Of a stretch of DNA of 64,000 bases, positions 1 through 64,000 are shown one piece after another (position 1 is the first letter of the stretch; every line of letters starts with the position of its first letter). Location of the stretch: contig OY759227.1 of the NCBI GenBank assembly GCA_963662175.1, positions 2,078,501 to 2,142,500 on the forward strand, written 5' to 3'. Source of the DNA: Aradus depressus. Taxonomy: Eukaryota; Arthropoda; Insecta; Hemiptera; Aradidae. The translations under genes were made by a program, and so were the position numbers. The notes beneath the pieces are model-generated. The model was not told where the DNA came from. It saw nothing but the letters and a program-made list of their open reading frames with translations, and did no database searches.

Positions 1-109
1 TACTCTTACGTATATATATTTTTATTTATATTTCATACATTTTATATTTTACGAAATATTGTTTACATTTTCTTCATTGTATACATTTATATATATTTTT
101 TTCCTCTCC

Positions 110-1936
110 ATGCCAAAAACAATGAAGACAGAGTCCCAGTTAAAACGTTTTGTAGCCAAGAAGGAGAATAAGTTTCGGAAGCTGCAGCTATTATATGATG
201 CGTCCGTCGCTGCGGGCAGTGATCAAAGTAAGATCGCGATTTTCAGAAGTCGGTATGAAGATATAGAGGAGATCCGCTCAGGTTTCCAAGACCTGGTGGA
301 GCATATCAATTACTTGGAGATCACCCTGGATCCGGATCATGTGCCCTCCTATCAAAATTTGGAGGCCTTTGAGGAGATGTATTATGCCATCAAAACAGCA
401 GCTGGAAACTTGCTCAAGCCGGCTCAGTGTCCCGTAGAACAGACAGTAAAGGCAGTCCAACCTCGGCTACCCAAATTGTCACTGCCGACTTTCGACGGAT
501 CTCTCAAGGGGTGGACCCCCTTTTATGAACAATTCAAATGTCTCATCCATGAGAATCCTGCCATCACCGCCGTGGAAAAGTTTCAGTATCTGATGTAGAC
601 AGTTTCTGGCCCAGCCTTGTCTGTGGTTAGAACCCTGCCCATCAGTGAGGCCAACTATCCCATAGTTTGGGACGCTCTTCTGAACAAGTATCAGAATAAA
701 AGAATACTCGGAGCGGACATATTAGAAACTATATTCAATTTTCGTCCTCTTCTCACTGAGTCACCAGGGAGTCTTGATCAATTTTTGGAGGTATTTTGTG
801 AGGCCGCTGCCGCCTTACATAATTTAGAAATTGTAGACCTGCCTGGTTTTATATTGATGCATGTTGCCTTGCGCAGCCTGCCTTATGAGACGAAAAAGAA
901 TTTTGAGCGCCATCATCAAACGCCATCAAACTGAACCCTAGAACTCAATTTTATGTTGGGAAGAAGACGAGGATTTGTATCGACCTCAGCGTAGTCGCCT
1001 ACTAATGCCTGCCCTGTCTGCAAACTTCATCATACTATTTATAAGTGTCCTGACTTTCTTCAATTGAAGCCACACCAGCGCCAAGAACGGGTTCAAGCCC
1101 TCAGGCTGTGTTTCAATTGTCTTAAAGGGACCCACTTACAGCCTAGATGCTCTTCCATAACATCATGCCTCACATGCGGTGCTCGCCATCACACTTATTT
1201 ACATTCCAATAGTTACCCATCTAGATTCAATACCACTATGAAGTCTTCTGAGCCCAGCACTGCGGCAGTTGATGCAGCGTTACATGCCTATAATCCACAG
1301 TCTCAAACAAGCTTCAAAACTGTGTTACTAGGTACTGCTTTAGTACATACACAGGACTATCTAGGTGAGTATCAGACCATCCGAGTATTGATCGATTCTG
1401 GGGCGCAAACATCTTTCGTCACGGCAGAATGTGTACAACGTTTGGGGTTACGTATTAAAAAATGTAATTTCCCTGTTGTAGGCCTAGGTCAGCATATTGT
1501 AGGTGACACTAAAGGGATGACCAGTTGTCGCATCAAGCCTCGAGATTCTGATCAACCGCAGTTTCAAGTGGAGGCAGTCATATTACCTGAAATCCCATCT
1601 AACATGCCAGGTACAAGTATTCCTTGTAATATTTATGATAAGTTTAAGCACCTGCCATTAGCTGATCCGAACTTCTGTACGTCAGCTCCAGTTGATTTCC
1701 TCATAGCCGCCGACCTTTTTCCTCATGTCTACGATGGTCAACGAATTGTACCAGGGTCAGAATACCCTGCTGCCTTGCACAGCATTTTTGGGTGGGTTAT
1801 CACAGGAAAGATCGAACCTTGCTCTTCGCCATCTTCCCCTGTGACATCTCTTCATTCTACCTACAATTTTCAGTTGGACGAAATTTTGAAAATTTTGGGA
1901 AAGCGAAGAACCTCCTACGCTGCCAATCATCAATGA
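110..1936 (+). pseudogene. BEL/Pao Gag and aspartic protease, broken
   Basis: The ATG at 110 is preferred to the one at 59 because the intervening residues are hydrophobic and unlike Gag. The first part (to 598) resembles the Gag region of Pao elements, including an LPKLSLPTFDG segment. A TAG at 596-598 interrupts a frame that otherwise continues at 599, and further in-frame stops occur at 932-934 and near 987. From about 1005 the frame reads Cys/His clusters (CPVC, CFNCLKGTH, CLTCGARHH), the zinc-knuckle region. A retroviral-type aspartic protease follows, with the active-site motif LIDSGAQTSF near 1390. The stop at 1934-1936 comes before the RT. This is a retrotransposon polyprotein for particle assembly and maturation, now a pseudogene. 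Confidence 0.85.
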
Positions 1937-1943
1937 GGATAAT

Positions 1944-2470
1944 ATGAGGTGTGAGGAGATTTTTACTAATTTACATTACAGACAAACCGATGGACGTTAT
2001 GTTGTTCCTTTGCCCTTCTCTACTTCCAGACTCCCAACATGGACTGGAACCTCTTACAGCTCTGCGCTGACTCGCTTGTTCGCTGTGGAACGTCGCCTTG
2101 CCCGACATCTTGACCTCAAGCGAGCTTGCCAAGATTTTCTCGACGAATATGAAACACTTGGTCACATGACCCAGGTGCCTGAATATTCTCGTCTTGGTAA
2201 CACCCAATCTTATTTTATACCACCGTTTGTAAAATCTCTAGTTCTACGACTAAACTAAGAGTGGTGTTTGATGCCTCTTGTAAGTCTTCTAACCAGCCAT
2301 CATTAAACAGCTTACTCTTAACTGGTCCCAAATTGCAACGGAAGATTGTTGATATTATTTCTCGTTTTCGATTACATCCTTATGTTTTCACTTCAGATAT
2401 ATCTAAAATGTACCGGCAGATCATAATCCTTCCAGAGGACAGGTTGAATCAACACATCTTGTTAATTTTT
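1944..2470 (+). pseudogene. BEL/Pao reverse transcriptase, amino-terminal fragment
   Basis: Two short frames (1944-2258 and 2261-2470) carry the beginning of the Pol region. The first has the spacer typical of Pao elements between protease and RT. The second has VFDASCKSS and then TSDISKMYRQI, which is RT motif A with its catalytic Asp. The two frames are offset by one base relative to each other, and both differ from the protease frame. The frame runs into unrelated AT-rich DNA just after QHILL, so the YxDD motif is absent. It cannot encode an active polymerase. Confidence 0.8.
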
Positions 2471-2494
2471 TATAAAATCATTATTAACAAGTAA

Positions 2495-3148
2495 GTCTCA
2501 AATAAATAATTTGGATATATTAAATTTGGATGACTAATCCCCAAATATAACTCTAGATGAATTTTATACTGATCCTAACATATAATCTAATCCTAAAAAA
2601 ATATAAATTATAATTAATTTAAACGCAGAACTATACCAAAATTCATGCATACTCTTCATGTACCAAAATTCTCTCATTCAAAAAATAAATTTATCATCCA
2701 TACTATTATATTAGTCCAATGTCACTTCGTCATATTTTTAATTGATCCTAATCCCCCCCCCCCCCCCACCGCCTTGTTGGGAGTGTACATCGCAGCGCCA
2801 CCACTAGGCCCGTTGCAGCCAGCGCTATCTACCAAGAGAGGGGGCGAACTACTCCATCATCAGTTGACCATCTGACTTGGTCCCTCTCTAACCTTGACCC
2901 CGTTCACCCATGCCGTGAGTAAGGTCCCTGCCACCATTTATTTTCACCTTTTTATATACAGTCCACTTTATAATTTATACATACATCCGTTGTGTACAGC
3001 AATAATATTGCAAAGCCCAAATTTAATTCTTTCTTTTTCCGGATGCCCCGGCGAATGGTGTCTCTAAACATCCCATCCCCCTTCTCTAAATTTTTATTCA
3101 GTGTTAATTTTGTCCTTAATACCTGTTCAAATTCTTTAATACTCTGTT
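2495..3148. other. Non-coding stretch with a poly-C run
   Basis: No convincing gene. It contains a run of 15 C at 2753-2767, followed by about 180 bases that are richer in G+C than their surroundings (2768-2940). The origin of that richer piece is not recognised. Confidence 0.5.
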
Positions 3149-4216
3149 TTAAAAATTGTTCTTATATATTTTATTAGCCTTCTTTCTATTTCCAGTTTGT
3201 CTATAGGTTTCTACAATATTTTCTTTAAAATTAAAATTTGTCTTTTGTTTGTTGGCCCCAGTCTGTTCGTTTGTTTTGTCTAATAACATCAAAATGTTCC
3301 TTTCACTCTGTCCATCCACATCAATATTCATCCTTTTTTCTTGATTTTCACTTAATACTAATTTTTCTACTTTTTGACTCTCTTCCTCCACCTCTTTCCC
3401 TAAAATTTGGGTCTGTTCCTCCCCACTGTTATTCTCTGTTCCTTCTACCTCATCAACTTGTGACCGACTGTCAATAATAAGAACATCTTTTTCTACTTCG
3501 GAATTCCTTTCATCCAACTTGTTAATTTTTTGATTGAAGTGCTTTTCTAAGTTTTCTCCGGCTTTATCTATCCTATTTTCAACTCTTTTATTTTCTATTT
3601 ACAATTTCTCTACTTGGTTCATCAAATTGTCCACCTTTTTATTTAATTTAACTTCTAAAACTTGGATGTCACCTCTTAAATTTCCCATCTCTCTCTTTAG
3701 TTCTTTTCCCTGTTCTTCTATTCTCTGATTTATATTTTCCAAATCCCCCCTTAATCCTATTCCTTGCTCTTTCATATCCCTCCTTAAATCTCTACCCTGT
3801 TCTTCTATTTTTGTTAAATTTGTCTCTAGATTTCCTAATTTATTACCCTGATTTTCTATATACCCTCTTAAATTTGTCTCTAGATTTCCTAATTTATTAC
3901 CCTGCTCTTTCATATCCCTCCTTAAATTTGTCTCTAGATTTCCTAATTTATTACCCTGCTCTTTCATATCCCTCCTGAAATTTGTCTCTAAATTTGTAAA
4001 TTTCTGGGTTATGAATTCCATAAATCTATCTAGCTTATCTGATTTCTCCTCACCTGTACCCTCCGTGGACTCCATTGCAGCTGGAGTCTCCCTTCCTGTA
4101 TCTTCCGATACTTCCATATCCGAACCTTTCCTCTCTACTTTCCTCCTCCAATCTCTTCGCCTCTCCTCTGATAATTGGCATTTTCTTACTTTATTAAATA
4201 TATTAATACTAAACAA
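3149..4216 (-). pseudogene. Coiled-coil gag-like protein, one nonsense codon
   Basis: Read on the minus strand from 4216, this is one frame interrupted only by a TAA at 3599-3601; the same frame resumes and runs to 3149. The protein is almost all Lys/Glu/Asn/Leu coiled coil. It has tandem copies of a segment containing RRDMKEQGNKLGNLETN, repeated three to four times between residues 80 and 150. An upstream acidic segment is followed by LDRFMEFITQKFTNLE. A similar layout (acidic leader, then a 'FMxxKF' coil) is seen at the amino end of the intact gypsy Gag at 25951-27081, so a gag remnant is the best guess. No capsid domain or zinc knuckle is visible, so this is tentative. Confidence 0.55.
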
Positions 4217-5207
4217 AAAAAATGTTGTATAAAATAGTAAGTAACCTTCTTTTTTAAATTGGCTAAAAATATTATTTCTAAAAATTAAATGTAACCCTTA
4301 TTTGTCTCTATTCTATCCTTTTCATCTTTTCAACCTGTCTCCCTACTTTAATTAATATAAAAAAAATTCTACCATCAAGGTTTTGCCAAAATATGATGGG
4401 GCTTTGTGGCGAAAATCGTCCGCACAAGGGATATGCCAAAAATGTGATAAAAGCTTCTTTGCTACCACATTTCCTGTAGAAATTTGATCTCTTTTCTTTA
4501 TTTAAATTTTGTTTTCTACAATAGTTTTTCGAAAAAGGCCCTAAAAAAAATATTATCAATAATTTAAGATGTGCAATTTTTAAGAAAGTACACGTACCCA
4601 ACAAAAAAATTCCATTTAACAAACTTTACACTTGGATTTACAAAGAGATACCAATTTTTTAATAATTTTAAATAATATTAATTCTAATCCAAAGGTTTTC
4701 AAATGAGATTACTGGACCAACAGGAAAAATGAATAGAATAGAATTTTAAGAGGACAAATAATTGGGTTATTTTCTTTATTTACACATTATAATTAAAAAT
4801 CTGAATATTGAACAAAACAAAAAGAAACAAAAGAACAAAATCATTAAAACTATTTTTTTTTGTTCTTTTTGTTTGGGCATATAAAAATATAAATGATTAA
4901 TTGTACCTCCTTGACGCCTCTACCACACAATCCAGACCCCGACAACTCTTCATACTTCAATTCCACCTTTAGTCATATTTTAAATTATTGTTCAACTTCA
5001 CTAATTAAAAACAACTCAATTTACAGTGCACTGTTCCAGAGCTAGCTCACGACTCTTCTCTCTATTTGTTTCACAGCTGTTTTCTTTTTATTATGTCCCT
5101 TGTTTTTTTCAAGACCTTGATATATATATAATATATATATATAAATTATATTATAATAAAAAAAATTACTTTTTATTCATAAAAAAAATGTTCCGTAGTT
5201 TACATCA
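4217..5207. other. AT-rich non-coding stretch
   Basis: No gene, RNA or element terminus recognised. Short open frames on both strands are low-complexity and AT-driven. Confidence 0.5.
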
Positions 5208-5267
5208 CAGTGACAAATAATGAAAAAAGAAATATACTAAAATATTAAATAATCCCGGGTATTGCGG

Positions 5268-5330
5268 CTATGAAATGAAAAATGAAATGAAATGAAATGA
5301 AAATAATGAAATGAAATGAAAATAAATTTT
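5268..5330. repeat. TTTCA-type simple-repeat tail of the LINE
   Basis: About eleven TGAAA/ATGAAA units on the plus strand, at the 3' end of the minus-strand LINE. Short simple-repeat tails instead of poly(A) are known from CR1/L2-like LINEs. Just inside the tail, near 5338-5352, lies a short GC-rich inverted repeat (GGGACC...GGTCCC), a possible 3' hairpin recognised by the element's reverse transcriptase. Confidence 0.7.
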
Positions 5331-5984
5331 ATTATTCTGGGACCGAGGTCCCCTAAGAATAAATACATACAGAGTGATGAAAATGAAACAATGAAATATA
5401 GTATCAGAACATAGAAATAAAAAGATAGGTAGGTAAATAAAAATTAGTGCTACATTGGAGAAAAACTATACAACTAAAAAATAGATAAACAGGAAATAGA
5501 AAAACAGGAAAAAACATAAAATTAACAACTTCAATATGATGTAACAAAATAAATAAAAGTATCTACAAAAATAAAAGAGAAAAAGAAAAAAAGCAAATCC
5601 ATAAAACTAAGAAAGAGATAAAATTGATAATATATATAAATATAAATCGACCGAGCATAGTACGGTGGTTGATTATAAAAGAGAAGGAAGGATGCCCAGC
5701 CAAGGTTAAAAATAAAATTAATTTAGAAAGCAGAAAATAAGATAAGATAAAAAATAAATAAATGCATATTAAAAATATATAAATGTGTAAATGAGCCAAA
5801 AATCAATATTATTGATTATGAACGAATAATTTAGAAAATATGATAAAAAAAATATAATAAAACTAGAGAATGACAAAGACAAGAGAGATAGAAAAAAAAA
5901 AAAAAAAAAAAAAAAAAGCGGGGGAAAAGTGATTAGAATGATTAGATAATTAAGGTTGACGAATTAGAGAATACGGGGGAGAGA

Positions 5985-8888
5985 TCAAAGAGGAGTGGAT
6001 TGTTTGGTGAAGAGGAATTGGAATAGTGAGGATTTGAAGGAAGCCACGGAAGGAGAGTGACGGATTGGGGGAGGCAGGGAGTTCCAAAGAGAGGAGGCCT
6101 GGACAAGGAATGAATTGTGGAAGGCTGAGGAGCGATGGGAGGGGATGAAGAGGTCTGAAGGACGGAATCTAGTGTGCCTCTGGTGAACCGAGGACTGGAA
6201 TTGAAACATTTGGTAGAGGTAGTAGGGTTCTTTGGATTTAAGCATTAGGAAGAGGAAGGAGCCTAGGAGGTAGTTTCGGCGGTAGGAGGGTTTGAGCCAT
6301 TTCAACTCGGAGTACCAGGGCGAAATATGAGCGTCTCTAGGGACATCGAAAACAAATCTGACATGAGCGTTCAGGATTCGCTGGAGTTTGATATCGAGTC
6401 CCTTACTCAGATCATTATAAACCAGGCACCCGTAGTCGAAATGGGAGAAAACAAAGGATGATACGAGGAGTTTCCGGGAGTTATGAGAAAGAGAGTGACG
6501 GGAACGTTTAAATTGTGCAAGAGATTGGAACGATTTACGGGAAATATAGGATACGTGGTCTTTCCAGGAAAGGGTTTGGTCGAGAATGATACCCAGGTTT
6601 TTTACTCTGCTAGAGTAGTTAATGTTGGTGTTGTCCAGAGTCAAGAGAGGGGGGTCAGTTAAGTTATTGAGAAGTTTTTTGTTACCTAATATTATCGCTT
6701 GAGTCTTGTGAGGATTAAGGAGGAGTTTGTTCTGTTTGGCCCAGGAGGATATGGAATTGATGTCATCAGATATTTGCGAGTATGCGGTAGGGAAACTGGA
6801 GGGGTGAAAGGATAAATAAATCTGCAGATCATCCGCGTAGAGGTGGTATTTACAGAATTTTATGTGCGGAGGAAGATCCAATAGGAAAAGGGAGAATAGG
6901 AGCGGGGAAAGAGAGGATCCTTGAGGAACTCCTGAGTGGAGAGGAAGCGAGGATGAGGCGGGAGAGTTGGGGAACTTGACGGACTGGGAACGATCTGCAA
7001 GGTAGGACTGGAGCCAGAGGAGGACATTATTGGAGAGAGGGAGACTGGCCACCTTGGAGAGGAGGATGGAGTGGTCCACGGAGTCAAAGGCTTTGGAAAA
7101 GTCGAACAGTACTAGCAGAGTAAGTTGTCTAGCGTCAAAGGCCTGTCGGAAGTCTTCTGTTAGTTTCAGTAAAGCAGATTGAGTCCCATAACCGGGTCGG
7201 AAACCAGATTGGAAAGGGTCGAGGAGTTTGTTGGTAAGAAGGAAATCTGAGATTTGGGAATGAACTATACGCTCTAAAGGTTTGGATGTGGAACACAGAA
7301 GGGAGATAGGGCGAAAGTCTTTAGGAGCTTCAGGATTAGGGACTTTGTTGAGAGGAAGTACAAATGCTTCTTTCCAGGCGGAAGGGAAGACGGAGTTTTG
7401 AAGGGAGAAATTATAGATATGTAAGAGGACTGGGAGTATGACTGGTAAGCAAGTTTTAAGGAAGAGGAGCGGGATGTCGTCAGGGCCAAGGGCATTAGAG
7501 CTACTATTAAGGATGATCCTTAGGAGAGTGTCAGGGTAAATATATGAAAAGAAAAAATTATTTGAATCGAAGGGCTGGGGAGATGTAATCTCAGCTGGAG
7601 ACGCTAGTGGAAGAATAGGACGGGAGACAAAAAAGGAATTAAGTGTGTCGGGAGAGAAGATTGAAGGAGAAGGAGGGTTTTTGGGGGAACCTAACGAGAG
7701 CTTCCGAAGAGCTGCCCATCTTGACTTGGCGTTAGGTGCCTCCGCTATCAGATTCAGAAGGAACTTTGACTTAGCCGCCCTGATCAGCGACTGGGCACGA
7801 TTCCTCAGGACTTTGAAGGAAGAGTAGTCGACGTCCAACTTGGATCGGTAGAACCTCCTTCGGACAGAGTCCCGTTCCTTCATGATTTCCCTGATCTCTG
7901 GGGTTATCCATGGGGCCGGGGGTCGTCTGAGCTGCCTCATCTTCAGAGGAGCGTGCTTGTCGAGCAGCTTCAGGAGGATCTGGTTGAAAGTATTCACCTT
8001 CTCGTCGATTGAGGCCAGATCAAAGATAGCTTGCCAGTCCGCTGCGTCAAGGTCCTCTTGGAGCGTCTCGAAGGTTAAGGACTTCAGGTTTCGGAGGAGT
8101 AAAGATCTAGGAGTAAGGTGAGGAGATGGTATGTCGTAGGAGATTTGGATAAGGTCGTGAGCAGAAAGGAAGGGAACTGGCTGTTGGGCGGAGGAACTAA
8201 TCTTCTGTTGGGAGTCAGCCAGGTGGAGATCCAACCAGGAGTGAGAAGTAGGGGTATGATGAGTCGGGGCGTAGGGAACTATGAAAAGGTTTAAAGAATA
8301 GCAGAGGTCCAGGAGATACTTGGAGTTGGGAGCTGCAGGAGACAGGAGGTCGGAGTTGAAGTCACCGGAGATCAGGATGCAACTATAGAGGGGAATAAGA
8401 CGGAGGAGAGTAGACTCAAAGGTGGGGTCAAAAGGGACTTTAGGAGGTCGGTAAACTACTCCATAAAGAAGTTTGGTGGAATCGATATGTATTTCAAGGA
8501 AGAGGAATTCAACTTGGGAAGAAGAAGGCGGGGATGATGAGGAGTCAAGACGACGGCACTTGAGGCTGTGATGGACAAAAATAGCAACCCCGCCGCCAGG
8601 TCTGTCTAGCCGGTCGTTTCTGAAGAGATGGTGGTCAGGAAGAGAGACGGAGGAGGAGGGGATCCAGGGTTTGAGCCAGCTCTCAGAAATGCCGATGATA
8701 TGGAAGCTATTTGAGTGGAGGAAATCGGAGAACTCATCGTGATGGGCTGGCAGGGACTGGGCATTAACATGGCAACATTGAAGGGTATTATATGTCATGA
8801 GAGGTGATGAGAAAGGACACAGACAAAGTAGAGGGAGGGGTGAGGAAGGGAGGTAAAGGAGAGAAATTAGGAGACAACAAAACATCAA
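5985..8888 (-). CDS. LINE ORF2: endonuclease and reverse transcriptase
   Basis: An unbroken frame of up to 967 residues. The first 30 residues are hydrophobic and poor; the internal Met31 (MTYNTLQ) just before the endonuclease is the more likely start. Residues about 35-240 form an apurinic-type endonuclease (NAQSL, GISESWL, NDRLDRPGGGVAIFVH, ISGDFNSDL, SHSWLDL). Residues about 480-760 form the reverse transcriptase: RPISLL, FDFSKAFDSVDH (motif A), GVPQGSSLSPLLF, and YADD (motif C) with its catalytic Asp pair. A Jockey/CR1-like thumb and a short carboxy tail follow; there is no RNase H domain. The enzyme nicks target DNA and copies its own RNA there. All catalytic motifs seen are intact. Confidence 0.9.
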   Translation of the reverse strand: MMFCCLLISLLYLPSSPLPLLCLCPFSSPLMTYNTLQCCHVNAQSLPAHHDEFSDFLHSNSFHIIGISESWLKPWIPSSSVSLPDHHLFRNDRLDRPGGGVAIFVHHSLKCRRLDSSSSPPSSSQVEFLFLEIHIDSTKLLYGVVYRPPKVPFDPTFESTLLRLIPLYSCILISGDFNSDLLSPAAPNSKYLLDLCYSLNLFIVPYAPTHHTPTSHSWLDLHLADSQQKISSSAQQPVPFLSAHDLIQISYDIPSPHLTPRSLLLRNLKSLTFETLQEDLDAADWQAIFDLASIDEKVNTFNQILLKLLDKHAPLKMRQLRRPPAPWITPEIREIMKERDSVRRRFYRSKLDVDYSSFKVLRNRAQSLIRAAKSKFLLNLIAEAPNAKSRWAALRKLSLGSPKNPPSPSIFSPDTLNSFFVSRPILPLASPAEITSPQPFDSNNFFFSYIYPDTLLRIILNSSSNALGPDDIPLLFLKTCLPVILPVLLHIYNFSLQNSVFPSAWKEAFVLPLNKVPNPEAPKDFRPISLLCSTSKPLERIVHSQISDFLLTNKLLDPFQSGFRPGYGTQSALLKLTEDFRQAFDARQLTLLVLFDFSKAFDSVDHSILLSKVASLPLSNNVLLWLQSYLADRSQSVKFPNSPASSSLPLHSGVPQGSSLSPLLFSLFLLDLPPHIKFCKYHLYADDLQIYLSFHPSSFPTAYSQISDDINSISSWAKQNKLLLNPHKTQAIILGNKKLLNNLTDPPLLTLDNTNINYSSRVKNLGIILDQTLSWKDHVSYISRKSFQSLAQFKRSRHSLSHNSRKLLVSSFVFSHFDYGCLVYNDLSKGLDIKLQRILNAHVRFVFDVPRDAHISPWYSELKWLKPSYRRNYLLGSFLFLMLKSKEPYYLYQMFQFQSSVHQRHTRFRPSDLFIPSHRSSAFHNSFLVQASSLWNSLPPPIRHSPSVASFKSSLFQFLFTKQSTPL

Positions 8889-9187
8889 GTAAAATTATAT
8901 AAATATTTATGAATAGACCAAGGCTAAGCATCGACTTCCTCTTACATATGTGTAAAGAAAAGAAGGAAAAAAAAGAATAACAAAAAACAAAATTCAAAAA
9001 GGGCTTATAATAGAAAACTAAGAAACAATAACCGATGGAAAGAATGTACGCTGAGAGGCTAGGAGAGACTGAGATAGTATGAAGTGGAGGGGGGAGGGCG
9101 CGGCGGAGGAACGAGAGAGTGGGAGAGAGGGGAGGAGCCAGGTGGAGGGGGTCAGTTTGAAACGGGGAGCGAACGGAACAACAATAA

Positions 9188-9937
9188 CTAAATAAATTGA
9201 TTCAAATCGGGAGGCTTAGAGATAATAACAACGGGCAGTTCTACATCCTTACGGACGAGGACCTTGCCTCCGCTCACCCAGACGAATTTCACCTTACCCT
9301 CCCTCTTCAACCGTCTAGCCTCGGCGTACATTTTTTTATTATGGAGAGTCAACGATTCATTTATATATATCATATGATTGTCATTGTCCGTCCAGCCGAG
9401 GTGCCGCGTCCCAAAGTCTCGCTTCACTTTCTTCAGGCGTATCACCTCATTCCGGACGGACTGGCGCACAAACCGCACTATGATGGCCGGTGGTTGCGGT
9501 GGGTCTTCAGTGGTCGGTCGGGTTCTTTGTCTGAATGCGTAGTCCAAGTCTTCTGGGGCCAGCCTGAGCCCTAGTCCAAGTCCGACGTTGGAGACCAAGC
9601 TCTCAGGTGATTCTCCTGGCCTTACCGGGATCCCCCTGATCTCCAGGATGTTCCTTCGGCTATCTTGGTCAATCTTATTAAGCCTGGCCTCGAGGTCTAC
9701 CACTCTGGTGCTGAGCTCTAGGTTGGATCGCTCCAGAGTCCCACACCTCGCGTCTAGAGCGGCAAACTGCCCTTCTATGGAGCCGAGCCTCCGTTCCACT
9801 TCCACGATGGCCTCTCCATTTGCAGTCACCGTCCTTATCAAGTCCCTCTGTTCCTCCTGCATTTGTGTCACCCTGACGAGCAGTTCTTTGAGGAGGGAAT
9901 CTTCAGATCGGCCTTTCTGAGGAGTGGCAGGACGCTC
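9188..9937 (-). pseudogene. LINE ORF1, 5' truncated RNA-binding protein
   Basis: Coiled coil followed by an RRM-like and basic domain, the usual plan of a LINE nucleic-acid chaperone. The coil spans MQEEQRDLIRTV to LEARLNKID. It is followed by RRNILEIRGIPV and IIVRFVRQSVRNEVIRLKK, and the end (GWTDNDNHMIYINESL) resembles the carboxy-terminal region shared by many insect LINE ORF1 proteins and the baculovirus FP protein. An open frame of 300 codons reaches back to 10090, but the part upstream of 9937 is the target repeat, not LINE. The native start is therefore lost. Confidence 0.8.
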
Positions 9938-10255
9938 GCTATGAAGATGAATCGGTAAAATAACTTTGTATGGGTTCATCGTAAGTGTTTTGGCTCTCAA
10001 TACCAAATATGCGGGGAAGGAGGGCTGAATTGTGGGGTCCATGAGATGTGAGTGAGGATGGAACAATAATACTAATATATGGGATCTCAAATACCGGTGG
10101 GAACAGTGATGTATATGAGACGAAGGGCTTGGGACTTGAAAAAGAATTACAATGGAGTATAGGTGTGAGGGCTGCGTTTATAATATTAATTGGGGGACGG
10201 TTGAGTGTTAGTAGTAGAAACATGTCTGGGGCGTAATGTGATAGGAACTATAGAA
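9938..10255 (-). repeat. Repeat family F, half interrupted by the LINE
   Basis: This piece and 5208-5274 are the two halves of one copy of a repeat whose uninterrupted relative lies at 15066-15430 in the other orientation. The match includes the translated segment LMDPTIQPSFPAY, present in both. No protein function is implied; the open frame is probably fortuitous in a pyrimidine-rich repeat. Confidence 0.75.
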
Positions 10256-10285
10256 TATATATATATATTGTAACATGTAGAAATA

Positions 10286-10309
10286 GGGGGGGGGGGGGGG
10301 GGGGGGGGG
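10286..10309 (+). repeat. Homopolymer run of 24 G
   Basis: An uninterrupted G run in otherwise AT-rich DNA, preceded by a short TA repeat (10255-10269). Homopolymer length may be unreliable in the assembly. Confidence 0.9.
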
Positions 10310-11034
10310 TATTTTATAAATAAGGATATGTAATCGAAGGACTCAAGAAGGGTGGGGGAAGAGAGAGAGAGCAGTGGAAGGAGAGGGAAGGCGTCGAGTG
10401 TTAGCAGATAGAGAGTGAAGCAGGGGAAGGTTGTTGGAATTTTGTGGTTGGAGAGAGAGAGTGTAAGTGGACAGTTGTTTTTTTTTTTTTGGGAGAGTGC
10501 AAGTGAACGGATGATAGAGAGTTGACTGGAGTAGTGAAGATTCTTTGTGGAGTTGGAAGTCTGGAGTTCTGGAAGTGGGCAGATTGATGGAAGAATCGAT
10601 GAGCCTATGATGTACTGAGAAGAGCAGCGGAGAAGGATTGCAGGACAGAGTCAGTAAAACGTGAGTGAAAGAAATATAATTCTGTATAATTATCATCATC
10701 TGCCGACGGATGTATGCTCAGTGTAAAAATAAAACGAAAACAATGCATTTCCTGAACATTATAAGTATGTTGTAAATTGCAAACATTGCCATCAGAAAGG
10801 AGAATATCCCATATGTAACATTATTTTTTTTATGTTTTTTTTTGATTAAAAGAAAGATTAAAAAAAAAATTTATTTTAAAAGAATTCACCGCCCATTTTA
10901 ATTATTCAAAAATACAATAGTAAATTTAAGAGAACAAGAATTCGTTTCAATGGCGCAACAACGTGAGGCAATTTTTAAAAATAAAATAATTATATTTTAC
11001 TATAACGAAGATTCGTTTCAATATATATATAGTG
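10310..11034. other. Purine-rich then AT-rich non-coding stretch
   Basis: 10340-10660 is GA-rich on the plus strand and 10700-11034 is AT-rich. No gene or element boundary is recognised. Confidence 0.5.
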
Positions 11035-11850
11035 ATGGACATTACTTCAGTTTTTAATTTTACATCAACATTTAAATTTAGTCCCTTTATGGAACGACAA
11101 TTATGCAACGGTTCTCATTCTTCTAACTTACTATAAGACCAATAATAAAATTGTAAGAAATTAGAATTTATCGGGTTTCAAAATAAATAATAAAATTATA
11201 CAAGAAGTTATATTTATAACATCTTTGTTTATTTAAAAAAAAATTATTATTTTTTTTTATCTTAATTTAATAGGGTTAGTAACTTGATTTACACATAAAA
11301 AAAACAATAAAAAATGTAGACTTGCATGCCGTAATTATTTCGTCCTGTGGTCCTGTGGCTCCAATTGATGGTGTGGATTTCAGAGGCGTCTTAAATGGCT
11401 TCTTCTTGTCTCTGCCCACGGTCCAATTTCATTTCTCCACATCTCACTTCTCCGTGTCACTCCCACCTCTCATAGTAGAGTATAAAGGCCGGTTCTGTCA
11501 CCAACTCCTCCACACAGATCCTCACCTCCACCTCACTTCACAGACACATCCCTCCACCACCACCTCCTCAATTCTGCTCCTCCACCTCACTTCTGCTCCC
11601 CCCCTTTGAATCACTACCAATTTACTTCCCCACCCCAATAAGTTTCCACTCTCCCTCTAAACCCCAATAAGTTTCCACTCTCCCTCTACACCCCAATAAG
11701 TTTCCACTCTCTCTCTACACCCAATAAATTTCCACTCTCCCTCTACACCCCAATAAGTTCCCACTCTCCCTCTAAACCTCGATAAGTTTCCACTCTCCCT
11801 CTACACCTCAATAAGTTTCCGCTCTCCCTCTAAACCCTACTTTTATATAA
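11035..11850 (+). repeat. Module R1: shared repeat with 28-bp minisatellite
   Basis: First of four related segments (also 32690-33310, 38990-39505 and 56880-57530). It contains a unique part shared with 57050-57530 in inverted orientation. A pyrimidine-rich part includes GTATAAAGGCCGG near 11480. It ends in seven or eight tandem 28-bp units of the type CCAATAAGTTTCCACTCTCC (11627-11845). The same unit forms the arrays at 32735-33050 and 39002-39215 on the opposite strand. Confidence 0.75.
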
Positions 11851-13639
11851 CGTTCAAGTCATACATTTTCAGATATCAACTAACTATTATTTTGAATTTT
11901 TTAAACCTGTTTCGTGACCTTGAACATGCACTTGCGTGTCGAACCCTGCATTCGAACCTTATCATGTCCTATCATCATCATTGTATTCAATATTATTTTA
12001 AACTGGAGTAATATGATGGAAAAATCGCCTACCTTCACTTTTGAGCATGCCGTCCTTTGGTACCTTGAATAGTATTGCATTTAAAAATATGATTCAAAGC
12101 TCGTCATATTGAGTATGTTGTCCGATTGGAGTAATATGTGCGAAAAAAAATCATTTATCTTCGATTCCGAGCACGCTGTCCTTCGGTGTCTTAAACAGTA
12201 TTACATATAAAAATCTAATTCAAAGTGTGTTGTATTCACTAAATTTTTCCGATTGGAGTAAAATGTGCGAAAAAAATCATTTATCTTCAATTCCGAGCAC
12301 GCTGTCCGTTGGTGTTATTTGTTAATTCTTGTTTTTTATTTTTTTATACCTACTATGGTTTGGAAATGATCTTCGTAGCTATAGGAATTAAGTCGTTGTT
12401 TACATGTTTCAAAAAAGGCGAGACCTGTTGTTGCAGACATACTTCACCATCATATATACAAAGAATACAAATTTTAGGATATTGGGACAAGTATAAAAAA
12501 TACACCTAATTTTTAATAGTATGGATTTTTATTTAGTCTAATTTACATAGATTTTTATATATTGTATTTCATATTATAATTTCCATGTTTTCTTGATTCT
12601 TCCATCGTTCTTAGTGCGTTTTCATATCCGTCGACTATGCCTTTCATCCCCACATGGTGCTTCCTTGAGCTCAAAGTCCCAAACCTTCTTGTTTTTCTTC
12701 AGAGATCGATCCAGTGTCTTTCTAGTCATCATGGTCATCATGGATGGGGTCTTGTTTTGTAAAACAATATTTATATACTGAACCAGAACTAAATTTCACT
12801 TGAGCACATTTCCGAACGCTCCTCACCCCAAAATATTTTTAAAGTCATCCTTAAAGAGCGCTCATCCTTCTTCACCTCGAACAACCCTCCAACGGCGTAG
12901 TCCCCAAAAAACTGACGACCCCCTCACCAATTTTTATTTCATGATTTAATCTTACATCCCCATGACAATTAACACATCCAATGTGCTTCTTCATCTCAAT
13001 ACCCCCGCCTCTCTATTTTCAGTATAGCGGCGTAGCCAATCCATCTCAATTTTCTCACTTATACTTCCCCACCTCATTTTCCCTTTAAACCTTTTACTCA
13101 GACACACATCCAAGCAATTTTCTTTAGATTCCATCATAGTCCACTACTCTTAGCACCATCAGGCTTCGCCCCTGTTCAACACCTACAACCTCTCTAGATC
13201 GTCTGACCGTTCATCATAACCCGGTCTACCCATACATAAACCTACATTCTACGTCCATTAGCCTCTCCCTCTGAATCAGTCATACTTACCCACCTCAAAT
13301 CACCTTCAATGCACATACCCACATCAATTATTCTAAAACATAAACTTTAATTATAGTTCTAATTCCTCAGACCAATTGTACATCTTCCAATCCGGCAGAG
13401 ACTTTGCAACCCACACCTAATCCTCAGGTCTTTCTCCTAATTTTTATGACTCACTTCTACTTCCCCACATCAATTGTCTAATTTTTTTCTCAACTTGTCC
13501 TAACCAATTTTCTGCTCTCTACTTCTAAAACCTTTTACTCATACATACCCGCCCATACACGCGGAGTAATCTTTAAATCTACATGTACCTTTCCATGGAT
13601 ACATTCTTAGGCTAACAAGTAGTATATTTAACTTATGTT
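11851..13639. other. Non-coding stretch
   Basis: No gene recognised. 12005-12310 contains two diverged copies of a segment of about 120 bases built around GATTGGAGTAATATGTGCGAAAAAA-like text (12125 and 12250). The remainder is pyrimidine-rich low-complexity DNA. Confidence 0.5.
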
Positions 13640-14990
13640 ACATGCTACTTCTCATCTCCAGCATTTAACTTACTTAGCATCTCTACTGTATTCCAATCCT
13701 CGTTTATAGCGGTCAAAACAATTTCTTTTGCCTTTCACCAACCGTCCTCTACTGTATTTGCTCTCCTAACCTTCTCGAACCCCCTCACAATTCTGACCAA
13801 TCCATCCCAATATTCTGCTCTCCACTTCTACTTCCCCAACATCATATCAAGTCAGAACCCTACAGGTGTAGACTACTGCCCCCGTCAACATTTCTTTCTG
13901 ATTCAAACCACTTCTATCCCACCTCTCACTCAGACATATCTACACACTTGCATCACCCAAGGGATTTTCTTCATCATCGTCCAGCCAGTATCAGTTTTAC
14001 TATTAGCCTTTTCTTTTGCATGTCCCAAAACCATTCACCCAACTCCTCTTCACTCATATCACTACGACCAATTCGATATTCATGCTTCCGATCCTCTGAT
14101 CCTAGGACCCCGGTATACGCCAGGCCTTCATTTACACCATATTTTATACAAATTTAAACGCTTCTCCGTAGCTAAACCGCCAGGTCAACATCCACAGTTC
14201 TCGTCGATATTTAGGTTCGCATTTCCAATATTACTTTACCATCACTATTTTTACGACTAATAACCTACAATCTAGCAGGCACTTAAATCATCCCCCTGCA
14301 CAACACTACTCCGGATATATTCAGAACCCACTCCCACATATCTGAGCACCAATAGAACTCTAACCTAGGACTCCTGCTGTGGTAGGCTCACTCACATTGT
14401 CAATCCATCTTCATAACTGCAAAAGCTGGGGGTAATTTCGTATTCAAGTATTTTTTCCTAAGATTTCATACTGATGAAGGCAAGACTCTAGACCCCTTCA
14501 TCACAAACGAGATCAGTTAAAGAACTATTTTATAACACAGCCCCAACGTACATATAAGGTGTGTCCAATACAATAGGAACTCTTATATAGCTATCCCAAG
14601 AAGAAGTCATTGAAAACTTTACCCACTCAGCCGGATAATTATTTATAGTAGAGATACTAATATTTTTTGAATGGGTAGGCGGCCTTGTGTAACATTTCAT
14701 TATCAGAGATTAGCTGTGATGTACTTTTCTACATATCAGAGACTATGCATACTTCCTACAATAGAATCCTTCCGAGAGATCCAATATATCGTCACGACAC
14801 AACACTTTACAAAAATACGGAATTGTTCACCTATCCTTATACACATCACTCAACTGCAACTTCCCCAAATCTAAAAAACTTAGAAGTCGCTCGGACACAT
14901 TTTAAAAACCCCACCACTCTTCAATAAACTTCCTCAGCTAAATTCTTTCCCGGTTTCCCTTTACAGTATATCTTAAACTCTAAAGTAACC
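13640..14990 (+). repeat. Repeat family G, copy 1
   Basis: Closely similar in order and content to 55360-56540 (+) and to 50403-51320 (-), the outer parts of the inverted duplication. Shared landmarks include the segment around ATTCAAGTATTTTT and the downstream TTATCAGAGATTAGCTG. It has no long open frame, so it is probably a non-autonomous or decayed element; the superfamily is not identified. Confidence 0.75.
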
Positions 14991-15065
14991 CCAACCCGAG
15001 CACCATTCCTATCAATCTAAACTTTTATTTCTCAGTCATCTTGCAGAAAACCATAGATAGGGTTT

Positions 15066-15430
15066 TCTATAGGTGCTATCACATTACGCCCCCGACATTT
15101 TTCTACAACTAACATTCAACCGTTCCTTAATTAATATTATAACGCAGCCCTCACACCCATACTCCATGGTATTTATTTTTCACGTCCCAAGCCCTTCGTC
15201 TCATATACATCACAGTCCCCATCGGTATTTGAGAACCCATATATTAGCATTATTGTTCCATCCTCATCCACATCTCATGGACCCCACAATTCAGCCCTCC
15301 TTCCCCGCATATATGGTATTGAGAGCCAAAACACTTACGATGACCCAATACAACAGTTATTTTCATCTTCATAGCCGCAAAACCCGGGATTATTTAATAT
15401 TTTAGTATATTTCTTTTTTCATTATTTGTC
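15066..15430 (+). repeat. Repeat family F, uninterrupted copy
   Basis: Matches 9938-10255 and 5208-5274 in reverse orientation and preserves the intact site into which the LINE at 5275-9937 inserted. The 110-codon frame here is mostly pyrimidine-driven and is not treated as a gene. Confidence 0.75.
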
Positions 15431-15846
15431 ACAGGCTTTTTTCCTCACATACAACGCCTACTCCACTCAACTGTTTTTTCTTAAAGTCCTATACATATCT
15501 TACATCCTTTCATATATTTATTTTTTATTTAGTCATATTATTTTATATTTTATGCGATTAATATTTATTTACATTTTCGAAAATTTACGTAAATTATGAA
15601 AATTTTGTAGCATATTCAGGAACATTTTTTGTGATGAATGTGACTGCGTAATAACTATCGTGATTATAATAAAAATTTATGAGTACAAGCTGGTCAGTAT
15701 TGAGAAATAAAAATCGTATGCAGGTTCCATATCATAGGCAGTTTCTTATTATTGTTGGGTCTAGGTGTATTGCTGGAAACCCATTAATGATCGGCTCTTC
15801 TCGGATTTGATCGGCTCCTTTCGTTGCATGTAGGATGAAAAAAAAC

Positions 15847-15854
15847 TATAAATA
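15847..15854 (+). promoter_or_regulatory. Candidate TATA box upstream of the CENP-B-like ORF
   Basis: TATAAATA stands 175 bases before the ATG at 16029. Its surroundings (TCATTG-G and then a GAGATAAATA stretch) resemble those around the TATA box at 18783 upstream of a zinc-finger ORF. The position suits a Pol II core promoter, but this is inferred from sequence only. Confidence 0.4.
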
Positions 15855-16028
15855 CGTTCTGTTTGGTCACTAGTTATCTGTTTTCATTGTGAACGTGTTC
15901 ACAACATTGAGATAAATACAACCTGATCATTCCGTATTTATTGAACCGAAGTTGTCAACCCTGTTGAATTGTTTGGTGATTATTAGGCAGACTTCATTGA
16001 TCTAGTAATCCACAGCAGGTTAGATACC

Positions 16029-16556
16029 ATGGGGGTCAAACGAAACGCTCTCACTATAGAAAATAAAATAAAAATAATTAAACTTTTTGATGAAGGAGAA
16101 AAGGTTGGAGAAATATCGAAACATTTCAAGATTCCTCAATCCACGATTTCTTCAATTTTAAAGAGACGAGCAACCATTTTTCAATTGGATACACGTGGTA
16201 GAAGACATATTAAACGAATTAGAAATAATGGTTATTACCCATTGGAACAAGATGAAACTGAGGATACACCCCCTCTTGCCTTCAACGGAGAGAATTACAC
16301 ACAAGAACACACAGACTCTTCAGAGGACGATGTGGGTGAACACTCCAGTTCATCACAACAGCAAACGGACTCTTCACAGCATGATTCGGGTGAAGACGGA
16401 AGTGAACGAATTCATTCAACAGAACACCGACGAGTAGTATATGGTGATAAAAAACCAACAAAAAAGTTCAACCTTTCTAAACCCGTAAAAGGCTTAATAC
16501 CTCTGTCTAAGGAAAATATGACGTTTTTACGTTTGGTCCGGTATAAAATTCTTTAA
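16029..16556 (+). CDS. Orphan CENP-B/Psq-type DNA-binding protein
   Basis: An intact 175-codon ORF. Residues about 5-50 (ALTIENKIKIIKLFDEGEKV and then IPQSTISSILKRR) form the helix-turn-helix domain found at the amino end of CENP-B and pogo/Tigger transposases. Residues about 60-150 are Ser/Asp/Glu/Gln/His-rich and look disordered, and a basic tail follows. There is no CENP-B second DNA-binding domain or DDE catalytic region. It could be the remnant of a Tigger-like element or a captured DNA-binding gene of a virus-like element. A TATA-like box lies upstream. The bias of the frame and the clean start support a real coding history; the role is unknown. Confidence 0.6.
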   Translation: MGVKRNALTIENKIKIIKLFDEGEKVGEISKHFKIPQSTISSILKRRATIFQLDTRGRRHIKRIRNNGYYPLEQDETEDTPPLAFNGENYTQEHTDSSEDDVGEHSSSSQQQTDSSQHDSGEDGSERIHSTEHRRVVYGDKKPTKKFNLSKPVKGLIPLSKENMTFLRLVRYKIL

Positions 16557-17340
16557 TCAACGTATAGATGTTAGATTAGGATAGTTCAAAGAAGGGTTCG
16601 GGTATCATTTCCATTACCGAAACCATCGGGGGTATAGATGGATTAAGAAAATCTATTCGACATGAAAACACTTGCCATGATATAGGTTTCAATCTATTTA
16701 AAAGGTAGATTTTTTCAAGGAGAATGGGACAACGACAATTGCAACAATCTAAAAGAGGTTCAATTCCAGTGCTGCCTGGCTAATAACCCGGACTATATTT
16801 TGAAGGATATATCAATAATAGGCATTAACTTCAGTGGGAATAGATACACAGCATATCACAAACGAAAAGATTCTTAGAAAGAATCAAATCGAATGCTGTG
16901 AGGTTGAAGGCTTGGAGAGGCTATAAACGCACGCAGGTCGTATGAGTGAAGGTTTGGAGAGGCTATAGACGCCCGCAGACCAGTGTGATCACCCGCAGTT
17001 CTAAATGTTGAAAACTCTGATTTGAGGAAAAGTAGGAGAGTACAATCGTGTTGATATGCCTGTATTTTTGATTTGCAGGAAAGGGCCATGCCCTCTTTAT
17101 TCATGCTTTGTATCCAAAAGTATATATATATTTCAGTTTTCATTTGACTATATGCTTATATCATCTCGTTTGTGAGAGCGGTTCTAAATCTCCTGGGTAA
17201 GTTTCGTTTTTGAGCAGTGTCTACGCGTACCCCCAAAATCCTGTTTCTCTGAACCAAATTCAACTAAGTAAAATCAATTCAAATCCCTATATTATACTGC
17301 AATATTCTCGCTCAAAATCACTACACTCTCCTTCTAGTCA
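16557..17340. other. Stretch with possible decayed coding remnant
   Basis: Frames around 16590-16860 are broken but have non-random composition (for example NPDYILKDISIIGINFSG near 16785). No family is recognised. The rest is non-coding. Confidence 0.3.
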
Positions 17341-17344
17341 TAAC

Positions 17345-18577
17345 AATATCCTTATAACGATATCGTTATAAATACAGTGATATCGTTATACCTACAGTAA
17401 TATCGTTATAAATATAGTGATATCGTTATACCTACTGTAATATCGTTATAAATATAGCGATATCGTTATAACTACAGAAATATCGTTATACATATAGTGA
17501 TATCGTTATAACTACAGTAATATCGTTATAAATATAGCGATATCGTTATAACTACAGAAATATCGTTATAAATATATAGCGATATCGTTATAAATACTGT
17601 GATATCGTTATAAATATAGCGATATCGTTATAACTACAGAAATATCGTTATAAATATAGTGATATCGTTATAACTACTGTAATATCGTTATAAATATAGC
17701 GATATCGTTATAACTACAGAAATATCGTTATACATATAGTGATATCGTTATAACTATTGTAATATCGTTATAAATATAGCAATTTCGTTATAACTACAGA
17801 AATATCGTTATAAATATAGTGATATCGTTATAACTACAGAAATATCGTTATAAATATAGCGATTACGTTATAACTACAGAAATATCGTTATAAATATAGC
17901 GATATCGTTATAAATATAGCGTTATCGTTATAACTACAGTAATATCCTTATGAATATAGCGATATCGTTATAACTACTGTGATATCGTTATAAATATAGC
18001 GATATCGTTATAACGAAAGAAATATCGTTATAAATATAGTGATAACGTTATAACTACTGTAATATCGTTATAAATATAGCGATATCGTTATAACTACTGT
18101 AATATCGTTATAAATATAGCGATATCGTTATAACTACTGTAATATCGTTATAAATATAGCGATATCGTTATAAATACTGTGATATCGTTATAAATATAGC
18201 GATATCGTTATAACTTCAGAAATATCGTTATAAATATAGTGATATTGTTATAACCACTGTGATATCGTTAAAAACATAGCGATATGGTTATAACTACAAA
18301 AATATCGTTATAAATATAGCGATATCGTTATAACTACAGAAATATCGTTATAAATATAGCGATATCGATATAACTACAGAAATATCGTTATAAATATAGT
18401 GATATTGTTATAACCACTGTGATATCGTTACAAACATAGCGATATCGTTATAACTATAAAAATATCGTTATAAATATAGCGATATCGTTATAACTACTGT
18501 AATATCGTTATAAATATAGCGATATCGTTATAACTACAGATATATCGTTATAAATATAGCGATATCGTTATAACGGT
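17345..18577 (+). repeat. 20-bp satellite array (about 62 units)
   Basis: Tandem 20-bp units of the type GATATCGTTATAAATATAGC alternating with units ending in AACTACAGA or AACTACTGT. This gives a 40-bp higher-order pattern across most of the array. Each unit has the self-complementary core CGATATCG or a one-base variant. Units differ by scattered substitutions. There are no unique spacers, so it is not CRISPR-like. Confidence 0.95.
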
Positions 18578-18782
18578 ATATTTTACTTCTGACCCTACCA
18601 CGTGCTTTATTCAGTAATTTTTTTTTAATATTGAATTTTTCTATAGTTTTATTAAATTTGATATATGTTGTTATCAAGTGTCAGCGACCTTTTGGCTAGG
18701 CTATCTTCGGGTACTCTCGGCTATCATCGGGTACGTTCGGCTATCATCGGCTTCCTTCCTGTGTATTCGGTTCCTCGATCCT

Positions 18783-18790
18783 ATATAAAT
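18783..18790 (+). promoter_or_regulatory. Candidate TATA box upstream of zinc-finger fragment
   Basis: TATATAAAT lies about 125 bases before the ATG at 18912. A similar TATA and pyrimidine-rich arrangement precedes the zinc-finger gene at 31805. Confidence 0.45.
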
Positions 18791-18911
18791 AGTCTGCGTG
18801 ATCAGTCTCTTTCAGTCTTCATTGAGTCTTGAGGTGTCAACATCGTTGAGATCTGTGAAGCTAAATTGTACTTTAAACATTTCATTATCTTGGGATAAAT
18901 ACTGATTTATC

Positions 18912-19133
18912 ATGCATAAGTGCAAATATTGTGGAGACGAAATACTCCTAAAAATGGACTTTGGTATACATATGGCTTTAAATCATGGGGTTAAACCTAG
19001 TTTTGTGTGTAAACATTGCAAGTCAAGTTTCACTAAATCATGTAGCCTAAAACGTCATGAACTTAGTTGTGGAACGGTCTATAAATGTTAACACTGTAGT
19101 TATGAATTTTCCTATAGGTTTAATGGTAGTCGA
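18912..19133 (+). pseudogene. C2H2/C2HC zinc-finger protein, broken fragment
   Basis: From ATG 18912 the frame gives CKYCGDEILLKMDFGIHM and CKHCKSSFTKSCSLKRHELSC. It then meets TAA at 19089-19091, inside the third finger, and continues in the same frame with HCSYEF...GSRHELC. The spacing is C-x2-C ... H-x4-C, as in the intact gene at 31805. After about 19130 the sequence is the antisense of a PolB gene, so the 3' part is lost in a fusion. It is probably a DNA-binding regulator of the Polinton-like element; this is inferred from its position beside PolB in both copies. Confidence 0.7.
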
Positions 19134-20060
19134 CATGAGCTGTGTGTAATTGAGAGGGATAGACTACGTCGACCTCCAGAATACATCCTAATTCTCCTTT
19201 ATCGTCCAAGTTTTAATATTTATGCTTTCGGGGTCTTTCACCCATTCACAACCCCCATAAGGTAAAGGTCTCATCGCATGGCCATAGAGATTATTTGCGT
19301 CTAAGTACGCAATATAAGAGGATTCCTTTTCCGGATCATACTCGGGCCTATAACTATTATTAGCACTCGCATATAGGTGGGATACTTGACATAAACCTCC
19401 CCTGATCCCCCCGCTCAAAGAATAATATCATGTCATAATCCATTAATTGTTCTAACTTCACCTTAGTATGCTTCAACATCGCATCCCATGTCATCCCAGG
19501 AGCAGTGAAATAATGTGCGGGATCCACCTTATGACTATTAAGCATAACATCTCGGAAATTCTGGAAAATATCCGCGAGGATGAGTACATCCGTTTTAAGA
19601 TAGATATCGCTGTATTCTCGAAGGGTGGAGCACTTGAACATATCCCAAACAAGTAGTCCACGCTCATAGTCCTCTTCACTCAACGGGGTATCAGTCAAAG
19701 TCTCATCCAGTTTTTCCCAAGCATCAACATAATCGTAACAGAAAACCCCTTTTTTTATCACAAGAGGAAGCTGATCCTCAGTAAAGTATTTAGAGGTTTC
19801 CCCTAAAGGCTGTTTTCGGAAGCACGCTAGCCATATAGTCAAGACTACGACTTAAAAAGCGATAAGAGTCGATAAATCTAAGTTTAACACCGTGCACATG
19901 CTTAGTGAAGCATATGTATTTCTCCTCGGTATTGGGAATCACATCAACCCGCTCTGAATCTTTACCCAGCTCCATAACTATAATGTTTGCATCATAATTC
20001 GACAGATTATGAAAAATTACAAGTATATATGAGGGAAACTGACATAATTGCAGAGATATT
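19130..20060 (-). pseudogene. Protein-primed DNA polymerase B, central fragment
   Basis: Minus-strand frames, broken by two or three frameshifts, read in order. FHNLSNYDANIIVMELGK is the exonuclease region, followed by PNTEEKYICFTKH and then YLKTDVLILADIFQNFRD. Next comes GIRGGLCQVSHLYASANN with SSYIAYLDANNLYGHAM, and finally a motif-A-like VDVVYPSQLH near 19150. This is the order seen in Polinton, adintovirus and other protein-primed family B polymerases. The fragment stops at motif A, where it joins the zinc-finger sequence. Upstream it should join the remnant at 30926-31140, from which it is separated by nested insertions. Confidence 0.8.
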
Positions 20061-20477
20061 GTGAAATAATTCAAATGGACTTGAAAAATAAAATAAAACT
20101 GGTTTATTTAATATATTGTCTAATTTCACTAACTATATATACATGGGAGTACTTTCGGTATTTCTACCATCCTCAGCCAAAAGCATAAGAGATAAGACTA
20201 AGTTAATTTCCATGACGTCAGACATTCCTAACTAAGCTAAATTGTCAAGCTGTGAGATATTTTATGACAAGGCGGTCCCCATATTTCAAATGTGTGACCC
20301 CTTCTAAGATCTAGGTATAAAGCATTAACAATGAACAGGCGAATAATATAACATTAACAAATCAAAAATAATTGGTTCCAGTTACAATTTAATTAAAATT
20401 ATTATACTGTAAATTATATAAATATATCTATTGGCAAGATTCAGATAAATCATATATCTATATATATATATATATAT
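20061..20477. other. Unassigned AT-rich stretch between PolB remnant and gypsy LTR
   Basis: No gene. It ends in a TA microsatellite (20460-20477) that serves as the flank of the gypsy insertion. It may belong to the Penelope-like insertion or to another element. Confidence 0.4.
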
Positions 20478-21305
20478 TGAGAAGATTCTTATTTACTTTG
20501 ATTTAAATAATTCCTTCTTTAATTCATAAATCTATTTTAAAAAAACAGGGGTGGCATCCTTTTCTTATTTAGAGTGCTTATGTGAAAATAAAGGAAAAAT
20601 GATAACTACATTTTTTAAATCATAATGTTTTATAAGTTGTATATTTTTAATTTCTTTTTGTAAATGGTTAAAAAAAAGGTTACTGGGTTAGTGAACTATT
20701 ATAATTTTTTGACAATAGATGAAATAAACCTCTTATGAGTTAATTTAGACAGAAAAAATGTACTCTTGGCAAATGACACAAACTAGATGATTATAAATAT
20801 GGATTAGAAATTTCTGGCAACTCACGGCATACTATATCCTCTTCTGAATATTTCCTTCTTCGTCACTTTCTTCTCAGCCTTTTCTTCCTTCCATATATAA
20901 AATTTAACTTCTCGGGATTTTTCTTTCTTTTACTTCCACGACACTCCTTTATATAAATGTGCTACCTTCCATCTTCTACGCTCCTTCTACACTCTTCAAA
21001 ACACCCGACACCTCCTCCAAGTTCCTCCAAAAACACAGACTAGACCTCCTCCAAGATGCTACAAAACTCTACTACCACGAGTCGGCTCCTTCTGCCCTTG
21101 TCGCCATATTTTCCCCCACCCAATGTCATCAGGTTAGTCTTTTCTTTTACAATTAATCATATTCTTTTTTCCTACTTGTAATATCTTTTGCCAAGATGTA
21201 CCTACATTTTTATTTATTTGTACTTACTATTTTTTTTTTTTACAATTTTTATAAAGAATAACCATTTCTTTTATTCTTTGTGACCCCCCCATACTACACG
21301 TCACA
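20478..21305 (-). repeat. gypsy 3' LTR
   Basis: 828 bp; in element orientation it begins TGTGACGTG and ends CTTCTCA, the usual TG...CA ends. It matches 27271-28098 almost base for base; the one difference I noticed is near 20864 (A) versus 27657 (C). Confidence 0.95.
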
Positions 21306-21320
21306 TATCCCCTTCCTATA
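21306..21320 (-). promoter_or_regulatory. Polypurine tract
   Basis: TATAGGAAGGGGATA in element orientation, immediately before the 3' LTR. This is the position and composition required for plus-strand priming. Confidence 0.8.
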
Positions 21321-22084
21321 TACAAAAGAAATCTGTTATTCTTTACAGCCCTATGCATACAAATACTTTGAACCTTATGACACATTCTTTATAATAACAG
21401 AATATGTAAACAACATTTTTTTTTTTTTTTTTTTTTTTTTTTATCACACCATGCAATAAATCCTATGGTAATAAATAATATACAATACAAATTTCATGCT
21501 AAATAGACATATTAGAAGTTTACATAATGATATTTATCTGTTTTTTTTTTTTTTTTTTTTTTTTTTATTCTTATAACTTTTTTTTTTTTTTTTTTTTTAT
21601 TTATATGTATCACATCTTGCAATGAACCCTATAATAATACATAAAATACAATAAAAATGTCATGTTAACTAGACAGACATACTACAAACAATTTCACATA
21701 ATGAGACATTATTATTATTTTTATTATTATTTTTTTTTTTTTACAACATGACACAAGACTTCAATAAATTCTCTCTACATCACAAATTCACAAAATATCA
21801 AGAATCGAATTATATTACAATTTTTTAGCTAGATATCGGTCATTAGGTCAGACCTATATTCATTGTTTATATGGGTCAAACTATCATAATCCTCTTTGAA
21901 CTGTGTACTACCTCTCTGTCCCACAGGATCCCGTTAGTTGCAATTCATCTCTCCACCAGAATCTATCTTCCCTTAATATGTTGGTTTTTAGTGATATCCG
22001 TATTATAAGTGATATTAGTTCGTTACCAAACTACCAATTCGGATTTTATTATATTTTGATTTATTTATTATTTTATTATCGATT
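21321..22084 (-). other. gypsy 3' untranslated region with poly-T tracts
   Basis: Between the end of Pol and the polypurine tract. It contains T-runs near 21417-21441, 21541-21566 and 21580-21598. A diverged tandem duplication of about 170 bp covers 21400-21715. No open frame suggests an envelope gene. Confidence 0.7.
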
Positions 22085-25000
22085 TCAATTTTTGTTATCT
22101 AACTCCTCCACTAACCTCAGGTCTTTTAAATTATATGTCCCCTTTTGTTTCCTATTCGTTGTATCATATAATAAGTAAGCCCCATTGTCATAACATTGCA
22201 TAACCTCAAATGGTCCCTCATAAATATCTAGAAACTTTGCAAATATTTTGTTTTTCTTATCTGATACCCGCAGAGCTTTAACCAAAACTTTCGTTCCTAT
22301 CGTCAATTTCAATTTTGTTTTTATATTTTGATCATACCTTGCAACTTGTTTTAAGTGTTTTTTTTTTATATTTTGGGTAGCAAGGAACAAATGGAAATTT
22401 TGCACTTCGGGTTCCGCTTGATTTTCATCTATCTTAATCCCCATCCATTTATGCCAAATACGAGTAGGCTTCTTTTTGAACATAAGTTCATATGGGCAAA
22501 AACGTGTTGTTTCATTTATTACCTCGTTAATGCAAACTTCTATTTTGTTTACTACAGTATCCCATCTATCGTGTTTTTCTTTGATCAGGATTCTAAAAAA
22601 TTTCAATATGGTCCCATGAGTGCGTTCTACCGGATTAGCTTGTGGGTGTCTTATAGATGTCCTACTTAAGATAATATTATTTTTTTTTAACGCATTTATC
22701 CAACTTACGGCATTAAACTGGGTTCCATTATCTGACAATATTCTCTCCGGTTTCCCTATTGTTGGGATATACTGGTTAAAGATTATGTTTATAACATGTT
22801 TAGCATTTGCTTTAGCAATCGGGTAAATTTTTACATACTTAGTGAATACATCGAGGCAGGTTAAAATATATTTATTGTTATTTTTTGTTACAGGGAGTGG
22901 ACCCAAAAAATCTATAGATAAGCAGGATAACGGCTTCTCAGCCTCAACACAATACATTCCTTCTGATAATCTTTTATTTAAATATTTAGTTTTTTTACAT
23001 ATTATACATGACCTAACATAATTTTTTATCATGGATAATAAACCTGGATAGTAAAAATCAGTATTTATAATGTCATATGTTTTTCTCACTCCTATATGCA
23101 AATATTTATTGTGAATATATTCTATGAATTTTTCTGTAATTTCTTTATTTAAACAAATTTTCCACATAGCATTATGATATTTCATGACTAATTCCCCTTC
23201 CATTTTATAATTTTTATTCCCTTCCCGTGCTCTAGAAATGTATTCACTCAAATCCTTGTCTTCGCGTTGTATTTGATCTAATCCCTTAATCTTATCGGCC
23301 ATTTCACTATTCGAAATGCTAAGTATGTTAGCAGCGATTATCATTTTATCTCCTTGATCATTGACCTCCGGTATCGCGAACCTACTTAGGGCATCAGCCA
23401 CTACATTTAATTTACCAGGAACGTACTCAATTTCAAAGTCAAACTCTTGAATTAACAAAATCCATCTTGATAAGCGAGATGTAGTTAACCTACATTCTTT
23501 TATATGTGTTAAAGCGTGATGATCTGTTTTGATGACAAATTTTTTTCCTAATAGATAATTCCTAAATTTCTCTAAGGCATATACGATCGCTAATAATTCA
23601 ATTTCGGTTGTATAATAATTCCTCTCACACTTAGACAGTATTCTAGCTGCGAAACTTATCGGGTATAAATTTTTAAATTCATCTATTTGATATAGGTGTG
23701 CTCCTATGGCTATTCCACTCCCATCGGTCTGGACAACATAGGTAAATTTCGGGTTTGGAAGATGTAATATTATTTCCGTAATAAATAAATTCTTTGCGGC
23801 CTGAAATGCATTGTCGGCTTTTTCATCCCATTTCCATTTTATTTTTTTACTCAACATATTAGTAAGTGGCAACGTTACTTCAGCTATATCTTTAATAAAT
23901 CGTCGGTAAAATCCGATTAGTCCCAAAAAACCCTTTAATTCCGAAATATTCCTAGGACGACGGTAACTTTTGATACTCTCGATTTTTTCTGGACACATTT
24001 TTAGACCCTTATCAGAAATAATATGTCCCAAATACTTTAACTGCTCACAAAAAAATTTTGCTTTGGCTAAATTCGTTGTAATGTTATTTCTGTTCAATAT
24101 ATGAAAAATTGATGCTAAATGTTTCATATGCTCTTCACGTGAATTCGAAAAAATTAGTAAATCATCTACGAAAATGATACAATATTCCTCTGTACCTTCA
24201 AATAACGGATTTAGAGCACGTATTAATGCCGAGCAACTAGTTCGAAGACCAAATGGAGTGACCTGAAAATAATAACAACTTTGTTTATATAGAAACGCGG
24301 TATATTTCTGTGATTCCTTGCTCAATGGAATTTGCCAAAATGAATTAGTTAAATCTAATGTGGACATAAATTTCAAATTTTTACAGCGGCTAAATACAGT
24401 TTCCAAGCTTGGTGGATTCTCATATTGGGGAATTATATATTTATTTAGTTCCCGTGCATCTAAACATAGGCGGACCTTCCCGTTTTTTTTTTTTACTACT
24501 ACTAATGGTGAAATAAAATTAGAAAATCCCTTAGTGATGATATTATTATTTAACATATTCTGAAGCTCGCATTCAACCTCTTTCTCTAAGTGAAATGGAA
24601 TCGGATACGATCTCGGCTTGAAATTATTCGTTCCCGGAATCAATTCTATCTGGTGGGTGTATGATACGATCCGACCCGGTTTATCCGAAAATATATTTTT
24701 ATATTTGTTAATCATCCTTACCAATTTGTCCTTATGCTCTGGGTCTAGAATCCCACATTCCCATTCCTGGTTATTATAATAATTTCCTTCGCTTATATTC
24801 GTACTGGCATTTACCTCGATGTTCTGTTTATCTTTTATTCGGTCCTTATCATGATATATTTTTCTATCTTCAACAATCCTAAATATTGGTGCTTCTTTCG
24901 TTTCTCCCCGATAATAAATACTAATATAATTTTTTCCTATATTGATTATTGTATTTAAATTTTTTAATGTATCCATACCAAAAATCATGTCATGTATTAA

Positions 25001-25453
25001 TTCAGGAATCACCCAGAAATTTATCGGAACCTTTATATCCAAAATTTCTACTTCCAACAGTACCTGATATTTTATCAATTTAGATTTTTTTCCAAATGCA
25101 CCGGTTATTTGTGCTGACGGTAAATTTAACTTACTTAATATTTTAATGTTATCATTATTTTGATTTAAAATTTCTTCCTTTATACAACTAATCTGCGATC
25201 CCGTGTCCCATAATGCTTCAATTTTAATTTTATTGACAAATACATTAGTTTTAGGAGTTATGATCTCTTCAACATTATTTTCTGTCCCTTCCCCATACAA
25301 ATATTCGATAGGATTCTCCCAGCAATTATCTTTAACCTTATTGACATTACATATACGCCCCTTATTTTTCCATGATTGTTTATACGTATTATTTTTCCTC
25401 GCCCCTTCTAAACACATCGCATTTCTATTTTTTGATATGTGGGGCTCCTTTAG
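22085..25453 (-). CDS. gypsy Pol polyprotein
   Basis: An unbroken frame of about 1,120 codons including the 12 codons between the frameshift site and the first Met at 25417. Domain order is aspartic protease (ALWDTGSQ, near residue 70), then reverse transcriptase with NGKVRLCLDAREL, STLDLTNSFWQIPL and IIFVDDLLIF (the FVDD catalytic pair). RNase H (VVQTDGSGIAIGAHL) and integrase follow. The integrase has an H-H-C-C zinc finger ending CIICKK, a D,D,E core (SIDFLGPL, LSDNGTQF, NPVERTHG) and a GPY/F-like segment (YEGPFEV) near the end. All catalytic residues I looked for are present. It is translated by -1 frameshifting from Gag and makes the DNA copy and integrates it. Confidence 0.95.
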   Translation of the reverse strand, partial: LKEPHISKNRNAMCLEGARKNNTYKQSWKNKGRICNVNKVKDNCWENPIEYLYGEGTENNVEEIITPKTNVFVNKIKIEALWDTGSQISCIKEEILNQNNDNIKILSKLNLPSAQITGAFGKKSKLIKYQVLLEVEILDIKVPINFWVIPELIHDMIFGMDTLKNLNTIINIGKNYISIYYRGETKEAPIFRIVEDRKIYHDKDRIKDKQNIEVNASTNISEGNYYNNQEWECGILDPEHKDKLVRMINKYKNIFSDKPGRIVSYTHQIELIPGTNNFKPRSYPIPFHLEKEVECELQNMLNNNIITKGFSNFISPLVVVKKKNGKVRLCLDARELNKYIIPQYENPPSLETVFSRCKNLKFMSTLDLTNSFWQIPLSKESQKYTAFLYKQSCYYFQVTPFGLRTSCSALIRALNPLFEGTEEYCIIFVDDLLIFSNSREEHMKHLASIFHILNRNNITTNLAKAKFFCEQLKYLGHIISDKGLKMCPEKIESIKSYRRPRNISELKGFLGLIGFYRRFIKDIAEVTLPLTNMLSKKIKWKWDEKADNAFQAAKNLFITEIILHLPNPKFTYVVQTDGSGIAIGAHLYQIDEFKNLYPISFAARILSKCERNYYTTEIELLAIVYALEKFRNYLLGKKFVIKTDHHALTHIKECRLTTSRLSRWILLIQEFDFEIEYVPGKLNVVADALSRFAIPEVNDQGDKMIIAANILSISNSEMADKIKGLDQIQREDKDLSEYISRAREGNKNYKMEGELVMKYHNAMWKICLNKEITEKFIEYIHNKYLHIGVRKTYDIINTDFYYPGLLSMIKNYVRSCIICKKTKYLNKRLSEGMYCVEAEKPLSCLSIDFLGPLPVTKNNNKYILTCLDVFTKYVKIYPIAKANAKHVINIIFNQYIPTIGKPERILSDNGTQFNAVSWINALKKNNIILSRTSIRHPQANPVERTHGTILKFFRILIKEKHDRWDTVVNKIEVCINEVINETTRFCPYELMFKKKPTRIWHKWMGIKIDENQAEPEVQNFHLFLATQNIKKKHLKQVARYDQNIKTKLKLTIGTKVLVKALRVSDKKNKIFAKFLDIYEGPFEVMQCYDNGAYLLYDTTNRKQKGTYNLKDLRLVEELDNKN

Positions 25454-27081
25454 TTTTTTTGATTGCTATTTTCCCCAACCGGTCTATTTAATTCCTGATT
25501 ATCCGTCTCGGGTTCAGTTCTGATCGCGTTTACATTCGGGCTACTGCGTTGGTTCCAACTCGACTTATATTTGTTTTCCACTTGTCTATTTGGTGTATTA
25601 GTCCATGGGTTTTGATGTGTATTTCGTTGATTCTGACCTTTAAAGGGGTATCTATCATAATTACTTGGAGTATAATTATTTCGACCTCCTTTATCCTGTA
25701 GGTTTGGTTTATATTTATGACTATAATTATTATTTTTGAACCTAGTATTTTCATATGGGCTCCTACTTTGGGGATTATCGCGTGGACTATTATGATTATT
25801 AGATGTATTTATACTTAAATCCATTAGCATCTCATATAGTTGAGACCTAGTTGTTAATTTTTGTGCTTTCAAGATATACCGTATCGTATCCGGAAAATGT
25901 CCTATCATTTTGCTTATAATTGTAGATTCAGGAATTTCTGGTTCGAGATATTAGCAGTCTTTTAATATCATTCGGGCATAATCCTCCATCGATAACGTCC
26001 CCCCTACACGATATTTACCATGATAAAGCCATTCACTAACTTCTGATTGTCTCTCCTCATTCCAATATTTACGTAGAATTTTTTTTTTAAAATTACAAAA
26101 ATCCACAAATTGGGTTACCTCAGTTATCCACCAAACTTTAACCGTTTCCCCAAAACATTCCGGGATCACTAACTTCTGTTCCTCCCAGCTTTCTATAGCG
26201 CCACTTGCGAAATAGCTTTCGAGTCCAACCACAAAGTCAACAGGATTTTCTTTGGGTAAATTTGCAAATTCCGGAATTTTCCGCATTGAGTTACATCTCC
26301 AAGGGGCGATTCCTAGTCCCGTTTCAAAAAAACTTATCTTGGCCCCCTTATCCATTTTTTCTTTAATTTCATCGACTTTTTTATTATAACGCTCTTTGAT
26401 AATCTTAAGTTCGTTGTTAATTTCATCGATCCTACTTGACATCGAGCCTTCTTTTTTTTCGGTGTTTATTTTTTCGTCGGTTATATAATTCATTAAGTCG
26501 ACTCTGCTTCTTTCTATCTGTGCATTATTATTTAATTTATTATCTAGTACCAATTGTTGCACATTCTTTATTTCTTTATCTAATTGTATCGTATTATTTT
26601 TATTTATTTGTATGTCAGTTTTTAGTCCCCTTTCCATATCTTCTAGTTTATTTTTTTGGTCTTTTAGTTTAGTTTCAAACCCCTCTAGCCTGTACTCAAC
26701 TGATTCTATAATTTCTTTCTTATTACTTTCTAGTTTATTATTTATTTGTTCAAATTTCATCTGCATAAATGACATGATTTGTTCAAAATGCGCGGGCGTA
26801 TCTTGAGCTTTATTTATTTCAGTATTTTCTACGTCAACCGAATGTTTCCGTCTAGTAAATGGAGTTGACGCTTCTAGACTAATTTCAAAATTCCCCGTCC
26901 TTTCCACAAATCCCGACTCGTGTTCATTCAAATCTCCATGTTTTGGCCCCGAACCCATGATTTCACTTGTCCGTCTGTCCGTTCCTGTCTCTAATTCCCT
27001 CTCATCTATTTCGAATACACGTCTTGCACTTTGCTCCCTGATATTCTCATGAGATACCTTATTTTCCTGCTCGTCGGCCAT
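25450..27081 (-). pseudogene. gypsy Gag with one in-frame stop
   Basis: From ATG 27081 (MADEQENK) the protein has a polar leader and a long coiled coil (residues about 90-275). A Ty3-type capsid domain follows (GLESYFASGAIESWEEQ, VWWITEV, FKKKILRKYW). A TAA at 25951-25953 interrupts the frame, which resumes at once and continues to 25450 with an Asn/Arg/Gln-rich basic tail but no classical CCHC knuckle. The stop looks like a single C-to-T change of a Gln codon. Whether the element tolerates it (readthrough) or is dead through it cannot be told from one copy. Confidence 0.85.
25453..25459 (-). promoter_or_regulatory. -1 ribosomal frameshift heptamer A AAA AAC
   Basis: The gag frame reads CAA AAA AAC TAA. 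The heptamer A AAA AAC lies exactly in the phase required for -1 slippage, and the gag stop (25450-25452) follows immediately. In the shifted frame there is no stop before the Met at 25417 of Pol. The fit of phase, stop and continuous -1 frame makes this a confident Gag-Pol fusion signal. Confidence 0.9.
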
Positions 27082-27251
27082 TTTCTTTTCACAATGCTAC
27101 TTATTCAACAAAAAAAATTACAAGATATTACAGATCAAAAAATATTCATAATTCTAATCAAATTAAAATATACTGGACTACATTAAGCATAGAAATCTAT
27201 ATATTTTCACTATAATTGTTAGATTTCCCTTTATTCGCACACTCTAATTGG

Positions 27252-27270
27252 CCACTTAGTTGGGCGCCAA
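27252..27270 (-). promoter_or_regulatory. gypsy primer-binding site
   Basis: In element orientation TTGGCGCCCAACTAAGTGG abuts the 5' LTR. The TGGCGCC start is the complement of a tRNA 3' end with CCA; the exact primer tRNA is not assigned. Confidence 0.75.
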
Positions 27271-28098
27271 TGAGAAGATTCTTATTTACTTTGATTTAAA
27301 TAATTCCTTCTTTAATTCATAAATCTATTTTAAAAAAACAGGGGTGGCATCCTTTTCTTATTTAGAGTGCTTATGTGAAAATAAAGGAAAAATGATAACT
27401 ACATTTTTTAAATCATAATGTTTTATAAGTTGTATATTTTTAATTTCTTTTTGTAAATGGTTAAAAAAAAGGTTACTGGGTTAGTGAACTATTATAATTT
27501 TTTGACAATAGATGAAATAAACCTCTTATGAGTTAATTTAGACAGAAAAAATGTACTCTTGGCAAATGACACAAACTAGATGATTATAAATATGGATTAG
27601 AAATTTCTGGCAACTCACGGCATACTATATCCTCTTCTGAATCTTTCCTTCTTCGTCACTTTCTTCTCAGCCTTTTCTTCCTTCCATATATAAAATTTAA
27701 CTTCTCGGGATTTTTCTTTCTTTTACTTCCACGACACTCCTTTATATAAATGTGCTACCTTCCATCTTCTACGCTCCTTCTACACTCTTCAAAACACCCG
27801 ACACCTCCTCCAAGTTCCTCCAAAAACACAGACTAGACCTCCTCCAAGATGCTACAAAACTCTACTACCACGAGTCGGCTCCTTCTGCCCTTGTCGCCAT
27901 ATTTTCCCCCACCCAATGTCATCAGGTTAGTCTTTTCTTTTACAATTAATCATATTCTTTTTTCCTACTTGTAATATCTTTTGCCAAGATGTACCTACAT
28001 TTTTATTTATTTGTACTTACTATTTTTTTTTTTTACAATTTTTATAAAGAATAACCATTTCTTTTATTCTTTGTGACCCCCCCATACTACACGTCACA
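27271..28098 (-). repeat. gypsy 5' LTR
   Basis: 828-bp partner of the LTR at 20478-21305. It contains promoter-like AT-rich sequence; a 65-codon frame in it (27752-27949) is duplicated in the other LTR and is not a gene. Confidence 0.95.
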
Positions 28099-28162
28099 AT
28101 ATATATATATTTTGGTAAATTCTATGTATATTTAAACGTACCTGTGCACATCGACTGGAGGG

Positions 28163-29146
28163 TCATATTATTGGTGACAGTAAAGGGGAATATTTTAGAT
28201 TGGTTTGGTCGTTCATGCAATTTCCATTTTTTAAAGTTCTGTTTATTTCTAATATTTCTAATGAGTTGAGCAATGTGCTTTTTTCGCAGAAATGAAGGTA
28301 TTTTATGCCTGTGTCTTTATCAAACGTATGTTTGTGTTGGTTGATGTGTTGTGCAAATGTTGATTTTGTTATGTTGTGTGTTGTGTCCATGTTAGTATCT
28401 ATTTCTGATATATGTTCTTTGAGTCTTTGTTTGAATTGTCTCCCAGTTTGTCCTGTATAGACTAGGTTGCAAGAGTTGCAATTTAATTGATAAACCCCAC
28501 TCTTTTCTTCTGTTTTTATTCGGTCTTTCGTATTGTTAAGGTGTTTGTAAAGTGTCCTATTTGTTCTGAAACTAACTTTGAAGTTTTCTTTTTTAAGAAT
28601 ATTGCCTATTTGTTCAGAAATTTTCCCGTAATAGGGTAAGCTTACCCATTTCTTTGTTTCTGTTGTGTTTATTATGTCTAGTTTGGAGATATCTTTTAAA
28701 TTGATTTTGTTGGTTACTTTTTTTCTAATTTTTTCTATTGTATGTTGTTTGTATCCGTTTTTTATGGCTATGTTGTTGATTATATCTATTTCTTTGTTTC
28801 TGTCTGTCACGTTTAGTGGTATTGTGTAAGCTCTATGGAAGAATGAGTAAAATGTCGCATGTTTATGTGATATAGGAGCGTTCGATGTATTGTGTATAAT
28901 TGAATCTGTGGTTGTCGGTTTTCTGTAGATGTTGTATTCAAGTTTATTATTATTTATTTTTAAATTTAAGTCTAGAAAATTTAATTTGTCACCCCCTAAT
29001 TCTATGGTGAATTTTATTTTATCATGAATATTATTTACAAAGTCAAAGAGTTGCTTAATTTGTCTATTAGAACCATTAAATAAGATACATATGTCATCAA
29101 CATAACGGTACCAGAAATTAATTTTATCATGTGATATTTATAGATT
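28163..29146 (-). pseudogene. Penelope RT carboxy part and GIY-YIG endonuclease
   Basis: One open frame, though without an early Met. It begins with INFWYRYVDDICILF (the YVDD catalytic motif) and continues through NFLDLNLKINNN and IYRKPTTTDS. It ends in the endonuclease GVYQLNCNSCNLVYTGQTGRQFKQRL, where the GIY-YIG signature appears as GVYQL/VYTGQT with its conserved Arg. The link between RT and endonuclease is intact, but RT upstream of YVDD is missing about 100-150 residues, including motif A. The protein cannot be active as it stands. Confidence 0.85.
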
Positions 29147-29212
29147 TGGTTTTTTCTACAAAGTCTATAGAATTGATGACCGTATATGAGGGTTGAAATT
29201 GTATGAATGATC

Positions 29213-30151
29213 TCAGTTTTTATTTAGAAATTTAGATAATTTGTGGGTTGGCGAGTTGATAAATGATACTACCGGTCTTATTGGGACATTTTCTTTGTGA
29301 ATTTTGGGTAGTCCTGTTAGTCTAGGAGTTATGGAGTTCATTACTATAAGTCTTTGTGCACACATACCTTTTATGATGAACTTAGATCTATTTAATGTTG
29401 CACGTACATTCTTTTGTATTGACATGGTTGGATTCTTTTTTATTTGAACAAAACCGTTCGTTTCTATAAAACTCAACACTTTGTTAACATAATCACCATT
29501 GTTTAACAACACTAGAGTATTTCCTTTGTCTGCTTTTACAGTGATAACTTTATTCTCTTCCAATTTCTTCTTCAGATTTCGGAATGTTCTTTCCTCTGTC
29601 TTGGTTGTGGCTTGGGTGTTTCTAATGTTTTGGTTCCTCCTTATCTTCTGGGCGCAAATAGTTTTTATGTCGAAATGTTCCCTTTCATATAATATTGAGT
29701 CCACTGTGGCTGCTAGTTTTTCCGCTTGTTTTTTGGTGACCGGTGTTTTTATGCTGTAGTTTAGTCCTTTTTCCATAACTTTGTTTTCTTTATCTGTTAG
29801 ATTCACATCCGATAGGTTCTTAATTTTGTTGTGAAACAAGAAGTTCTGGTCTTCTCTATGTGAGTTAGGTGTTCCTCTTTTCTTTAATAATTTCTTTAGT
29901 TTGTCTTCCTGTTTCTTTGTTTTTTCTCTACTTATTTCCCAGACGTCTTCCCTGATGACATCCTCTATTAAAACCATTTCTATATGGTTGTACTGCGAAC
30001 ATAAATCCTGTCTTAAATGGTATAACGACTTACTGAGCTCATCTCTTATCCCATACCATCGTTTAATTTCCAATTGTAGCCATTCCAATTCCGCTCTTCT
30101 GGTTGCTTTTTCCGCTTCTTTACTTCTATTTTTCGTATACACACAATACAT
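29213..30151 (-). pseudogene. Penelope RT amino-terminal part
   Basis: A 312-codon frame with a Lys/Glu-rich leader. RT signatures follow: VITVKADKGNTLVLLNNGDYVNKVL, LPKIHKENVPIRPVVSF, and THKLSKFLNKN. These are the regions before the palm in Penelope-like RTs. It stops at 29213; the reading continues in another frame for about 30 residues (to about 29150) before a deletion reaches the YVDD segment. Confidence 0.85.
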
Positions 30152-30169
30152 CGAACGCTCCTATATCAC

Positions 30170-30873
30170 ATAAACATGCGACATTTTACTCATTCTTCCA
30201 TAGAGCTTACACAATACCACTAAACGTGACAGACAGAAACAAAGAAATAGATATAATCAACAACATAGCCATAAAAAACGGATACAAACAACATACAATA
30301 GAAAAAATTAGAAAAAAAGTAACCAACAAAATCAATTTAAAAGATATCTCCAAACTAGACATAATAAACACAACAGAAACAAAGAAATGGGTAAGCTTAC
30401 CCTATTACGGGAAAATTTCTGAACAAATAGGCAATATTCTTAAAAAAGAAAACTTCAAAGTTAGTTTCAGAACAAATAGGACACTTTACAAACACCTTAA
30501 CAATACGAAAGACCGAATAAAAACAGAAGAAAAGAGTGGGGTTTATCAATTAAATTGCAACTCTTGCAACCTAGTCTATACAGGACAAACTGGGAGACAA
30601 TTCAAACAAAGACTCAAAGAACATATATCAGAAATAGATACTAACATGGACACAACACACAACATAACAAAATCAACATTTGCACAACACATCAACCAAC
30701 ACAAACATACGTTTGATAAAGACACAGGCATAAAATACCTTCATTTCTGCGAAAAAAGCACATTGCTCAACTCATTAGAAATATTAGAAATAAACAGAAC
30801 TTTAAAAAATGGAAATTGCATGAACGACCAAACCAATCTAAAATATTCCCCTTTACTGTCACCAATAATATGA
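30170..30873 (+). pseudogene. Inverted duplicate of the GIY-YIG endonuclease end
   Basis: The frame from VTDRNKEIDII to LSPII is the same protein as on the minus strand at 28163-28810, with no differences noticed in the translation. It lacks RT and is part of the inverted terminal copy, not an independent gene. Confidence 0.85.
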
Positions 30874-30925
30874 CCCTCCAGTCGATGTGCACAGGTACGT
30901 TTAAATATACATAGAATTTACCACA

Positions 30926-31140
30926 CCGTAGGTTGCAGCTATTACAGGCTGCTCCTCTATATTCTCCGGTCAAGTGGTCATGATCCTTAAGTGCGGGGCG
31001 ATGTTTCCTGTCTCCCAGCATCTGAAACACTTCTGAGGCCTAGGATTAATCTCAGAGAAACTCCCTTCGGAAAGGTAACAATTTTGATCGTTTTCCCACT
31101 TCATCTCTTCGTCTCTTGTTATAATGATGGGAGTGTCAAG
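30926..31140 (-). pseudogene. Protein-primed DNA polymerase B, amino-terminal remnant
   Basis: Two minus-strand frames carry an amino-terminal signature of arthropod Polinton-type PolB. The first is IIITRDEEMKWENDQNCYL. After a frameshift comes LKDHDHLTGEYRGAACNSCNL, a Cys/His motif resembling an HNH-like zinc site. The sequence breaks at 30923, where the Penelope-like element begins, and the next expected motif (FHNLSNYDA) is found at about 20040. PolB was therefore split by nested insertions. Confidence 0.8.
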
Positions 31141-31299
31141 GATACCTTGAAATGGTTAAATCATGAATATACATGTCACTACATGTTGGGGGTAGTTGGT
31201 ATCCTTTCTTGAACATGCACTTGCTTGTTGACGACACGTCAACTCTTGCAGTTCCCCGTCCCTCTTTTTATTGATTACTGCGCATGCGTCAACTAGGTC

Positions 31300-31308
31300 T
31301 ATATAAAG
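31300..31308 (+). promoter_or_regulatory. Candidate TATA box upstream of zinc-finger gene
   Basis: TATATAAAG preceded by GCGCATGCG (31281-31289). Transcripts starting about 30 bases downstream would have a T-rich leader of roughly 470 bases, with several copies of a TTAGTTTCGTTCATTG-like segment (31442-31735), before the ATG at 31805. Confidence 0.5.
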
Positions 31309-31441
31309 ACTCCTCCCAACGAGGTAGCTCATTCTTCATACCTCAGTGTTATTGAAAAGAACTTGTTTTCTCTACTTTTGCTACTTAAGTCTGTCTTACA
31401 TTCTATATATTTTTTCATTTATGATTTATTTTACTTAATTA

Positions 31442-31745
31442 ATTAGTTTCGTTCATTGTTTTTTTTTTATTACGTTTTTTATATAGTCACATTTTTGAAA
31501 TTAGTTTCGTTCATTGTTTTTTCCATAAATCGTGTTATATAGTTACATTTATCTAATTAGTCTTATTCATTGTTTTTTTTTTCTCGTATTCGTTTTTTAT
31601 ATAGTTACATTTTTCAAATTAGTTTCGTTCATTGTTTTTTCTATAATTCGTGTTGTATAGTTACATTTTGTTTCGTTCATTGTTTTTTCTATAATTCGTT
31701 TTTTATAGTTATATTTTCAAATTAGTTTCGTTCATTGTCTTTTCT
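31442..31745 (+). repeat. Diverged tandem repeats in the zinc-finger gene leader
   Basis: Five or six imperfect units of about 55-60 bases, each containing TTAGTTTCGTTCATTG followed by a T-run and ATATAGTTACATTT. They lie between the TATA box and the ATG of the zinc-finger ORF. Confidence 0.8.
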
Positions 31746-31804
31746 TTATATATTTTTTTAATGATTTTGTTATTTTACTACTATTTATTAAAATAAAAAA
31801 AAAC

Positions 31805-32299
31805 ATGTCCCACGTTTGTGACAAATGTGATAAGCGATTTACTCGTTTGGATAGTTGTCGACGACATGAGCTCAATTGCAAGCTCACTTCTGCAGGAAAT
31901 CATCCTTGCTCATTTTGTAGTAAAACATTCTCACGGAAAGACAACCTAAGCAGGCACCAGATTTTTTGCAAACAGAATAACAAGATACCACAGGACAACA
32001 ACTCTGATTATTTATGTAGTAAATGTGGAGAAAATTTTACCCAACAGTGGTTACTAACCCACGAACCATTTTGTAATCCATCGAAAAATGTAGTTAATAG
32101 TTATCTGTGTTTTAAATGTGGGGCGGAGTATTCTGCAGAAGCTACGCTTTTTGTCCCCGAAACTTCCTGTGGAACATCGTTCGGAGATTCCCAGGAGTTT
32201 AACGAATTCGTAGCATATATATGCACACATTGTGGTGAGTATAAAGATAATCTAACTTCACATGAAAATTCCTGCATAATTTACACCGCCGCCATATGA
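31805..32299 (+). CDS. Zinc-finger protein with C2HC-type fingers
   Basis: 164 codons, intact from ATG to stop. Fingers include CDKCDKRFTRLDSCRRHELNC, CSFCSKTFSRKDNLSRHQIFC and CSKCGENFTQQWLLTHEPFC, plus two weaker ones (CFKCGAEYS...C, CTHCGEY...HENSC). The pattern is C-x2-C-x12-H-x4-C, so the last ligand is Cys in place of His. After the stop, coding-like sequence continues in another frame to about 32468 (TMDEFLGKPDVVFERPKR), so the native protein was probably longer. It lies head to head with the PolB remnant at 30926-31140. It is probably a nucleic-acid-binding protein of the Polinton-like element; the role is inferred. Confidence 0.7.
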   Translation: MSHVCDKCDKRFTRLDSCRRHELNCKLTSAGNHPCSFCSKTFSRKDNLSRHQIFCKQNNKIPQDNNSDYLCSKCGENFTQQWLLTHEPFCNPSKNVVNSYLCFKCGAEYSAEATLFVPETSCGTSFGDSQEFNEFVAYICTHCGEYKDNLTSHENSCIIYTAAI

Positions 32300-32689
32300 A
32301 TTTGGTGGTTCACACCCCCGACCGCCTACGTCATCTCGTAATATTAGGGGTTATCAATGGTTATTAACCATGGACGAATTTTTGGGGAAACCCGATGTTG
32401 TCTTCGAGCGACCAAAACGAATAGGGTTTAACACGTTAAAAAATATACATTTAACATCTGATCTTTACTAAAGTGAGCATTTTTTTAATCAGCTTTTCAG
32501 GATGATTCCATTATAACAGCCCTTTTTAGGGCTAAAAAATAATTTTTTCTATAAGAAAATCCGAACTCTCGGGCTAAGACCCCATTCATGATTTAACCTG
32601 TATTCGACAAGAATAAACATGACTAAACAGGTTAAATCATGAATATACATGTCACTACATGTTGGGGGTAGGTGGTGTCCTTAATAAAT
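32300..32689. other. Tail of the zinc-finger gene, hairpin and direct repeat
   Basis: 32300-32468 holds a frame-shifted coding remnant. A 17-bp perfect inverted repeat follows (TTCATGATTTAACCTGT at 32585-32601 and its complement at 32627-32643, loop 25 bases). Then comes a segment of about 48 bases (32631-32683) that also occurs at 31155-31205 on the other side of the zinc-finger gene. Confidence 0.7.
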
Positions 32690-33310
32690 GAAAAAAATTT
32701 AGGGGTAGGGTAAAAATTTAAAGTAGGGTTTAGAGGGAGAGCGGAAACTTATTGGGGTGTAGAGTGAGAGTGAAAACTTATTGAGGTTTAGAGGGGGAGT
32801 GGAAAATTATTGAGGTGTAGAGGGAGAGTGGGAACTTATTGGGGTGTAAAGGGAGAGTGGAAACTTCTTGGGTTTAGAGGGAGAGTGGAAACTTATTTGG
32901 GTGTAGAGGGAGAGGGAAAACTTATTGGGTGTAGAGGAAGAGTGGAAACTTATTGGGGTGTAGAGGGAGGGAGGAAACTTATTGGAGTTTAGAGGGAGAG
33001 TGGAAACTTATTGGGGTTTAGAGGGAGAGTGAAAACTTATTGAGGTGGGGAAGTAAATTGGTAGTGATTCAAAGGGGGGGAGCAGAAGTGAGGTGGAGGA
33101 GCAGATGTTGTGGTGGAGGAGCAGAATTGAGGAGGTGGTTGTGGAGGGATGTGTCTGTGAAGTGAGAGGGAGGTGAAGGATCTGTGTGGAGGAGATGGCA
33201 ACAGAACCGGCCTTTATACTCTACTTCTCATCACCGTCTTTTTTCTTACCTATAGACACAATATCACTCTGTTCTCCACTCTGTCCTCATATAAAAAAAA
33301 AAAACTCAAC
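32690..33310 (+). repeat. Module R2: 28-bp minisatellite and TATA segment
   Basis: About 11 units of the 28-bp repeat (GTGTAGAGGGAGAGTGGAAA type, 32735-33050). A purine-rich stretch follows, then CCGGCCTTTATACTC and a segment ending CTCATATAAAA. It is nearly the same as module R3 (38990-39505) in the same orientation. The I-type LINE is inserted at its right edge. If these modules are Polinton termini, this would be the end next to PolB; that is a hypothesis. Confidence 0.75.
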
Positions 33311-33383
33311 TTTTTTTTTTTTTTTTTCCCCTTCTTTTCTTGGCCTTAGCTTTTCACCATAGCCAGTCTATGTAGTATTAAAT

Positions 33384-34437
33384 TTAGACTCTTGCATTCA
33401 CCGACCCTAAAAACTTCACAATACTACCATATATCTCAGTATTGTTTGATGCCAATAATGTGGTGTAGCAAAAAGGCTGTGTTACCAATTTCTCTGCAGT
33501 GGATAACATTGTTAATCGTTCTATTTGGTACTTGTTGCAACTCATAATAATGTGCTCCAGAGTCTCGACCTCGTCACAATGCCTACACTTGGAGGTTTCG
33601 GTCAGACCTATTCTGTGAAGATACCATTCACAAATACCGTGGTTAGCTCTCAGTCGGCAAATTGACCTACAAAAGTCCTTCGTCAGATTTTCTCCATGGA
33701 ACCATGGTTTGAGCTGAGCTTGTGGGTTAATTTTCTTAAAAAATGATCCTTTCTCCGAAGAAGCGTACTCCTGCTGCCAATCGAACCACAATCTCTTCCT
33801 CACCTCTCCAAACAAGTCTATATAGGGAAGACAGGACTTGCCCAGGGCTGTCCCCTCTGAGACTGCTCTCCTCGCCAAACTGTCCGCCATCTCATTGCCC
33901 TTAATACCCGCATGTCCCTTCACCCAAACAAACCTAACTCTTGTTCCTTTATTCTCAAGCAAGCAGACACTTTCTACGATCTCCAATACAATGTTGTTGA
34001 TATTCTTATAAGTGAAATTGCTTAGTTGCCCTAACGAGAGTTGACTATCGCTGAAAATAACCAAATTTCTAATTTCATCCATCTTCAAAGCATATTTGAG
34101 GGACTCTAAAATAGCTATAAGTTCGGCAGACACCACAGAGAAACAAGATGGTAAAGAGAACAAATCCCTGTAGTCCCTCTGAGGATCGTAAAAAGCCGAG
34201 CCACAACCTTGTTCACACTTAGCTCCATCCGTGAAAATGATATAATGGCATCTAATCAAATCTTCGACCATTCTATCATGGTCAATAACATCGGATTTGT
34301 GCGGCACATACACTAAGATCTTTTTAAATAAATGCGGATAATCTATATTAAAAATAGAGATTTTATCTGACTTATGGATAGAATCGTAAAATTGATGGTA
34401 ACTGAGAAAACTATATGAAAGGAGAGGAGGTTTTTTC
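33384..34437 (-). pseudogene. LINE ORF2, RNase H end, out of frame
   Basis: The frame that ends at 33384 contains IIFTDGAKCEQGCG, SAELIAILESLKYAL, VIFSDSQLSL and WVKGHAGIKGNEMADSLAR: the D-E-D-D order of RNase H with its Gly-His-Ala loop. A Cys/His cluster follows (CRHCDEVETLEHIIMSC), as in other I/R1 LINEs. It belongs to the RT polyprotein but is separated from it by a frameshift near 34411-34437, beside a T-run. Confidence 0.85.
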
Positions 34438-37050
34438 TTTATCCAAAAGGTATTCGTTAAGATTTAATTCCAAAATGTTATTGTAAAGTGAACTATTGCC
34501 AGACATTATCCTTAAGAAACTTCGGTCGGCCAACATCTGTCTGCGAAATTGCAGTGGAAATTCTCCAGCCTCTGAGAGTAGTACGTTGATGGGAGTTGAT
34601 TGAAGTAATCCGAGACAATGGCGTAGGCAGCGACGATGCATTATGTCAAGTTTATGCAAATTGGTGTTACTTGCATTGCCATAGAGAAAGGAACCATAAT
34701 CCATAACAGCTCTAACAGTCGTCCTGTAGAACATCAACGCAGTTGCCGGGTCTGCACCCCATTTCAGGTGTGTCACCATTTTTAGAATATTCATATATTT
34801 CTCTACTTTATTTAGGATATGATTAATATGATGGTTCCAAGAAAGTGTTCTGTCCAAAGTTAATCCAAGAAACTTGACACATGTTCTAACCTTGAATGTT
34901 TCTTCACCTAATCGTATTTCGTCGCCAAATGGTAGAACTCTCCTTCGTGTAAATACACAAATAGACGTCTTTTCCATGGAAATGTCTAAGCCATTATCGA
35001 AAAGCCACCCTCGAAGGAGAGAAAAGACGTTACTTATTTTTCCTTGTGCAGAAATCACATTAATATCAGAAACATAAATGCAAATGTCATCTGCATATTG
35101 CAGTATTTTGACGTTCTCCGGGATAATAGAAGCCATATCCGTTACATACATAGCATAGAGTAAAGGACTTAAAATCCCTCCCTGCGGAAGTCCCACTTTG
35201 GCTCTTCTAGGTCCGATCAAGGTATTACTAAGCCTGACATACGTATTTCTATTTGAAATCAGAGAAATCACGTTCGATATAAATTTCTGCGGAAGTCCCA
35301 AATTGGTCATTTTCTTGAACAATATGGGAAACTGAACGCTGTCATAAGCACCTTTAACATCTAAAAACATAGCCAAAGTACTTTTGTTGGAAGTAAACCC
35401 CATCTGAATATCAGTGACTAGAGAAGCAAGGCTGTCCATGGTGGACCTCCCCTTCCTGAACCCAAACTGACTATTTGGCAACTTGCTGTGGTGCTCAAGC
35501 CACCACTCTAACCTGTTCTTAATCAAACGTTCATATGTCTTGAGAACACTGGACGAGAGCGAGATGGGCCGGTACGAAGAACACACGTTATTAGGTTTAC
35601 CTAACTTCGCTATTGGGACAACGACATATTCTTCCCATTCCTTAGGATATATTCCTGATTCCCAAACATTATTAAAAATACTTAATAATGCCAATAAAGA
35701 AGAAGACGGAAGATTTTTTAATATGGGATACACAATCTGATCCTTGCCAGGAGCTGTATTGTTTGTTCTCTTCAGAGAATGTTTTAATTCCGACAGAGTG
35801 AATTTATCAAGTAAAAAATGATCCTGAGATTGGTTAAATGTCATTGGCATAACATTTTTAACATAGTCTGGAGTTAGGTTATACAGAAATTCACGAGTCC
35901 AATTTCCTGAAATAATAGGAAGTTTGTTACAAATTTTACGGTTTTTTAATAATTTAATTCGTTCCCAAATAAATTTAATAGGTGAACTTTTCGAAAGGCT
36001 ATTACAAAACTCGATCCAAGACTTTGACTTAGCATTCTTAACCGTTCGCTTTACCATAGCTGCTGCTTGTTTATATGTATTAAAATTGGTAAAACACGGA
36101 CATTTTTTATATGTCTCGAAAGCTTTTTTCCGCTCATTTGTAGCCTTTTGACAGTCGTTATCCCACCAAGGATTGCAAAACTTACCACTAATTCTATTTT
36201 TAAATATAGGAATACTTTGTTCACATGCCTCGTTTATCTTGTTCAAAAAATTTTCATATGAAATATTACTAACATCATCTTCGGAAAAGAATGAAAGCAA
36301 TGAATTTTGAAATTTATCCCAGTCCGCATGACTAACGTTCCATTTCCTAGTAGGGATTATTTCGCTATTTGCTACGTAATATGGGGATGAAATTATTATC
36401 GGTAAGTGATTTGAGCCTAATGGGTCATTATAAACGGTCCAATCAAAATAATGAGTTATTTCTGGAGAACATAAAGTTAGATCTAAAGCAGAAGCATTTA
36501 TTTGGTTAACCCTGTTAACTAATGTTGGAGAACCGTCGTTTAAATATACTAGATTTGTCTCGTCTAAAGCTGCTATTAACTTTTGACCTTTGCTGTCTGT
36601 TAAACTACTTCCGAAACACGTATGATGAACATTAAAATCCCCAATTAAAAGAACTGGAGACGGAAGTGAAATAAAAAATTTAACCCATTCTTGCTTTGAG
36701 ATATTATTATTAGGATTGTTATAAAGGGAAATAACAGTTATATTTTTATCAGATTCTAACGACAACAGGGCACCAGTAACGAGGACGTTGTTTATCCGAT
36801 AAATATTAGTTAATTCCTTAAAGTAAATATTGTCTTTTATCAATAATGCTACTCCAGATTTGCCATCTGCTCTGTCTGTTCGTAATATATTAAAACCTTT
36901 AAAACTATAATATTTATCAGGGCTGAACCAAGTTTCCGACAAAGCGGCTACGTTTATTTTTTCAGAGCATAAAAAATTTTCTAATGACCCTTTATTAGAC
37001 ACTGCTGATCTGGCATTCCATTGTAAAATCTTTAAATTATTCATGATCAT
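34411..37050 (-). CDS. LINE ORF2, endonuclease and reverse transcriptase
   Basis: 879 codons. Residues about 5-225 are the endonuclease (LQWNARSAVSNK, ALSETWF, DGKSGVALL, LIGDFNVHH, LGSNHLPI). Residues about 440-720 are RT (YRPISLSSSVLKTYERLI, FGFRKGRSTMD, MFLDVKGAYDSV, GLPQGGILSPLLY, QYADDICIY), with the catalytic Asp pair in YADD. The frame ends prematurely because of a frameshift before RNase H; otherwise it is intact. It is related to the LINE at the right end of the window (shared NDGSPTL and DWTV segments). Confidence 0.88.
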   Translation of the reverse strand: MIMNNLKILQWNARSAVSNKGSLENFLCSEKINVAALSETWFSPDKYYSFKGFNILRTDRADGKSGVALLIKDNIYFKELTNIYRINNVLVTGALLSLESDKNITVISLYNNPNNNISKQEWVKFFISLPSPVLLIGDFNVHHTCFGSSLTDSKGQKLIAALDETNLVYLNDGSPTLVNRVNQINASALDLTLCSPEITHYFDWTVYNDPLGSNHLPIIISSPYYVANSEIIPTRKWNVSHADWDKFQNSLLSFFSEDDVSNISYENFLNKINEACEQSIPIFKNRISGKFCNPWWDNDCQKATNERKKAFETYKKCPCFTNFNTYKQAAAMVKRTVKNAKSKSWIEFCNSLSKSSPIKFIWERIKLLKNRKICNKLPIISGNWTREFLYNLTPDYVKNVMPMTFNQSQDHFLLDKFTLSELKHSLKRTNNTAPGKDQIVYPILKNLPSSSLLALLSIFNNVWESGIYPKEWEEYVVVPIAKLGKPNNVCSSYRPISLSSSVLKTYERLIKNRLEWWLEHHSKLPNSQFGFRKGRSTMDSLASLVTDIQMGFTSNKSTLAMFLDVKGAYDSVQFPILFKKMTNLGLPQKFISNVISLISNRNTYVRLSNTLIGPRRAKVGLPQGGILSPLLYAMYVTDMASIIPENVKILQYADDICIYVSDINVISAQGKISNVFSLLRGWLFDNGLDISMEKTSICVFTRRRVLPFGDEIRLGEETFKVRTCVKFLGLTLDRTLSWNHHINHILNKVEKYMNILKMVTHLKWGADPATALMFYRTTVRAVMDYGSFLYGNASNTNLHKLDIMHRRCLRHCLGLLQSTPINVLLSEAGEFPLQFRRQMLADRSFLRIMSGNSSLYNNILELNLNEYLLDKEKTSSPFI

Positions 37051-37052
37051 TG

Positions 37053-38008
37053 TTATTGAAAGAAATTCCCAACTCTATCTTTTATCAATTCTTTTAGTGT
37101 TACGCTATCAGATATTACCAATTCTTCTCTTGAAAAATATGAATTAATTATTTGCAAAAAGGTATTACGAATTTCGTCGACCGTCAGTCTTAACTTTTCT
37201 TTTTGATCTGTATTATTTTGTATGTAGGGATTGAATTTGATTATACCTCCTGCAGAATTTTTGGGGGTCGATGGAAGATATAATTACTTATTCAGATTTA
37301 TACCAAGAGATTGAGGGGGGGGGAGAATTGTCTGACCCTTTTGACGCCTTTTTTGAAATAAGAAGTAGTGGGGGTAATGGGGGTGGGGATATTCACTGGC
37401 TTCTTATGCAAATATGGAAATTCTTTAGTAGAATCAACTGTAGGCTTAGCAACAATACTGGAATAGCTCTTATTTTCCACCAATAATCTGGCATCTCTTA
37501 AAGGAATATTTTCGGTAGCCATGACTGTTTTAATTTTTTTCTGTTTTTGGTACTCTAAACAATTAACCTTGTCAATAGACGAGTGGACCTGATCGCAATG
37601 AACGCACTTTAAGGAGAGGGGGTGGGGACAGTCCTTTTTCTCATGCTCCCCGGAACATAAAGTGCACCTCAGTTTACCTTTACACTGGCTAATGTAATGA
37701 TTGTATCTAAGGCACCTAAAACATTGGGTCACGTTCTGAATGTAGGGCTCGACGGCACATCTTACATAATGAATATAAACATACTCAGGTAAAACCTGAC
37801 CTCTAAATGTAACAAGCACAGTATAAGTTGGTTTTTCAATTAGTTTATCATTTTCTTTAGTTTTTCTAATCATTCTCCTAACAGACACCAGCGTAGCACT
37901 AATTCCCAAATCATGTCTTAATGAAGCCATAATTTCTTCTTCCGACAAAGAGACGTCCACATTTCTAATGACACCCCGTCTTTTCACCAAAAAAGACGGC
38001 ACATACAT
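37053..38008 (-). pseudogene. LINE ORF1, CCHC gag-like protein, 5' truncated and frameshifted
   Basis: The frame 38008-37298 carries three zinc knuckles: CFRCLRYNHYISQC, CTLCSGEHEKKDC and CVHCDQVHSSIDKVNC. A disruption at a run of nine G (37315-37323) throws it out of frame. The remaining 85 or so codons continue in another frame to a stop at 37053-37055, two bases before the ORF2 ATG. The amino end is missing because the element is truncated at the PolB junction. The product would bind the element's RNA. Confidence 0.82.
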
Positions 38009-38825
38009 TTTTTAATTTTTTTACTTATATCCATAGCATATATCTTCGGTTTGAGTCCTACGAATTTATTAATGATAACACCATTAGTCTCATCTTTAAA
38101 CTTGCCTAGAATTTTTTTATTTAAAACAGAATAGCAAGGATGATCCTGCGGGAAATCAGACGTATCAAAATAATTCTTCATCGCTTTCATGTCCTGATAC
38201 CAATCGGGTGCATTAATTAAATAAACTAAACTGTCCGTATCTGTGTACATTAATTTTAGAGTATTAAGATTATATTTTTTCATCATTACATTATAGTGAA
38301 AATCGTACATCACAGTTTTGGACAAATCTAAAATCGACACGCCTACATATATAGGCTTTTTAAATAATAATTTAGTTTTACTCATAGTTACAGATACTAA
38401 GTTTTCATGATAAATTATCCTGTCTAGAAAGTTAGCTTTGGGGATGAGTTTCATTAATTTTTTAGAGTCTGTAACTAGCATCATGTTTATACGGTTTCTT
38501 ATGTTCTCCATTGTTTTGCCGAAAACAGCGTTATTCAAAAGTTTGTAAAAATCTTTTTCAAAATCATTTTTTGCCTTTTTTGGAAGCTCAGTATTACAGT
38601 CAATGTATGACTGTAACCAACGAGACTGTCGAAATTGTATCGCCCTATGAATTTTTTTAACTTTTAAGCCATGTTTAATAACTTGCTTTAAGTTGACGTA
38701 ATGCACAACATATCGCTCACAAGGATTGAAATGAGCAACTAATTTGTTTAATTTCCCGCCTGGAGGACTCACTGTCTCAGGTAAAAATGGTAAATCGTTA
38801 TGAGCTGATTGTAGTATAGTATTGA
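38009..38825 (-). pseudogene. Protein-primed DNA polymerase B, carboxy-terminal fragment
   Basis: Minus-strand frame beginning with SAHNDLPFLPETVSPPGG just after motif A. It continues with RYVVHYVNLKQ, FRQSRWLQSYIDCNT and KNDFEKDFYKLLNNAVFGK (motif B), and reaches YTDTDS (motif C, with both catalytic Asp). It ends with FVGLKPKIYAMD at the LINE junction. Motifs B and C are intact, but the exonuclease domain and motif A are absent here. The breakpoint matches that of the fragment at 19130-20060, which ends at motif A. The usual complete gene is about 1,000 codons or more, so this is about a quarter. Confidence 0.85.
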
Positions 38826-38835
38826 TTTTATTGTT

Positions 38836-39001
38836 ATATTTGATATTTTACAGGGGCAGGGGATGAAATACGTCTCAGGGGATTTGAAAATGAAATATCA
38901 AGGAGAAGTTGGAGGGGCTTTCATAATAGAATTTCTGTAAGACATCATGAATTATAACAACCTCTGACCCAGCTCCAACCACCGCGCACCATCTTCCCCC
39001 A
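38836..39001. other. Short unassigned stretch
   Basis: Between the PolB fragment and module R3; nothing is recognised. Confidence 0.4.
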
Positions 39002-39505
39002 TATTGAGGTGTAGAGGGAGAGTGGAAACTTATTGGGGTGTAGAGGGAGAGTGAAAACTTATTGGGTTTAGAGGGAGAGTGGAAACTTATTTGGGTGTAG
39101 AGGAAGAGTGGAAACTTATTGGGGTGTAGAGGGAGGGTGGAAACTTATTGGAGTTTAGAGGGAGAGTGGAAACTTATTGGGGTTTAGAGGGAGAGTGGAA
39201 ACTTATTGAGGTGGGGAAGTAAATTGGTAGTGATTCAAAGGGGGGGAGCAGAAGTGAGCTGGAGGAGCAGAAGTGAGGAGCAGATGTTGTGGTGGAGGAG
39301 CAGAATTGAGGAGGTGGTGGTGGAGGAGCAGAATTGAGGAGGTGGTGGTGGAGGGATGTGTCTGTGAAGTGAGGTGGAGGTGGAGGATCTGTGTGGAGGA
39401 GGTGGTGACAGAACCGGCCTTTATACTCAACTTCTCATCACCATCTTTTTTCTTACCTATAGACACAATATCACTCTGTTCTCCACTCTGTCCTCATATA
39501 AAAAA
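38990..39505 (+). repeat. Module R3: 28-bp minisatellite and promoter, left edge of virion genes
   Basis: About eight 28-bp units (39002-39215), a purine-rich stretch, CCGGCCTTTATACTC (39414-39429) and a TATA-bearing segment shared with R2. It immediately precedes the first virion-cluster ORF. This position would fit a terminal repeat of the Polinton, but the matching inverted end was not found to the right of the integrase. Confidence 0.7.
39495..39503 (+). promoter_or_regulatory. Candidate TATA box at the start of the virion cluster
   Basis: CATATAAAA lies about 30 bases before the ATG at 39528, so a transcript would start almost at the start codon. The same segment is present in R2. In the opposite direction, GAGTATAAAGGCCGG (complement of 39414-39429) could serve a divergent transcript. 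Confidence 0.45.
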
Positions 39506-39527
39506 AAAACTCAACTTTCCACATTAG

Positions 39528-39965
39528 ATGATCGAAGAGTTTAAAGATAGTATTAATTGGGGGATTCTATCAGAGTTTGGTCGCTTAAGCGAAGATGTAC
39601 TACACAAGTATATAGGTAAGTTAGACTGGCATAAAATGTGTGGGTATCAATTACTTTCAGAAGAATTTATAATTAACCATAAGGAGTACATGGACTGGGA
39701 ACGTATTTCATGTAAGCAGAAATTAAGCGAAGACTTCATGCGGTTGTTTGCTGATAAACTCGACTGAAACCTGATATCCAGATGTCAAACACTAAGTGAA
39801 CCGTTTATTAGAGATCATTCCAACCTAGTGGACTGGGATGAGATTATCAAACATCAAGAACTTGGAATATATTTTATTGTGGAATTTAAAAATTTGTTAG
39901 ATTGGAACATTGTACTCAGTAATCAACCATATACATTACAAGAATATGTATCATATTTATGGTGA
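39528..39965 (+). pseudogene. DW/LSE repeat protein, one nonsense codon
   Basis: One frame from ATG 39528 to TGA 39963-39965, interrupted only by a TGA at 39765-39767. It is made of about six units of 22-24 residues with the pattern DW..I....LSE.F (for example LDWHKMCGYQLLSEEFI, MDWERISCKQKLSEDFM). The internal TGA falls exactly where the repeat has Trp, so it is best explained as a TGG-to-TGA change. Similar short repeats occur in proteins of large DNA viruses; the function is not known. This is the first gene after the putative promoter. Confidence 0.75.
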
Positions 39966-40056
39966 AATAAATTTTTTTTTTTAACATATAATGTTTTATT
40001 AATCCTACCCATAATCCTATATATAAGTTACATACAGGTATAGTTATCAGTCATAT

Positions 40057-40663
40057 ATGAAACGTCCAAGGAATCAGACCAGTGGTGGTGGAATAATCGA
40101 TTGGGCAGTCGATCATTTACCGTTTGAAGCCCATCTTCCAGGATATTCTTTTTGCGGTCCTGGTACACACTTACAAAACCGACTTAGGAGAGGGGTATAA
40201 ACAAACTTGACGAAGCGTGTAGGAGGCACGACATATTTTACTCAAAGCACAAAGATAGTAAGGAGAGATCAGTTGCAGACCAACAATTGGCGAACGAGGC
40301 TTGGGAACGTGTTATAGCTAGTGATTCTAGTTTAGGTGAGAGGGTTGCTGCGTGGGCAGTAACAAACACAATGAAAGTTAAATCGAAATTGGGTGGTGGT
40401 GTGCGAAGGAAGGTAAAAGAAGCGGTAATTGCTGCTAAAAAATACTTTAAGAACAAAAAAATTAAAATTCCTAGAGTCATTTCATTTCCGAAGACCGGTG
40501 GAGCTCCGTCATTAATTCCTCTATTTGCGGCCTGAATGAAGCAAAAGAGAAAAGAGAGGAGATGAAAAAAGGCGGTGGACCCGAAGTTAAAATTGCTAAG
40601 GGGCTTTATTTGAAACCCCACAAAAAGGGTTATGGGTTATTTCTGAATCCCTATCCTAGATAG
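40057..40663 (+). pseudogene. PLA2-like minor virion protein, two frameshifts
   Basis: ATG 40057 starts a frame with LPGYSFCGPGTHLQNRLRRG, the calcium-loop-like part of a phospholipase A2 of the parvovirus VP1 type. It stops at 40198-40200. The second frame carries LDEACRRHDIFYSKH with the catalytic His-Asp pair and then a helical, basic region, ending at 40533-40535. A third frame continues with GLYLKPHKKGYGLFLNP to a stop at 40661-40663. In parvoviruses such a domain in a minor capsid protein helps virions leave the endosome; a similar role here is inferred. The gene is broken and inactive as it stands. Confidence 0.75.
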
Positions 40664-40678
40664 TATGATGGCGGGGCG

Positions 40679-41065
40679 ATGAGGAAAAAAAAAATCCCGA
40701 AATTTATAAGCCGTTTACCAAACAGGGCACTAACAAACATTGAATTGGAGGCTGTTGGAAGAAAACATAATAAACATTTTAGGGGGGTATACATGAGAGA
40801 AAGTTTGCCGCAGAGCCCCAGGAGGTATGAAAGGATTATTATAAACTTGGATGAAGAAGCTAACCAGGGGACACATTGGGTGTGTGCTTCTAAACAGGGG
40901 GGTGATATCGTTTATTTTGATAGTTTTGGAAATTTGCAACCACCAATGGAACTCATGAAATATTATAAGGGATATAATGTAAACTACAATCGCACAAACT
41001 ATCAGTCGTTCCCGAGCAGTAAGTGTGGTCACTTGTGTCTAACATTCTTATACTATCTAAAATGA
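40679..41065 (+). CDS. Adenain-type cysteine protease (Polinton PRO)
   Basis: An intact 128-codon ORF. The catalytic order of adenovirus-type maturation proteases is complete: His66 in GTHWVCA, Asp81 in YFDSFG, a Gln at 109 for the oxyanion hole and Cys116 in SSKCGHLC. It would cleave capsid precursors during particle maturation. The domain is shorter than adenain, as is usual for Polinton proteases. Its stop codon overlaps the start of the next gene (ATGA at 41062-41065). The preceding PLA2-like gene ends 15 bases upstream. Confidence 0.9.
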   Translation: MRKKKIPKFISRLPNRALTNIELEAVGRKHNKHFRGVYMRESLPQSPRRYERIIINLDEEANQGTHWVCASKQGGDIVYFDSFGNLQPPMELMKYYKGYNVNYNRTNYQSFPSSKCGHLCLTFLYYLK

Positions 41066-41928
41066 GCATAACAGTTATTCTTGAAGGAGTCACTTCTGAG
41101 CTGTCATCAAAATATTTTCCCCCGATAGTACTGGACCCTAATAAGTCCTGGTATATCGGACTTTTATCATTGGATACATACAATTCAATTCTAAACATTA
41201 TCCAGGGTGTTAATAATGAAATTGTAATTATACCAGGTGATTCAAAACCGACACCCAAAAAAACTATAACAGAATTAGTAACTATACCAACGGATGGAAA
41301 ACCTCTTCCTAAAAAGGTGATATCACCTAAAACATCTCAGGGTGAATCGGAGGTTCAGGCAACATTTACAATAATACGCCCCCAAAAACCTATAACAGTT
41401 AAATTGTCACAGGGTGCATATGAGGTTTCACAAATCAATGAAACATTGAAAGAAATATTAGAACATAAACATAGTGTAGGACAACTGCCTTATAAACCTA
41501 TTATAGATATAACGAGTAATACGAGCACAAAATTATGCTCTATCAAAAGTAATTATGACATTGATTTTACACAAGCGCGCAGTATAGGAACAGTGTTGGG
41601 GTTCAGATCATATATTAAGTCATCAGAGGGGCGACAGTGGTCATCTGAGGAAGTACGTATATCACCCATTAGTCTTATACAATTGGAGTGTAGTCTGGCT
41701 AAGGGGTCCTATAAAATCGGGGAACCAACACACAATATATTTCAGTTTTACCCCAACGTCCCAGCAGGATACAAGTTGAGCATAAACCCTAGAAATATCA
41801 TTTATCATCCTGTGAATACACAATATATCGATAATATTACAGTACGCTTGGTTAGTCAAAACGAGGAGCTGGTGGACTTTAATGAGGAAGATATTTCAGT
41901 GCGCCTACATCTTAAAGCATGGGAATAA
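41062..41928 (+). CDS. Polinton minor capsid (penton-like) protein candidate
   Basis: 289 codons from ATG 41062; upstream codons in the same frame lie within the protease gene. The frame is intact. It begins MSITVILEGVTSELS and has the segment WYIGLLSLDTYNSI. A central ITVKLSQGAYEVSQINETL and the end VSQNEELVDFNEEDISVRLHLK give a strand-rich protein without catalytic motifs. The position between protease and major capsid, and the sequence type, match the minor capsid (penton-like) protein of Polintons, which would occupy capsid vertices. The identification rests on similarity of pattern and order. Confidence 0.75.
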   Translation: MSITVILEGVTSELSSKYFPPIVLDPNKSWYIGLLSLDTYNSILNIIQGVNNEIVIIPGDSKPTPKKTITELVTIPTDGKPLPKKVISPKTSQGESEVQATFTIIRPQKPITVKLSQGAYEVSQINETLKEILEHKHSVGQLPYKPIIDITSNTSTKLCSIKSNYDIDFTQARSIGTVLGFRSYIKSSEGRQWSSEEVRISPISLIQLECSLAKGSYKIGEPTHNIFQFYPNVPAGYKLSINPRNIIYHPVNTQYIDNITVRLVSQNEELVDFNEEDISVRLHLKAWE

Positions 41929-42095
41929 ACTTTATAACGAGGTGTACAGCATTGCAGGGGCGTAGTAGACAACAAGGAGTGCAACGGTTAACACATCAGA
42001 ATATTCAATTTCTTCAAGCTATTGATCACAAAGTGAATCATAATGCTGGAGGTAGAAGAATCGTACCATTTCGACGAGTCAACAATAAAGTATGA
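41919..42095 (+). CDS. Small basic ORF between the two capsid genes
   Basis: 58 codons from ATG 41919, overlapping the end of the minor capsid gene by 10 bases and the start of the major capsid gene by 53. The product is rich in Arg, Gln and Asn (RCTALQGRSRQQG, GGRRIVPFRRVNNKV). A small basic protein could bind packaged DNA, like adenovirus core peptides, but this is a guess. The nested overlaps at both sides and the clean frame in a decayed cluster argue that it may be real. Confidence 0.4.
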   Translation: MGINFITRCTALQGRSRQQGVQRLTHQNIQFLQAIDHKVNHNAGGRRIVPFRRVNNKV

Positions 42096-43129
42096 CGTTC
42101 AAACACATCAGCCCTATTCAACACTAACATATAACAACCTGGATGAGATAAAAATATCAATAAATCAACAGAATATATTAACATTACCCTCCGAAAGTTC
42201 CATTTACATCGAGGGAAAATTGACGGGTGAAGGTAACACAGTTAAATTCATTAACAATTGCTGGGCATATCTCTTTCAAGAGGCTAAATATACATTAGCT
42301 GGGACAGTTATTGAACATGTGAGAAACGTCGGAATCACAACCACAATGAAAGGATTAGCATCATATAATGATTCCCACGTGAAGTCCCTATCACATGCAG
42401 GTTGGGGGAATTCATTGGATACTATAAATATAAATTCAAATGGTTATTTTAATGCAATGATCCCCCTCAAAGCAATATTCGGAAGTTGTGGAGATTTCGC
42501 TAAAGTCATCCTTAACCTTCCTCACGAAATTTCGCTCACCCGTGCAAAGAGTGACGTAGACGCTGTTGTGGGGGCGACTAATGCATCAAAATTCACTGTC
42601 AACTTGACAAAAGTTACCTGGAAAGTACCTCACGTAACTGTCTCTGATCATGAAAAGTTAAATCTATACAAGATAATAAAGAAGGGTACATTTCTCAATG
42701 TACCATACCGTGTCTCGGAGCTATAAGAAAAACCGTCACTCCCACCCACAACAAGCCATAGCTGGACAGTGAAGACGTCTGTTCAATTGGAAAAGCCTCA
42801 TTATGTTATAGTGGGTTTTCAGTCGGGTAGGAAGGATAAAGTAGGGAAAAACATGGCACACTTTGATCATCATGAGATTTAAACATTCGTCTTATGATGT
42901 GAGAGATCAGTGTTTAATTGACTATGCGCAGTTCAAGTCACTAGCACCATTTATAGTTGTTGATTGTTCAAAACAAGATGATGGTATAAAAACAGGCAAT
43001 GTGGACATTAGAGTTGAAATACAAACAGCCAAGACCTTTCCGGCAGACCAGGCTATAGCATATGTTTTAATAGTTCATGACCGTATAATTCAGTACAATC
43101 CTGAAAATAATTTAGTCAAGACACAATGA
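42043..43129 (+). pseudogene. Polinton major capsid protein, broken
   Basis: ATG 42043 begins a protein with YDVQTHQPYSTLTYNNLDEI, LPSESSIYIEGKL and RNVGITTTMKGL. These are features of the double-jelly-roll capsid protein of insect Polintons. A TAA at 42724-42726 interrupts the frame, which continues to 42880 (WTVKTSVQLEKPHYVIVGFQ). The last part is in another frame (FIVVDCSKQDDGIKTGNVDIRVE...VHDRIIQYNP) and ends at 43129. Between these, some residues of the second jelly roll seem to be deleted. At about 355 residues it is shorter than usual. It would form the hexon-like capsomers. Confidence 0.85.
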
Positions 43130-43720
43130 AGCTCGAGCGAATTGATTTAGGTAAATTTGAGAGAAGTAACAATTGGATACGCCACAACAGCCTATTTCCA
43201 CATTCATCTGTCCGTTGTATTATAGCGGCACCCTCTGGAAGCGGTAAAACTGATCTTCTAATAACTCCTTTGTTACACCCTAATGGACTACGTTTTGAAA
43301 ATATTTATCTCTTGACAACAACCATGAAGCAAACAAAATACCAAATGTTAAAAGATATTGTTGAACGTGTCCCCGGAATGAACTTTTTCACCTTTTCAAA
43401 CAGTGAGGATGTACCTAAGCCACAAGAAATGAGCCCAAATTCCATTTTCATAGCAGATGATGTCATTAACCAATCTCAAGACCGAATAAGGGACATTTTT
43501 GCATATGGTAGGCATTACGGGGTTGATGTTATTTACCTAATTCAATCTTGGAGCCGCCTGCCTAATTGTGGTAGGTGATATTGTGGTAGGTGATATGCCT
43601 CTGTCAGAATTTCAAAACTTATGTAATTATTGTTGGGCAAAACAATATGGATATATTGTGATAACTTTAGAGCAGACTGATGGCCGCTATACATGTGAAT
43701 TTAATGAACCTCTAAAATAA
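43126..43720 (+). pseudogene. Genome-packaging ATPase (FtsK/HerA type), broken
   Basis: ATG 43126 overlaps the end of the capsid gene by four bases. Walker A is APSGSGKT (residues 35-42) and Walker B is SIFIADDV (residues 106-113). IFAYGRHYGVDVIYLIQSWSRLP follows. The frame then stops at 43576-43578, next to a 14-base direct duplication (about 43568-43596). The carboxy end (MPLSEFQNLCNYCWAKQYGYIVI) is in another frame and ends at 43718-43720. Residues between the two parts are missing. The ATPase would drive DNA into the capsid. Confidence 0.88.
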
Positions 43721-43732
43721 AGTATTAAGAAA

Positions 43733-45299
43733 ATGATGTGTGTATTATTTATCAACCCCCTATTTAATCACAATGTCATGGAACGCGCTGACAGTATGAC
43801 AGGAATCATGGAGCTGTTCACACTACTTATCTGCTGTTCCATGACTGAGGCTTTAGAAATTAATGATGCTGTAGGGTACCTAACGCAATATGGATATTTG
43901 TCGGACGGTGCCGTGTCTATCAATGAATTGATTACGAATGCTTTGGTACTATTTCAAGAAACCTATAACCTAACACCGGATGGTGAACTTAATAACGACA
44001 CATTGAGTATGATGTCCTTACCGCGGTGTGGTGTTAGAGACATTCCTGAATATTCCTTATCCAGCCAAAAATGGAATAAGACCGTGATACGGTGGCACTT
44101 TGTCAAAGTCACACCCGCAATACTTAACGTCACAATAAAGGCATTTAGCATTTGTGAAGAACATGCCAATATTCATTTTGTGCACGAGAACCTTCCCGCC
44201 AGACATACTTATTTCAACACAGAGATTGAATCATTCATATCGTGTAACAACCCAGCCCTGTCCTTTCCCATTTCATGGTATCGGTAATTTTCTGGCTCAT
44301 GCGTATTTCCCATCAGCCTCCAATACACCCATTGAGATTCATATGGACGGAGATGAGACGTGGAATACCCAAGAATTAGACCTACCAGGAGAAACAAATA
44401 TGTTATTGGTTTTGATTCATGAAATCGGTCACACCTTAGGAATTGCTCATTCAGATAAAACGGACTCTATAATGTTTCCAGTATATAGAGAGACAAACAC
44501 CGGGCTAAGTCTTGATGATATACAAGCAATACAAAAGCTATATGGTGTGCGCGATGAAACCACTCATCCAACTACCAGCAACACCAGTGAAATACCACCG
44601 GAAGAGCATAAACACATGCCTGACTTGTGTACAGTTAAAAGTAATCTCCTGTTTGTAGTTCTTGATAATCGCTTGTACATATACAATGATAGGTGGGTTT
44701 GGTCGTTTTCTTGTAGTGAACTAATTCAAAATGATGCAACAATAAGACCTTTAATATATATTACAGATCTACTCCCTTTTCTAAACAAAGGTTTCTGAAA
44801 CCTTACAACTGTATATCAAAGACCCACAGGCGAAGTCGTTATGGTGCTTGATGATCTAGTTTATATGATGTCATATCCAGATTTAAAAGTTATATCAATA
44901 TTCCCTAAACAAGTAAAATCATTTATAACTGGTTCTGTTATTAGTATAGTAAATAAGTATCGTGGTATAACATATATTTTCAAAGATAGTACATACGTTA
45001 CAGAAGCATCTGAAAGTCCTAATGTATGGAGTGGGAATTCTAGGATTTTAACCGAGATTAAACATCATGATATTTTCACATTATTTTCTCATCTACCTCT
45101 ATACGTTATAAAGAATTTAAATTCTGTTTTTCGCTATACTAATGGAAATTTATTCTTCTTCTACAATGAGAGTCGATATTTTTATGAAAATAATGAATTT
45201 ACTAAAGCTGTTATAAGAATAGGTCAAACAGACCTTCAAGCCTTATTTAACATTCCATATTTACCCACAGTTGATAAGGGCATTGTTCAATCAGCCTGA
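43733..45299 (+). pseudogene. Matrix-metalloproteinase-like protein within the Polinton
   Basis: Layout of a secreted matrixin. It has a hydrophobic signal (from Met at 43796, ELFTLLICCSMTEA), a propeptide with a peptidoglycan-binding-like fold (YLTQYGYLSDG...LFQETYNL) and the cysteine switch PRCGVRD (residues 97-103). The catalytic domain holds the zinc site HEIGHTLGIAH and a Met-turn (SIMFP), and about 220 residues of possible hemopexin-like propeller follow. A one-base shift near 44200 separates the propeptide from the zinc site. A TGA at 44796-44798 interrupts the frame, which continues to 45299. It is intronless and co-oriented between ATPase and integrase, so it belongs to the element. 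Such an enzyme could act on basement membrane during spread; that is an inference. Confidence 0.85.
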
Positions 45300-45314
45300 A
45301 ACGGTACCCACTAG

Positions 45315-45887
45315 GAAATTAAGCATGAATTTTCCTCTGATTTAGATTATTATTTAAAGCAGTTAAAAGAGGGTCATACTGAGAAATTAGATACAACCTA
45401 TGGGGTCTGGTATCACGAAAGGACACAATCATTTTATGTTGGAAATTCAATAATTAGTTTAGACGAGGATGAAGTTCAAGTAGCTGGTCAAAAATATCAA
45501 ACAACCCCAGGACTTTTAGCATTATTATTTTTGAAAAAAACACAGATACATGAAGTGCAGGATTTAGAAAATTATAAAGACATATTAAGCAATACCCACG
45601 CTCATAGACGAGGGTATTCAACATCTGGACACATTGTTAGAAATCAGACCCTGAAATACAAAGACATTATCGCAAAATTGTTTCCGAAAAAGAAAAAAAT
45701 CGGTGGCTATCTACCTGGGTATGTCATGCGGGCAAACAGGCCAATAATTGAATATTATTCCAATATCAATCAGCTGGTAGACCGGCTGCGTATTTTGTAT
45801 GCTTCAAAAGCAGCAGGACATACTGGGCACGATAATGAAATAAGTGCTTTAACAGACGAGTCGCGAACACTTAATGTCATTTCCTAA
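45315..45887 (+). pseudogene. Conserved Polinton protein of unknown function, start lost
   Basis: An open frame follows a TAG at 45312-45314, without an ATG in its first 70 codons. It reads YGVWYHERTQSFYVGNSIIS, YQTTPGLLALLF, ENYKDILSNTHAHRR and KKKKIGGYLPGYV, ending with ASKAAGHTGHDNEISAL. In insect Polintons a protein with this 'TPGL' and 'YKxIL' layout commonly lies beside the integrase. Its role is not established to my knowledge. Its end overlaps the integrase ATG by 14 bases. The true start may be in another frame or deleted. Confidence 0.65.
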
Positions 45888-46659
45888 GATGCAGTCAAAG
45901 GAGAAGATTGTCAATGAAATATACGCCCCCGCAAGGATCAACTATATACGTAGAAAATATAATTTGAAGGGGGTTGGTGATTTGTGGGAAATTGATTTGA
46001 TGGGTGTTTCAAACTATAACAAACACAATAAAAATCACAGTTTTATATTAGTTGTTATTGACGCGTTTACAAAATATGCCTTTGTGGAAGCCCTGAAAAC
46101 AAAGAGAGGTGATGAAGTGGTTCAAGCTATGCGTAAAATTCTAGACAGAGCAAATTTCAAACCGCATCTACTACAATCGGATAGAGGCAAAGAATTTTAT
46201 AACAAAAATTTCACCAAATTAATGCAAAAATACAATATAAAACATTATAGTACATTTTCGAAAATTAAATGTGCTCACGCAGAAAGATTCATTAGGACCT
46301 TACGTGACAGACTTATGAAAAATTTAAATATTAGAGGAACATCTGAATACCTGAGCATATTACAAAATATTGTGAAGGAGTATAATGAAACTGTTCACTC
46401 TACAACTGGTCTGAGACCAAAAGACATTACATCAAACGATGATGTAAGACTGCAAACACCTAAAATAATCTCTAACAAGCTATTATCGGTTGGAACTTTC
46501 ATTCGAATTTCTAAGCATTTAGGCATATTTACTCGAGGATACTACCCGAGCTGGTCAACTGAAATTTTCAAAATCAAAGAAGTTCTCCAACATACCATCT
46601 TGGGGACTTACAGGGACAACCAATCTTGGGTGGGTTTTATCGAGAAGAAATCAAACTAA
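45874..46659 (+). pseudogene. Retrovirus-like integrase, tail displaced
   Basis: 261 codons. The DDE core is complete: Asp41 in LWEIDLMGV, Asp103 in LQSDRGKEF and Glu137 in AHAERFIRTL. The later segments VHSTTGLRPKDI and LSVGTFIRISK are typical for Polinton and retroelement integrases. The frame stops at 46657-46659. The native carboxy end appears to continue in another frame into the sequence now found at 48613-48715, beyond the inserted LINE. It would insert the element's DNA into the host chromosome. No H2C2 zinc finger is evident upstream of the core in this frame. Confidence 0.88.
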
Positions 46660-46678
46660 CAGAAATTACAGACATCTA

Positions 46679-48600
46679 TCTATCTATCTCTCTGGCGCTA
46701 CAACCCTAGTGGGTCCTGGCCTCCTCAATGAGCCTTCGCCATTCGGCTCTGTCCTGTGCAGCTGCTTTCCAATTTCGCTGTCCAAGAAGCTCTCTCGCGT
46801 CAGCTGCCACACCATCCACCCATCTTAGCCTCGGTCTGCCTGCTCTTCTTGATCGGTACAAAGGCTCCTCAAGGACTGTTCTTGGCACTTCGCCCTCTTC
46901 CGTTCGGGCTACATGGCCTGCCCAACTCAACCTTCCCAACTTCACCACCCTCACTACATCAGCCTCACCAAACAGCTCGTAGATTTCCCTATTCTTGCGA
47001 ATTCTCCAAACCAGTCCGTCCTTCACAGGGTTGAAAACCCTTCGAAGAATTTTCCTTTCAAATATCAACAGGTCCTTCTCGTCAGACTTGGATAGGGTCC
47101 ATGTTTGACTGGCGTAGATAAGGACTGGACGGATCAGGGTCTTATAGAGTCGGAGTTTGGTATGCCTGCTCAGTAGAGAGCTTCGCATATGCCTCAGCAA
47201 TCCAAAATAGCATCGATTCGCTTCCGTAAGTCTTTTCTTAATTTCGGCTGATGTCTCGTTCCTGGTGGTGATTTGAGAGCCCAAGTACGTAAATTCTTTG
47301 ACCCTTTCGAAGGAATATGGGCCAATCGATATACTTCGGCAATGGGGGTTCGCGTCTACACCTGTGTACATATATTTAGTCTTGGACTCATTTATTCGTA
47401 GGCCCATTGCGGCTGCCGCTTCCTGCAATCCCAGAAAGGCACTCTCAAGAGCTAGGAAAGACCGTGTAACAATATCCAAATCATCGGCGTAGCCGAGCAG
47501 TTGGACTGATTTTGAAAATATTGTGCCCCTTATTCGAATACCGGAATCCCTCACTACTTTCTCTAGGGCTAAGTTAAACAGTAAGCAAGCTAGGGCATCA
47601 CCTTGCCTCAATCCCTTGCTAGAGGGAAACTCTGAAGAGTAGTCCGACTGAATGCGTACTTTACACTGCACGTCTTGCATCGTCATTCTGACCAAGCGAA
47701 TCAGCTTCGAGGGGATATTCATTTCCTCCATAGCTTTATAAAGTTTGGGCCTTCTTACGGTTTCATATGCGCTTTTGAAATCGATGAAGAGATGATGAGT
47801 GGTCATTTTAAATTCATGGCTTCTTTCCAGGATCATACGAAGAGTGAAGATTTGATCAATAGTTGATCTCCCCTTCCTAAAACCACTTTGGTACTTACCA
47901 GTTTCCCGTTCGGCAAAAGGAACAAGCCTGTTATAGAGGACATTAGAGAGAATCTTATATGCGCACTGGAGCAGCGAAATTCCGCGGTAGTTGGCACATT
48001 CTAGTTGCTCCCCTTTCTTATGCACTGGGCACACAAACGCCTTTTTCCACTGAATAGGAATATCTTCTTGCATCCAGATCATGAATACTAGATCGTACAT
48101 GGCTTTGTACAGTGCTTCGCCACCATACTTAAAAAGCTCAGGTGGTAGTCCATCATCTCCAGGTGCCTTATGATTTTTCATTTGAGCAATCGCGTTCTGA
48201 ATTTCTTCCAGCTCAGGTGGCTCTATTTCTCTATCATCCTGGTTGATGTCGGGGATCTCATAATTCTCTTCCGAGTCAATTGCTCCTTCATTGAGTAATT
48301 CATTGAAGTGTCTAGTCCACCTATGAAGTACATCCTCCTTATTAGTAAGAAGCGAACAATCTTCTTTTCTACAGGCCAGGAGCCTGGGTTTAAAGGGGGC
48401 TCTTCCTTTGTTAATTTTCTGGAAGAAAATTCTATTCTTATTTGTATCCCTCATAATCTCTACTTCTTCGAGCTGCTTGTTCTCCCATTCTCGTTTCTTC
48501 TTTCTATGGAGTCTCTTCTCAATGCGTCTTTTCATTCTATAATTTTCGGTTGCCTGCCTTGTGTACCGTCTCTGAACCATAGTTCTATATGCCCTCTACC
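46679..48600 (-). mobile_element. RTE-type LINE, 5' truncated, 12-bp target duplication
   Basis: Flanked by the direct repeat TACAGACATCTA (46667-46678 and 48601-48612). The 3' end on the minus strand is a short GATA-type repeat (46679-46692 region), as often seen in RTE elements. It lacks the endonuclease. The insertion splits the end of the Polinton integrase region. Confidence 0.9.
46706..48580 (-). CDS. RTE-type reverse transcriptase, truncated at the amino end
   Basis: A 624-codon open frame. RT motifs are AFVCPVHKKGEQLECANYRG, GKYQSGFRKGRSTIDQIF, HLFIDFKSAYETV (motif A), GLRQGDALACLLFNLALE and LGYADDLDIV (motif C). The carboxy end has RRPVLIYASQTW-like and GRPRLRWVDG segments of RTE elements. 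The endonuclease domain that should precede it was lost by 5' truncation at 48600. The frame itself has no stop, so the insertion is recent compared with the Polinton around it. Confidence 0.88.
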   Translation of the reverse strand: MVQRRYTRQATENYRMKRRIEKRLHRKKKREWENKQLEEVEIMRDTNKNRIFFQKINKGRAPFKPRLLACRKEDCSLLTNKEDVLHRWTRHFNELLNEGAIDSEENYEIPDINQDDREIEPPELEEIQNAIAQMKNHKAPGDDGLPPELFKYGGEALYKAMYDLVFMIWMQEDIPIQWKKAFVCPVHKKGEQLECANYRGISLLQCAYKILSNVLYNRLVPFAERETGKYQSGFRKGRSTIDQIFTLRMILERSHEFKMTTHHLFIDFKSAYETVRRPKLYKAMEEMNIPSKLIRLVRMTMQDVQCKVRIQSDYSSEFPSSKGLRQGDALACLLFNLALEKVVRDSGIRIRGTIFSKSVQLLGYADDLDIVTRSFLALESAFLGLQEAAAAMGLRINESKTKYMYTGVDANPHCRSISIGPYSFERVKEFTYLGSQITTRNETSAEIKKRLTEANRCYFGLLRHMRSSLLSRHTKLRLYKTLIRPVLIYASQTWTLSKSDEKDLLIFERKILRRVFNPVKDGLVWRIRKNREIYELFGEADVVRVVKLGRLSWAGHVARTEEGEVPRTVLEEPLYRSRRAGRPRLRWVDGVAADARELLGQRNWKAAAQDRAEWRRLIEEARTH

Positions 48601-48612
48601 TACAGACATCTA

Positions 48613-48715
48613 CCTAGATGAAAAAATAATAATAAGAAAAGCCTCCAACATATTAGTAAAGTGGTTGGGATTTGAACAGCCAGAATGGATAAATGTAACA
48701 GATATAATGAAATAA
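48613..48715 (+). pseudogene. Chromodomain-like end of the integrase
   Basis: A short frame with ILVKWLGFEQPEWINV, which resembles a chromodomain, ends in TAA at 48713-48715. Chromodomains occur at the carboxy end of many Polinton and chromovirus integrases and guide them to modified chromatin. Across the LINE insertion this frame would follow the integrase, but the integrase frame as read today ends at 46659, so a frameshift near 46620-46650 is also needed. Confidence 0.6.
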
Positions 48716-49976
48716 AAATAATATTGTTTTAATTGTTTTTTTTTTATCCCTAAAGCATAGTCCCCCATGTATCCGATACGTGTATCGCATACATGTATCC
48801 TACGTACGATTCACCAGGTCTGGGGTATGGGCATGCGCGGCGTATAAGTTAGTATATAAGCCGACCAGGTTAAGCTGTTTTTGTCTTCTGCTATACACCT
48901 TGTGGTCATCGCCCGCTTTAGACATCCTGTGAGATCTGTACCCCCTGCTACACACACCCCAGTAAGTACCATACATGCTCTAATGTTGAGAAATTTCAAA
49001 AGACTTCTGATAATTAATGGAAATTACGTATTTCACATATTATCAAACTCGTCTTTCCGATAATTAATGAAAATTATGCCTAGTGGGGTGTCAAACGAAA
49101 GCCCTTCTAATTACAAATACAATGATTCCATTCTTGCGCTGATCCAACGCTTAGGACCAGAGATATACACTTATCTACCCACGTCCTGAAGTGACAACAT
49201 ATTTAGTAAAAAATGTCAAAGACTTCCAAAGTATGCCTAGTGGAGTGTTAAACGAAAGTCCTTTTAATTACAAATACAATGATCTGCTTCTCGAACCGAT
49301 CAGTTGTTTAGAACCATATTTATAGGCTATCTAACAACATCCTGCTACCAACACACACGGCATTAACCTCTAATTAAAACACGTACTGCATAATAGAGTG
49401 CTGACAAAGTTCCAATTAGATACATGAATTATAAAAAATTTATATAAATAGCACATATAGTTATAGAAGTTAGATATTCATGTATCTTCCATTATTTATT
49501 TAAATCAAAACATAATGCATATATTATAAAACTCACCCATCAACGACGTGAAGTCCTTATGGTGAACATTATATGTTCATGATTTGGACAAACCCCCTCA
49601 AGTAACTCAATAGTCAGCCACCCTAAAAATACATAGAAATACATATTGTAAAATTCATTACAACAAATAATAATTCAAAATGACTATTAGCAAATTAGCC
49701 ATCTTAAAAAATACATAGAAATACATATACGATCTTCACACTCATTAACAATTTCTATTGTTAGCAATCCTAAAATATATATTGTATACTTCATCACATA
49801 ATAATTCAAATGTATATAGCATAATATTTACCGGCTAGACTAGCAATGTCTGAAGGGACGTCCCCCTCGCTCGTTATTTCACAAATTGGGGTCATGTCAT
49901 GGTTGTATAAAACAACGAAGTTGTTCCCAACCCCGATACCACCAATTAAGTGTGGTACCCCAAGGTTAGCGCAAAA
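48716..49976. other. Non-coding stretch with TATA motif and an internal duplication
   Basis: A T-run follows the integrase tail. A TATATAAG (48853-48860) lies 20 bases after GCATGCGCGG, like the TATA box at 31300 after GCGCATGCG, but no ORF follows. 49073-49160 and 49228-49320 are diverged tandem copies (period about 155 bp) around AATTACAAATACAATGAT. No terminal inverted repeat was recognised here. Confidence 0.5.
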
Positions 49977-50402
49977 ATATACTCAGACTAAATTTCCTTC
50001 AATACAGGCCTACGCCTAAAAATTCTATATTCATTCATTAACTCCTTCTTTCTTATTAATCAATTACAACTCACACTTATTTTCTGATTTTTCTTTCTTA
50101 TTTATTTACTTCCTTTATTCTATTTTTTTATTTAATATTTCATCTATCAAGATCATAATTATTTTTCTCTATTCATATTTTTTTTCATTTATTTCTATCC
50201 ACTATTACTTCAAAAACCAGGTACAACTAGGACAAATTATTTTATTTTATTCGTTTATTCATCTATTTATCCTTATTTCCTTTTCGTTTAGTTTCTTCTA
50301 ATTGAGTTTCACGGACTTTATTTCTCTATTTACTGTTATAATTAGGCTATAATGCATCCAAGATAATATTTTTCATAAAATATTCTTGCAGCATCCTTTT
50401 AT
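49977..50402 (+). repeat. Outer segment X of the inverted duplication, left copy
   Basis: The reverse complement of 60036-60467, with constant coordinate sum (about 110,437) from end to end, so without noticeable indels. It contains AGGCCTACGCC and ends at GCAGCATCCTTTTATT, where it joins segment Y. Confidence 0.88.
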
Positions 50403-51185
50403 TGGATCTCTCGGAAGGATTCTATTGTAGGAAGTATGCATAGTCTCTGATTTGTAGAAAAGTACATCGCAGCTAATCTCTGATAATGAAATGTTACAAG
50501 GCCTACCATTCAAAAAATATTAGTATCTCTACTATATATAATTATCCGGCTAAGTGAGTAAAGTTTTCAAAGACTTCTTAGGATGGCTATATAAGAGTTC
50601 CTATTGTAGTCTATGGACACACCTTATATGATTCTTGTATGTTGGGGGATTGTGTTATAAACTAGTTTTTTAACTGACATCGTTTGTGATGAAGGGGTCT
50701 AGAGTCTTTCCTTCATCAGTTCGAAATCTTAAGAAAAATACTTGAATATGAAATTACCCCCGGCTTTTGCAGTTATGAAGATGGGTTGACAGGTACCAAT
50801 GTCAGTGAGCCTACACAGCAGGGGTCATAGGTTAGAGTTCTATTGATGCTCAGATGTGTGGGAGTGGGTTCTGAATATATCCGGAGTAGTGTTGTGCAGG
50901 GGGGTGTCTGTGTGATTTAAGTTCCTGCTAGATTGTAGGTTATTAGTCGTAAAAATAGTGATGGTAAAGTAATATTGAAAATGCGAATCTAAATATCGAC
51001 GAGAACTGTGGATGTTGACCTTGCGGTTTAGGTAGGGAGTAACATTTAAATTTGTATACAATATGGTGAATAAAGAAAATCCCTTGGGTGATGGTATATG
51101 CAAGTGTGTAGGTATGTCTGAGTGAAAGGTTTAGAGGGATAGTGAGGTGGGATAGAAGTGGTTTGAATCAGAAAGAAATGTTGAC

Positions 51186-51214
51186 GGGGGGGGGGGGGGG
51201 GGGGGGGGGGGGGG
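51186..51214 (+). repeat. Homopolymer run of 29 G
   Basis: The mirror of a run of 30 C at 55538-55567 in the other arm. Exact lengths may be assembly-dependent. Confidence 0.85.
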
Positions 51215-51623
51215 TCTTGATATGATATTGGATAAGTAGAAGTGGAGAGCAGAATATTGGGATGGATTGACCGTTGTCCGAATTGTGCGGGGATTTGAGA
51301 AGGTTAGGAAAGCAATTTTGCAACGTTGCAAGGCACATACTAGCTGTGATGCCCAGAGATCCTAACTACGTACTAGCTGTGGAGTGCGCAGTTGCAAGAC
51401 ACATACTGGCTGTGGTATTCACTAGCTGTGGTTTCCGCCATTCAAAGGCATATATTAGTTGTGGTGCTTAGGGGTCCTAAAAACTTACTAACTGTTGTGT
51501 CCGATGTTGAAAGACTATAAGCCTTATTCCATATGAATAATTAAAAATTATAACATCATGAATGTACTGTCGAAGAATTGAATAGGATTCGAAAAAGAGA
51601 TATTTGGAGAAAAGTCAACGTTC

Positions 51624-51651
51624 CCCGGCCAACGCCGGGTATTACTGCTAG
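51624..51651 (+). mobile_element. Helitron 3' terminus
   Basis: Stem CCCGGC (51624-51629), loop CAAC, stem GCCGGG (51634-51639), then eight bases and CTAG. This is the hairpin-plus-CTRR ending of Helitrons. It is followed directly by TCTATATTAATAAAG, which has the TC start of a Helitron 5' end, so two copies seem to be joined tail to head. The mirrored copy is at about 54840-54868 (-). Confidence 0.7.
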
Positions 51652-52170
51652 TCTATATTAATAAAGCTGAAACGGGGTTTGATTGTGTGTGGGTTTGTTC
51701 CAGCAACAAGCCCAAATTGCTGGACAGATTTGCATGAAACTTCACGTGTAGCATCTTTTCGAGCCCGATTGAATAATGAGCTATGTATCGTCACAAAATT
51801 TTGAATGGAGGGGGGTTGAGGGGGCCTAAGTATAAATATAGTGCTAGCTCAATAACTAATGGTCGGATTCTCACGAAATTCCATACGTAGTATTCTTAAA
51901 GCCCAAATAAAAAAAAGGGTGTGTGATGTCACACAATTGTGAACGGAAGAGGGGGGTTGTGTAGGCCTAAGTATAAATATAATGCTAGCTCATCAATGGA
52001 TCGGATTGTCATGGAATTTCACATGTAGTATTCTTGAAGGCCAAATAAAAAAATAGGGTGTATATCGTCACAAAATTTTGAATGGAAGGGGGTTGAGGGG
52101 GCCTAAGTATAAATATAGTGCTAGCTCAATAACTAATGGTCGGATTCTCACGAAATTTCATACATAGTTT
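51652..52170 (+). repeat. Helitron-like body with three tandem units
   Basis: Starts with TCTATATT. Three units of about 135-145 bases begin at 51822, 51966 and 52101 with CCTAAGTATAAATATA. It is non-coding and mirrored in the right arm. Confidence 0.7.
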
Positions 52171-52450
52171 TCTGATGGACCCCAGCCGCACTTTGTAGTT
52201 TGTTTACATGTTGAATACTGCAGGCCGTGCGCCTCTTGCTCCCTCCTATATTACCCCCCAGCACTGCTTCTGATGCTTCAGTCGATACTCAGTTTATTAC
52301 GTTCTCGGCTTTCGTGTAGTGAAGTAGTCTATGTAAGTAGGGGTCAGTCAGGCCCCACCGGGGAGTTATCGACCAGTGTTTTTCTCCTTATTTGAGTTTC
52401 GTGAAGTGTCGTTTTTGTCAGTTTTTTTATTTGTTGATTTTGCGCTCAAA

Positions 52451-52735
52451 ATGTCTAAAAGACGTAAATTGAGTGAAGAAGATATTAGAGATCTTTTGGT
52501 TCAGATGGAAGAGAATGATGAGTACTTTGGAGGACAAGCTTCTGATACTGAAGTCATATTGAAGAACATGAAGTGGCACCACCACTCTTCAATATGTGAT
52601 GCATCTACCTCACAAGTAGTAAGCATTTTGAGAAAGAAAGTTCGATGTTGCTTCTGCGACCGAAAAGAAGACAAGAAAACTAAACATTTATGCTCAACCT
52701 GCCAGAAAGCCATGTGTTTAGATCATAGATCATAG
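52451..52735 (+). CDS. piggyBac-derived ORF without catalytic core (left arm)
   Basis: 94 codons from ATG 52451 (an upstream ATG at 52376 adds a hydrophobic leader that seems unrelated). The amino part KRRKLSEEDIRDLLVQMEEN is like the start of piggyBac transposases. After about 50 residues it passes to VRCCFCDRKEDKKTKHLCSTC and CLDH, the Cys-rich domain at the carboxy end of such transposases, which binds the transposon ends. The DDD catalytic region is absent, which indicates an internal deletion that kept the frame. The product could bind DNA but not cut it. The same protein is encoded in the other arm. Confidence 0.75.
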   Translation: MSKRRKLSEEDIRDLLVQMEENDEYFGGQASDTEVILKNMKWHHHSSICDASTSQVVSILRKKVRCCFCDRKEDKKTKHLCSTCQKAMCLDHRS

Positions 52736-53084
52736 AAGTGCTGCGAATGTTGACATTTTTATGAGCGATTTCATTTTACCATTACACATTAATTCATTCA
52801 TGTTAAGTATTCACATGTTGTTTCATGTTATTTTATATGAAAAAGATTCGAATTTTGTGTGAAATGTTGTCAATTTTCTTGCAAACTTGAGCTTTGTTTC
52901 GAAAAAAAAAAACATAAAAATAATCACTCAATATTTTGAAATTGTATGATGAATAATGAATATGAATAGGGTTGTAGACGATGATATCATGTAGATATTT
53001 TCTTGCGTGTATTTTTTTTTTTTGTGTGATTGAATTTTTATCTTAACATGTTTATATGAGAATAGGTTAGGTTAGGTTTTATGA

Positions 53085-53350
53085 CACATGCCCGGGCTTT
53101 AACTACGAGATCATATCGCCTATTACCAGAGCGCTCTTTCGTCACTCTGGTGGACATGAGCCCGACTCTACTGTGAGAGTCCTAAATTTTGCCTACCCTA
53201 AATTTTTTTCACCTAGGGTAGGGGGGTCTTTAACGAGTACCTGACATCGTACAGGCTCGGGACCATTGCTTAACGTCCCATCCAAAGGACAGCATGCTTT
53301 AGTTTATTTTACCTCCCAGATAAAATAAACTAAGGGCCCCGGTCGGGTTA
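53085..53350 (-). repeat. SINE copy S1, head truncated, forms the palindrome spacer
   Basis: Shares its body and TTAGG-type units with the SINEs at 58932-59404 and 61744-62067. The tRNA-like head is missing: the sequence switches at ACGAA (53350-53354) into the inverted arm. The unique centre 53142-53350 (209 bases) includes a small hairpin (AGTTTATTTTACC...AAAATAAACT). Confidence 0.8.
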
Positions 53351-53755
53351 CGAAAGAGCGCTCTGGTAATAGGCGATATGATCTCGTAGTTAAAGCCCGG
53401 GCATGTGTCATAAAACCTAACCTAACCTATTCTCATATAAACATGTTAAGATAAAAATTCAATCACACAAAAAAAAAAAATACACGCAAGAAAATATCTA
53501 CATGATATCATCGTCTACAACCCTATTCATATTCATTATTCATCATACAATTTCAAAATATTGAGTGATTATTTTTATGTTTTTTTTTTCGAAACAAAGC
53601 TCAAGTTTGCAAGAACATTGACAACATTTCACACAAAATTCGAATCTTTTTCATATAAAATAACATGAAACAACATGTGAATACTTAACATGAATGAATT
53701 AATGTGTAATGGTAAAATGAAATCGCTCATAAAAATGTCAACATTCGCAGCACTT

Positions 53756-54040
53756 CTATGATCTATGATCTAAACACATGGCTTTCTGGCAGGTTGAGCA
53801 TAAATGTTTAGTTTTCTTGTCTTCTTTTCGGTCGCAGAAGCAACATCGAACTTTCTTTCTCAAAATGCTTACTACTTGTGAGGTAGATGCATCACATATT
53901 GAAGAGTGGTGGTGCCACTTCATGTTCTTCAATATGACTTCAGTATCAGAAGCTTGTCCTCCAAAGTACTCATCATTCTCTTCCATCTGAACCAAAAGAT
54001 CTCTAATATCTTCTTCACTCAATTTACGTCTTTTAGACAT
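53756..54040 (-). CDS. piggyBac-derived ORF without catalytic core (right arm)
   Basis: Encodes the same 94 residues as 52451-52735, in mirror position. The absence of any amino-acid change shows that the duplication is young or under conversion. A fragment of the Cys-rich end is present again at 61299-61413. Confidence 0.75.
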   Translation of the reverse strand: MSKRRKLSEEDIRDLLVQMEENDEYFGGQASDTEVILKNMKWHHHSSICDASTSQVVSILRKKVRCCFCDRKEDKKTKHLCSTCQKAMCLDHRS

Positions 54041-55536
54041 TTTGAGCGCAAAATCAACAAATAAAAAAACTGACAAAAACGACACTTCACGAAACTCAAA
54101 TAAGGAGAAAAACACTGGTCGATAACTCCCCGGTGGGGCCTGACTGACCCCTACTTACATAGACTACTTCACTACACGAAAGCCGAGAACGTAATAAACT
54201 GAGTATCGACTGAAGCATCAGAAGCAGTGCTGGGGGGTAATATAGGAGGGAGCAAGAGGCGCACGGCCTGCAGTATTCAACATGTAAACAAACTACAAAG
54301 TGCGGCTGGGGTCCATCAGAAAACTATGTATGAAATTTCGTGAGAATCCGACCATTAGTTATTGAGCTAGCACTATATTTATACTTAGGCCCCCTCAACC
54401 CCCTTCCATTCAACATTTTGTGACGATATACACCCTATTTTTTTATTTGGCCTTCAAGAATACTACATGTGAAATTCCATGACAATCCGATCCATTGATG
54501 AGCTAGCATTATATTTATACTTAGGCCTACACAACCCCCCTCTCCCGTTCACAATTGTGTGACATCACACACCCTTTTTTTTATTTGGGCTTTAAGAATA
54601 CTACGTATGGAATTTCGTGAGAATCCGACCATTAGTTATTGAGCTAGCACTATATTTATACTCAGGCCCCCTCAACCCCCCTCCATTCAAAATTTTGTGA
54701 CGATACATAGCTCATTATTCAATCGGGCTCGAAAAGATGCTACACGTGAAGTTTCATGCAAATCTGTCCAGCAATTTGGGCTTGTTGCTGGAACAAACCC
54801 ACACACAATCAAACCCCGTTTCAGCTTTATTAATATAGACCAGCAGTAATACCCGGCGTTGGCCGGGGAACGTTGACTTTTCTCCAAATATCTCTTTTTC
54901 GAATCCTATTCAATTCTTCGACAGTACATTCATGATGTTATAATTTTTAATTATTCATATGGAATAAGGCTTATAGTCTTTCAACATCGGACACAACAGT
55001 TAGTAAGTTTTTAGGACCCCTAAGCACCACAACTAATATATGCCTTTGAATGGCGGAAACCACAGCTAGTGAATACCACAGCCAGTATGTGTCTTGCAAC
55101 TGCGCACTCCACAGCTAGTACGTAGTTAGGATCTCTGGGCATCACAGCTAGTATGTGCCTTGCAACGGCGGAACCCACAGCTAGTACGTAGTTAAGACCA
55201 CTGAGCTCCCCAGTTAGTATGTGAGTATTAAGGAAATGGGGCTTCTGGACCAGTTGCCCCCTCATGACATTTTACCCCATGGGGTTACGTGACCCATCAC
55301 CCGCACCACCACTCTTCCCCCCTCCTCCCCAGATCCGAATCAATTAACTTACTTAGCATCTCTACTATATTCCAATCCTCGTTTATAGCGGCCAAAACAA
55401 TTTCTTTCTCCTTCCACCAACCGTCCTCTACTGTAATTGCTTTCCTAACCTTCTCAAATCCCCGCACAATTCGGACAACGGTCAATCCATCCCAATATTC
55501 TGCTCTCCACTTCTACTTATCCAATATCATATCAAG

Positions 55537-55537
<1 letters not shown>

Positions 55538-55567
<30 letters not shown>
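55538..55567 (+). repeat. Homopolymer run of 30 C
   Basis: The counterpart of the G run at 51186-51214. Confidence 0.85.
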
Positions 55568-55568
<1 letters not shown>

Positions 55569-56570
55569 TCAACATTTCTTTCTGATTCAAACCACTTCTA
55601 TCCCACCTCACTATCCCTCTAAACCTTTCACTCAGACATACCTACACACTTGCATATACCATCACCCAAGGGATTTTCTTTATTCACCATATTGTATACA
55701 AATTTAAATGTTACTCCCTACCTAAACCGCAAGGTCAACATCCACAGTTCTCGTCGATATTTAGATTCGCATTTTCAATATTACTTTACCATCACTATTT
55801 TTACGACTAATAACCTACAATCTAGCAGGAACTTAAATCACACAGACACCCCCCTGCACAACACTACTCCGGATATATTCAGAACCCACTCCCACACATC
55901 TGAGCATCAATAGAACTCTAACCTATGACCCCTGCTGTGTAGGCTCACTGACATTGGTACCTGTCAACCCATCTTCATAACTGCAAAAGCCGGGGGTAAT
56001 TTCATATTCAAGTATTTTTCTTAAGATTTCGAACTGATGAAGGAAAGACTCTAGACCCCTTCATCACAAACGATGTCAGTTAAAAAACTAGTTTATAACA
56101 CAATCCCCCAACATACAAGAATCATATAAGGTGTGTCCATAGACTACAATAGGAACTCTTATATAGCCATCCTAAGAAGTCTTTGAAAACTTTACTCACT
56201 TAGCCGGATAATTATATATAGTAGAGATACTAATATTTTTTGAATGGTAGGCCTTGTAACATTTCATTATCAGAGATTAGCTGCGATGTACTTTTCTACA
56301 AATCAGAGACTATGCATACTTCCTACAATAGAATCCTTCCGAGAGATCCAATATATCGTCACTACACAACACTTCACAAAAATGCGGAATTGTTCACCTA
56401 TTCCTATACACATCACTCAACTGCAACTTCCCCAAATCTAAACTCAGAAGTCGCTCGGACACATTTTAAAAACCCCACCACTCTTCAATATACTTCCTTA
56501 GCTAAATTATTTCCCGGTTTTCCTGTATAGTATATTTTAAACCAATCTCCTACCCACACACACATATATA

Positions 56571-57574
56571 TTGTAATGTTCTATATAACCATACATCAAG
56601 TTAAAAAAAAAGAAAGTGTATTGTCAAGGTACGATGATCAAAGTAGCCACGCCCATCTCAATGGAAAGTGAGGTTATACAAGGGTTATCAAAATTGATAT
56701 GTAAGAAATATGATGTCATGGATGAAATTTAATGGTTTGGTTATTTTAACTATAACAAATATTGTTATAATGATGTAAAAAATTTGTGAAAAAAAAATTA
56801 TAAAAAAAAGGCATAATTACTATTATGAACCAATGAAAGGTTGGATTAGAGAGAAAAAAAGAGATGGTTGGGCTATGTTCCAGTTGATAACAGTCGTTGT
56901 GCAGAAGTTAGAGTGGAGAGTCGATGTCAGAGTGAGAATTTAGAGGCCATATGGGCAGGTGGTGTTGAGAAATGAATGTGGAAAGTTGAGTTTTTTTTAT
57001 ATGAGGACAGAGTGGAGAACAGGGTGATGTTGTGTCTATAAGTAAGAAAAAAGATGGTGATGAGAGGTGGGAGTGACACGGAGAAGTGAGAGGTGGAGAA
57101 ATGAAATTGGACCGTGGGCAGAGACAAGAAGAAGCCATTTGAGACGCCTCTGAAATCCACACCATCAATTGGGACGCAAGCTAGCCACAGGACCACATGA
57201 GGAAATAATTACGGCATGCGTCTACGTTTTTTATGTGTAAATCAAGTTACTAACCCTATTAAATTAAGTTGTTAAAAAAAATATTTTTTTTTAAATCAAC
57301 AAATATTTTATAAATGTAACTTCTTGTATATTTTTATTATTTATTTTGAAACCAGATAAATTCTAATTTCTTAGAATTTTATTATTGGTCTTATAGTAAG
57401 TTAGAAGAATGAGAACCGTTGCATAATTGTCGTTCCATAAAGGGACTAAATTTAAATGTTGATGGAAAATTAAAAACTGAAGTAATGTCCGTCACATAAA
57501 TGTCGCAGCGAACAGGGACTTGAAAAATATTGTCATAGTAAAAATTAGAATCAATACAAAAAAAAATTGTAACA
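56571..57574 (+). repeat. Candidate LTR of a decayed gypsy-like element, includes module R4
   Basis: Begins near TGTAATG and ends with AACA directly before a primer-binding-like site. 57050-57530 is the reverse complement of 11035-11460 (module R1). 56980-57070 is the reverse complement of the TATA-bearing segments of R2 and R3. 56720-56835 recurs at 62285-62416. The LTR assignment depends on the PBS and the downstream gag and is uncertain. Confidence 0.5.
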
Positions 57575-57575
57575 A

Positions 57576-57591
57576 TTGGCGCTCGTAACAG
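57576..57591 (+). promoter_or_regulatory. Primer-binding-site-like sequence
   Basis: TTGGCGCTCGTAACAG, placed like the site at 27252-27270 in the intact gypsy element: after a CA end and about 150 bases before a gag-like ATG. Confidence 0.5.
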
Positions 57592-57726
57592 AAAGGCAAA
57601 TTAATTAATTGTATTCATGTATAAATTGCTCAAAATTGTAAAATTAGTAATATAAAAGAAAATATAACTGTAAAAAAAGTAATTTGTAAGTTTAATTAAA
57701 AAAAAAAATCATTGTAAGCGTCCAAA

Positions 57727-58628
57727 ATGGCGGATCATAGTGTAGAGGGTTCTGATGCCATTATTCTGAATAAAGATGGTGGACAAGTAGGATGGGGAGA
57801 CATATGGAATAATAAAAGTAATATAATTAAAATGTTGCAACAAATCATGGCCCAAAATGCAATAAATAATATGAATATGTTGGAATTAAAAAAACAAAAT
57901 GAAAATAGTATTTCGGAATAATATTTAAAAATGAGTTTAAAAAACAAAACAAATTAACTAAAATTGTATGTCTGAATTAAAATATCAAATAGAACTAACA
58001 AATAAAAACATATCTGATATAAACAAGAGACATGAAATGGCATTTTCTAAATTAGATAGAAAATTAGAACAAACTAATAACACTATTGATAATTTTAAAA
58101 AAGAAGTGAAAGATGAAATTTACCAACAAAATAATAAAGCAAACAAAGTAATAGCGGAAAGAAAAACGGATTTCGTGGAGGATGAGAAAAAATGTAAAAA
58201 TAAATTACTAACTAATTGGTGATAAGAAATTAAGCGAAATAGGCAAGGCTCAGCAAAATGAGTTAGAAATAATGAAAAGTAAATTGAAAAGAAATACGAG
58301 TGAGAATAGGCAGGGAAATAGAGAAATAAAAAAAAATATAAAAATAAATAAGGTGGTAGATAAATTTAGATATATTAAAATTAAAATAACAAGAAGTAGT
58401 GTTGTACAAATACCTAATCAAGAACACAATAATAACAATAGCAATAATTATAAAAATCGAAAGACCCCAAATTTCAAGCATAATACTAAGAAAAATAATT
58501 TTAAAAATTCGAGAGAATTGTATTTAAGTCAAAGAAATGAACAAAAATATAGAAAGGTGATTGTAAATAATAGCCAGGAATTTAGAAAAATAGATCTTAA
58601 AAAAATTAACTACAAAAAAAATAAATAA
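57727..58628 (+). pseudogene. gypsy-like coiled-coil gag remnant
   Basis: ATG 57727 begins MADHSVEGSDAI. Frames broken by stops at 57919-57921 and about 57954, and by shifts near 58222, give a Lys/Asn/Glu-rich coiled coil (NISDINKRHEMAFSKLDRKLEQ, TIDNFKKEVKDEIYQQ). The layout is like the amino half of the Gag at 25951-27081. There is no capsid or Pol sequence after it, so the element is truncated. Confidence 0.55.
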
Positions 58629-58931
58629 ATAATGTGTTCAAACTGTTGGAAAATCTAAAGTGTTAGTCAGAAAATTGCATGTCTCGGATAATAGCATAAA
58701 ACTATAAATAAAAACATAAAATAAAATAAAAATAAAAAAATATTGAACGTAATAAAAAATGATAAGTGTCATCGATGTTTACGTCAAAAGAATAAAATAT
58801 GATAACAAGTAAAATATATTATCCATTCAATATAGGAGTTTTGTATGCTAAGGGAAATATGTGTAGGGTTTGAGTAAATGAAAGGAAATTTAAAAAAAAT
58901 AAGCATAGTAGTCCGATTTTATTTAAAAAAA
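58629..58931. other. AT-rich non-coding stretch
   Basis: Nothing recognised. Confidence 0.4.
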
Positions 58932-59404
58932 AAAAATAATAATAATCACTCAATATTTTGAAATTGTATGATAAATAATGAATATGAATAGGGTTGTAGA
59001 CGATGATATCATGTAGATATTTTCTTGCGTGTATTTTTTTTTTGTGTGATTGAATTTTTATCTAAACATGTTTATATGAGAATAGGTTAGGTTAGGTTTT
59101 ATGACACATGCCCGGGCTTTAACTACGAGATCATATCGCCTACTACCAGAGCGCTCTTTCGTCACTCTGGTGGACATGAGCCCGACTCTATTGTGGGAGT
59201 CCTAAATTTTGCCTACCCTAAATTTTTTTCACCTAGGGTAGGGGTCTTTAACGAGTACCATTGCTTAACGTCCCATCCCAAGGACAGCGTGCTTTAGTTT
59301 ATTTTACCTCCCAGATAAAATAAACTAAGGGCCCCGGTCGGGTTATCTACCCACGTTCTTGAGCTCAGAAGTCAAGCACGCATACCGCTGAGCTACCGGC
59401 GCCC
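58932..59404 (-). repeat. tRNA-derived SINE copy S2 with 3' extension
   Basis: On the minus strand the tRNA-like head starts at about 59404 (GGCGCCGGTAGCTCAG). The body follows, then units AACCTAACCT near 59086-59098, and a further 150 bases (58932-59085) that are also attached to the other copies. Its head reads GCGGTAT where S3 reads GTGGTAT, a single difference within the A box. Confidence 0.78.
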
Positions 59405-60035
59405 TACATGAGAATATGTATAATTTTTATGAATAAAGATATAATATTTATAGTGGTCTGATTCTAACTTATAAAAAAATCTCGAAATAATATTTGAGAA
59501 TAATAACAAATTTATATGTAAATAATGTTTATAGCATGGCTGGCTTTCTGCTCTAATCGTATTTGCTATTTTTAAACGTTTTTAAATAAAAACATATTAA
59601 TTATAAATATTTTAATCTAAGTTTTTTTTTATTACTATTTAGAATAATTAATAACAACAATAAAGTGTACAGACTATTTATTCGGTTGATATATTTTTTT
59701 GCATGCGTTTTGTGTTGAGCTTGGTTGTTGAAAAAAAAATAAAAAAAAAAAATATATATATACAACATTGTAAAAAAAAAATATATTTTTTTAAACGTAG
59801 CTATCGACAAAATTGGGCCTTGTTGATTTAGGAAGATTAGCGTTTTTACGTAAGCGAGCAAAATTCACCCATAATTGGTTTTGAGAGCAGACACTTGCTC
59901 GTAGTTTCAGAATAATAAATCGATAAAAATATATCCTCGAATGCATAAATAAAAAAATAAAGAAGCATAAAAAAGGTATACCACGAAACCTGACGTAATT
60001 TCTGTGTAAAAATAAAAACAAATGAAAATTTAAAT
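59405..60035. other. AT-rich non-coding stretch
   Basis: Poly-A and TA tracts; no gene recognised. Confidence 0.4.
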
Positions 60036-60467
60036 AAAAGGATGCTGCAAGAATATTTTATGAAAAATATTATCTTGGATGCATTATAGCCTAATTATAA
60101 CAGTAAATAGAGAAATAAAGTTCGTGAAACTCAATTAGAAGAAACTAAACGAAAAGGAAATAAGGATAAATAGATGAATAAACGAATAAAATAAAATAAT
60201 TTGTCCTAGTTGTACCTGGTTTTTGAAGTAATAGTGGATAGAAATAAATGAAAAAAAATATGAATAGAGAAAAATAATTATGATCTTGATAGATGAAATA
60301 TTAAATAAAAAAATAGAATAAAGGAAGTAAATAAATAAGAAAGAAAAATCAGAAAATAAGTGTGAGTTGTAATTGATTAATAAGAAAGAAGGAGTTAATG
60401 AATGAATATAGAATTTTTAGGCGTAGGCCTGTATTGAAGGAAATTTAGTCTGAGTATATTTTTTTAG
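60036..60467 (-). repeat. Outer segment X of the inverted duplication, right copy
   Basis: The reverse complement of 49977-50402. In the left half of the window this segment lies directly beside arm Y; here it is 3.7 kb away from arm Y'. Confidence 0.88.
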
Positions 60468-61070
60468 TAGTAGGCAAGGATCCAATAGAGATCGAGAAGG
60501 TTTAAAGAAATACCGGGGTGTTATTTATTGAACTGATTATTATATTTATTGTTGTTGGAAAATCGTATGGAAATTATTTGTTATCTGTTGGATTTTTGAA
60601 TGTTGCATTATGCGTATGGAGAATGAAGAAGTTGTTGGTAGAAGAAATGATTAAGTTAAAGTAATTGTTTTAAAATAAAAATATAATATTCCTAGTTTCG
60701 TAAAATAATAATAAAGTAAGTTGAACATAAATATAATGATAAAATTATTTTTTGCTCTCAATATAATATTATTGTAAATTTACCTTCGTAAAGAGTAATC
60801 CAATAAATAGAAACATTTGATATAACCTTACAAAAAACTATGATAACAGCTCTGTTTTAGAAAACTTGGCACAAATCTTGAAGTAAATAATAAGATTAGG
60901 ATAACTCTAGTATCAATCGTAAGAATTAAGAAACTTTGTTACACTGATGCACTTTAAATGAAATAATGAATTGTGGTTAACACAAAATGTAGATTCACAA
61001 TATTCAGTGAAGTTCTGGGATAATAAGGTTGGGTTAAGTCGAAAGTCTATCCAAACTAAGAAATATATAT

Positions 61071-61121
<51 letters not shown>

Positions 61122-61262
61122 ATTATAATTGACTTCCTGAAGGATTGGTTTAAAATGTATCGGAATGAAACAAATGAATTGATGAATTACCTGGTAGGTA
61201 GAACGATGTGATTTCCTTAACGAGCTATCTATGTTCAAGGGTGATTAGATAAATTGGATGTA
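60468..61262. other. Non-coding stretch with an AT microsatellite
   Basis: An AT dinucleotide array at about 61074-61118. No gene. Confidence 0.6.
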
Positions 61263-61276
61263 AATATGTAGATGTT

Positions 61277-62067
61277 AGGTTAGGTTTTATGACTCATGCT
61301 AAGCATTTTGAGAAAGAAAGTTCGATGTTGCTTCTGCGACCGAAAAGAAGACAAGAAAACTAAATATTTATGCTCAACCTGCCAGAAAGCCATGTGTTTA
61401 GATCATAGATCATAGAAGTGCTGCGAATGTTGACATTTTTATGAGCGATTTCATTTTACCATTACACATTAATTCATTCATGTTAAGTATTCACATGTTG
61501 TTTCATGTTATTTTATATGAAAAAGATTCGAATTTTGTGTGAAATGTTGTCAATTTTCTTGCAAACTTGAGCTTTGTTTAGAAAAAAAAAAACATAAAAA
61601 TAATCACTCAATATTTTGAAATTGTATGATGAATAATGAATATGAATAGGGTTGTAGACGATGATATCATGTAGATATTTTCTTGCGTGTATTTTTTTTT
61701 TTTGTGTGATTGAATTTTTATCTAAACATGTTTATATGAGAATAGGTTAGGTTAGGTTTTATGACACATGCCCGGGCTTTAACTACGAGATCATATCGCC
61801 TACTACCAGAGCGCTCTTTCGTCACTCTGGTGGACATGAGCCCGACTCTACTGTGGGAGTCCTAAACTTTGCCTACCCTAAATTTTTATTCATCTAGGAT
61901 AGGGGTCTTTAACGAGTACCATTGCTTAACGTCCCATCCCAAGGACAGCGTACTTAAGTTTATTTTACCTCCCAGATAAAATAAACTAAGGGCCTCGGTC
62001 GGGCTACGAACCTACAACCTTGAGCTCAGAAGTCAAGCACGCATACCACTGAGCTACCGGCGCCCTC
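61277..62067 (-). mobile_element. Composite SINE copy S3 carrying piggyBac sequence
   Basis: Flanked by the 14-bp direct repeat AATATGTAGATGTT (61263-61276 and 62068-62081). On the minus strand it starts with a tRNA-like head (A box TAGCTCAGTGGTA, complement of 62045-62057; B box GGTTCGTAGCC, complement of 62002-62012). The SINE body and TTAGG-type units (about 61744-61758) follow. It then continues through the DNA that lies beside the SINE in the palindrome, including the Cys-rich end of the piggyBac ORF (61299-61413). The unit ends with a second short SINE tail (61277-61298). Confidence 0.8.
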
Positions 62068-62081
62068 AATATGTAGATGTT

Positions 62082-62416
62082 GCTTTTTCAAGTATTATAT
62101 CCAAATAATAAAGTAGTTTGCACTTATGGAAGCTCAATTCTAATCGGACAAACGCTAACGGACCACGTCGCCATTTCGAGTGTAGATAGGGACGCTTACT
62201 TATCAGAAAATGTAACAAGAACCCATATGTAAATCAATTGTTTGTAACTTGGCAACTATAATGTAAAATGTAATAGTAAAAAAAAAAATTAGGAAATTTA
62301 ATTGTTTGGTTATTTTAACTATAAAAAATATTGTTATATGATGTGGAATAAGTATTTTGTAAAAATTTGTGAAAAAAAAATAATTATAAAAAAAGGTATA
62401 ATTATTATTATGAACC
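62082..62416. other. Non-coding; copy of an LTR-like segment
   Basis: 62285-62416 matches 56720-56835 (TTGGTTATTTTAACTATAA...). It ends GAACCAA exactly where the LINE sequence begins. Confidence 0.6.
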
Positions 62417-64000
62417 AACTTATCCTCCAGCTACGGTTCCTCGTCTAACTCGGGTCCTTCAGTGGAACATGAGATCTTTGCCTGCTAATCGGGATAGTTT
62501 AGAGATTCTGCCAGAGATAAGATAGGTGTCTGTCTTCTATCCGAGACGTGACTCAGGCTGGGCCACCCTCCTCCCAACTTTAGAGATTATCTGTTCCTCC
62601 ATGAGGACAGACCTGACGGCTACGGCGGGGCCGGGATTCTGGTACATCGCAGTCTATCCTCCACCCCTCTCTCTTTCAATCACAACCTCAATAATATTTT
62701 ACAGATTGTAGGAGTCAAGGTAAGAATTGGTAAGTTGATAATCGCCTTTATATCCATTTACGCCAGGCCCAACCACAAACTAAATACTGCTGATTGGGAC
62801 AATTTATTCCAGCAATTTCCTACTCCAGTTTTCATAGGCGGGGACCACCACACCGCTTTTGGTTCCTCCTTCATTGATGGCCCGGGATCAACCCTACTTG
62901 ATGTTTTTCACAATCTGAACCTGTGCTTTTTTAATGACGGATCTCCGACCCTGATCAGAAAACCTACCGAAAAACCATCTTCACCGGATTTGACAATAGT
63001 GTCCCCAGAGCTCGCCCCTTTCTCTGACTGGACAGTTCTGGCAGAGGCTCTGGGCTCCGATCATCTCCCCATCCACATCGACTGCATCTGGGATGAGTCT
63101 CCCCACCCCTTCAATCCTCCTCACCAACCAAATATTCATATGGATTCATATATTCATTGGAGAACATCGAAAGCCGATTGGAACCTATTCAGGACCGAAC
63201 TGGCTAAAAGAATTGAACATAATCCTCCCCACAACTATGACAATTTTATGGTACTTCTAAATTTAGCCGCTTCCCATTCAATTCCGTTTTCTTTTAGTCA
63301 CCCTAAGTCTCACAGCAAGAATCACTTTAGATCTCCTAAAATTTGGTGGGATGAAGAATGTAGAGCTGCATGCGACGAGAATAGGAAGATCTATTCAACT
63401 TACAGGAAAAGCCCGTCTCTTAGTCATTACATAGAAGTTAAAAGATCTACTGCCGCCACCAAAAGACTGTACAAAACGAAGAAAAGACAGAGCTGGGTTA
63501 CCTTTTGCGAATCGCTCAATCGAGATGTACCTCTATCCTCGATTTGGACGTGTATTAGACGTTTAAAGTATGGTCTAAATCCCCAGATTAGGGCGCCCTG
63601 CGGCAGAGTTGGGCCTTGGATTGCGGAGTTCCTTGATTCTGTTGCTCCACCGTACGTCCCCGAAAACATAGATGTTAGTGATATACCTATTGATAATAAT
63701 GATCTGAATGGGCCTTTCACACTCAGAGAACTAAAGGCCGCCATCAAATCAGGAACAAATATTGCGCCTGGGGTTGACCGCATCCACTACATCATGATAA
63801 AGGAGCTTCCCGCGATTGGCATGAAAACGCTGCTACACTTCTTCAATGAAATCTGGCTGGGCCAAGGAGACATTCCCCGAGACTGGACTGTGCAACTAAT
63901 ACAGCCAATACTGAAACCACACAAACCACCTGAAGACTCCCAATCCTATCGTCCTATAGCCCTCTCCTCATGCATCGTAAAAACTTACGAGCGTATGATC
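62417..64000 (+). pseudogene. I/Jockey-type LINE, endonuclease and RT start, runs off the window
   Basis: The endonuclease begins with LQWNMRSLPANRDSLEIL near 62468, then a frameshift near 62518. LSETLRLG-like sequence with TGA at 62549-62551 (a Trp position in this family) follows. The frame is open from 62552 to the window end: DRPDGYGGAGILVHRSL, NDGSPTLI, DWTVLAEALGSDHLPIHID. RT begins near 63740 (GTNIAPGVDRIHYIMIKEL, YRPIALSSCIVKTYERM). The catalytic YxDD lies beyond the window. It is 5'-truncated at about 62417. It is related to the LINE at 33311-38008 but a different family. Confidence 0.85.

Follow-up and report, generated by a model that had tools for sequence, protein, structure and literature searches.

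An Old Matrix Metalloproteinase Gene in One Polinton Lineage of Aradus depressus

Introduction

The matrixins (M10A), among them human proMMP-1, MMP-7, and the insect matrix metalloproteinases (MMPs), are the described proteins that most resemble the product of the Polinton gene analyzed here. The likeness covers a propeptide with a cysteine switch, the HExxHxxGxxH zinc site, the Met-turn, the hinge and perhaps, by way of the predicted fold of a relative (P0003), a hemopexin-like C-terminus. The Polinton gene differs from the matrixins in being intronless, in hemopexin repeats that are too diverged for Pfam, and in an altered structural-metal loop.

MMPs are also known from DNA viruses. Granulovirus MMPs are thought to aid virus spread (excerpts of PMC4192325), the nudivirus HzNV-2 encodes an MMP (Hz2V068) with MMP and hemopexin-like domains and a possible signal peptide (excerpts of PMC3280521), and a matrixin cluster is common to entomopoxviruses and baculoviruses (excerpts of PMC4411684). 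The granuloviruses (betabaculoviruses) are a lineage unrelated to Polintons, to which they are likened here as DNA viruses with an MMP; the carriers of Hz2V068 and of the entomopoxvirus matrixin are large DNA viruses, not Polintons, and are likened by description. Nematode Mavericks carry a cargo protease that is not known to belong to the matrixins. Their cargo is described as proteases and kinases (wosp, krma) in excerpts of a meeting report that mention no matrixin (PMC10680173), and the likeness to the elements described below lies in captured accessory genes that include a protease.

No paper joining Polintons and a matrix metalloproteinase was found in the open literature (subscription papers and preprints lie largely outside this search), and the Polinton literature searched was free of the term “matrixin”. 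The only co-mention of polinton and metalloproteinase that was found is a poxvirus entry in a table, to which a search for Maverick added a polydnavirus review. The main texts of PMC11071296, PMC11071308, PMC8363768, and PMC10120064 contain neither “metallo” nor “matrixin”, and that of PMC12587646, a 2025 paper on horizontally transferred MMP genes, contains neither “virus” nor “polinton”. Viral MMPs and Polinton cargo proteases are already known; an MMP in a Polinton is a combination not found in the literature searched. It bears on the long-standing question of whether the Polintons of animals pass from host to host in the form of virus particles.

Results

A Degenerate Polinton in the Window

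The window, which is the whole 64-kb stretch of DNA that was analyzed, corresponds to C14:2078501-2142500 in a genome of 698 Mb in 74 contigs. It holds the remnant of a Polinton with the following parts.

39526..48715 (ends approximate), + strand: Polinton remnant of subfamily B, both ends lost; blastn matches to pieces L096, L046, L052, L053, and L054 span 39526-48693, and the C-terminal integrase frame stops at 48715
40061..40200, + strand: remnant of a phospholipase A2-like virion gene; tblastn matches (82-92% identity) in 9 of 14 sibling pieces, intact relative L046:8965-9759 matching PF08398 (4.6e-13)
40679..41065, + strand: probable protease, which we take to be the adenain-type cysteine protease of Polintons; kept in sibling copies, no Pfam match
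41071..41928, + strand: probable capsid gene, presumably for the minor capsid protein; kept in sibling copies, no Pfam match
42043..43129, + strand: major capsid protein (double jelly roll), split over two frames; PF21738, 1.2e-37 on 42043-42726 (intact relative 2.1e-99)
43126..43578, + strand: packaging ATPase, 3′ end broken; PF04665 (Pox_A32), 2.4e-7
43733..44287, + strand: MMP piece 1, with signal peptide (by eye), propeptide with the cysteine switch PRCGVRD, and start of the catalytic domain; PF01471 (8.6e-6) and motif
44262..44795, + strand: MMP piece 2, with the catalytic domain containing HEIGHTLGIAH and the Met-turn, the hinge, and a first hemopexin-like part, then TGA; PF00413, 1.4e-27 on 44154-44798
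44841..45299, + strand: MMP piece 3, the remaining hemopexin-like region; no Pfam match, 55% identity (149 codons) to the C-terminal region of an intact 507-aa copy
45315..45887, + strand: Polinton gene between MMP and integrase, assumed by us to be DUF8207-like; open frame (sibling frame L030:2557-3126), kept in siblings, no Pfam match
45874..46659, + strand: integrase, N-terminal and core part; PF00665 (rve), 3.4e-13
46706..48580, − strand: non-LTR reverse transcriptase inserted into the integrase; antisense open frame of 624 aa, named by eye
48590..48715, + strand: integrase C-terminal part; frame read by eye, 48658-48693 matching L053:8205-8240

The initial annotation had described an intronless MMP gene with a signal peptide, PRCGVRD, HEIGHTLGIAH, and a Met-turn, and each of these is found here, the signal peptide by eye and the catalytic domain also by its Pfam match. 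Its treatment of 43733..45299 as a single readable gene did not hold, since pieces 1 and 2 lie in different frames and a TGA at 44796 separates pieces 2 and 3; the copy in the window is therefore dead, in an element without either end. The location between ATPase and integrase proved right, with an ATPase of the Pox_A32 type at 43126-43578 on one side and an rve integrase at 45874-46659 on the other, but the DUF8207-like gene intervenes before the integrase and the integrase is split by the reverse transcriptase. The terminal repeat of the relatives has no match anywhere in the 64-kb window.

Tandem repeats with unit lengths of 20 and 29 bases form long arrays from 17247 onwards and at 32714-33137 and 39023-39303, one of which adjoins the MMP element on its left side. 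Inverted repeats with perfectly matching arms, 786 to 1588 bases in length, are found at 51324-52911/53580-55167, 50400-51214/55539-56353, and 28113-28898/30138-30923, the first pair holding a frame that by eye resembles a fragment of a piggyBac-type transposase.

A PolB fragment at 37984-38772 (− strand), in which we take YTDTDS to be a polymerase motif, was considered as a part of the MMP Polinton and rejected: its close relatives (95%) are −/+ pairs ~7-11 kb apart that represent another kind of element. The fragment does not fit the MMP element because the intact relative bears a PolB-like gene of its own downstream of the integrase, of which a stretch within L092:608-2902 shares 54% identity with the fragment (248 residues); a Pfam polymerase match was found neither in the window nor in the intact copies. 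Matches to the fragment's family often form inverted pairs ~3-11 kb apart (e.g., C4:29033068, −, and C4:29043759, +), and in many such pairs each arm has a long open frame of about 1200 aa, as though PolB were part of both terminal repeats. The fragment itself (C14:2116487-2117272) has an identical inverted partner ~53 kb off, beyond the window (C14:2170440-2171225), which suggests a large inverted duplication around the locus.

The MMP Gene Occupies the Same Position in Sibling Copies

A Pfam matrixin search of the whole genome, the counts of which are lower bounds as in all genome-wide searches reported here, gave at least 24 matches among 27 scored candidates. Eight of these 24 are exons of three host MMP genes on C9 with introns inside the catalytic domain, and the other 16 fall into 15 places, the window included. 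In each of the 10-kb pieces taken around the 14 places outside the window, the MMP is preceded by an ATPase in the same orientation (14/14), and tblastn places the DUF8207-like gene downstream in nine pieces and the integrase in eight. The same position in other Polinton copies, which the initial annotation had named as a check, was thus found throughout. The copies belong to two subfamilies, A (11 pieces) and B (three pieces and the window).

An open MMP frame of 517 codons is present in three subfamily A copies, on C1, C9, and C14 (3 of the 14 pieces), and an intact copy matches PF00413 at 2.9e-33; 12 of the 15 examined copies have some interruption or are shorter. Identity between the copies on C1 and C9 is 99.97% over 6468 bases, so one of them moved very recently. 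The switch, the zinc site, and the Met-turn are kept in 14 of 15 copies, a recurrence which argues that these motifs are not due to chance. The cysteine switch reads PRCGV(K/R)D in 13 copies and PWCGVRD in one, and none was found in the remaining one.

A search with the intact protein gave at least 35 matches from 42 scored candidates, 33 of them in Polintons; grouped by hand, these 33 correspond to at least 19 places with the gene or its remnants, some being fragments and two adjoining on C1. Contig C14 (16.4 Mb) makes up 2.3% of the genome, yet it holds 11 of the 19 places (binomial 7.5e-14, for copies that are not fully independent) and also 43 of the 125 distantly related ATPases described below; it may be a sex chromosome or another repeat-rich contig.

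The Carriers Are Polintons of a Single Lineage

Both intact copies examined lie in complete elements (C9, 16211 bp; C14, 16052 bp) that start with AGTAGAG, finish with CTCTACT, and are flanked by 6-bp target duplications (GCGAAA and GGTATT). Their terminal inverted repeats are about 630 bp long with an arm identity of 98.4% (C9) and 93.0% (C14). The C9 element encodes the capsid (PF21738, 2.1e-99), an rve integrase (1.4e-11), the PF08398 phospholipase A2 domain (4.6e-13), an ATPase identical to one scored as PF04665, and, 3′ of the integrase, a PolB-like protein. The MMP carriers are Polintons, as seen from the double jelly-roll capsid, the A32-like ATPase, the integrase, the AG/CT terminal repeats, and the 6-bp duplications.

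With the ATPase of an intact copy as the query, 150 matches were scored of 370 candidates (220 ATPase candidates, like 329 of the 455 capsid candidates, are unscored). The 150 ATPases form two identity groups, 25 at ≥69% and 125 at ≤49%. An MMP or its remnant lies 3′ of the close ATPases in 10/10 complete and 7/15 partial cases, and the other eight partial ones have no MMP within 3 kb. Near the 125 distant ATPases scored, 83 of them on contigs with MMP places and 42 on contigs without any, no MMP was found; the nearest is separated from an MMP by 6.5 kb and belongs to a neighboring element, with a capsid gene of its own at its side, and the next nearest is 20 kb away. Capsid genes from other Polinton families number at least 126 in the genome (those scored of 455 candidates), and none of the 126 lies inside a carrier when coordinates are compared by eye. 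HExxHxxGxxH is absent in six frames from three control pieces directly 3′ of other ATPases, and also from four pieces 3′ of other capsid genes, which do not reach the ATPase flank and hence are not direct controls.

A general presence of the MMP in Polintons was rejected on the grounds of the 125 distant ATPases. The occurrence after 10 of 10 complete close ATPases versus none of the 125 distant ones scored makes the MMP a fixed gene of one Polinton lineage, and its absence from the vicinity of the distant ATPases and from the elements with the 126 other capsid genes indicates that Polintons in general can do without it.

Age, Selection, and Exchange

The MMPs of subfamilies A and B are 56% identical over 450 codons, with a dN of 0.35 and saturated dS; by comparison, the dN between A and B is lower in the ATPase (0.18), the capsid (0.19), and the integrase (0.29) and higher in the downstream gene (0.41). 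Within subfamily A, the dN/dS of the MMP is 0.27 and 0.31 (two pairs, with only 14 and 15 changes), and within subfamily B pairs it is 0.26-0.55. The difference at 44% of residues between the subfamilies, at saturated silent sites, identifies the MMP as an old gene under purifying selection.

Two subfamily B copies (L052 and L054) have an ATPase that is 71-77% identical to that of the window (43126-43578), and their MMP and capsid pieces are about 87-96% identical to those of the window. An exchanged ATPase beside a more similar MMP points to recombination between Polinton subfamilies in which the MMP was kept.

Relatives of the Polinton MMP

A protein database of 5.8 billion sequences was searched by a method that depends on exact word matches and comparable protein length. 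The few matches obtained (one with a 178-aa piece, three with the intact 507-aa frame, and four with an alignment) are therefore not a measure of rarity. The nearest relatives among these matches are P0003, a protein of 519 aa on a 1929-base contig that is 36% identical over 92% of the intact 507-aa frame, and P0002, a 248-aa fragment annotated in the beetle Diorhabda sublineata that is 53% identical to MMP piece 2 of the window (44262..44795) over 75 columns. Next comes a cellular protein, the MMP-14 of Anabrus simplex (31% over 45%).

In a first tree of 24 rows, some of them very long, the branch joining the Polinton MMPs, P0003, and P0002 had a support of 90/76. A second tree of 17 rows, made after dropping L059, L004, L006, P0005, L064, L061, and L062, has the same sequences on one side of a branch with 93/93 support, which is below the star level of the tool. 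In this tree the Diorhabda fragment does not separate as an outgroup to the two Polinton subfamilies, and host gene 1 is close to the Anabrus MMP. AU tests reject a union of the Polinton copies with host MMP gene 1, 2, or 3 (p = 6.1e-5, 2.6e-4, and 1.0e-3), and they do not reject a union of the wider family, including P0003 and P0002, with host gene 1 (together with Anabrus), 2, or 3 (p = 0.16, 0.06, and 0.14).

Scans of viral contigs with matrixin queries (19 + 7 + 23 rows) showed no baculovirus matrixin among the loci inspected, and the loci with listed neighbors (L001, L002, L072, and L074) appear phage or bacterial by eye. The same contigs gave no sibling Polinton with the ATPase query. 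One phage-like contig encodes a 402-aa matrixin with a PRCGVRD cysteine switch (L001:5383-6591) near genes that look terminase-like by eye.

Predicted Protein Features

The HxD loop is the structural-metal site of MMPs, a typical but not a defining feature. This canonical structural-zinc loop is absent from the Polinton MMP alignments. In all five aligned proteins the loop is longer than the HGD..PFDG of human MMP-7, His140 is kept, and Cys149 is present (numbering of the intact copy), which suggests that Cys may replace the Asp ligand of the structural zinc.

The hemopexin repeat has no Pfam match in the Polinton proteins but is detected in the 36% identical relative P0003 (PF00045, 1.4e-10). 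The structural model of P0003 has a mean pLDDT of 50.6, with poor quality in the catalytic domain; most of residues 321-480 reach 70-85 and form four beta blades by eye. Its top PDB match is human proMMP-1 with a full-length alignment at a TMt of only 0.38, and against the hemopexin domains of MMP-2, -9, -12, -13, and -14 the TMt is 0.73-0.77. Piece 3 of the window is classified as hemopexin-like because the intact 507-aa copy aligns to P0003, the C-terminal part of which is predicted to fold like hemopexin. No furin site was seen by eye in the Polinton MMP. Judged from its sequence, the signal peptide (by eye), the switch, and the catalytic site would be those of a secreted zymogen.

Discussion

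The MMP is an old gene of one insect-type Polinton lineage and probably encodes a secreted, self-inhibited enzyme that helps the virus to breach matrix. The lineage took up the gene long ago, and selection has retained it since. The protein made from an intact copy would be secreted, the PRCG cysteine switch would hold it inactive, and proteolytic removal of the propeptide would yield a zinc endopeptidase that acts outside the cell and may pick substrates by a hemopexin-like domain of four blades. By cutting basement membrane or other extracellular matrix, such an enzyme could allow virus particles to spread between tissues or to reach the germ line. The initial annotation had put forward a new viral accessory function. 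As regards gene content, position and siblings bear this out; secretion, activation, enzyme activity, substrate, and benefit are inferred, and the tissue-barrier role is suggested by analogy with granulovirus MMPs.

Where the gene came from and whether it serves the element can be judged from its distribution. A recent processed copy of the species' own MMP that landed in one Polinton, which the initial annotation had named as the finding that would overturn its reading, might account for an intronless gene of the matrixin family. This explanation is practically negligible given that the MMP is present in two old subfamilies with saturated silent divergence and in the same position in 14/14 pieces, that the host genes have introns, and that the AU tests reject a union with each of the three (p = 6e-5 to 1e-3). 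It is very improbable that the MMP is a hitch-hiker without selection of its own: 12 of 15 examined copies are broken in some way, which speaks for a passenger, but the dN/dS between the subfamilies is well under 1, the catalytic landmarks persist in 14 of 15 copies, and two subfamily B copies combine an exchanged ATPase (71-77%) with an MMP that is about 87-96% identical piecewise. A transfer of the MMP to Polintons from a granulovirus, nudivirus, or entomopoxvirus, or in the opposite direction, appears rather unlikely; such viruses do carry matrixins (excerpts of PMC4192325, PMC3280521, and PMC4411684), and the wider family, with P0003 and the Diorhabda fragment, can be neither joined to nor separated from any particular cellular MMP (AU p = 0.06-0.16).

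The main rival to the proposed role concerns the substrate. A secreted viral protease of the same anatomy could act mainly against host defense or physiology (e.g., hemolymph proteins, melanization, or cell-surface signals) and not on tissue barriers. A granulovirus MMP expressed from another baculovirus alters melanization (excerpts of PMC4192325), and tissue remodeling by the HzNV-2 MMP was suggested by the authors of that genome (excerpts of PMC3280521). The present data fit the substrates of either reading, and we hold an action chiefly against defense or physiology to be unlikely. Under the preferred reading, an enzyme that breaches matrix, the retention of the MMP in two old subfamilies is indirect evidence of an extracellular stage, since an element confined to the nucleus would have little use for a secreted enzyme that degrades matrix. 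This suggests that the MMP-carrying elements are, or once were, viruses with a need to get across tissue barriers.

A broader proposal is that the MMP-Polintons are, or formerly were, infectious viruses across the insects, which took a cellular MMP once, changed its metal site from His3Asp to His3Cys, and have kept it as a dedicated virulence factor. We regard this proposal as tentative and on balance doubtful. If it is true, the MMP and the virion phospholipase A2 domain would give a Polinton tissue spread and endosomal escape, and the MMP-Polintons would be true animal viruses, not merely transposons. Apart from this proposal, the gene places a further lineage of DNA viruses among the carriers of an MMP, and it can serve as a marker for finding related elements in other insects.
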